Of a stretch of DNA of 27,811 nucleotides, positions 1 through 27,811 are shown piece after piece. Made by a program: the position numbers and the translations under genes. The stretch covers positions 1 to 27,811 of IMG/VR virus record IMGVR_UViG_3300032242_000516. One strand, given 5' to 3'. The notes under the pieces were generated by a model, which had not been told where the DNA came from, made no database searches, and worked only from the letters and a program-made list of their open reading frames with translations. The DNA is from a virus. Position 1 is the first letter of the stretch. Each line of letters opens with the position of its first letter.

Positions 1-360
1 AGCCGTTCGATCAACCGTTTTAACCCTGCTGACAAGGGCGACACGATTGGTACTTACGAAGGTGACTTCAACTACACCTACCAGATCGACGATAGCTGGG
101 TTATGGATCAAACCGGTTCGGATAACACCTCCGCTTTGTTCATGAACCCTGACGTTATCCAGTGGGGTTCGTTGCGTGAACTAGGCCCGAACAATGAAGT
201 ATTCAGCAATGCTGACGCTTCTTTGGATCAGTACATCATGGAAGGTACTTTGATTGTGCGTAACCCAGCAGGTGTGGGTGTTCTCGCTGCAATCAGCCCA
301 ACCGGTGCTGCTGTAACGGCTCCTCGTCCAAGCGCCCAAGTTAAGCGTTACTTGGCATAA
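1..360 (+). CDS. Probable major capsid protein, C-terminal part (5' end outside window)
   Basis: The frame is open from base 1 and ends at a TAA at 358-360, so only the last 119 residues are present and the gene starts upstream. The methionine at base 103 is internal: in-frame codons before it encode a continuous protein segment. The visible part reads like the end of an SU10/DUF5309-type major capsid protein: an aspartate- and tyrosine-rich stretch, then the segments DVIQWGSLRELG and YIMEGTLIVRNPAG, and a short tail ending in VKRYLA. The segment EGTLIVRNPAGVGVL fits the late beta strands of HK97-fold capsids that carry such tails. Position immediately upstream of a probable head-tail adaptor supports a head gene. 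Codon use is more GC-rich than in the next gene, as expected of a highly expressed capsid gene. The family assignment comes from recall of sequence style, not alignment. Confidence 0.6.
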   Translation, partial: SRSINRFNPADKGDTIGTYEGDFNYTYQIDDSWVMDQTGSDNTSALFMNPDVIQWGSLRELGPNNEVFSNADASLDQYIMEGTLIVRNPAGVGVLAAISPTGAAVTAPRPSAQVKRYLA

Positions 361-378
361 TCTCTTCGGAGGTTTTCT

Positions 379-405
379 GAAGGGAATCTCAAAAGGGTTC
401 CCTTT
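379..405 (+). terminator. Hairpin after the capsid gene (weak terminator or processing site)
   Basis: An inverted repeat AAGGGAA (380-386) / TTCCCTT (398-404) with an 11-base loop lies 20 bases after the capsid stop codon. Only three T residues follow the stem, so it is a poor classical terminator. It may attenuate transcription or protect the 3' end of the capsid mRNA. An overlapping alternative pairing (AAAGGG with CCCTTT) would leave a two-base loop and is unlikely. Confidence 0.35.
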
Positions 406-425
406 GGAAAGTCATGGAGAAAAGT

Positions 426-932
426 ATGGAATTAAATCTCAACAATGAAGAAGCTCGAATCAACGAAGATTACTACACAAAGGGTAATCTAGGGGCTGGC
501 ATTGAAGGATTATTGATAAAGAACGACAAGATGTTTAATGAGGTCAAGTCAGGTACTTGGTCTCAAACATTCAACACAAGGAACATTGACTACAAAATTG
601 GCGCTATTGATGGAGCCAGGTATGTTCAGTATGACCAGAAAAACGTTGAAGCAATTAAACAAGGTTGTAAAGAAAAGCGTGAGTTTTATAAAGAACACGG
701 TACTGATAACCCATTTTTTGCTGGAACGTTTCATGCAATGGAGCTACCAAAGTGCTTTGCTCATGAGATCAGTTCTAAGTGGTTTAGTAATCGTCCGTGG
801 GAACTTATTAAGCAGGTAAAAGAAGACAAGATATTGTTCTACGCTATTGTGAATGAGTATTATTCCGACTTTGTTTGCCATCCTAGCGGTAAAATTCCAT
901 TACCTTATAATCCAGCTATTCCGACCAAGTAA
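426..932 (+). CDS. Unrecognised 168-residue protein between capsid and adaptor genes
   Basis: I do not recognise this protein. It is polar, rich in Lys, Asn, Glu and Tyr, and has no signal peptide, transmembrane segment or obvious repeat. The C-terminal part is the more ordered-looking (KCFAHEISSKWFSNRPWELI, then FYAIVNEYYSDFVCHPSGK), with two cysteines and a proline-rich end. The ATG at 426 is preferred because GGAGA lies 6 bases upstream at 416-420; an in-frame ATG at 414 would add four residues but destroys the logic of that ribosome site. The gene is visibly more AT-rich than the capsid gene before it and looks unlike the low-complexity structural proteins around it. It could be a head completion protein, a minor virion protein, or a late-inserted accessory gene (moron). 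The position alone does not decide. Confidence 0.75.
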   Translation: MELNLNNEEARINEDYYTKGNLGAGIEGLLIKNDKMFNEVKSGTWSQTFNTRNIDYKIGAIDGARYVQYDQKNVEAIKQGCKEKREFYKEHGTDNPFFAGTFHAMELPKCFAHEISSKWFSNRPWELIKQVKEDKILFYAIVNEYYSDFVCHPSGKIPLPYNPAIPTK

Positions 933-941
933 GGAAACACT

Positions 942-1925
942 ATGGCCCTTTTCATCCAATCAGCTAACGCTCTGGTTAGTCGAGTAGCACAATGGGTGGG
1001 GGCGATTCCTTCCTCGGTAAGCATCAATGCAACTGCATTTGTTAGCTCTACCGGTGTAATCACAACTTCTGCAAATCCCACAAGTGTAGTTTTAGTTGGC
1101 GACTTTATTGGCCCAACCGTTACAGGCCCGTATACCGCCGTTACTGCTGTAAGCAGCACTACCATCACCGTTAACGATCCGGACGGAATTTGGCTAGGTG
1201 CAACGCTTCCTACAGCTATCCTAAAGATTCCAACCCAATCATCTGTTGAAATACTTGGTTGTATTCAGATGGCAGAGTTAAAAATGCGGACAATTGAGCT
1301 TCCCGCATTGCGTACCGATCCGTATAGCCTGACAAACCCTTCAATTCTTACTGTCAATGCTCAAGGTTTGGCTCCTATTCCGTCAGACATGAATCTGCCG
1401 ATTCTTTTCTTTCAGGAAACTTACAGTACAACTTCTCCATCAACCACAGGAAACGTTGGCCCTTGGATTATTTATGACCGTGTTGGTGATCGTGAGATTA
1501 TTCGACGCAGGATGATTGACCAACTGTACGTTAAGCCTTTTGGTGTACCAAGGGTTATTCGTGCTTCGTTTTCTGAAGTTGGGCCTAACTATGTGTTTAC
1601 TCCCAACCCTGGTGAAAACACAATTATCAAAGCGTATTACCAACAAACGTTTCCATTCTTATTTAGCCCAACAGCAGATTCATTGAATCCTATTGTTCAG
1701 AACAATGCTGCTTTGTCTTCTTTCCCTGAAGGATATTTCTACGGGACATTATGGGCTTACTACGATAAGAACAAAAATACTGAAGAAGCACAAAAGTGGA
1801 TTTCTAGGTTTGATGACTCTTACGGTTTGATTGAAGATCAAAACTTCAAAGGCAAATGGCGTGGTGGAGATCAGCATCTCACCAGTGAATTCCAGCCCCG
1901 TAACTATCGCTATTCGTTCAAGTAA
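942..1925 (+). CDS. Probable head-tail adaptor (gp6-like / podovirus adaptor)
   Basis: This 327-residue protein probably sits under the portal and connects the head to the tail. From about residue 97 it follows the pattern of podovirus adaptors: a helical segment (SVEILGCIQMAELKMRTIEL), a middle beta region (ILFFQETY through WIIYDRVGDREIIRR), a strand with YYQQTFPFL, then the typical C-terminal helices with FPEGYFYGTLWAYY and EEAQKWISRFDDSYGLI, and a short aromatic-basic tail ending YRYSFK. The first 95 residues are Ser/Thr/Val-rich and beta-like, which looks like an inserted Ig-like or decoration segment. Its place between capsid and fibre genes fits. AAGGAAACACT before the ATG is a good ribosome site. 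The closest alternative is another connector or stopper protein. Confidence 0.6.
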   Translation: MALFIQSANALVSRVAQWVGAIPSSVSINATAFVSSTGVITTSANPTSVVLVGDFIGPTVTGPYTAVTAVSSTTITVNDPDGIWLGATLPTAILKIPTQSSVEILGCIQMAELKMRTIELPALRTDPYSLTNPSILTVNAQGLAPIPSDMNLPILFFQETYSTTSPSTTGNVGPWIIYDRVGDREIIRRRMIDQLYVKPFGVPRVIRASFSEVGPNYVFTPNPGENTIIKAYYQQTFPFLFSPTADSLNPIVQNNAALSSFPEGYFYGTLWAYYDKNKNTEEAQKWISRFDDSYGLIEDQNFKGKWRGGDQHLTSEFQPRNYRYSFK

Positions 1926-1934
1926 GGACTAATT

Positions 1935-4718
1935 ATGGCTACAGGTGGTCTTTACGGCAGCACTTCCACCGGAACGGTTGCCCCTCAGTCTGGTTCAGAA
2001 TCCGTTGGTTTGTACGGAAACAATACAGTCTTTGGTGGAACGTATTTTGAGTGGTTTATCTTTAAAGAAGTTGCAACTCAGCCTGCAACTCCCACTGGCG
2101 GGACATGGAACTTTACAACAAACGTTGGTACTGCTCCTACGGGATGGACAGGACAACCTCCAGTAGCTCCTGCTGCTCAAGTATGGGTTTCTATTGGTGT
2201 AGTTAGCTCTAGAAACACAGCGGCTATTAGTTGGTCTACACCAGGATTGTTTTCTTATGCAAGTGGAACCGTTACTAGTGTTGCTGCACTAACTCTTGGA
2301 ACATCAGGATTTGACGTTTCATCTACTGTAGCTAATCCCACTACAACACCTGTAATTACTCTTAATCTTCCGACCGCTTCTGCAAGCAATCGTGGATTAT
2401 TGAGTTCGGCAGACTGGACTGCTTTTAATGCCAAGCAACCTGCTGGAGTTTATGTTACCTCCGTATCGGGTACTACTGGTCGCATTACAAGCACGGGTGG
2501 AACGACTCCTATTATTGACTTGGCAAGCGGTATTGCTACGGCAGGAACAACCGGATCTGCTACTTTAATACCTGTAATAACTATTGACACTTATGGTCGT
2601 GTTACTGGCATCACTACCGCAGCAAATCCTCAAGGAACTGTAACTTCTGTAGCGGCAACAGTACCGTCGTTTTTGTCCATATCTGGTAGTCCAATAACAA
2701 CTTCTGGAACACTGGCAATTGGATATTCTGGAACTGCTTTGCCGGTTGCAAATGGCGGTACAGGTGCATTGACGCTTACCGGATATGTGTACGGCAATGG
2801 TACGGGTGCAATGACTGCTGCTACAACCATACCGACTACGGTACTAAGTGGCACAGTTACAAATGCTCAGTTAACAAATAGTTCCATAACAATCAACGGG
2901 AACTTAGTTAGCCTTGGTGGATCAACCACCATCACTGCAGCAACTATTAGCACTCTTACGATTGGCACTGGTTTATCGGGTACTTCTTTTAACGGTTCCA
3001 CTCCAGTAACGATTGCTCTTGCAACAGGGTACGGAGACACGCTTAACCCTTATGCATCCAAGACTGCAAACTATGTTTTGGCTGCTCCTAATGGCTCTGC
3101 TGGTGTTCCTACATTTAGGGCCATTGTTGCTGCTGACATTCCAACGTTGAATCAAAATACAACTGGAACTGCTGCAAACATAACGGCAACTAGCAATTCA
3201 ACGCTTACTACTTTAAGCGCATTGAGTTTGCCCTATTCTCAATTGTCAGGAACGGTTCCAACGTGGAATCAAAACACTACTGGCACGGCTGCAAACATTA
3301 CTGCCACATTCAATAGTACATTAACAACTTTGAGTTCTTTGAGCTTGCCTGGTTCACAAGTAAGCGGAAACATTAGCGGCAATGCAGTCAACGTCACGGG
3401 TACGGTTGCTATTGCCAATGGCGGTACAGGCCAGACCACCGCAGCGGCGGCTATTACCGCTTTGTCTGGTACTCAAACATCAGGCTATTACCTACGGTCT
3501 AACGGCACAAATACTTTGCTGGCAGCTATCGTTGCCGGTGATGTTCCAACGCTTAACCAGAACACCACGGGCACAGCCGCAAACATAACGGCTTCGTCTA
3601 ACAGCACGTTAACCACCTTAAGTTCTTTGAGTTTGCCTGGTTCGCAAGTAAGTGGCAATATCAGCGGCAATGCAGCCAACGTAACAGGAGTTGTTGCAGT
3701 AGTAAATGGTGGAAGCGGAGTTACTGTTTCTTCTGGTGCTAACTCAATTGTTTTGCGAGATGCAAACGCAAACATTACTGTTAACTCAATCAATGAGTCA
3801 TTTTCAAGTGTTGCTGCTGCTGGTACTACAACAGTTTTAATTGCAAGCTCTGCGCCTAATTACGTTGTTACTGGTTCAGGTGGTCAAACCTACCAATTGC
3901 CTGATGCAACAACATTAGCTAATGGCATAAATTACACGTTTAACAATAACCAATCTAGCGGAACCATTGTTGTTAAAAATAACTCAAGCACTACAATTGC
4001 AACAGTTCAATCTGGTGGTTTTGTTGAAGTTATTTTGTTAAGCAATGCAACTGCTGCTGGATCATGGGATTTGCATAACTTTGCACCTTCAAATGTATCT
4101 TGGTCAACAAATACGTTTGATTACCCTGGTTCAATTACATCTGCAACATGGAACGGAACGGCTGTAGCAATTAACCGTGGCGGTACAGGACAGACCACGG
4201 CATCTGCTGCGTTCAATGCTTTGTCTCCGGTAACGACTGCTGGCGACTTAATTATTGGTAATGGTACTAATAGCTCAACTCGTTTGGGAATAGGTACAAA
4301 CGGGTATGTTCTTACCTCAAACGGAACAACGGCATCTTGGGCAGCAGCTACAGGCGGCGTAACTCAGATTATTGCTGGTACAAACGTAACTATTTCTCCA
4401 ACAGGAGGAACTGGTGCGGTTACTATTAACGCATCAGGTGGTGGTGGTTCTAGTTCTTATTCAAGGACTACTTTTACAGCTACAGCAGGACAAACTGCAT
4501 TTACGGTTACTTACGCAGTAGGATATTTGCAGATTTATGTAAACGGTGTATTATTAACTGGTTCTGACTACACTGCTACAAGCGGAACTGGATTTACTCT
4601 TTCGGTTGCTTGTGCAGCGGGTGACATTGTTGAAGCTTTAGTGATTACTACCTCTATAAGTACAAGTGGTATTACAACGGGTAAATCTATCGCAATGGCA
4701 CTTATTTTTGGATATTGA
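1935..4718 (+). CDS. Repeat-rich tail fibre protein, 927 residues
   Basis: This is a large Ser/Thr/Gly/Asn-rich beta-type fibre protein that should form part of a trimeric virion fibre. It is built of short motifs common in phage fibres: GTVTSVAA, VANGGTG, NRGGTGQTT, and YGNGTGAMTAAT. Around residues 400-600 a block of about 45-50 residues beginning with NQNTTGTAANITA occurs three times. The C-terminal module (residues about 840-927) starts at YSRTTFTATAGQTAF and includes YLQIYVNGVLL and a final GKSIAMALIFGY, a known fibre-end module in aquatic phages that may bind receptor or cap the trimer. No S74 chaperone domain is present. The ATG at 1935 follows AAGGACTAATT. There is no transmembrane helix. 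Function as a fibre is well supported; the receptor is unknown. Confidence 0.8.
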   Translation: MATGGLYGSTSTGTVAPQSGSESVGLYGNNTVFGGTYFEWFIFKEVATQPATPTGGTWNFTTNVGTAPTGWTGQPPVAPAAQVWVSIGVVSSRNTAAISWSTPGLFSYASGTVTSVAALTLGTSGFDVSSTVANPTTTPVITLNLPTASASNRGLLSSADWTAFNAKQPAGVYVTSVSGTTGRITSTGGTTPIIDLASGIATAGTTGSATLIPVITIDTYGRVTGITTAANPQGTVTSVAATVPSFLSISGSPITTSGTLAIGYSGTALPVANGGTGALTLTGYVYGNGTGAMTAATTIPTTVLSGTVTNAQLTNSSITINGNLVSLGGSTTITAATISTLTIGTGLSGTSFNGSTPVTIALATGYGDTLNPYASKTANYVLAAPNGSAGVPTFRAIVAADIPTLNQNTTGTAANITATSNSTLTTLSALSLPYSQLSGTVPTWNQNTTGTAANITATFNSTLTTLSSLSLPGSQVSGNISGNAVNVTGTVAIANGGTGQTTAAAAITALSGTQTSGYYLRSNGTNTLLAAIVAGDVPTLNQNTTGTAANITASSNSTLTTLSSLSLPGSQVSGNISGNAANVTGVVAVVNGGSGVTVSSGANSIVLRDANANITVNSINESFSSVAAAGTTTVLIASSAPNYVVTGSGGQTYQLPDATTLANGINYTFNNNQSSGTIVVKNNSSTTIATVQSGGFVEVILLSNATAAGSWDLHNFAPSNVSWSTNTFDYPGSITSATWNGTAVAINRGGTGQTTASAAFNALSPVTTAGDLIIGNGTNSSTRLGIGTNGYVLTSNGTTASWAAATGGVTQIIAGTNVTISPTGGTGAVTINASGGGGSSSYSRTTFTATAGQTAFTVTYAVGYLQIYVNGVLLTGSDYTATSGTGFTLSVACAAGDIVEALVITTSISTSGITTGKSIAMALIFGY
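3136..3690 (+). repeat. Three diverged copies of a fibre repeat unit
   Basis: Within the 927-residue fibre gene, the protein segment starting NQNTTGTAANITA and running to LSLP recurs at about 3147-3230, 3267-3350 and 3555-3640. The second and third copies extend into SQVSGNISGNA. The three copies differ at many synonymous positions, and the third uses clearly more GC-ending codons, so they are old or separately acquired duplications conserved at protein level rather than a fresh DNA duplication. Confidence 0.8.
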
Positions 4719-4727
4719 GGAACATAC

Positions 4728-5099
4728 ATGGCAAACCCTAATATTGTTAACGTAACATCAATTTACGGAAACACCAGTTATTTAATTCCTAGCAGTACAT
4801 CGGCTACGACCTGGACTGCACTTACTCCTGCAACTAGCACAATCAACAAGATAGACAACATTGTTGCTACAAACGTAACTTCCGCAGTAGCTGTTGTAAC
4901 TGTCGCAATTAATAGTGCAGCGGCTGGTGCAGGAACAAACTACCGTCTTGTTTATCAAGTTCCAGTTCCAGTAAACGCTTCAATTGTTGTGGTTGACAAA
5001 AGTACAGCGTTTTATCTTGGTGAAGCACAGTCTATTGTTGTAACCGTCGGCACTGCATCTGCAATTGAATTAACCGCATCTTACGAGGCGATTACCTAA
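4728..5099 (+). CDS. Small virion-associated protein, 123 residues
   Basis: The protein is 123 residues, small-residue-rich and probably all beta: it starts MANPNIVNVTSIYGNTSY and contains alternating Val/Ala/Thr strands (VAVVTVAIN, YRLVYQVPVP, IVVTVGTASAIELTASYE). Similar small proteins with the MANPNIVNV start accompany fibre genes in many marine and freshwater phages and are annotated as structural or hypothetical. The series of strands resembles a sandwich domain that could decorate a fibre or head. A ribosome site GAGGAA is 6 bases before the ATG, and the stop overlaps the next start in TAATG, which couples it to the glycine-rich gene. No catalytic motif is visible. The role is inferred from context only. 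Confidence 0.7.
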   Translation: MANPNIVNVTSIYGNTSYLIPSSTSATTWTALTPATSTINKIDNIVATNVTSAVAVVTVAINSAAAGAGTNYRLVYQVPVPVNASIVVVDKSTAFYLGEAQSIVVTVGTASAIELTASYEAIT

Positions 5100-6922
5100 T
5101 GTCTACTAGGTATAAAGGTTCTGTTATGGCTGCTACGGCAGCTACTACTACTTTGTCAACTGCTTATGGCATTTGGCGTTCCAATGAAATAATGCAAGCA
5201 ATTCAAGCTTTGTCATGGCCTACATTAAATGCACCTCCCGCTACTATTGAATACTTATTGGTAGGTGGTGGTGGTGGTGGAATGCTTGGGAAAAGTGGTA
5301 CTTATTGGGGTTCTGCTGGAAGTGCTGGTCAAGTATTGTCTTCAACAAGTTTGTCTGTTTCTGTGGGTACTGATTACACAGTTACTATTGGAGCAGGCGG
5401 CGCTGAACAATCAAATCTTGATATAAATGGACTTACTGGAAGTTCTTCGGTACTTGCTTCTGTAACATCATCAGGAGGCGGTGGTGGTTTATATAACACA
5501 GGATATGGCGGTACATCTGGTAATGGTTTTATAGGTGGCGCACCTCCTGGCGGTTCTCCCGCAGCAGGTGGTGGCGGTGGTGCTGGGCAAGCAGGCTCTA
5601 ATCAAAACGGTGGAAATGGAATAACCAGCAGTATTAAAGGAACGTCTACGTATTACGGCGGTGGTGGTAGCGGTGCATATAACGCAAACCCAACACCCGG
5701 AACAGCGGGATTAGGTGGCGGAGGTACAGGTTCTAACTCTGTTGTTTATTCAAGTTCTGTTAATCGCGGAGGAGTTAATACAGGCGGTGGTGGTGGCGGT
5801 GGTTATTATGGTAATGGAAATGGCAATTCTGGTGGGTCTGGCATTGCAATTGTTGCTTACCCAATTACATCTGCAAGCATTACCTCTTTTTCTGCCGGTT
5901 TAGTTGTTAATGGAGTAACTACTAATGGTTCTAATGTTCCAGCGGCAGATACAACATCTAGGACAGGTTACAAAGTTTATACTTTTACAGCGGGTACGGG
6001 TACTATATCTTGGTCAAATTCTGCTCCAACACCAACTCCTCCTTCAACTGTTAACTATTTAGTTGTTGCTGGTGGTGGTGGCGGCGGTGGTTCGGTTGCA
6101 TCTTATGCTGGCGGTGGAGGCGGTGGTGCTGGTGGATTTAAAACATCCACAGGATTTTCTGTTGCTTCAGCAACAAATTACACAGTTACCGTTGGCAGTG
6201 GAGGAACTGGAGCTACTGCTGCTGGTTCTAATGGATCAAATTCTGTTTTTTCATCTATAACTTCTACTGGTGGTGGTGCTGGTGCTGGCGCTGCTTCTGG
6301 AGTTGCTACAACTGGTGGTTCTGGTGGTGGCGGTGCGTATGCAAATTTGAGTGGTGCAGCAGGTACTTCAGGACAAGGCAGTGCTGGCGGTACAGGAAAT
6401 ACAACATCTGATGCTGGAGGTGGTGGCGGTGGTGCAAGTGCAGTTGGTGGAAATGCTAACTCCAGCTCGTATACCGCTAGTCCAGTAGGTGGAGATGGCG
6501 GTGCAGGAACTGCATCTAGTATTTCTGGAACATCTACAACTTATGCCGGTGGTGGTGGTGGTGGAACGTATGGTGCTGGTGGCGCTGGAGCAGGACGTGC
6601 TCCTGGTGCTGGTGGTGCTGGAGGTGGCGGAGGTGGTGGGCCAATAACTACTTACACTGGTGTTGCAGGAACAGTAAATACTGGCGGTGGTGGTGGTGGA
6701 TCAACTACTTCAACAGGAACAACCACAGGAGGCGCTGGTGGTTCTGGAATAGTTATTATTTCCTACCCAAACACATCTTCTGACATTGCATCATTTTCTA
6801 GCGGTTTGGTTGTTAACGGTGTAACTACAACAGGGTCTAATGTTCCTGCTGCAGATACATCATCTTCCTCTGGTAACAAAGTTTATAAATTCACCGCCGG
6901 TACTGGCACATTTCAATGGTAG
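5099..6922 (+). CDS. Glycine-rich tail fibre / adhesin protein with two tandem modules
   Basis: This 607-residue protein is dominated by runs of 4-8 glycines, as in the polyglycine domains of phage receptor-binding tips. After a 48-residue N-terminal segment it has two homologous modules, about 48-305 and 314-607. Each opens with a hydrophobic strand (IEYLLVGGGGGG; VNYLVVAGGGGG), continues through Gly-rich loops separated by YTVTIGAGG / YTVTVGSGG motifs, and closes with GLVVNGVTT..GSNVPAADT..GYKVYTFTAGTGTISW or a near copy. The ordered glycine blocks probably pack as polyglycine-II helices and expose variable loops, known for T4-like gp38 adhesins; that comparison is structural analogy. The start overlaps the previous stop by one base. 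Host recognition is the likely job. Confidence 0.75.
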   Translation: MSTRYKGSVMAATAATTTLSTAYGIWRSNEIMQAIQALSWPTLNAPPATIEYLLVGGGGGGMLGKSGTYWGSAGSAGQVLSSTSLSVSVGTDYTVTIGAGGAEQSNLDINGLTGSSSVLASVTSSGGGGGLYNTGYGGTSGNGFIGGAPPGGSPAAGGGGGAGQAGSNQNGGNGITSSIKGTSTYYGGGGSGAYNANPTPGTAGLGGGGTGSNSVVYSSSVNRGGVNTGGGGGGGYYGNGNGNSGGSGIAIVAYPITSASITSFSAGLVVNGVTTNGSNVPAADTTSRTGYKVYTFTAGTGTISWSNSAPTPTPPSTVNYLVVAGGGGGGGSVASYAGGGGGGAGGFKTSTGFSVASATNYTVTVGSGGTGATAAGSNGSNSVFSSITSTGGGAGAGAASGVATTGGSGGGGAYANLSGAAGTSGQGSAGGTGNTTSDAGGGGGGASAVGGNANSSSYTASPVGGDGGAGTASSISGTSTTYAGGGGGGTYGAGGAGAGRAPGAGGAGGGGGGGPITTYTGVAGTVNTGGGGGGSTTSTGTTTGGAGGSGIVIISYPNTSSDIASFSSGLVVNGVTTTGSNVPAADTSSSSGNKVYKFTAGTGTFQW

Positions 6923-6927
6923 GAAAT

Positions 6928-7284
6928 ATGGCACATTTTGCACAACTTGACGAAAATAACATTGTTGTCCAAGTAATTGTTGGAGTGGATGAACCGCATG
7001 ATGGCGAGGCTATCTATTTTCAGACAACAGGCAAAGTTTGGAAAAAGACCAGTTACAACACTGTTGGTGGAGTACATTCATTAGGCGGCACACCATTGCG
7101 CAAAAACTACGCTGGAATTGGGTTCACCTATGATGCTCAACGGGATGCTTTTATTCCACAACAGACGTATCCAAGCTGGATTCTTAACGAGCAGACTTGC
7201 CAATGGGAAGCCCCAGTACCTATGCCTACTGATGGCAAAAGGTATATGTGGGATGAATTTACAACTTCTTGGGTAGCACTATGA
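6928..7284 (+). CDS. Conserved small phage protein of fibre regions, 118 residues
   Basis: The protein begins MAHFAQLDENNIVVQVIVG and ends in a tryptophan-rich part: RKNYAGIGFTYD, DAFIPQQTYPSWILNE, and KRYMWDEFTTSW. This pattern is a widespread phage protein found among tail fibre genes of marine and freshwater phages, usually annotated hypothetical; it resembles the part of fibre proteins and assembly proteins that contain repeated W-x-x-D/E units. The ATG at 6928 is chosen over 6916 because GGAAAT lies just before it and because the family starts with MAHF. Its stop overlaps the next ATG (ATGA). A virion or fibre-assembly role is inferred from location. Confidence 0.75.
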   Translation: MAHFAQLDENNIVVQVIVGVDEPHDGEAIYFQTTGKVWKKTSYNTVGGVHSLGGTPLRKNYAGIGFTYDAQRDAFIPQQTYPSWILNEQTCQWEAPVPMPTDGKRYMWDEFTTSWVAL

Positions 7285-9059
7285 GTATTCCACGCAACCT
7301 ATCAATTTTTGCAGATACATTTGATGGAACAAATCTGTCTTTGCTTGGCACTGCATCTGCTACAAAACTAATTCCTACTGGTACAAGCGTATCTGGAAAT
7401 GGCTTGTATTTACCGGCAGCAAACACATTAGGCTTGTCCACTAATGGCGCAGAAGCTGTTCGTGTTGACTCCAGTGGTAACGTAGGGATAGGCACTTCTT
7501 CTGGCTCTGCTCGGTTAAACGTCAACGGCGGAACAAGCACATCTCAGATTCGTTGGGAGGTAAACAACGCTGCTTATACCCAAGAGGTTTCTACCAACGC
7601 AGCAGTTAATGCCTATGTGTACAAGTCAAATGATGCGTCTTACCATGTGTGGAAGTTGAGCAGCTCAGAAGCTATGCGATTGGATTCTAGCGGCAACATA
7701 GGAATAGGAACTTCTTCTCCTTCAAATAAATTACAAGTGTCTGGTGACGGTGCTCGTATTGCTGCTCAATGCGCAACAAACAGTGCATCAGCTTCTACTG
7801 AATCTGAACTAGAAGCTCAAGTTTATAACTATTGGGGTGGAACAGGTGGCCCTACTTATACCGGTACTGCAATTCAACAATATGGAGCAGCCGCAACTGG
7901 AACAAGTTCTGGAATATCAAATGCAAATTTAGGTATATTACGTTTTCAAAATGGTGCTGGTGGTTTAATTTACACCAATGGTAGCAGTCCGCTTATTTTT
8001 GCTACTACTGCAACAGAACGTATGCGTATTGATTCCAGCGGTAACGTAGGAATAGGGACGCCTTCGCCAGCCTCAAAATTTGATGTAAGAACCAGCGCTG
8101 CTGAAATAGCTAGGTTTTCTAGTAGTTCTACCAATGGAGGCTACCAGATTTTCTATCCAGACAATGTAACAACACCTGTTTATGTTGGTTCATTAAAAGC
8201 AATTCTTGCAACTGGTAACGCAACCGATTTTGCAATTGTAGGTTCAGGCGCAAACAACATGGTGTTTGGCACAAACTCTGCCGAGCGTATGCGTATCGAC
8301 TCTAGCGGTAACGTAGGGATAGGAACAAATTCTCCTCAATCATCTTTACAAGTATCTGGGCCAATAGTTTCTGCTCCGACAGGCATTGGCGTTCACATGG
8401 GAGTGCAAACTAATTATGCTTCTATTCAACTTAATTCTGGCACTACAGTTGGATCATTAATTGATTTTTCCACAAGCGGAACGGATTATCTTGGAAGAAT
8501 ACTTTATGACAACACATCAAATTATTTTACTTTTTCTACAAATAGTACGGAAAAGATGCGCCTTGACACCAATGGTAATTTGGGTATAGGCATTAATTCG
8601 CCTTCTTACAAACTGCAAGTTAATAACCCAGTGGCATCAGCAACAGCAGATGCAATCACTGTACAAAACAATGCCGTAAGTGCAACAGGTCAAGTAACAG
8701 GTATAAGGTTTAGGTATGTTAGTGCTGAACCTGCGGCAATTCGAGCAACACTTACCAATGCAACAACTGGTGAAGGTAGGCTTGGATTCTTTACAACTCC
8801 CGATGGAACAGGAGCTAACTTAGCCGAGCGCATTAGTATCGACTCCAGCGGTAACTTGGGGATAGGGACGAATTCGCCATCAGCATCCGCAATCCTAGAC
8901 GCTCAAAGCACCACTAAAGGTGTGCGTATGCCTAACATGACCACTACGCAGAAAAACGCTATTTCTAGCCCTGCTGCGGGTCTGATGGTGTTTGATACCA
9001 CTCTTGCAAAACTTTGCGTTTATTCTGGTTCTGCATGGCAAACTGTTACTTCTATTTAA
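7281..9059 (+). CDS. Tail fibre protein with GNVGIGT repeats, 592 residues
   Basis: The protein carries six copies of the fibre motif (R)xDSSGNVGIGTxSP, spaced about 70-115 residues apart, with beta-type segments between them. Several copies are preceded by AERMRI or TEKMRL. This is the usual shaft vocabulary of podovirus and myovirus fibres of aquatic phages. The C-terminus contains ILDAQSTTKGVRMPNMTT..QKNAI and GLMVFDTTLAKLCVYSGSAW, a known fibre end module. No S74 intramolecular chaperone follows. The ATG at 7281 overlaps the previous stop by four bases; an in-frame TTG at 7269 is less likely. The intervening segments differ in codon use, which suggests module exchange. Trimeric fibre function is well supported; attachment point is not. 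Confidence 0.8.
   Translation: MSIPRNLSIFADTFDGTNLSLLGTASATKLIPTGTSVSGNGLYLPAANTLGLSTNGAEAVRVDSSGNVGIGTSSGSARLNVNGGTSTSQIRWEVNNAAYTQEVSTNAAVNAYVYKSNDASYHVWKLSSSEAMRLDSSGNIGIGTSSPSNKLQVSGDGARIAAQCATNSASASTESELEAQVYNYWGGTGGPTYTGTAIQQYGAAATGTSSGISNANLGILRFQNGAGGLIYTNGSSPLIFATTATERMRIDSSGNVGIGTPSPASKFDVRTSAAEIARFSSSSTNGGYQIFYPDNVTTPVYVGSLKAILATGNATDFAIVGSGANNMVFGTNSAERMRIDSSGNVGIGTNSPQSSLQVSGPIVSAPTGIGVHMGVQTNYASIQLNSGTTVGSLIDFSTSGTDYLGRILYDNTSNYFTFSTNSTEKMRLDTNGNLGIGINSPSYKLQVNNPVASATADAITVQNNAVSATGQVTGIRFRYVSAEPAAIRATLTNATTGEGRLGFFTTPDGTGANLAERISIDSSGNLGIGTNSPSASAILDAQSTTKGVRMPNMTTTQKNAISSPAAGLMVFDTTLAKLCVYSGSAWQTVTSI
7467..8867 (+). repeat. Six dispersed copies of a 27-base fibre repeat
   Basis: The coding sequence for DSSGNVGIG recurs at about 7467, 7683, 8031, 8298, 8565 and 8841. 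The copies at 7467, 8031, 8298 and 8841 remain nearly identical in DNA (for example AGCGGTAACGTAGGGATAGG), while the segments between them are unrelated. Two of the spacings are exactly 267 bases. Such islands of identity are natural points for recombination between fibre modules. Confidence 0.75.
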
Positions 9060-9072
9060 TAAAGGAAATATC

Positions 9073-9366
9073 ATGACTACATACAACTGGCAAATCGTAC
9101 AGACCGACTATTTGGTAGCAGATGGTTTTATAACCACAGCACATTGGACTTGCAACGCTGTTGAAGGTGACTTCACCGCTGGGGTATACGGCACTTGCGG
9201 CTTTGCTGCTGCGACTCCTGCTATCCCCTACGCCAGCGTGACTGAAGCTGAAGTTCTTAACTGGTGCTGGGCTAACGGCGTGGACAAAGACGCAACAGAG
9301 GCTAACCTTGCTGCTAACATTGCTTTACAAAAAAATCCCGTAACTGCTGCTGGCGTACCCTGGTAA
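9073..9366 (+). CDS. DUF7936-like small phage protein, 97 residues
   Basis: The protein starts MTTYNWQIVQTDYLVADG and has HWTCNAVEGDFTAGVYGTCGF, a middle VTEAEVLNWCWANGVDKDATEANL, and the end LQKNPVTAAGVPW. This arrangement, a short beta sheet followed by helices and a final NPV.A.G.PW, matches the DUF7936 family of small phage proteins found with fibre genes. The ATG at 9073 has AAAGGAAATATC directly upstream; a longer open frame from 8992 lies inside the preceding fibre gene and is not used. Function is unknown. It could be a minor virion protein or a fibre-associated factor. Confidence 0.75.
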   Translation: MTTYNWQIVQTDYLVADGFITTAHWTCNAVEGDFTAGVYGTCGFAAATPAIPYASVTEAEVLNWCWANGVDKDATEANLAANIALQKNPVTAAGVPW

Positions 9367-9372
9367 TAAATT

Positions 9373-10986
9373 ATGACCGATTACACCCGTCTTCGCACTC
9401 CGTTTGTAAACATGAGTTTTACACCGGATGTGCCATCAAACGCACTTGGCCCTAACGAATACAACAGCGGAACAAACGTTGAAGCTGATGTTCGTGGGAT
9501 TAAGAAGGTTTCGGGTGAACAGTCTATTCTTTCCGCTATCCCTGGCAATGTAGTATTTATGGATGGTGGATTTAGAAACAACAACGCTTGGGTGTACATT
9601 GCTGCTACTCGTGAAGGTAAGTGGTACATGGTTACAGCTACCGGTATTACAAATATCACACCAGGTGTGGGTGCTAATCCAAACGTTGCTTTATCCGGTT
9701 ATTCAGACGATATAAACATTACAACCTCTTGGGTTGGTGAAGTGTTTTTTATCAATGATGCTCTTAGAGCGCCAATGTATTTCCTGCCAACAGCAACAGA
9801 AATCTACCTTTATGGTGCTGCTCCTGATAACTATGTATGGAATTACGATGTTGGAGTAACAGCAACTCGTGCTGAATTTGTACGCAACTATTGTTCTCCA
9901 AACGTTGGAAACATCTTGATTGCTGGAAACATCACAAAGGACTACAGCACTGGTCTTACTGTGAACTACCCAACTACAGTTCGCTGGTCACAAAGCTTTG
10001 CAAATACAGGCGTTCCTGCTTCTTGGACTCCTACCCTTACCAACATTGCTAACGAGCAGGAAATACCTGTTCGTGGCCCTATTGTTGACGGTTTCTTCCT
10101 AGGTGGAAACTTCTACGTCTGTTCCTATTGGGATACAGTTGTTTTCTCTCCTATTGCTTATCAAAACAGTACAGCACCTGTCTTTGGCATTCGACTGTTT
10201 AACCAGGGTCGTGGGTTAATAAACAACAACTGCTGGTCTAACACAGACTCCAACGTTTACGGTATTGATAGCAGGGACATTTGGGTATTCAACGGATCAG
10301 ATTTCTTTCCTCTTGGCAACCAAAAAGTCCGTGATTACTTTTTTAACAATTTGAGCCCAACATATTCTGATCGTGTTTTCATGGTCAACAATACGCAAAA
10401 GAACCAGATTGAAGTTTATTTTCCTGATCTAACTTCTACCGGTTGGTGCAACAAGATGATCTCTTGGAGATACGATCTAAGCATCTGGAATGCTCCTAGA
10501 GACGTAGCTAGTGCCTGTAGTGCTTGTGAGGCTCCAAAGCTGGTTAGCGGTGCTTTTAAGTATGCTTCTAGGACTGTTACTTACGCCAAGGGTGGTACTG
10601 CTAGTTCCCAGCTTATCCAAACAGGTGTCGGAAATTCGTTTAATGGTGTAGCAATTCCTGCTTTATTTGAGCGCAATAATGTTACGTTGCAAACGGAAAA
10701 AGGTGCTGTTCCATACAGTGCCAAACTGTATATACATAGGTTGCTTCCAGAGATTGCCGGTACAGGTAATGTAAACATTACTACTGGTGGCTCTAACTCT
10801 ACTGCCCAACCAGCTACTTATGGTCAGACAGGGGTTGTTGCTGTAGTAACGGATAATCCTTGGGTTACTAGCCAGCAAAACAACGTAAGAACTGTCTCGG
10901 TTAAAGTACAATCAAATGATGCTACAGATTCATGGAATCTAACAGCCATTAACTGGCAAGCAACTGTTACTGAGGATGCGTTCTAA
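9373..10986 (+). CDS. Probable tail nozzle / DNA stabilisation protein (P22 gp10 / T7 gp12-like)
   Basis: At 537 residues this is probably the hub that closes the short tail, by analogy to P22 gp10 and T7 gp12. The sequence is beta-rich with propeller-like blades, and the segment about 279-326 (GLINNNCWSNTDSNVYGID, then SRDIWVFNGSDFFPLGNQ, then KVRDYFF) is typical of podovirus nozzle or stabilisation proteins. The N-terminus reads TPFVNMSFTPDVPSNALGPNEY, the usual opening that threads past the adaptor. The C-terminal third (ERNNVTLQTEKGAVPYSAKLY onward) also resembles that family. The start has almost no ribosome site; it lies seven bases after the previous stop and is probably translated by coupling. 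Its stop overlaps the next ATG (TAATG). Structural evidence here is pattern memory, not alignment. Confidence 0.6.
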   Translation: MTDYTRLRTPFVNMSFTPDVPSNALGPNEYNSGTNVEADVRGIKKVSGEQSILSAIPGNVVFMDGGFRNNNAWVYIAATREGKWYMVTATGITNITPGVGANPNVALSGYSDDINITTSWVGEVFFINDALRAPMYFLPTATEIYLYGAAPDNYVWNYDVGVTATRAEFVRNYCSPNVGNILIAGNITKDYSTGLTVNYPTTVRWSQSFANTGVPASWTPTLTNIANEQEIPVRGPIVDGFFLGGNFYVCSYWDTVVFSPIAYQNSTAPVFGIRLFNQGRGLINNNCWSNTDSNVYGIDSRDIWVFNGSDFFPLGNQKVRDYFFNNLSPTYSDRVFMVNNTQKNQIEVYFPDLTSTGWCNKMISWRYDLSIWNAPRDVASACSACEAPKLVSGAFKYASRTVTYAKGGTASSQLIQTGVGNSFNGVAIPALFERNNVTLQTEKGAVPYSAKLYIHRLLPEIAGTGNVNITTGGSNSTAQPATYGQTGVVAVVTDNPWVTSQQNNVRTVSVKVQSNDATDSWNLTAINWQATVTEDAF

Positions 10987-13574
10987 TGCCTTATGCTCTT
11001 GATGGTAATCCCTCGCAATCAGAAATATCTGAGGCGATTAATTACCTATTGAGCAACTTTAGTACAGGCGTTACTAGCGACCCTAATACGGGTGAAGTTA
11101 AAGGCCCAACAGGAAACATTCTTAGTTACCTGTACAAATACATGGCGGTGAAATACGCAGATTCGTTTGACGGGTCTGTGAACTTCAGTAACTCACCAAC
11201 AAACCGTCAGTATTTTGGTCTTAGAAACAATGACGATGCTTCTGAATCATCTAACTACACTGACTACATTTGGAATAAAGTAACCGGTGGATTTGGTACA
11301 ACCAAGTTTCTTTGGTATGTATCTACTGGTGGTAGACAGATTCAATTTGCTGTTTCTACAACTGCTCCAGATACCGGATGGTTAATTGATCCAGGTACGT
11401 CTATTGACTTAGACGTTGTTACCTCTGGAAACATTCCTGTTATTGCGGAAACGTTTTTCTCGTATTTCACTCCAAGCACGTTACAAGTTCCTCGGTCTGG
11501 ACTACCGTTAACTCCTAGTTTTACAGGGGTACAGGCTGCTTTGTACTCAATTGACAAAGGTTCTGTTGTTCCTTTTACTGATGCTCAAACAGATTCAAAC
11601 GTTGCTTTTGTAAATAATTCTTGGCGTATTGGCAATTCCTCTACTACCGGCAACGGGGATATTTCTTACACCAACATAACTGTTGGCAGTCCAACTGATG
11701 CTGGTGATTTTGCTTTATGGCCTGCACCAACGGCAATGTCGGCAAACCCTGCTTACATCAGCGTTCCAATACGTTATAAGAACAACCTTGGTGTTGTTAC
11801 CCAAGCAGCAGTAGCAACCGTTCAGTTCATATTTGCAGACCCTGGTGCTACGGGTTACTCTGGCCCAACAATTGACATCTCTGGATATTCTTCGTTTACG
11901 CAGAATGCTGGTGGTGCATTTACTCCTGCTACTGCTACGTTAAGCGCAATAACAACTAACGTTACTAGTCCTACTTATAGCTGGTCTATTACTGGTGCAA
12001 CTCCGACCTCTGCTACAACATCATCTGTTGTAATAACGCCTAACTCTTCTGCTACGTCTATAACAGTAGTATTGACTGTTAACGGGTCAAACCTATCAAG
12101 TCCTGGTAGCAAGACAATCGTAATGCCGGTTGTTTACAACGGTGCTGCTGGTACTGCTGGTGCTAATGGTGTAATGTCTGCCTTTCCTACTATTTACCAA
12201 TGGACAGGCTCTTCTACTCCTCCTACTAGACCTACTACTACATCAACGTATACATGGGCTACAGGGGCTTATACGGCTCCTAGCGGGTGGTCTTCATCTG
12301 CCCCTAGTAACACCACTCAAGGCAATTATCTTTGGACTATTACCTATCCTTTGAACGTAAGTGCTACAACCACTACTTCAACGTTGGATTGGACAGACAC
12401 AGGTAATCCTATTCGAGCTATTGCTTACAACGGGACTGTTGGCCCTACTGGATCATCCGGAGCAAATGGTGCTGCTACATTTGTAATCACAAGGGTTGCA
12501 AACGATAGCTCTGCTCCTACCAATTCTGAAGTATCTGCTGTACTTGGAAGAACTCCTGTTGCTGGAGATATATGTACAGTAAGCTATAACAATTTCAACA
12601 ATGCCGTTGTTTATCGGTACATCACTTCTTGGACGTTATTTGTTACTTACATAACCGGAAGTCTAATTGTTCAAAATACAATTACCGGCGATAAGATTTC
12701 TGCTAATACTATCACTGGTGACAGGATAGCTGCTAATACGGTAACTGCAACAAACATTAACTCTAACAATCTAACCATTAAAGATAATTCAGGCGTTGTT
12801 TTGTTTGGAGCAGGGACTAATCTAAATTATGCAAATATTACTCCAGCAACAGGCTGGTTAAACTCCAACGTAACTATTAATGAAGTTACTGGTGTTATTT
12901 CTCTTGGTGGTGCTGGTGGTGGATCGGTAACAGCAGTCACTCCAAATAACAAAATATCATCTTCAAATATTAGCACTTACATGGCTAGTGCAGCCATTGG
13001 TACAGCGTATATTGGTAATGCTGCAATCACTACTGCTTTGATTGGTGACGCTCAAATCACTACTGCAAAGATTGGCGACCTTCAAGTTGAAACGTTGAAA
13101 ATTGCTGGTAATGCGGTAACAGTTCCTACAGGAGCTTACTCTACCGGTTCAGTAAATTTGCCATTAAACGGTGGATCAACCACTTTGCAAAGTCTTTCGT
13201 TTACATCTAGTGGAGCATCTGTTTACATAGCATTTACTGCTGTTATTAGCTATTATGCAGTTTTAAGGTCGCCAGGAAGTGGTGGCACATATTATCCATT
13301 TAATCAATCTTGGCAAATTTTGTTATACAGAAATGGCACTTTAATTTTAACAAATTTTGCTTTTACTTTAATTGGCCCAGCTTTAACTTCTTCTATTCAA
13401 GGAAGCAATCCTTTGGCAATAAGTTTTTCTGACACACCATCGTCAGGTTCTGTTACTTATGATGTTGTTATACAAGAAACTACTAGCTCTGGTCAAACAG
13501 GATATAACGGTGCTGGAGGTAATTACTATTACGTTTACAACCGTAATTTATTTACTTTGGAGACAAAAAAATGA
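10986..13574 (+). CDS. Large tail fibre / host-specificity protein, 862 residues
   Basis: The N-terminal 300 residues are a folded, unrepeated part that probably docks on the tail. Around residues 329-366 there is an Ig-like segment (PTYSWSITGATPTSATTS), and two short collagen-like stretches (GAAGTAGANG near 385, GPTGSSGANG near 485). Residues about 563-606 carry the ITGDKISANTITGDRIAANT pattern and IKDNSGVVLFGAG, known from host-specificity protein J-type and fibre shafts. The last 140 residues (from NLPLNGGSTTLQSL) form a beta-rich tip. The DNA for that tip is much more AT-rich than the shaft (roughly 28 per cent against 53 per cent GC in sample lines), suggesting a replaced receptor-binding end. 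The start overlaps the previous stop, and the stop overlaps the chaperone start. Confidence 0.75.
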   Translation: MPYALDGNPSQSEISEAINYLLSNFSTGVTSDPNTGEVKGPTGNILSYLYKYMAVKYADSFDGSVNFSNSPTNRQYFGLRNNDDASESSNYTDYIWNKVTGGFGTTKFLWYVSTGGRQIQFAVSTTAPDTGWLIDPGTSIDLDVVTSGNIPVIAETFFSYFTPSTLQVPRSGLPLTPSFTGVQAALYSIDKGSVVPFTDAQTDSNVAFVNNSWRIGNSSTTGNGDISYTNITVGSPTDAGDFALWPAPTAMSANPAYISVPIRYKNNLGVVTQAAVATVQFIFADPGATGYSGPTIDISGYSSFTQNAGGAFTPATATLSAITTNVTSPTYSWSITGATPTSATTSSVVITPNSSATSITVVLTVNGSNLSSPGSKTIVMPVVYNGAAGTAGANGVMSAFPTIYQWTGSSTPPTRPTTTSTYTWATGAYTAPSGWSSSAPSNTTQGNYLWTITYPLNVSATTTTSTLDWTDTGNPIRAIAYNGTVGPTGSSGANGAATFVITRVANDSSAPTNSEVSAVLGRTPVAGDICTVSYNNFNNAVVYRYITSWTLFVTYITGSLIVQNTITGDKISANTITGDRIAANTVTATNINSNNLTIKDNSGVVLFGAGTNLNYANITPATGWLNSNVTINEVTGVISLGGAGGGSVTAVTPNNKISSSNISTYMASAAIGTAYIGNAAITTALIGDAQITTAKIGDLQVETLKIAGNAVTVPTGAYSTGSVNLPLNGGSTTLQSLSFTSSGASVYIAFTAVISYYAVLRSPGSGGTYYPFNQSWQILLYRNGTLILTNFAFTLIGPALTSSIQGSNPLAISFSDTPSSGSVTYDVVIQETTSSGQTGYNGAGGNYYYVYNRNLFTLETKK

Positions 13575-13987
13575 ATTACGTTATATATAGCTTATCTAAT
13601 GGGCGCATATTGCGTAACATTTTTTGCTTAGAAGTTGATTTGCCATTACAGTTTAATCCTTCAACAGAATCTTATTTGACAGGATATTTAAACGATTCAA
13701 AGTATTATGTAGCTAATGGACAAGCATTTGCAATACCGCCTCAACCATATGAATATTATGTTTTTAATTGGGATACAAAGCAATGGTATGACCCAAGAAC
13801 AAATGATTCTCAATGGGTATTGGTAAAAAATCAGCGTGATGCTTTGCTTGGAGAGTCTGATTGGACTCAACTTGCTGATGTTGTTTTAACCAACAAAGAC
13901 CAGTGGACAATTTATCGTCAAGAGTTGCGTAACATAACAACGCAATCTGACCCTTTTAACATTATTTGGCCTTCCAAACCGGAGTAA
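13571..13987 (+). CDS. Tail fibre assembly chaperone (Phage_tail_APC type)
   Basis: This 138-residue protein probably helps fold or assemble the fibre encoded just upstream, with which it overlaps by four bases. Residues 81-138 contain the Phage_tail_APC signature: WVLVKNQRDALLGESDWTQL, then DQWTIYRQELRNI, then IIWPSKPE, that is an Arg/Asp helix, the SDWTQ motif, the WxxYRQxLR helix and a terminal WPxxP. The first 80 residues are a Tyr/Asn-rich variable part likely matched to the fibre tip. The gene shares the AT-rich composition of the fibre tip, as if the two were exchanged together. Confidence in the family is high; the client is inferred from adjacency. Confidence 0.85.
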   Translation: MNYVIYSLSNGRILRNIFCLEVDLPLQFNPSTESYLTGYLNDSKYYVANGQAFAIPPQPYEYYVFNWDTKQWYDPRTNDSQWVLVKNQRDALLGESDWTQLADVVLTNKDQWTIYRQELRNITTQSDPFNIIWPSKPE

Positions 13988-13990
13988 ATC

Positions 13991-14314
13991 ATGGGCGCAC
14001 CATCGGCACAAGTTCAATCACCGCAAAGTTCATCTGGAAAAGGTGTTGCACAACCTCAAGGACAGGAAATGTCTAGTGGCAAAGGAGGATCGCAGCAAGC
14101 TCCAGAGCAGATGCAAGGTTCTCAAGGAGCAGTAACATTTCCAGGTCAAGGTGGTCAACCGCAAATGGGTATGCCAAACGCATATTCCAATACTATTGAT
14201 CCAAACATGACTCAGGGTAATGGTGGGCAAAACGGTATGTGGGATAATTCAACCCAACCTAGCGGCAAAGGTTCTGCCGGTACTTCTGGTTCATCCAGCA
14301 AAGGTAAGAGGTAA
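13991..14314 (+). CDS. Low-complexity Gly/Gln/Ser-rich protein, 107 residues
   Basis: This is a disordered-looking protein with the repeated element SSGKG (SSSGKGVAQ, SSGKGGSQ, PSGKGSA and a final SSSKGKR) embedded in Gln/Gly/Pro-rich sequence, with one aromatic patch (NAYSNTIDP). It has no hydrophobic core, signal or membrane segment. Basic SGKG units could contact DNA or other virion proteins. GGAG is seven bases before the ATG. Similar short low-complexity proteins occur before ejection proteins in podovirus genomes. Function is unknown. Confidence 0.65.
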   Translation: MGAPSAQVQSPQSSSGKGVAQPQGQEMSSGKGGSQQAPEQMQGSQGAVTFPGQGGQPQMGMPNAYSNTIDPNMTQGNGGQNGMWDNSTQPSGKGSAGTSGSSSKGKR

Positions 14315-14319
14315 TAATC

Positions 14320-15042
14320 ATGGGAATGGGCAAATCGTCTGGTACTCAGACAAATACTGTTCAGATGACTCCTGAACAACAGGAAACTATTCGCATTCAA
14401 AATGAAGCGCTAAAGAATACGTTTCTTCCTGCTTACCAAAATACGGTAACTGGTGCAAAGAACGTATATAGCAATGCTGCTGGAGGTGTTACCAATGCCG
14501 CTAATGCTGCGTCTGATGTAGCTGCCGGTACAGGTGCTTTACAAGGTGCTGTAGGTGCTGGTAGTTTGTTGTCCGGTGTAAAGGGTCTTCAATCTTTGTT
14601 TGACCCTAACTACGAAAACAACCAAGTCAATGCTGCGTTGCAAGCAGGACGTGAATCTGCTCGTGAAAGCCAAGCTGGACAGAATGCCATGTACGGTGGT
14701 GCTGGTGGTCTAGGATCATCTCGTATGGCCTTGGCAGACACCAATCTAGCCGGTTTAAATGCACAGCGTCAAGCTACTGCGGCTGCTGGAGCGCAAGCCC
14801 AGGTTCAGGCTAACAAAGCTGCTGCTGCTAATCAACTGGCTGCTATCGGTGGTCAAGGTTTGAATGCTGCAAACACTGCCGCTGCTTCCCGTATTGGTTA
14901 CGCTGGAGCCCCACAAGACCTGTACAGCAAGTATGCTTCTATTGTGTTTGGTACGCCTCAAGCTTCTACCAATCCCAACTATGCTGGTACGCAAGGTGGT
15001 ACGTCTACTGGCTCTAGCAAGAGCAGCGGATTTAAGATTTAA
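14320..15042 (+). CDS. Probable internal virion / ejection protein, 240 residues
   Basis: The protein is Ala/Gly/Gln-rich and mainly helical. It opens with a polar segment (MTPEQQETIRIQNEALKN), continues with a small-residue stretch (TNAANAASDVAAGTGALQGAVGAGSLLSGV, about 50-85) that could associate with membranes, and has a central segment YENNQVNAALQAGRESARES followed by GGAGGLGSSRMALADTNLAG. That pattern is common to podovirus proteins ejected ahead of the DNA (P22 gp7 and T7 gp14 are functional analogues). A Ser/Thr-rich C-terminus ends in SKSSGFKI. Position between the tail genes and two further large helical proteins supports this. AGGTAATAATC is the ribosome site. It could instead be an unrelated minor tail protein. 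Confidence 0.55.
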   Translation: MGMGKSSGTQTNTVQMTPEQQETIRIQNEALKNTFLPAYQNTVTGAKNVYSNAAGGVTNAANAASDVAAGTGALQGAVGAGSLLSGVKGLQSLFDPNYENNQVNAALQAGRESARESQAGQNAMYGGAGGLGSSRMALADTNLAGLNAQRQATAAAGAQAQVQANKAAAANQLAAIGGQGLNAANTAAASRIGYAGAPQDLYSKYASIVFGTPQASTNPNYAGTQGGTSTGSSKSSGFKI

Positions 15043-15051
15043 GGATTTACT

Positions 15052-15405
15052 ATGGCTACAAGTCCTTTTGGAAGTGTTGGCATGGGCCAATTTGGTTCAG
15101 ATAAAAGTTACATTGATGGAGCAAGTCCATTAAATGAAGCTCTTACTGGTGTTAAAAATGTTTTAACAACCAAAGGAATTAAAGCAAGTGGACTTCAAGA
15201 TTTTTTAAATGGTCTTGGGGGAAGTCCTGCTGTTCCTCCATCATCTTCTGGTGTTGGTGTAAATCCTTATCAAAATACTGGTATGCCAGCATCACAATCT
15301 AATTCAATGTCATTTGGTGATATTGGCGCAACTAGTATGGAAGCTGGTGCAGCAGAAGCACTTCATCCAGAAATTGCAAGTACATTGTTAACAGCATTGT
15401 TTTAA
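15052..15405 (+). CDS. Unrecognised small virion-region protein, 117 residues
   Basis: I do not recognise this protein. The sequence begins MATSPFGSVGMGQFGSDK, has one helical segment (LNEALTGVKNVLTT), a Ser/Pro/Gly linker, and a helical C-terminus (AGAAEALHPEIASTLLTAL). No membrane helix or catalytic motif is visible. AAGGATTTACT precedes the ATG and the gene sits in series with probable ejection proteins, so a minor internal virion protein is the simplest idea. The DNA is more AT-rich than the preceding gene and matches the next two genes in composition. Confidence 0.65.
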   Translation: MATSPFGSVGMGQFGSDKSYIDGASPLNEALTGVKNVLTTKGIKASGLQDFLNGLGGSPAVPPSSSGVGVNPYQNTGMPASQSNSMSFGDIGATSMEAGAAEALHPEIASTLLTALF

Positions 15406-15416
15406 TAGGAAAAATC

Positions 15417-16973
15417 ATGGCAGAACAACTATTACCATTAATTCCTGTTCAAGACAATCTTCCTCCTATGGCTCCAGGTGTTGATGTTACTTCTGCTCAA
15501 TTTAATGATGCAGTAGACAATCGTGACACGAAACAACTTCGTTTAATTGCTGCTAACAACGATGGCAGTCCTGTTGCCGCTGCTGCAAATCATGTTGCTG
15601 AAGTAGTCCATCGTGGCAATAAAGAATTTAACGATACTTTTGGGCCAATTGAAAAAGCAGGTGGGCCAACAAGTCAAGAAGGTCGAGTAAAAATTGCAGA
15701 TGCTTGGAAAAACAATAGTCAAAATCCAAAGTATGGTGATGCTTTAGTTGAATACATACTTGGAAACAAAGAGGGCGCTCGTAAGCTAATTACTGGTGGG
15801 ACTCTTACTACCAAGATTACTTACGACAATGCTGGCAATCAATTGCTAGAAAACGTTGATGAAGTTGGTGATAAGCATTCTGTAACTGATCTTGCCACTG
15901 GAAAACAAGTTTCTCCGCAAGAGTATGCCCTTCGCAAAGGTGGTCAAGACAAGTTAGCAGATACGCTTGGATTTCTTGCAGATAAATCAAATTTACAAAC
16001 GAACATTGCTGCAACAAATCAAACCATTGCGAGAGCAAATACAGCATTAGCTGCTGCTCCAGTTCAAGCGCAAATGAATCAAGAATTTGGTTCATTGCTA
16101 TCTGATCTTAAAAAGAGTGATTTGCCACCAGATGTATTGGCAAAAGTGGCTCAGTTTTCAACAAGCTCTATTGGCACTTCTCAAGCTAGAAGTCAAGCAC
16201 TTACCAAACTTGGTCAATTAATTAAAAGCGGTAGCGTAAAAGAAGGCGATCAAGTTGATTCGGCTCTTGCTGCTGGATTAGGAATTGAAGGTGCTGCACA
16301 CTTTAATGGTAAAGGTGGAATTACTCTTAGCAATGGATCAAGCAAAAGCATAAATGATCTTAATCAAGAGCAAAATAGCACCAATCTTAATAACCAAATA
16401 GAACGCAATTACTCTCAGAAACAAGAAGATTTAGCTAAATATTTGAAAACAGGTGCATTAGCTAATCAGCCAGAACTTCAATTAAAACTTAACAGGGCTC
16501 TTGAACTGGCAAAAATGATTGCTCAAAAGCAAACACAAGTTCCAGATCATCCGTTTAATGTTCCCACAGTTGGCTTTGGTGTTACTGATGAATATGCTCG
16601 TGGACGCATTCAAGCAGAACAAGGTTTGTTAAATGCTAAAGCAAATGCGGCATTTGGAGAATGGTCTGCAAAACAACTTAAAAATTATCCTAACGATTCT
16701 CCTCCAAGGCCAGGAGAACTAGAAGCTGCTTTTGTAAAAACACCTTTATATCAATCATTGGTAAATGATTATTCCACTAAAGCGGATGCAATTTTAAAAG
16801 AGCCTCGTACTTTTGCAAAAAATGTAAACGTTGCTGATACAGGAATAGCAATACCTGGTGGAGAGGCTGTTGCTCCTCCTGCTCCTTTGGCAAAAAAATC
16901 GGAAACAACGCCGCAAAAAACCGTTGGCAAAAAACCTAGTCTTGCTGATATAGCATCTCAATTTAGGAAATAA
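15417..16973 (+). CDS. Probable internal virion (ejection) protein, 518 residues
   Basis: This is a long, mostly helical, Ala/Gln/Lys-rich protein. Residues 22-80 contain a helical pair (DAVDNRDTKQLRLIAANNDG and NHVAEVVHRGNKEFND), a motif also seen in podovirus internal proteins. A short beta segment (TTKITYDNAGNQLLENVDEV) near 130-150 is followed by coiled-coil-like helices to about residue 420, and the C-terminus is Pro/Lys-rich (PPAPLAKKSETTPQK), ending in a short helix SLADIASQF. There is no transglycosylase or other catalytic motif that I can see. It resembles the family that includes T7 gp15-type proteins only in general character. Ribosome site AGGAAAAATC. The role is inferred from gene order. 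Confidence 0.5.
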   Translation: MAEQLLPLIPVQDNLPPMAPGVDVTSAQFNDAVDNRDTKQLRLIAANNDGSPVAAAANHVAEVVHRGNKEFNDTFGPIEKAGGPTSQEGRVKIADAWKNNSQNPKYGDALVEYILGNKEGARKLITGGTLTTKITYDNAGNQLLENVDEVGDKHSVTDLATGKQVSPQEYALRKGGQDKLADTLGFLADKSNLQTNIAATNQTIARANTALAAAPVQAQMNQEFGSLLSDLKKSDLPPDVLAKVAQFSTSSIGTSQARSQALTKLGQLIKSGSVKEGDQVDSALAAGLGIEGAAHFNGKGGITLSNGSSKSINDLNQEQNSTNLNNQIERNYSQKQEDLAKYLKTGALANQPELQLKLNRALELAKMIAQKQTQVPDHPFNVPTVGFGVTDEYARGRIQAEQGLLNAKANAAFGEWSAKQLKNYPNDSPPRPGELEAAFVKTPLYQSLVNDYSTKADAILKEPRTFAKNVNVADTGIAIPGGEAVAPPAPLAKKSETTPQKTVGKKPSLADIASQFRK

Positions 16974-16975
16974 TC

Positions 16976-18541
16976 ATGGCTTTTGACGAACAAGGTTTTA
17001 GAAAAGCTGCTGTTGCCGCTGGATACAGTGCAGATGAGATTGAGTCTCATGTTGCAAAAGAAAAACAATTAGCGGAACCTAAGTTGCCAGAAAGCAATAG
17101 TTATGAAGATTTTTCTAACAAAGACATTGCTCAACAACCATCTGCTGCAAAACGTTTAGAACAAAAAGCTGAACAAGTAAATCCTGCAATTCCTTATTTG
17201 GCTGCTGCTGGAGCCGGTGCTGTTGGTACTGCTGCTGCAATTGGTGCGGGAAAGAAAATTTACAATTCTTTAACCGACAAAATGGCGGCAGATGTTGAAG
17301 CAAAACAAATAGCAAATAAACGTATTGAACCTGATTTAAACGTTTCCAACAAACCCGTAATTAACGAGCCAATGCTTGATATGGCTCCAGCACCTGTACC
17401 AACTCAAGCAACAGAAACAGTTAATCCAGTTCAAGCAATGAAAGACAAATTGCTTGCATCTGGCGCTGGAGCAGAAACCAAAGAGGACTTTATTAAAAGA
17501 CAATTTGGCCCAAGGTACAATCCTAATCCTACTCCTTACGAACCAGTGCCTCCAGTAGGCCCTGAAACGCCTCCGGTTACGCCTGTTGCACCAAAAGTTG
17601 AAAATGTACCTGTTAGCGTAGTTAAACCAACTGATACAAATCCTGGTATTGCTGCAATGCAACAAGCATTAAATCCAGAAGAAAAAATTACACCTCCAGT
17701 TGCTGCAACTAATGCTGCACCTCCACCTGAAGGAACAAATGCTCCTGTTATTCCAACGGAAGAACAAAAAGCAACAGCAGAAAAAGCAGTAAAAGAAAAG
17801 ATGCCGTTGTTTAGTGATGCAGACAAAAAAGCATTTACTAGTGAACAACGTAGTGTTTTGCAACATATGCAGTATGGCAAAAGTCCTGAAGAGGCAAAAG
17901 CACTTTTAAGGCATTTTGAAAATACGTTGCCTGAAGGCGTAAAGCTTAGTTACGGAACTTATGCTGAAGATGTTTTTAACGAGGCTGGTAAAAAAGTAAA
18001 AACCGCTGGCACTTCTAAAGGTGGATTTCCAGAACCCAAGCAAAATTTGCTTAATTTTTGGAATGAAGCTCTTGGAACAAATCATGCAATTAATGAAAAA
18101 GGCAATTTTGATTACAAGCCTACCGCTGAAGACGTAAGCAAAGCTCATTCATATTGGTCTGACAAGCTTAAAACTGCATCCTCTCCAGCAGAAATTGCTA
18201 AAGCTCAAAAAGGATTTGCTTCACTTGGCGCTTTGGCTAGTGCCGCTGGTGTTTCTCTTGCTGCTTTGGGTGCTATGTCTGCTTACAAAGAAGGCAAGGA
18301 AACAGGTGATTTTAGTAATCTAGGTTTACTAGGTGGATCATTGCTTGCAGGAGCTTCCGCACCAGCCCAGGTTGCATATCAAGCAGCCACTTACTCTAAA
18401 CCTCTTGGAGAGACTCAAGAGCAATTAAAAGAGTTTGGCAAAAGGCTAGAATATGCTAACAAAGTTGGCTATGGTCGTGGAACGCAAGGGTCTACCGGTG
18501 GTGGACAGGGCTTCCGTGGTATAGCGCCTCCAACCCGATAG
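16976..18541 (+). CDS. Probable membrane-active internal virion protein, 521 residues
   Basis: The protein begins with a short helical domain (FDEQGFRKAAVAAGYSADEIESHV) then a hydrophobic small-residue segment at about 69-93 (IPYLAAAGAGAVGTAAAIGA). Residues 160-270 are proline-rich and likely disordered. A second ordered part (about 285-410) carries FTSEQRSVLQHMQYGKSPEE and ends before two more hydrophobic segments, about 413-437 (FASLGALASAAGVSLAALGA) and 447-470. Hydrophobic glycine/alanine helices of this kind suit a protein that enters or crosses host membranes during DNA ejection. It follows another probable ejection protein by two bases. No enzyme motif is seen. A different role, such as a scaffold for the other two proteins, cannot be excluded. 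Confidence 0.5.
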   Translation: MAFDEQGFRKAAVAAGYSADEIESHVAKEKQLAEPKLPESNSYEDFSNKDIAQQPSAAKRLEQKAEQVNPAIPYLAAAGAGAVGTAAAIGAGKKIYNSLTDKMAADVEAKQIANKRIEPDLNVSNKPVINEPMLDMAPAPVPTQATETVNPVQAMKDKLLASGAGAETKEDFIKRQFGPRYNPNPTPYEPVPPVGPETPPVTPVAPKVENVPVSVVKPTDTNPGIAAMQQALNPEEKITPPVAATNAAPPPEGTNAPVIPTEEQKATAEKAVKEKMPLFSDADKKAFTSEQRSVLQHMQYGKSPEEAKALLRHFENTLPEGVKLSYGTYAEDVFNEAGKKVKTAGTSKGGFPEPKQNLLNFWNEALGTNHAINEKGNFDYKPTAEDVSKAHSYWSDKLKTASSPAEIAKAQKGFASLGALASAAGVSLAALGAMSAYKEGKETGDFSNLGLLGGSLLAGASAPAQVAYQAATYSKPLGETQEQLKEFGKRLEYANKVGYGRGTQGSTGGGQGFRGIAPPTR

Positions 18542-18549
18542 GAACGATC

Positions 18550-18786
18550 ATGTCACCTGAAGAACGTGCTGAATTCATAGCGGAGTTAATGCTCCATATT
18601 AAAGCTGTTAATTCGTTGACCGATGATGAGCAACGTTGGGTTAGGATGGCTATTGAGAAAGAAGCTCAATCAATATCCCTTCGTAAAGCAATCATTGAGA
18701 AGACTTTAACTTCGTTGATTTGGATGTTGGTTGTAGGTATTGGTTACATCATTCTTGATTCTGCTAAACAGCACGGCTTTAAGTAG
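18550..18786 (+). CDS. Small membrane protein at the start of the lysis cassette, 78 residues
   Basis: The N-terminal 50 residues are a charged amphipathic helix pair (SPEERAEFIAELMLHI; DDEQRWVRMAIEKEAQSISL), followed by one predicted transmembrane helix at about 53-70 (LTSLIWMLVVGIGYIILD) and a short basic tail. Similar proteins with DDEQRWVRMAI and a single C-terminal membrane helix precede lysis genes in other proteobacterial phages, usually hypothetical. It might be an antiholin, a holin-like protein or an inner-membrane anchor. AGGAACGATC precedes the ATG. The topology (N-terminus in the cytoplasm) is an inference from charge. Confidence 0.7.
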   Translation: MSPEERAEFIAELMLHIKAVNSLTDDEQRWVRMAIEKEAQSISLRKAIIEKTLTSLIWMLVVGIGYIILDSAKQHGFK

Positions 18787-18793
18787 ATTATGA

Positions 18794-19108
18794 ATGCGCC
18801 GTTTATTTTTACTCTTAATGTTGGTAACGGTATCGGCAGCACAGGACAAGTTAATACTGTCTACGGAGCCTCCTCCTCCATTGCCAAAGCCAAAGCCAAG
18901 GCAGACAAGTTGCGCGATACAGGAACTATATGCCATTGCCTGGTCAACGCATGACCCAGCAGAGCGCCACAAGGCCATGTTGACATGGTTAGATAAATCA
19001 AAGTGTAGCGTGGATGATTACACGCTTATATGGAACAATTTGCCAGAGTGGGCAGGAACATCGGATAGCCCAGCTTTACGGGCAAAGATTATGGAGAAAG
19101 CAAGATGA
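18794..19108 (+). CDS. Exported small protein with signal peptide, 104 residues
   Basis: The N-terminus MRRLFLLLMLVTVSAAQDK is a clear Sec signal peptide with a likely cleavage after the VSA/AA region; there is no lipobox cysteine. The mature protein starts with a proline-rich segment (PPPPLPKPKPRQ, about 26-37) and continues with a helical part CAIQELYAIAWSTHDPAERH and WIN-type sequence (LIWNNLPEWAGTSDSPALRA). Two cysteines may pair in the periplasm. The proline-rich stretch recalls Rz1-type outer-membrane spanins, but without the lipid anchor that comparison is weak. Related proteins occur in this position in other phages with unknown function. The stop overlaps the next gene's ATG. No strong ribosome site is visible, so translation is probably coupled to the preceding gene. 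Confidence 0.7.
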   Translation: MRRLFLLLMLVTVSAAQDKLILSTEPPPPLPKPKPRQTSCAIQELYAIAWSTHDPAERHKAMLTWLDKSKCSVDDYTLIWNNLPEWAGTSDSPALRAKIMEKAR

Positions 19109-19335
19109 ATGAATCGTGGTTAGGAAAAAACATTCAACCGGTCACGGTAGTGTTCTTACTTTTTTCTTACTTTTTCTTTGCGTTGTTGTCCGTTTTTGAG
19201 ATGGAAACTCGTGGAGCATACGTTGACTTGTTAGGCCAAGCAATGATTATTGTGATTACCGCTATTTTTGCCGGTAAGACTGCCGAGCGAATTGTAGATA
19301 TTCGCACCAACAAAGGAGCTTCAGATGGCGCTTGA
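19105..19335 (+). CDS. Two-helix membrane protein, holin-like, 76 residues
   Basis: There are two hydrophobic segments, about 12-31 (PVTVVFLLFSYFFFALLSVF) and 42-58 (LLGQAMIIVITAIFAGK), separated by the acidic loop EMETRGAYV, with a basic-to-mixed C-terminal tail (KTAERIVDIRTNKG). Size and topology match class II holins, but the next gene is a clearer holin, so this one could be an antiholin, a second holin or a membrane protein of other function. ATGA overlap with the upstream gene and an 11-base overlap with the downstream gene place it firmly within the lysis operon. Confidence 0.65.
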   Translation: MNESWLGKNIQPVTVVFLLFSYFFFALLSVFEMETRGAYVDLLGQAMIIVITAIFAGKTAERIVDIRTNKGASDGA

Positions 19336-19732
19336 CCCAGTATCCGCATTGTTAGACATTGGCGGTAAAGTATTAGATAGAGTTTTTCCTGATCCTGCCC
19401 AACAAGCAGCAGCCAAACTAGAATTGATGAAGCTCCAGCAGTCGGGTGAGTTAGCCCAGCTTGCCGGACAAATGGACATCAACAAGATTGAAGCTGGAAG
19501 CTCGAGCGTCTTTGTATCCGGTTGGCGTCCTAGCATTGGTTGGGTTTGCAGTGCAGGATTTGCCGTGCAGTTTGTCGTTGGCCCGCTGGCTGAGTGGGGC
19601 TCTGCTTTGGCAGGACATCCTGTAAAGTTTCCACAGATGGACACCGGAACTATGATGCCTTTACTTTTAGGTATGCTTGGTTTGGGTGGTATGCGTACTG
19701 CTGAAAAAATTCAAGGCGTGGCCTCAAAGTGA
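19325..19732 (+). CDS. 3TM holin (GTA_holin_3TM family)
   Basis: This 135-residue protein should form membrane lesions in the inner membrane that release the endolysin and set lysis time. The family pattern is complete: an N-terminal helix with the motif FPDPAQQAAAKLELMKLQQSG (21-41), then GWRPSIGWV (66-74) leading into a transmembrane segment at about 70-88, and a C-terminal hydrophobic segment (about 108-122, MMPLLLGMLGLGG) followed by MRTAEKIQGV. These are the hallmarks of the holin family first described for gene transfer agents, widespread in proteobacterial phages. It overlaps the previous gene by 11 bases and the endolysin start by four. Family assignment is strong; the exact number of membrane passages is an inference. 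Confidence 0.9.
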   Translation: MALDPVSALLDIGGKVLDRVFPDPAQQAAAKLELMKLQQSGELAQLAGQMDINKIEAGSSSVFVSGWRPSIGWVCSAGFAVQFVVGPLAEWGSALAGHPVKFPQMDTGTMMPLLLGMLGLGGMRTAEKIQGVASK

Positions 19733-20157
19733 ACTTAACCGAACACTTTACCCTTGAAGAGCTAACTGTTACTGACCACCGGCAGTTTGACAATACGCCA
19801 AACGCTGAAGAAAAAGAAAACCTAGTTAGGGTGGCAGGGATGCTAGAACAGGTCAAGGTCGCCATTGGTGGCAAGCCTGTAATGGTTAACTCTGCTTTTA
19901 GGTGTAAACAAGTAAATGATGCCGTAGGAAGCAAAGATACAAGCCAACACCGAGTTGGATGTGCTGCTGACATCCGAGTACCAGGCATGACTCCAGACCA
20001 AGTAGTCAAGGCAATCATTGCTGCAAAACTGCCTTTTGACCAGCTAATTCGTGAGTTTGATAGCTGGACTCACATCAGCGTACCCAACGATACAAATGGC
20101 AAGCCTCGCAATCAAGTTTTAATCATTGATAAGCAGGGTACAAGAATTTATTCGTAA
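19729..20157 (+). CDS. Endolysin, peptidase M15 (zinc D-Ala-D-Ala carboxypeptidase-like)
   Basis: This 142-residue zinc peptidase probably cleaves peptide cross-links in peptidoglycan after release by the adjacent holin. The M15 pattern is visible: FTLEELTVTDH at the N-terminus, VNSAFRCKQVNDAVGS in the middle, and the zinc ligands in SQHRVGCAADI (H74, D81) and SWTHIS (H115). Length equals the compact M15_3 proteins of phages, with no separate cell-wall binding domain and no signal peptide, so it needs the holin for access. It starts with GTG at 19729, overlapping the holin stop (GTGA). An in-frame ATG is not present nearby. Confidence in family and role is high; substrate bond is inferred from family. 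Confidence 0.9.
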   Translation: MNLTEHFTLEELTVTDHRQFDNTPNAEEKENLVRVAGMLEQVKVAIGGKPVMVNSAFRCKQVNDAVGSKDTSQHRVGCAADIRVPGMTPDQVVKAIIAAKLPFDQLIREFDSWTHISVPNDTNGKPRNQVLIIDKQGTRIYS

Positions 20158-20162
20158 AAACT

Positions 20163-20190
20163 TATTTATGCAACGTAAATAGGTTATAAA
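20163..20190 (+). promoter_or_regulatory. AT-rich inverted repeat and possible -10 box before the phosphoesterase gene
   Basis: The 58-base gap between the endolysin and the next gene contains the near-palindrome TATTTATG-CAA-CGTAAATA (20163-20181; one T-G pair). TATAAA at 20185-20190 is a plausible -10 box, but no good -35 sequence is present. It could be an operator, a promoter for the downstream pair of genes, or a weak hairpin closing the lysis operon; the evidence does not separate these. Confidence 0.3.
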
Positions 20191-20215
20191 TCGGAATTAA
20201 CTCCGAAAGGTTTGT

Positions 20216-21199
20216 ATGCCACAGGAAGCTTGTTCCGAAGATGTTTTTGTAGAGCTATGGAATGAACACCGTTCTGCAAAAAAAGTTTCGGAAATTATTG
20301 GAATAAGTGAACGTAGAGCAAATACCAGACGTAGAACCATAGAAAAGAAAAGAAACATTGTTCTTCAAGCCGAGGACATTAGAGGTTTAAAGTACCAAAA
20401 AGACTATGTAACAGTTCCGTACAATGTCCGTACAAACCTTGGATTACTTAACGGACAAGTAATCGTTTTTAGTGATGCACACTTCTGGCCTGGTATCCGG
20501 TCTACCGCCTTCAAAGGTCTTTTGTGGGCTATTAAAGAATTCAAACCTCGAGCAGTAATCAATAACGGTGATGCGTTTGACGGTGCTTCCATATCCCGAT
20601 TCCCTCGTATTGGATGGGACAGTAAGCCTAGCTTGATTGGAGAGCTAAAAGCTTGTGAAGCTTCGTTGGAAGAGATAGAAACAGCAGCCAAAGAAGGCAA
20701 TAGTCAATGCAAGTTGATCTGGACGCTTGGGAACCATGATGCTCGCTTTGAGAATACGTTGGCGAATCGTGTGCCTGAGTTTGCACACATAAAAGGCTTT
20801 ACGCTTAAAGATCATTTTCAAGCGTGGACTCCAGCCTGGTCTTGCTGGGCGACTGATGATGTAGTAATTAAACATCGTTGGAAGGGTGGAATACACGCAG
20901 TTTATAACAACTCGGTAATGTCCGGCAAGAGCTACGTCACAGGACACCTCCACAGCCTCAAGGTAGCCCCTTTTAGCGACCTTAACGGCACTCGCTATGG
21001 AGTAGACACAGGAACCCTTGCAGACCCTGTAGGGCCTCAATTCATTGATTACCTAGAAGACAACCCTACCAACTGGAGAAGTGGTTTTGCCATTCTTACA
21101 ATTTGGAAAGGACACCTGTTACAGCCGGAACTTGTACAGGTTTTTGACAAAAATCACATTGAATTCCGTGGAAACGTAATAAACGTTTCTAAGTATTAG
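20216..21199 (+). CDS. HTH-metallophosphoesterase fusion, 327 residues
   Basis: The calcineurin-like phosphoesterase motifs are complete: FSDAHF (D87, H89), INNGDAFDG (G118, D119, D122), LGNHDARFE (N173, H174, D175), H220, and GHLHS (H244, H246). They should bind two metal ions and hydrolyse a phosphoester, in nucleic acid or nucleotides. The N-terminal 45 residues form a helix-turn-helix-like segment (AKKVSEIIGISERRANTRRR) rich in Arg, which would bring DNA binding to the enzyme. The ribosome site is GAAAGG, six bases before the ATG. Phages often carry such HTH-phosphoesterases near packaging or lysis genes; the substrate is not established. Nuclease activity on DNA is the leading guess, but nucleotide phosphatase is also possible. 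Confidence 0.85.
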   Translation: MPQEACSEDVFVELWNEHRSAKKVSEIIGISERRANTRRRTIEKKRNIVLQAEDIRGLKYQKDYVTVPYNVRTNLGLLNGQVIVFSDAHFWPGIRSTAFKGLLWAIKEFKPRAVINNGDAFDGASISRFPRIGWDSKPSLIGELKACEASLEEIETAAKEGNSQCKLIWTLGNHDARFENTLANRVPEFAHIKGFTLKDHFQAWTPAWSCWATDDVVIKHRWKGGIHAVYNNSVMSGKSYVTGHLHSLKVAPFSDLNGTRYGVDTGTLADPVGPQFIDYLEDNPTNWRSGFAILTIWKGHLLQPELVQVFDKNHIEFRGNVINVSKY

Positions 21200-21228
21200 T
21201 CTGTAATTTACATGAGCTAAGATGTGTT

Positions 21229-21254
21229 TGTAGCGCGGTGCTACATCAATTTTT
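21229..21254 (+). promoter_or_regulatory. Hairpin in the leader of the acidic-protein gene
   Basis: TGTAGC (21229-21234) and GCTACA (21240-21245) form a perfect six-base stem with loop GCGGT, followed by TCAA and five T residues (21250-21254). It lies between the phosphoesterase stop and the ribosome site AGGAG of the next gene. It could be a weak terminator or an mRNA element that stabilises or regulates the acidic-protein message. Confidence 0.4.
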
Positions 21255-21265
21255 AGGAGCAGATC

Positions 21266-21541
21266 ATGGAATTTGAGATGACTATTAACTTTGGTTTCGG
21301 TGAGAGCGTTGAAATTTCTACCGATTCTTTTTGGAAGCTGGCAATGTTGAGCGAGTTTGTTCGATTTGTGGATGAACTAGAGGAAGAAGAAGACGAGCAA
21401 GACGACGAGCAAGAAGAAGAGTACGAGTTTGACGAAGAAGGCGTTGCGTACTGGTTTGACGAAGAGAATGAAGTTTGGTACTTCTACGACGAAGAGTCTG
21501 ACGATTGGTATGAGTGCGAAGAAGAAGAATGCGTTGAGTAA
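21266..21541 (+). CDS. Extremely acidic 91-residue protein (possible DNA mimic)
   Basis: Of 91 residues, 39 are Asp or Glu and only two are Lys or Arg. The N-terminal 35 residues look like an ordered sheet and helix (MTINFGFGESVEIS, then FWKLAMLSEFVRFVDEL). From about residue 36 it is a run of acidic residues interrupted by regularly placed aromatics: AYWFDEENEVWYFYDEESDDWYE. This spacing of Trp/Tyr with acid pairs resembles a repeat of about ten residues (W63, W71, W81). The protein ends in ECEEEECVE. Such charge is known in phage DNA mimics such as Ocr, but there is no sequence relation that I recognise. AGGAG lies seven bases before the ATG, a strong site, and the gene has its own leader hairpin and terminator, suggesting high separate expression. 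A chaperone or metal-binding role is an alternative. Confidence 0.8.
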   Translation: MEFEMTINFGFGESVEISTDSFWKLAMLSEFVRFVDELEEEEDEQDDEQEEEYEFDEEGVAYWFDEENEVWYFYDEESDDWYECEEEECVE

Positions 21542-21560
21542 TTTAACTCAATGGATTGAG

Positions 21561-21584
21561 AAGGGGGCATTGGCCCCCTTTTTT
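21561..21584 (+). terminator. Strong intrinsic terminator at the convergence of both strands
   Basis: An eight-base perfect stem AAGGGGGC (21561-21568) / GCCCCCTT (21573-21580) with loop ATTG is followed by six T residues (21579-21584). This is a textbook Rho-independent terminator for plus-strand transcription. On the minus strand no T-tract follows the stem, so it should act mainly in one direction; the minus-strand operon ends inside its T-tract at 21583. Confidence 0.9.
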
Positions 21585-21762
21585 AATTGAAATGTTTCTT
21601 AATGATTGCCAGAATATCCGTTATCTCCTCTGATACCTCTTTAAGAGACAATCTAAGTTCTTGTATATCAGCTTGCTGTTCCTGCATTCTGATGTACGAA
21701 TCCATGCAGAATTTGGCTAAGTTCTCGTTGCTCCACGCTGCGAAGTTTGGTAGGTCTTTCAC
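21583..21762 (-). CDS. Small coiled-coil protein, 59 residues, last gene of the minus operon
   Basis: The reading frame from the GTG at 21762 gives a 59-residue protein beginning MKDLPNFAAWSNENLAKF and continuing with a predicted coiled coil (RMQEQQADIQELRLSLKEVSEEI). AAAGGAAG lies four to five bases before the GTG, while the next in-frame upstream start (TTG at 21804) has no comparable ribosome site. Small proteins with LPDF..WS...L..F and a following coiled coil occur in related phages without known function. The first 95 bases overlap the end of the upstream gene in another frame. The stop lies inside the T-tract of the plus-strand terminator. Confidence 0.6.
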   Translation of the reverse strand: MKDLPNFAAWSNENLAKFCMDSYIRMQEQQADIQELRLSLKEVSEEITDILAIIKKHFN

Positions 21763-22003
21763 TTTTCTTCCTTTCAGGTTTAGGACAATCTTCTGGTGGG
21801 ACAACTATGCACCATACAGCCTCTGAAGGATTTTGGTACTGTGCTTGTGTCCAACGATCTATGTAGGTATCGGGCATTGTTCTTAGAGCTTGCCTAATAT
21901 GGTTTGAGTCTTTTTCTAAAATTAATGATACTTCCATAGTAGTTAAGCCATCATTATGTTTTTTTAAAAGCGTTCTTATGATTCCGTGGTTGGATTTGAG
22001 CAT
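21668..22003 (-). CDS. Probable winged-helix DNA-binding protein, 111 residues
   Basis: Residues 1-80 resemble a small winged-helix domain common in phages: a first helix (GIIRTLLKKHNDG), the LTTMEVSLILEKDSNHIRQALRTMP recognition region, then a wing with RWTQ and VWCIVVPPEDCPKPERKK. Comparable phage proteins stop shortly after PEDCP; here the frame runs on for about 30 residues (from RPTKLRSVEQREL) through the next gene. That tail is probably a by-product of overlap rather than a domain. The start ATG at 22003 lacks a strong ribosome site and overlaps the preceding gene by 28 bases, so translation is probably coupled. It may regulate phage transcription; the target is unknown. Confidence 0.65.
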   Translation of the reverse strand: MLKSNHGIIRTLLKKHNDGLTTMEVSLILEKDSNHIRQALRTMPDTYIDRWTQAQYQNPSEAVWCIVVPPEDCPKPERKKSERPTKLRSVEQRELSQILHGFVHQNAGTAS

Positions 22004-22188
22004 TGCGTTTCTTTGTCTTTATTTCTTTTGGGGAGGGGTAGCCATCCTAAATACCAATAATCATTCCATGTTCCAACGATACAGACACCACCTTTTGTGA
22101 GAAGGATAACTTTGTGATCTTCTAGGGGATAAGGATCACCGGCTAAAGGGTATAGAAACTCTTGTCCACCGGCTTGATATTGCGTCAT
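21976..22188 (-). CDS. Small DUF551-like protein, 70 residues
   Basis: The protein contains HKVILLTKGGVCIVGTWNDYWYLGWLPLPKR, that is a short beta hairpin ending in the W-x-PLP motif that closes DUF551-type phage proteins. The N-terminus is short (MTQYQAGGQEF), and the last 15 residues are polar. Function of this family is unknown. It starts within the upstream stop (ATGA) and runs 28 bases into the next gene. Part of a chain of very short co-translated genes. Confidence 0.55.
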   Translation of the reverse strand: MTQYQAGGQEFLYPLAGDPYPLEDHKVILLTKGGVCIVGTWNDYWYLGWLPLPKRNKDKETQCSNPTTES

Positions 22189-22385
22189 TTGCTTTTGATC
22201 CTTTTAAAGTCTAAAGCTCCTGGTCGAACGTATTCGTTTTTAGGAGGCGTATATACAGGTTGATCCCAAAAGCTTCTAGTAGGTGGTAAAGCTTCGTGTT
22301 CTTCCCGTATTCTTGCCGTCCAAGGTTCAGTTAAGTTAAGGTCTCTGCGGTGAATGGAGTTATCGTTTCTTGGGGTAAAGCTCAT
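22185..22385 (-). CDS. Unrecognised 66-residue protein
   Basis: I do not recognise this protein. It is Arg/Pro/Asn-rich without a hydrophobic core: MSFTPRNDNSIHRRDLNL, then RIREEHEALPPTRSFWDQPV and a final LDFKRIKSK. It has features of a disordered partner-binding protein. Both ends overlap neighbours by four bases (ATGA), which supports real translation. No signal, membrane helix or metal site is seen. Confidence 0.6.
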   Translation of the reverse strand: MSFTPRNDNSIHRRDLNLTEPWTARIREEHEALPPTRSFWDQPVYTPPKNEYVRPGALDFKRIKSK

Positions 22386-22612
22386 TTTTTGATAGCATTA
22401 ATGATGTTGATTATTTCTTGCATTGCAATATTACATTGTTTTATTGCTTTATCAGAATCGTTTTTTAGCATTAATTCGTAAACGTTTTTAACTGCTTTTT
22501 CTGCCATCATGCAGGGATATGCGTAATCTTTAATTTCAACGATTTTCATTTGTTCTTCTTCAGTAGTTAATTTGGCTTGAGCCGCTTTTCTCTTGCTTTG
22601 ATAGCCTGACAT
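22382..22612 (-). CDS. Unrecognised helical protein, 76 residues
   Basis: This is a lysine-rich, all-helical protein (KAAQAKLTTEEEQMKIVEI; KAVKNVYELMLKNDSDKAIK; IAMQEIINIINAIKK) with two cysteines. It looks like a small helical bundle. The ATG at 22612 is chosen because it shares its A with the stop of the preceding 53-codon gene (TGATG); an in-frame ATG at 22624 would add four residues but lies inside that gene. GGGGGAAG upstream of 22612 serves as ribosome site. Function unknown. Confidence 0.65.
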   Translation of the reverse strand: MSGYQSKRKAAQAKLTTEEEQMKIVEIKDYAYPCMMAEKAVKNVYELMLKNDSDKAIKQCNIAMQEIINIINAIKK

Positions 22613-22773
22613 CACTTCCCCCATATAGCATAGGCAATCATTGCTACACCAGCTACAACAAATATCATAGCAATTAATCCCTTGAATGTTGCAGCAAAGT
22701 CATCTATAGGGTCTTGGTAAAGCGTTTGTTTGGCATACGCTTCGTTGATTTGTTTGATGTCTGCTTCAGTCAT
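22612..22773 (-). CDS. Small single-pass membrane protein, 53 residues
   Basis: This short gene reads MTEADIKQINEAYAKQTLYQ, then DDFAATFKGLIAMIF, and a membrane helix at about 31-50 ending in AYAIWGK. It begins at ATG 22773 with GAGG about 10 bases upstream and ends in TGA overlapping the next ATG by one base. It starts within the stop of the preceding 31-codon gene (ATGA). The precise overlaps at both ends are the best evidence that it is expressed. Single-pass membrane proteins in early operons may affect the host envelope, exclusion or lysis timing; nothing specific is known here. Confidence 0.7.
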   Translation of the reverse strand: MTEADIKQINEAYAKQTLYQDPIDDFAATFKGLIAMIFVVAGVAMIAYAIWGK

Positions 22774-22865
22774 AGCGGTGCATCCTCATAGTTATCAGGA
22801 TTAAAAGGTACGCGCTGATATGGTTTATCAGGCAATGGTTTTAGTGGGAAAGGCCATGTTGTCAT
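22770..22865 (-). CDS. 31-residue microprotein
   Basis: The reading frame begins MTTWPFPLKPLPDKPYQRV and ends PDNYEDAPL. It is proline- and aromatic-rich. Its ATG at 22865 overlaps the stop of the upstream gene (ATGA) and its stop overlaps the start of the 53-residue membrane protein (ATGA). Those two overlaps exactly fill the gap between neighbours, which otherwise would be unexplained. Comparable Pro-rich microproteins are seen in other phage replication operons. Function unknown. Confidence 0.6.
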   Translation of the reverse strand: MTTWPFPLKPLPDKPYQRVPFNPDNYEDAPL

Positions 22866-23086
22866 TTGTATTCCTGTATGCGTTGGTTTAAACGGGCTAT
22901 AACGGTCTTGTTATACGAAACAATGCTGTTAGCGTAGTCAACCCCTTGTTCTGCTTGCAACAGGTCTATATGGGCATCTGTAAGCTGTTGAGCTATCAAT
23001 TCAAGTGGTGTTGGTTTCTTGAACGGCTCTTTCATCAATTCCATTAACTTTTTCATTTCTATTCCTTGAAGTCGGGGTACTTGCAT
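22862..23086 (-). CDS. Unrecognised helical protein, 74 residues
   Basis: The core begins at MKKLMELMKEPFKKPTPLEL and continues with two helices (AQQLTDAHIDLLQAEQGVDY; VSYNKTVIARLNQRIQEYK). It resembles small phage proteins with the KEPFKKPTP motif and a following helical hairpin, of unknown function. Two starts are possible: ATG 23086 with AGGGGGAAA seven bases upstream, used here, or ATG 23056 (MKKL) with AAGGA six bases upstream, which would match what I recall of the family. The stop overlaps the 31-residue gene. Confidence 0.65.
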   Translation of the reverse strand: MQVPRLQGIEMKKLMELMKEPFKKPTPLELIAQQLTDAHIDLLQAEQGVDYANSIVSYNKTVIARLNQRIQEYK

Positions 23087-23104
23087 TTGCTTTCCCCCTA
23101 ATTA

Positions 23105-23254
23105 CTATTCGTTCAAACCGGCAGATTGTTGAACCTGGGGTGTTGCTTGCTCTTGTACTTTCTCAATCAGTCCTTTGACTTGTTCGTATGGGAACTTAGA
23201 CAAGGCAGACAGGATTGAGTTAACTTCTTCAACCGAAAATACTAGTGTAATCAT
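23105..23254 (-). CDS. Small conserved phage protein, 49 residues
   Basis: The protein reads MITLVFSVEEVNSILSALSKFPYE, then VKGLIEKVQEQATPQVQQS. The pattern of a strand, EVN.IL.AL...PYE, and an amphipathic helix ending QA.PQV is common to many short phage proteins of unknown function. The ATG at 23254 has AAAGGA about 10 bases upstream; the longer frame to 23344 lies inside the preceding gene and is rejected. It overlaps that gene by 26 bases. A regulatory or protein-binding role is possible, without evidence. Confidence 0.7.
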   Translation of the reverse strand: MITLVFSVEEVNSILSALSKFPYEQVKGLIEKVQEQATPQVQQSAGLNE

Positions 23255-23417
23255 ATTCAATAATTCCTTTAAAGTCAGGGGAGGGTTTGCGCTGTTTTGC
23301 TTCCGTTTGGAACCAATCATTGCTCGTTTTGAGAAGCACTTCACCGGTAGTAGATACCCAGCAAGTAGGCGTCTCGGTTAGCACTTCTCCAGTTTTTGGG
23401 TTAGTTAGTGTGTTCAT
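23229..23417 (-). CDS. Unrecognised 62-residue protein
   Basis: I do not recognise this protein. It carries two short similar segments, TGEVLTETPTCW and TGEVLLKTSNDWF, which suggest a small beta hairpin repeat, followed by a polar stretch and a C-terminus EYDYTSIFG. There is one cysteine, no membrane helix and no metal site. It lies one base after the stop of the SSB-like gene and overlaps the next by 26 bases. Confidence 0.6.
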   Translation of the reverse strand: MNTLTNPKTGEVLTETPTCWVSTTGEVLLKTSNDWFQTEAKQRKPSPDFKGIIEYDYTSIFG

Positions 23418-23418
23418 A

Positions 23419-23673
23419 CTAAAAAGGCAAATCCGAATCGTCTATCTTTGTTTTACGGGTTGGTGCAGAACTTTGACGGGGGGAGTCCTGCTTTTCTTTA
23501 ACAGAAAGAGAGAAGAACTTTGTACCGTCTTTCTTAGATTCTTTGATCCAAGCATTTAACCAGTACTCTGTACCCTCTACGTTGATAGACCCGTTGTAGT
23601 CAGGATGCCGGTCTTCTTCTTTTTTCGTGTTCTTAAAAAGTGAACCCCTGTTTGTATTGTCATATTCAGCCAT
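23419..23673 (-). CDS. Small OB-fold-like / SSB-tailed recombination-associated protein, 84 residues
   Basis: The protein opens MAEYDNTNRGSLFKNTKK and continues with DYNGSINVEGTEYWLNAWIKESKKDGTKFFSLSVKEK, a five-strand-like pattern seen in small phage proteins next to annealing proteins. The C-terminus is a disordered linker ending in IDDSDLPF, closely like the acidic tip of bacterial single-stranded DNA-binding proteins (DDDIPF), which recruits repair and replication partners. Two features of the sequence, the compact beta core and that tip, suggest a reduced SSB-like protein or a partner of the host SSB network. The ATG overlaps the Sak3 stop by eight bases. DNA binding has not been shown by anything in the sequence; this is inference. 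Confidence 0.7.
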   Translation of the reverse strand: MAEYDNTNRGSLFKNTKKEEDRHPDYNGSINVEGTEYWLNAWIKESKKDGTKFFSLSVKEKQDSPRQSSAPTRKTKIDDSDLPF

Positions 23674-24241
23674 TATTTACCTCATCAAGTTTAGATTTGA
23701 ACGCTTTGATAGCAGAGCGCACTTTACTGTCAATCTTGAGTGCTTCCCACACTGCAAGCCTAACTTCGTTGTCAGAGATGGATTCCCATTCTCCGTACAT
23801 TCCTGCCAGATCACCCTTGGCGTGTAAACCTTTGATGGCCTCCACAACCTGGTCGATCAATCCTGTATCCAATTGCGGAAGATCGTCTCCGGCGTATATA
23901 TATAGACCAAGTCCATGCAAAGATAGACCTTTGGTCATACAACGCATGATGGCTGTATTTACTGCGAAAGCATCAGGGTGCTGGATAGCCTTGTTGCGGT
24001 GATCCATGACCGGCAATTGGCACGTTATAGGCTTGTTAAACAGGGTTACTGTTACCCAAACCATGTAAGTGCCGTTGATGTCAATCCAGCACTTGTCGCC
24101 GAACATTTGTACTTGGAAGTGAGCAGCAGGATCGGCCTTGAGTGCCTCTGCCCATGCCCATGCCCAAGACAGATATGTAAGATTACCTTTCTTCTCCGTG
24201 TGATCGTTTACGTTGAGCTTGAGTAATGTATTAACGTCCAT
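23666..24241 (-). CDS. Single-strand annealing protein, Sak3/DUF1071 type
   Basis: This 191-residue protein probably anneals complementary single strands in phage recombination and repair. The DUF1071 (Sak3) pattern is clear: NLTYLSWAWAWAEALKADPAA near the N-terminus, TYMVWVTVTLFNKPITCQLPVMDH in the core, NKAIQHPDAFAVNTAIMRCM, and KGLSLHGLGLYIYAGDDLP. Established knowledge groups this family with Rad52/Erf-like annealing proteins. The C-terminal 60 residues form a variable helical domain. It lies upstream of the SSB-tailed protein with an eight-base overlap and follows the zinc protein with an 11-base overlap. No nuclease partner gene such as an exonuclease is visible in the window, so DNA-end processing may use host enzymes or RusA-dependent routes. 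Confidence 0.85.
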   Translation of the reverse strand: MDVNTLLKLNVNDHTEKKGNLTYLSWAWAWAEALKADPAAHFQVQMFGDKCWIDINGTYMVWVTVTLFNKPITCQLPVMDHRNKAIQHPDAFAVNTAIMRCMTKGLSLHGLGLYIYAGDDLPQLDTGLIDQVVEAIKGLHAKGDLAGMYGEWESISDNEVRLAVWEALKIDSKVRSAIKAFKSKLDEVNNG

Positions 24242-24449
24242 TAAGAATCTCCTGTTGTTTTGCTTCTATTTCTGCCCAATGCATTTCTTCTTCAATGATG
24301 GATTTTTGTTCATCAAGGTAAAGGTCTTCAAAGGGTACAAAATGGTTTTCTTGGCAGCAGTGGTATTTGTCGCCTTGGGGTTGTAAGCAATAGCAGCAGT
24401 ATGTTGTGCTTTGAAACTCGTCCCGATATTGTTCAAACAGTGATTTCAT
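24231..24449 (-). CDS. Zinc-ribbon-like small protein, 72 residues
   Basis: The protein has a dense cluster of Cys and His: C18, C19, C21, H30, C31, C32 and H36 in TTYCCYCLQPQGDKYHCCQE, which should bind at least one zinc ion. The rest is an acidic helix (DEQKSIIEEEMHWAEIEAK). The ATG at 24449 is preferred: TTGGAG lies five bases upstream; the in-frame TTG at 24461 is part of that site. Its end overlaps the Sak3 gene by 11 bases. Small zinc proteins of this kind are common in phage early operons; a role in nucleic acid or host-protein binding is inferred only. Confidence 0.7.
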   Translation of the reverse strand: MKSLFEQYRDEFQSTTYCCYCLQPQGDKYHCCQENHFVPFEDLYLDEQKSIIEEEMHWAEIEAKQQEILNGR

Positions 24450-24544
24450 ATTAAACTCCAAAATGATAATTAAGCCTGAGTTCCTCGTTGTGAGGAAACG
24501 CTATGTTATACGAACTTTCACCACTTTTTACTAGGTGTTTATAC
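24450..24544 (-). promoter_or_regulatory. Gap in the minus operon with a hairpin and a possible promoter
   Basis: This 95-base gap is the largest noncoding gap in the minus-strand operon. It contains the inverted repeat TTCCTC (24481-24486) / GAGGAA (24492-24497) with loop GTTGT, about 30 bases before the start of the zinc protein, and, reading on the minus strand, TATAAC (24505-24510) as a possible -10 box without a convincing -35. A second short stem (AGGT/ACCT) overlaps the RusA stop. It could be a terminator for the upstream part, a promoter for the downstream part, or a leader structure. Confidence 0.3.
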
Positions 24545-24964
24545 CTATGGCAAAACTTCGTGAACTGTGATAAGAACATGGGGATCAATGCTGTATGTCT
24601 TGGAGACATAGAGTCGGATTACCTGGACATCATCCTTGTATACAATGCCGTTCATTGCATCCAAGAAAGCTTTAGCAACATTGTCTATGTCGGGCTTCTT
24701 TGTAGGCCATTCCTCGCCTGTCAAACAAGCATACCTACGTTTTTTGGAGTAGGACACTGGTACACCTACATGAAGCTCTAAAGTCACGTTTAACGGCGTT
24801 TCTAACGGTTCATGAGGGTACATTTGTAGTCGAGCAGCAGAGGCTATCTTTTCCTCGTACATCTTGGTCTTGGCATCCGTATAGGTCTTGGTAAAGTTTC
24901 CTACTCGAGAAAACCTTGGTCTACCCTTTCCCTTGGGTTCACCTGGTACTTTAAATTCAATCAT
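24545..24964 (-). CDS. rusA: RusA-type Holliday junction resolvase, 139 residues
   Basis: The protein begins IEFKVPGEPKGKGRPRFSR, the first RusA motif, and contains WPTKKPDIDNVAKAFLDAMN and YKDDVQV, which carry the conserved acidic metal ligands (D92, D94 and D111 or D112). It should resolve Holliday junctions formed in phage recombination or branched replication. The ATG at 24964 is chosen because the family starts directly at M-I-E-F-x-V-P-G and because it overlaps the upstream stop by eight bases; a longer frame to 25042 lies inside that gene. Length matches the family. Co-location with Sak3 supports a recombination-dependent mode. Confidence is high. Confidence 0.93.
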   Translation of the reverse strand: MIEFKVPGEPKGKGRPRFSRVGNFTKTYTDAKTKMYEEKIASAARLQMYPHEPLETPLNVTLELHVGVPVSYSKKRRYACLTGEEWPTKKPDIDNVAKAFLDAMNGIVYKDDVQVIRLYVSKTYSIDPHVLITVHEVLP

Positions 24965-25166
24965 TAAGCAATTCCTCTTCATCCACTTCACGCATATAGG
25001 TTCTGACTCTTCGTTCAAATCCTTGTCCGTAGTGGCGTTCAATGTCCCTGATTCGTTTCATTAGCCAGAGTGCTGCTTCTTTCTTTCCTACCTTTTCCAC
25101 AGTAGCGTAGTAAGACGGTACAAGCACTCGAGCTTCTGCTTTTTCTAAGATTTCCCTGTCACTCAT
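24957..25166 (-). CDS. Unrecognised 69-residue helical protein
   Basis: This is a charged, helical protein beginning MSDREILEKAEARVLVPSYYATV with a central KKEAALWLMKRIRDIERHYG and an acidic end (REVDEEELLND). The arrangement resembles small phage proteins found next to RusA, of unknown function. The ATG at 25166 overlaps the stop of the PAPS-reductase-like gene by one base (TAATG). Its own stop overlaps RusA. Its charge pattern would suit a small nucleic-acid- or protein-binding factor; no motif identifies it. Confidence 0.6.
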   Translation of the reverse strand: MSDREILEKAEARVLVPSYYATVEKVGKKEAALWLMKRIRDIERHYGQGFERRVRTYMREVDEEELLND

Positions 25167-26014
25167 TAATCGCCACAAAAGCAAGAAATGCCTTCTTCGT
25201 TTGCGTCAAACATATCGGTTTGTTCTTTTGAAAATTTCAACATTTGTGCATAAGTAGGCCGGTCAATTGCAAAAAATTGTCCATCACCTTCGCATCTTTC
25301 CTGGGCTTTTTGTTCGTGATTTATCCACCAAGTAGCTCTTTCTGGTCTTTCTGTTATCAAACTAAGAATTTGACTTTTTGGTTTTAAGTAACAAAGATCA
25401 CAATTTCCGTGCATTGTTTTACCATTGATATTTGGTAAATTTAAATCAAAATCTTGGCTTTTCCAAAAATTACCTACATCTTTTGCTGAAATTCCAAATG
25501 GTACAAGTGGCATAGAAACAGTTTCATGTTTTCCATCTGGATGAACATTAGATCGAAACTTTGCAACTCTTCTTGGTTCGTCAGCACGAATTCCCAAAAA
25601 TGAATCCCATTCAGTCCAACCAATATGTTTCAAATGACGATGCATTGTTCTTGTTTTTAATTCACTTGAACAATATCGAGAACGTCCATTAGGAAGTGAA
25701 GGATTTCTTTGATTTATCACGCGATCAAATGGCTCTCCTTTTCTACTTGCTGTTTCAAAACTTACAACTTCCGCAAAAGGATTTCTATCCAAAACCATGT
25801 ATTCAAGCCAAACAATGTTTACATCCCATTTTTCTGCGCAATCTTTAACAAATTTCAAAGTTTCTTCTTCTTCTTTTCCAGTATTGCAAAAACAAACTTT
25901 TGCTTCTTTCGGAAGACCGTTGTTTTCTTGTAATGTTCTCCAAAGCATATAGGCGCTTGTACGTCCACCGCTAAACGAAATGCACGTTGGTTCGGTAATT
26001 TTGAATGGATTCAT
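25166..26014 (-). CDS. PAPS-reductase-like PP-loop enzyme, 282 residues
   Basis: The PP-loop signature ISFSGGRTSAYM (from residue 12) places this in the ATP-pyrophosphatase / PAPS-reductase superfamily. Further motifs are CFCNTGKEEEETL, YCSSELKTRTMHRHL, and GIRADEPRRVAKF, as in the phosphoadenosine phosphosulfate reductase-like proteins of phages and in DndC-type enzymes. A CDLC pair (C205, C208) and a terminal CFC pair (C278, C280) could hold a metal or iron-sulfur cluster. No DndB, D or E and no modification partner is visible. The DNA is clearly more AT-rich than the helicase beside it, suggesting separate acquisition. The start ATG 26014 has a weak GAG site; ATG 26026 would overlap the helicase stop by eight bases. 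The substrate (nucleotide, tRNA or DNA) is unknown. Confidence 0.8.
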   Translation of the reverse strand: MNPFKITEPTCISFSGGRTSAYMLWRTLQENNGLPKEAKVCFCNTGKEEEETLKFVKDCAEKWDVNIVWLEYMVLDRNPFAEVVSFETASRKGEPFDRVINQRNPSLPNGRSRYCSSELKTRTMHRHLKHIGWTEWDSFLGIRADEPRRVAKFRSNVHPDGKHETVSMPLVPFGISAKDVGNFWKSQDFDLNLPNINGKTMHGNCDLCYLKPKSQILSLITERPERATWWINHEQKAQERCEGDGQFFAIDRPTYAQMLKFSKEQTDMFDANEEGISCFCGD

Positions 26015-26018
26015 GGTT

Positions 26019-26975
26019 TCACTCATAGACAAAAACAGGATCAAGGGGCTGTCCAATGAACTGCCCTGAGTCCCTATGCAACCACAGCGAGATAGCTGGT
26101 TCACCGTCACCACTGCCTTCGTAATGCCGTTGTTTACAGCACTTCAGGATTGAGTCAAACTCAGCAGCTTTAGTGCCAAATTTTCCGTTGTTTCTGACAT
26201 CATCTTCTTTGGCCTTGTTTCGGAACACTGTAAAGACATTGTCTACCTGGTCAGAGATTGAACCACTGCCCTTCAAGTCGTATTTGTCAGGAATGACATT
26301 CTCGTTAGCTGGTTTGCGTACATGGTGGATCAAGTGGATATGGACGTTGTGGTCTTTTGCAATTGAGAACAATTCCGCTACCAACATCTTCTGACCGGTC
26401 ATATCCTCTTCCGATCCAACAACCTTCATGAGTGAGTCAATGAAAATGTGGTTGATCTTCAACTCTTTGGCGCAGTACCTTGTCATACCAATTACGGTTT
26501 CAACGTTTGTTGTACCGGTCTGATCGTAAATCCACAGGTTCTTAGACCAAGCACCAAACTTGTCCAACAAGAGGTCTAGGACTTCGTATCCTTCATCGTT
26601 CTGGTACTCAGGGGTGAAGGGGTTGGTTCCTATGTACATCCGAGACATCAGGCGTATGGTCTGTGCAGGCTTCATCTCGAAGCTTGCAATAGCGACCTTT
26701 TCTTTCTGTTTTAACAGGTGCATTGCAATCTGGGCAGTAACTTGAGACTTTCCATGTCCGTTCATCCCTGCCCAGACTGTTACTTCACCTGGTCGAAAGT
26801 AGAAAGAATCGTTTGCTTTTTCCCAAGGCATCCAAACCTTACGCTCTTTGCTCGAATCCCGCATCTGCTTTTTGATGGCAGGAATGTAAACAGCAGCACT
26901 CTTTACGTTGGTTTGGTTGTCTGTTTCCTTCAGGTATTGGGTGAAATCAATACTGTCGTCCAGGTAATTAGCCAT
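26019..26975 (-). CDS. DnaB-like replicative helicase (RecA-fold ATPase), 318 residues
   Basis: The Walker A motif GMNGHGKS (70-77), Walker B HIFID (176-180), and helicase motifs HLIHHVRKP (214-222) and KGSGSISDQVDNVF (235-248) are all present, which match the C-terminal motor of DnaB/T7 gp4-type hexameric helicases. The 60-residue N-terminus is too short to be a DnaB N-terminal domain and has no primase zinc motif, so this is a motor-only protein that probably depends on the DUF1376-type protein upstream or on a host primase. It overlaps the upstream gene by eight bases. Classification as helicase is strong; a RecA-like ATPase of other use, for example a recombinase, is the alternative. Confidence 0.85.
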   Translation of the reverse strand: MANYLDDSIDFTQYLKETDNQTNVKSAAVYIPAIKKQMRDSSKERKVWMPWEKANDSFYFRPGEVTVWAGMNGHGKSQVTAQIAMHLLKQKEKVAIASFEMKPAQTIRLMSRMYIGTNPFTPEYQNDEGYEVLDLLLDKFGAWSKNLWIYDQTGTTNVETVIGMTRYCAKELKINHIFIDSLMKVVGSEEDMTGQKMLVAELFSIAKDHNVHIHLIHHVRKPANENVIPDKYDLKGSGSISDQVDNVFTVFRNKAKEDDVRNNGKFGTKAAEFDSILKCCKQRHYEGSGDGEPAISLWLHRDSGQFIGQPLDPVFVYE

Positions 26976-27297
26976 TGAAAACCTCCATCCAAAAGACTTC
27001 TTGTTTCTCAGGCATCACTTCATTTGTTTGACAAGCAATGACTGTCGTTGCACCATGTCTCACACAGGCGTTTAAAAGGGCTTTTCCGCGACTTTCTGAC
27101 TCCGTTGATATGTGGACTACTGTTCCCACTAAAAACCGCAAATCAAGGGTTTCTATTACGTCACCATCAACGCAAACATGGGGGTAATCTCCGTGTTCAT
27201 GCCAGTCTGTCAGAGGGGTTGGGTAGTCTTGGATAAAGATGCTTTCAGGTAGCAAACGTTTTTTCCGTAACGCAATGATGTGTTCATGGCCTCTCAT
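26968..27297 (-). CDS. Conserved unknown phage protein between initiator and helicase genes, 109 residues
   Basis: The sequence begins MRGHEHIIALRKKRLLPESIFI and contains DYPTPLTDWHEHGDYPHVCVDG, LDLRFLVGTVVHISTESESRGKALL, and a final VFWMEVFNG. The arrangement, alternating strands and helices around the conserved RFLVG and S.SE.R.KAL motifs, is recurrent in phages next to helicase genes, where it has no assigned function. There is no metal or nucleotide motif. It overlaps the upstream gene by four bases (ATGA) and the helicase by eight, so it is translated with both. A role in helicase loading or regulation is a reasonable guess only. Confidence 0.7.
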   Translation of the reverse strand: MRGHEHIIALRKKRLLPESIFIQDYPTPLTDWHEHGDYPHVCVDGDVIETLDLRFLVGTVVHISTESESRGKALLNACVRHGATTVIACQTNEVMPEKQEVFWMEVFNG

Positions 27298-27811
27298 ATC
27301 AAACCTTTCATAAAATCGTTTTTTGGTTTACCTTTAACCCACTCAGCGTTGAATGATGTCCAGTTGCGAACAACAATTTCTTTCAACGCATCTTCAAGAC
27401 TCCAGCTTGCAAGAGATGCTTGTTTAGCAATGCTGTCTAGCACTAACTGAGTGATCTGTGCTTTCTTCGTTTTTCTCTGTTGTACAAAGGCTGCCCAAGT
27501 TTCAGGCGTTACACCAGCCGGTGCTTCTATCTTTTCTTTCTTTACTGGTTCTTGGTTATTGGTTATTGGTTTATGGTTATTGGTTGGTTGAACGTCTGTT
27601 GAACGTCCGTTGAACCTTTGTTGAGCAGACGCTTTACCAGCCTTCGAAGCTTTCTCAATTTTGTCTCTGTAATGCTGGATTTCTTTGTTAACTCTTTCGG
27701 AAAACCAACCTTCGTTTTGATTGACAAAAAACTCTTCCAATACGATGGCAATGCTTTCGCTATGCGTTCGCATACGAACCAACCTTGAAATCTCTTCAGG
27801 GTCTACTGGTA
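27294..27811 (-). CDS. DUF1376-type replication protein, C-terminal part (5' end outside window)
   Basis: The frame is open to the window edge at 27811; the first in-frame possible starts (TTG 27782, ATG 27773) are inside a continuing protein, so the N-terminal part is missing. The visible start SRLVRMRTHSESIAIVLEEFFVNQNEGWFSERVNKEI, then QHYRDKIEKASKAGKA, is the C-terminal end of the DUF1376 domain of phage replication initiators. A low-complexity linker (QPTNNHKPITNNQEP) follows, then a C-terminal helical domain (VTPETWAAFVQQRKTKKAQI; SLEDALKEIVVRNW; NAEWVKGK) of the type thought to contact the helicase or loader. The linker DNA carries the two tandem repeat blocks described separately. The stop overlaps the next ATG (ATGA). 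Confidence 0.8.
   Translation of the reverse strand, partial: PVDPEEISRLVRMRTHSESIAIVLEEFFVNQNEGWFSERVNKEIQHYRDKIEKASKAGKASAQQRFNGRSTDVQPTNNHKPITNNQEPVKKEKIEAPAGVTPETWAAFVQQRKTKKAQITQLVLDSIAKQASLASWSLEDALKEIVVRNWTSFNAEWVKGKPKNDFMKGLI
27553..27587 (-). repeat. Five tandem 7-base repeats in the initiator linker
   Basis: Five units of TGGTTAT on the plus strand (27553-27587; the third reads TGGTTTA and the fifth TGGTTGG) repeat with a seven-base period, so each unit changes reading frame. The repeat therefore cannot be explained simply by a peptide repeat. It is moderately AT-rich and abuts the 11-base repeats. Confidence 0.85.
27588..27631 (-). repeat. Three to four tandem 11-base iteron-like repeats in the initiator gene
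   Basis: On the plus strand TTGAACGTCTG (27588), TTGAACGTCCG (27599), TTGAACCTTTG (27610) and a decayed TTGAGCAGACG (27621) follow one another with an exact 11-base period. Eleven is not a multiple of three, and the encoded peptide shows no repeat, so the periodicity exists at DNA level. The period is close to one helical turn, as expected for sites read by a DNA-binding protein on one face. Confidence 0.85.

Follow-up and report, generated by a model that had tools for sequence, protein, structure and literature searches.

In phage HK620, the six C-terminal residues of the phage SSB (tip NDYPPF) are required both for the binding of the annealing protein Sak4 to SSB-coated DNA and for the stimulation of annealing (PMC5928155). 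For single-strand annealing proteins of the RecT type, host tropism reportedly depends on the seven C-terminal residues of the host's SSB (PMC10711431). Pairs of sak3 and ssb genes are prevalent in Firmicutes phages (PMC8093625), and in lactococcal phage p2 an Orf34-type SSB lies beside Sak3. An OB fold is present in this protein, Orf34p2, whose C-terminal part is unlike that of E. coli SSB (PMC3208561).

Here, we analysed a 27,811-base virus record (the window), which is probably a fragment, since its close relatives lie in contigs of ~41 kb. An initial annotation had singled out an 84-residue protein ending in IDDSDLPF, whose gene overlaps that of a Sak3 annealing protein by eight bases, and both observations hold. 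The ORF (23419-23673, minus strand) starts with ATG and its product ends in KTKIDDSDLPF, while the protein encoded upstream scores 135.4 bits against PF06378 (cut-off 22.3), which identifies it as a member of DUF1071, that is, Sak3 (PMC8093625). The features of the locus are as follows.

23419..23673, minus strand: coding sequence of the SSB-like protein, stop codon included (PHROG 7364, E 2e-18; PHROG 18154, E 3e-15)
23494..23649, minus strand: predicted beta-rich core, residues 9-60 (AlphaFold2 with two alignments; column counts)
23446..23493, minus strand: variable, low-confidence linker, residues 61-76 (pLDDT ~50; length variation)
23422..23445, minus strand: acidic SSB-type C-terminal tip IDDSDLPF, residues 77-84 (kept in 159/173 relatives; alignment of relatives' tails with that of E. 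coli SSB)
23666..24241, minus strand: Sak3/DUF1071 single-strand annealing protein, 191 aa, directly upstream (PF06378, E 1.5e-39; phrog_659, E 4.7e-43)
23666..23673, minus strand: 8-nt overlap of sak3 and the SSB-like gene, ATGGCTGA (sequence)
23680..23683, minus strand: GAGG, Shine-Dalgarno-like, 6 nt before the SSB-like ATG and within sak3 (sequence)

The 8-nt overlap, together with the GAGG six bases before the ATG, suggests that translation of the SSB-like gene is probably coupled to that of sak3, which agrees with the co-translation proposed earlier, and an identical overlap recurs in loci L001-L005, L008, L011, L012 and others. Further upstream on the same strand, Pfam and PHROG scans identified RusA, a PAPS-reductase-like protein, a DnaB-like helicase and a primosomal/O-like protein; sak3 and the SSB-like gene thus sit in a replication-recombination module. 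Read at its longest, the PAPS-reductase-like ORF (25166-26113, minus strand) shares 95 nt with the DnaB-like helicase gene, and its real start is therefore probably downstream. On the other side, a 62-aa ORF (23229-23417, minus strand) begins one base past the SSB-like stop codon and is probably part of the same operon; a search for its family gave no match. Elsewhere in the window, a 91-aa ORF (21266-21541, plus strand) encodes an extremely acidic protein with long E/D runs and repeated W/Y-F-D-E motifs, possibly of the DNA-mimic type.

We favour, with a probability of about two in three, the reading that the 84-residue protein belongs to the PHROG 7364/18154 family and acts as a minimal SSB-like protein of the phage, combining an ssDNA-binding core with a tip that docks partners, be it Sak3, host factors or both. 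The beta core of ~50 residues would bind single strands arising in phage replication or recombination, probably as an oligomer, and a flexible linker would present the C-terminal acid-acid-hydrophobic-Pro-Phe peptide for docking. Because sak3 is coupled to this gene and relatives follow Erf, Sak3 or exonuclease genes, the annealing protein is probably the first partner of the tip. The tip would recruit Sak3 to the coated single strands, perhaps along with host SSB partners, and the same peptide could also engage host proteins whose usual target is the tail of the host SSB.

Comparison with the described systems shows both shared and distinct features. As in HK620, a phage SSB-like gene adjoins that of an annealing protein, and the HK620 counterpart likewise has an acidic Pro-Phe tail, needed there by the annealing protein. 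However, the HK620 SSB has a monomer mass of 21.3 kDa and is a distant SSB homologue, whereas the window protein has 84 residues and no SSB-profile match, and Sak4 and Sak3 belong to different superfamilies. The window shares with phage p2 the sak3-ssb gene pair. With E. coli SSB (PF00436), the window protein shares a disordered linker followed by a tip of the same chemistry (D/E-D-I/L-P-F), and in enterobacterial family members the tails are identical, but the window core has four predicted strands, lacks a match to that profile and gave no OB-fold match. The same combination of core and acidic tip occurs in the PHROG 7364/18154 proteins of phages VP2, phiVC8, VpV262 (ORF24), PMBT28 and 4HA13; the window protein differs from them in being shorter than many members and in having Sak3 as its neighbour instead of PolA, and VP2 differs in apparently carrying two tandem cores.

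IMG/VR and genome contigs yielded 173 distinct relatives, of which 159 finish in P[FW] and 168 carry at least two acidic residues just before the C-terminal end; the linker that separates core from tip is variable in both length and sequence. In the other ORFs of the same loci, a P[FW] ending occurs in 21 of 4,144, with an acidic tip in 11; of these 11, seven are plasmid relatives or members of the family that had stayed in the set and one (L280) matches the SSB tail, which brings the background to ~0.1% (roughly 4 of ~4,100 unrelated ORFs). The occurrence of the tip is therefore far beyond chance. The relatives at loci L082-L147 were retrieved by an N-terminal pattern only, so that their tips were not selected for, and those among them that do not end in PF finish in DDFF, DLDF or DIPFN. 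In the window protein itself, residue 80 within the tip is Ser rather than an acidic residue.

Tails in phages of enterobacteria and other gammaproteobacteria have endings such as NEPPMDFDDDIPF, and the enterobacterial members end in (N)EPPMDFDDDIPF, which aligned to the E. coli SSB tail only. In phmmer comparisons, the 4HA13 and PMBT28 tails align to this tail (1eqq residues 136-178) and to no other part of SSB. The SSB-type acidic tip proposed in the initial annotation is thus borne out, being both conserved in homologues and matched to E. coli SSB in the enterobacterial ones; at the level of sequence, tip conservation, the neighbouring genes and these identical tails lend support to the protein acting as a minimal SSB or as a mimic of one. 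A match of the window protein to phrog_378 (SSB), with E 0.066 over residues 44-84, covers largely the linker and tail, and we take it as weak tail similarity only, not as SSB membership. Two further observations concern the tip. In one subgroup (L089, L090, L091, L097, L101-L104), it reads DDLDDFF, with no P-F, and may reflect a different partner; several of the upstream genes there are close Sak3 relatives. In VpV262, the SSB-like gene is closely preceded by an 82-aa ORF (L154:2217-2465) that lacks annotation and ends in DNDIPFDDDIPF, a doubled SSB-type tip.

The core was predicted to be rich in beta structure, as had been expected, and to span residues 9-60. AlphaFold2 models built from alignments of 32 and 51 sequences contain the same four strands (9-14, 26-32, 35-45 and 52-60), with pLDDT in the 80s for the core and ~50 for the linker in both. 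Column counts show that G28, G34 and W42 are invariant, that Y4, Y37, W38, W42 and F53 are conserved aromatics, and that position 44 (K44) is K/R in 90% of the sequences; the aromatics and K44 could serve binding. The net charge of the core is near zero.

The further expectation of an OB fold found no support, as the core matches neither an SSB nor a gp2.5 profile and neither of the two four-strand models has a significant match in the PDB. PF00436 did not match the 84-residue protein at E<=1, was not among the families listed for 32 relatives, and gave no match in five annotated relatives or in the window record; an NCBIfam profile scan of the protein gave no match, and no gp2.5-type family appeared in Pfam or PHROG scans of the protein or among the families listed for its relatives. 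Foldseek searches of the PDB with both models returned no significant match, and in BFVD the matches at E 0.01 or better were only relatives (including one phage protein named DUF736) and unnamed proteins. When the sequences of solved structures were searched with the window protein and its profile, only chance matches emerged (one at E 2.7, and one at E 0.27 to a Shiga B subunit over 36 residues). The best VIA-align scores (Z 4.3-4.5) were for Borrelia Pur-alpha, tied with unrelated propeller blades, and PC4 reached Z ~3, all of them weak matches. The alignment to Pur-alpha 3nm7 has Z 4.5 and rmsd 3.7 over 50 aligned residues, a weak match that propeller blades equal, and for Coxiella SSB the values were E 0.96 and TM 0.29. 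No SSB was present among the VIA-align rows, a result that does not exclude an OB fold. Without identifying the fold, these weak matches suggest an antiparallel meander of four strands. The PC4/PUR-like fold is a dimeric four-stranded antiparallel sheet with a helix; Pur-alpha and PC4 are binders of single strands that lack an OB fold, and a non-OB ssDNA-binding core is therefore a reasonable guess from the models.

A second resemblance of the core is to DUF736 (PF05284), a family of plasmid and ICE proteins. The similarity is at the profile-profile level: hhalign aligned residues 12-63 with E 1.1e-5 and a probability of 82% when a seven-sequence DUF736 set was used, and 19% with a smaller alignment. 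That set was drawn from plasmid records, since a class-level search for DUF736 had given a single match; the domain occurs on >1,100 plasmid records. The window protein itself scores 13.8 bits against PF05284, below the Pfam gathering cut-off of 22.1, and the DUF736 proteins examined differ from it in lacking the acidic tip. Proteins of ~165 aa on large plasmids of Caballeronia and Paraburkholderia (L320:3770-4267, L323:2785-3285), annotated as DUF736 or hypothetical, do carry the core with an SSB-type tip, LEDEDIPF or EDDEIPF, and the VP2 homologue (L149:4001-4474) has, by eye, two tandem cores followed by one PPMDFDDDIPF tail. Tentatively, and against rather than with the odds, the family could represent an SSB without an OB fold, made of a four-stranded PC4/Pur-like or DUF736-like ssDNA-binding core and a docking tail of the bacterial SSB type. 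In that case, the family would have gained its tail independently of the OB domain, and DUF736 may be a related domain that likewise binds nucleic acids.

The 84-residue protein is not new in kind, as it adds to a widespread, already named phage family. In hmmscan searches it falls into PHROGs 7364 and 18154, both named 'single strand DNA binding protein', as do all 32 members of the first alignment (A1), and tblastn matched 138 phage records, many of them annotated as ssDNA-binding. The supposition that small proteins in this position are commonly left as hypothetical therefore does not apply here. The SSB-like tail, too, had already been noticed in a relative, since the GenBank note for VpV262 ORF24 reads 'similar to single strand DNA binding protein C-terminus'. 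Only three chromosomal relatives turned up in the genome-contig scan, so that within the collections searched the family is largely viral. We found no ssDNA-binding assay on any family member in the literature searched, and the name may rest mainly on tail similarity. The point of interest is the core as a possible non-OB ssDNA binder.

The genes around the family members point to DNA transactions. For 61 relatives and the window (62 in total), we scanned the nearest upstream ORF (>=90 aa, within 150 nt) and found ERF in 30, SSAP_Sak (Sak3) in seven and YqaJ exonuclease in seven by Pfam, with PHROGs in agreement. The same pairing is present in published phage records, with Sak in C72C1 and with Erf in Microcystis phage Mae-JY35, and helicase genes also adjoin the SSB-like gene in other phages. 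In another branch (VP2, PMBT28, JeffCo and VpV262), the gene lies beside or near that of a family-A DNA polymerase (PolA). The 20 family-bearing records searched (the window and 19 others), several of which may be incomplete genomes, yielded no PF00436 SSB, while a control search with the same profile matched 10 of 14 well-known genomes; given this possible incompleteness, the absence supports an SSB role but is not conclusive.

The main rival to a working SSB, which we regard as unlikely, is that the core does not bind ssDNA and that the protein only mimics the tail, competing for or redirecting host proteins that dock on the host SSB. Its appeal lies in the confinement of the SSB likeness to the tail, which in enterobacterial members reproduces that of E. 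coli SSB almost letter for letter, and in the near-zero net charge of the core. Nevertheless, the core is conserved as well, with its three invariant residues, it is duplicated in VP2 and on plasmids, and the strong linkage to annealing, exonuclease and polymerase genes, together with the lack of another SSB in the records searched, fits a working SSB better. Less probable still is an adaptor whose core binds the annealing protein and whose tip binds host factors, bridging Sak3 or Erf to the host fork without coating DNA: coupling to sak3 and adjacency to erf would suit it, but the family also occurs beside PolA with no adjacent annealing gene, which makes a dedicated Sak3/Erf-binding core unlikely. 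That the C-terminal peptide is mainly a protease-recognition tag is hardly credible, for although a Streptococcus mutans study (PMC5143411) is said to report a ClpXP degradation motif and to mention DDDLPF, the tip agrees with the classical SSB docking tail both in its sequence and in where it lies, and the neighbouring genes indicate DNA transactions.

If the favoured SSB-like reading is correct, 84 residues are enough to serve a phage annealing protein as its SSB, and the family concerned occurs across many phages. Annealing proteins used in recombineering often fail in new hosts because the host SSB tail is not read, and a matched pair of a small SSB and Sak3 or Erf could then be portable. 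The question also bears on the correctness of a widely copied 'SSB' label and on whether SSB docking tails occur on non-OB cores.

In the PolA branch, the SSB-like gene of PMBT28 (L150:3001-4492) and PSA28 (L333:1-2968) lies between genes for PolA and a PurZ-like adenylosuccinate synthetase, an arrangement expected of phages with 2-aminoadenine (Z) genomes. Phage phiVC8, a known Z phage, also carries the SSB-like gene.

Follow-up and report, generated by a model that had tools for sequence, protein, structure and literature searches.

A two-part repeat element in the linker of a DUF1376-family initiator gene, most likely a phage replication origin

Near one end of the viral DNA analysed here (IMG/VR record IMGVR_UViG_3300032242_000516; the whole stretch of 27,811 nucleotides is called the window), two short tandem-repeat arrays lie side by side within the coding sequence of a putative replication initiator. 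This raises the question of whether the repeats merely follow from the peptide they encode or form a DNA element in their own right, and, if the latter, what that element does. A preliminary description had located the repeats at 27553-27631 and inferred an origin of replication. Their presence was confirmed by TRF and by Monte Carlo comparison, but the left edge had to be moved, as the 7-mer block reaches 27542, about 10 bases further. The revised element, window 27542-27631 on the minus strand, is far from chance.

The coding (minus) strand of the arrays reads TCAACAAAGGTTCAACGGACGTTCAACAGACGTTCAACC, followed by AACCAATAACCATAAACCAATAACCAATAACCAAGAACC. Its 11-mers, (GTTCAACNGNC)n, contain an imperfect dyad of the form GTT-N-AAC and are present in three good copies and one decayed copy, and its 7-mer units follow the pattern AACCANN (AACCAAT, AACCATA, AACCAAT, AACCAAT, AACCAAG, and AACCAGT). 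The matches at lag 7 (30 of 37) and at lag 11 (23 of 27) each mark the best stretch of its length in the whole window, and none of 200 Markov-1 simulated windows reached the observed lag-7 or lag-11 value. When codons were shuffled synonymously within the gene, the lag-7 value was reached in 0 of 20,000 trials, while the lag-11 value had a p of 2.5e-4. As had been proposed, the repeats are out of codon register, neither period being a multiple of 3. Elsewhere in the window, large ORFs contain in-frame repeats of 117 and 30 bases (3139-3349, 12675-12739, and 13011-13079); both unit lengths are divisible by 3, as protein repeats should be.

Table 1. Positions of the repeat arrays, the gene that carries them, and the neighbouring genes in the window
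Feature	Position	Strand	Evidence and remarks
DUF1376-family replication initiator	27294..27809	-	Pfam, PHROG, AlphaFold2 model of near-identical L023; linker holds the element
11-mer array	27587..27631 (TRF 27587-27624)	-	TRF: 3.5 copies, GTTGAACGTCT, 85%
7-mer array	27542..27585	-	TRF: 6.3 copies, TTATTGG, 81% matches
109-codon ORF between initiator and helicase	26968..27297	-	No family match (Pfam, PHROG)
DnaB-like helicase/ATPase, presumed partner of the initiator	26019..26975	-	PF03796, E 1.7e-14; PHROG 239 DNA primase/helicase, E 2e-55

What the window holds of this DUF1376 gene is its last 171 codons, the N-terminus being lost at the window end. Because of this truncation the fragment scores only 22.9 bits against DUF1376 (PF07120), under the Pfam gathering score of 30.1, while a complete and near-identical gene (L023) scores 80.7 bits. 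Two PHROG families were also matched: 6451 ('primosomal protein') by the initiator with E 3e-20, and 678 ('replication initiation O-like') by residues 62-161 of the window protein with E 8e-14. Besides DUF1376, no Pfam match was found in the N-terminal domain of the window protein or of L023. The helicase gene anticipated downstream is indeed present (Table 1). Beside it, on the minus strand at 23666-26113, are genes for a Sak-type annealing protein and a RusA resolvase together with a PAPS-reductase-like gene, a compact replication/recombination module.

AlphaFold2 was run on 43 relatives and gave a model for the near-identical L023 protein. The L023 model has a confident alpha/beta N-domain (helices 8-15, 20-36, 44-50, 57-67, and 78-107, with two short strands before the last helix), a linker with pLDDT below 65 that is predicted to be disordered, and a helical C-domain. 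The arrays correspond to linker residues of about 108-141, between the two domains. From the order of these elements we read the modelled N-domain as winged-helix-like. When the model was compared with the PDB by Foldseek, none of the solved DNA-binding proteins was matched significantly, although weak matches included winged-helix proteins, and DNA binding by the N-domain is therefore unproven; against viral models, it matched other DUF1376 and Lin1244/Lin1753-like proteins.

Relatives found through the protein share a near-invariant DNA string (ACC AAT AAC CAT AAA CCA ATA ACC AAT AAC) in otherwise divergent genes. Since the first search for relatives had relied on the peptide NNHKPITN, it was followed by three tests with less bias. 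Specifically, viral contigs were scanned with all 12,288 synonymous codings of TNNHKPITNN permitted, which gave at least 80 matches; among the matches listed, 77 of 80 used one coding and the other three differed from it by 1 base. After reduction to non-redundant genes (by an ungapped N-domain identity threshold of 75-85%), the 30 nt were identical in 55 of the 58 genes among the matches listed, with one silent base changed in the other three. The background codon-use probability of this coding is 9.4e-5 per gene, and it includes ATA and ACC codons, whose usage elsewhere in the same genes is about 22%. Moreover, 31 non-redundant relatives picked by N-domain patterns alone had linkers with strong periodicity at lags 7, 14, 11, and 22 (z = 15, 8, 11, and 9, respectively, against within-gene synonymous shuffles), while their C-domains gave no signal at these lags and their N-domains a weaker one, mainly at lag 22 (z = 6.7). 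The last test used the DNA-only pattern (AACCANN)5, which occurs at least 123 times in at least 80 loci; all of the matches listed fall inside same-strand ORFs, 83 of 123 carry the DUF1376 signature, and the rest are, by eye, nearly all initiator linkers. Homogeneous arrays were found at a single one of the 80 loci listed, which does not meet the criterion for microsatellites, and the order of unit variants recurs across diverged phages. Individual codons follow the same trend: in one class of linkers (class c, below), the residue varies at CNA (P/Q/R) and NGC (G/S/R/C) codons, where the first or second base is free and the third is fixed. The expectation that the repeats would be kept in DNA while the linker peptide varies was thus met, a result strongly in support of the preliminary interpretation. 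As judged from these comparisons of sequence, the repeats are DNA elements rather than noise of a linker peptide, and it is close to certain that they act in cis.

The element has the same two-part organization across many relatives. Linkers were sorted into classes by regular expressions: class a, to which the window belongs, combines GTTCAACNGNC 11-mers with AACCANN 7-mers; class c combines GCNAACGCAAT 11-mers with ACACANN 7-mers and encodes the peptide DANALxTQSExNATQDT; class b has CCCC/AATAGC-type repeats with AACCANN; and there are other types, for example one with three copies of AGTCGGAACCC (L221). The sequence of the 11-mer (e.g. GTTCAACNGNC, GCNAACGCAAT, or AGTCGGAACCC) differs by clade while its 11-bp step is constant, as is the 7-bp step of the AACCANN or ACACANN units. 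Over the 62 nt that precede the 7-mers, the strongest period is lag 11 in classes a, b, and c and among unclassified linkers, and this is also the best lag in 21 of 34 distinct flanks found by the 7-mer pattern alone, among the matches listed. Lag 11/22 is present in all linker classes, and the two periods adjoin in the same order in every class. Hybrids that join class-c 11-mers to class-a 7-mers also occur (L313 and L270). Cultured phages of Moraxella, Acinetobacter, Vibrio, and Methylophilaceae carry 7-mer arrays of diverged sequence and nearly constant step. The preliminary description held that relatives with the protein and without repeats would refute an origin; such relatives do occur but are rare (L104 has neither array, and L105 has no such repeat motif in its linker), and some others have another type of repeat. 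Ahead of the 7-mers, the class-b linkers of L054, L070, L074, and L109 contain an inverted repeat of the GGGGAGGCTAATAGCCCCCC type.

Outside viral contigs, a 25-nt core of the array had only 4 matches listed in 84,980 cellular genomes, each in an initiator-like gene. One of these, in a record titled Clostridium tertium (L224), has no DUF1376 match and only a weak, below-cut-off match to DnaB_2 (E 5e-4) in its C-domain; its gene shares the 7-mer core, together with what look like ACGATAAGTGA-type repeats spaced by 11-12 bp. When the families of G006 (Clostridium tertium) and G005 (a Burkholderiaceae MAG) were searched for the pattern, almost only homogeneous microsatellites came up. A BLAST search with the 42-mer gave no match, probably owing to the low-complexity filter. 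An exact scan for (AATAACC)x3 was set aside, most of its matches being repeats that immediately precede start codons in phages of another kind. The other viral contigs L003, L005, L007, L009, L012, L014, L015, L016, and L018 carry (AATAACC)n directly upstream of an ATG, mostly outside long ORFs, and this is a different use of a similar heptamer. The Limnohabitans phage DC33 (L231, PQ492659), filed as Inoviridae, has a record of a 39-kb genome; its protein has only the C-domain in common and no DUF1376 element.

At the scale of whole genomes, exactly one 7-mer array was present in each of 9 phage genomes examined, where it belongs to the 0.3-16% of 42-bp windows with the lowest stability. In Mcat22 and P19250A it is only moderately unstable, with 13-16% of windows less stable. 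A relative (G001) of 41,128 bp, with a 123-bp terminal repeat that suggests a probably complete genome, has GTTSAAC sites at 30661, 30672, and 30683, in 11-bp steps that run directly into the array at 30691. Of 8 genomes examined, only 2 had an extremum of GC skew at 1 kb or less from the element; in the 8 genomes GC and AT skew follow gene direction, and skew is uninformative on the position of an origin.

A tree of the N-domains of 104 genes separates the fates of the two halves of the protein. The 11-mer class changes 4 times on this tree against 33.6 times when shuffled, and the 7-mer type 3 times against 27.4, whereas the C-domain family changes 14 times against 15.1 (at a stricter clustering cut-off). 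This pattern in the sequences indicates that the element is inherited together with the N-domain while the C-domain is freely exchanged, though the linkage of 11-mer and N-domain may be partly one of physical adjacency.

Several explanations other than an origin can be set against these data. The preliminary description had named chance slippage in a disordered linker as the main alternative, and linkers do tolerate repeats, just as cellular genomes contain homogeneous (AACCAGT)n and similar microsatellites. Slippage is nevertheless excluded as a general explanation, because 79 of the 80 phage arrays listed are inhomogeneous and diverged phages share the order of unit variants; it also leaves unexplained two periods side by side in a constant order, and we consider it very improbable. 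Another possibility is that selection acts on the peptide of the linker (TNNHKPITNNQEP) or on how this stretch is translated, given that many members of the family have the peptide and that its frame is nearly always the same. The constant frame, however, is explained by stops in the other two forward frames, and the peptide with freely varied codons is absent among the matches listed, where one of 12,288 codings prevails; with amino acids varying over fixed third bases as well, this account is scarcely credible.

Recombination offers another reading, in which the common DNA is kept because phages swap C-domains there. The conserved block does lie at a domain boundary, and C-domain families are exchanged as if at random with respect to the N-domain. 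Yet it would remain unexplained why arrays that differ in sequence keep strictly to periods of 7 and 11 bp, and why bases are free at defined unit positions, and the element stays with the N-domain; we regard this reading as improbable, and recombination at the element may instead be a side effect of an origin. The main rival is a different cis site of the same protein, i.e. an autoregulatory operator or a centromere-like partition or packaging-related site. All of the data fit any sequence-specific site recognised by the N-domain, a replication assay is absent, and skew is of no help. Conversely, operators normally lie at promoters. The position in mid-gene, flanked by the presumed DNA- and partner-binding domains, the AT-rich array of another period next to the iterons, the single array per genome, and the downstream helicase gene all fit an origin better. 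A small but real chance remains that the element is such a site.

We consider the element most likely to be the phage replication origin, placed in the disordered linker of its own initiator gene, with binding, melting, and origin activity all inferred. An origin is very probable because many related phage genes keep the DNA letters or the exact spacing while the surrounding protein varies. Comparison with known systems points in the same direction. In phage lambda, the N-domain of O serves DNA and its C-domain the helicase-loading partner, a division of labour also inferred for the DUF1376 protein. The element resembles the lambda origin in lying within the initiator gene and in having direct-repeat iterons adjoining an AT-rich segment, and it meets the features of that type, namely tandem iterons between initiator domains and an easily opened AT-rich neighbour (only moderately so in some genomes). 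It differs in that the 11-bp repeats of the window and its relatives are tandem without a gap, while lambda iterons are about 18 bp; in that its second part repeats an AACCA or ACACA core at a strict 7-bp step; and in its N-domain, since Pfam does not place DUF1376 in the family of lambda O. Iteron plasmid origins (RK2, P1 oriR, and F) have iterons of about 17-22 bp, usually outside coding sequence, with DnaA boxes and short direct repeats in an AT-rich DUE region. The element shares with them the combination of iterons and short AT-rich direct repeats but does not fit the Rep/TrfA type, given its 11-bp period and the lack of any DnaA box within 2 kb (the nearest perfect box is at 25245).

Lambdoid phages have their origin midway along gene O, where it consists of iterons and an AT-rich region (PMC7466680). 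P1 oriL likewise lies inside its initiator gene, repL, where synonymous substitutions narrowed it down and showed an AT-rich part to be important (PMC9948254); its initiator is unrelated, and an 11/7 repeat architecture is not reported for it. An origin is the best reading of the element because its anatomy matches that of lambda gene O (PMC7466680) and P1 repL (PMC9948254), with sites in the initiator gene, between presumed DNA- and partner-binding domains, by an AT-rich repeat, and with a helicase gene further downstream. Closer to the family itself, the YdaU (DUF1376) gene of the E. coli Rac prophage adjoins a gene for a putative ATP-binding protein and has GTTCAA-type repeats at 11-12 bp steps in its linker but, unlike the window, no 7-mer array. 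Rac has an active origin, oriJ (PMC3945230), whose position relative to ydaU is not claimed here. Beside these GTTCAA repeats, the Rac gene (L225) has a CCCCCCTAAATCCCCCCCGGGGG stretch coding PLNPPRG, a peptide also found in L028-type relatives, and this stretch is possibly a further DNA element. Among the papers searched, none dealt with DUF1376 or ydaU as origin-bearing. By analogy with these systems, the best explanation would be that initiators of the DUF1376 family have an intragenic origin like that of lambda but of a new type, made of two parts.

We propose that the N-terminal DUF1376 domain would bind the tandem 11-mers, sites one turn apart on the same face of the helix, and that the resulting nucleoprotein complex would strain the adjoining AT-rich 7-mer array until it opens. 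One strand may then be held through its repeated AACCA core, by the initiator or by another protein, and the interchangeable C-domain would recruit the phage helicase or its loader, encoded downstream. Binding of the 11-mers by the N-domain is probable but inferred without binding data, and opening at the 7-mers, for which melting data are lacking, is a reasonably likely inference; helicase recruitment or loading through the C-domain is likewise inferred. The 7-mer array is proposed to be either an unwinding or a second recognition element. Far more tentatively, and with the odds against it, the 7-bp array might represent a distinct and widely shared class of origin opening, with an AACCA/ACACA core per 7 bases that is read as single or opening strand and coupled to clade-specific 11-bp iterons, in phages of many hosts and even with the L224 initiator.

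By its name, DUF1376 is still a protein of unknown function. If the origin reading is true, sequence alone would have given many phages and prophages a mapped origin, an iteron code, and an initiator function, and the variety of 11-mer types that nature pairs with N-domains would be a ready set for work on protein-DNA specificity. More generally, the strict 7-bp array raises the concrete question of how origin DNA opens.
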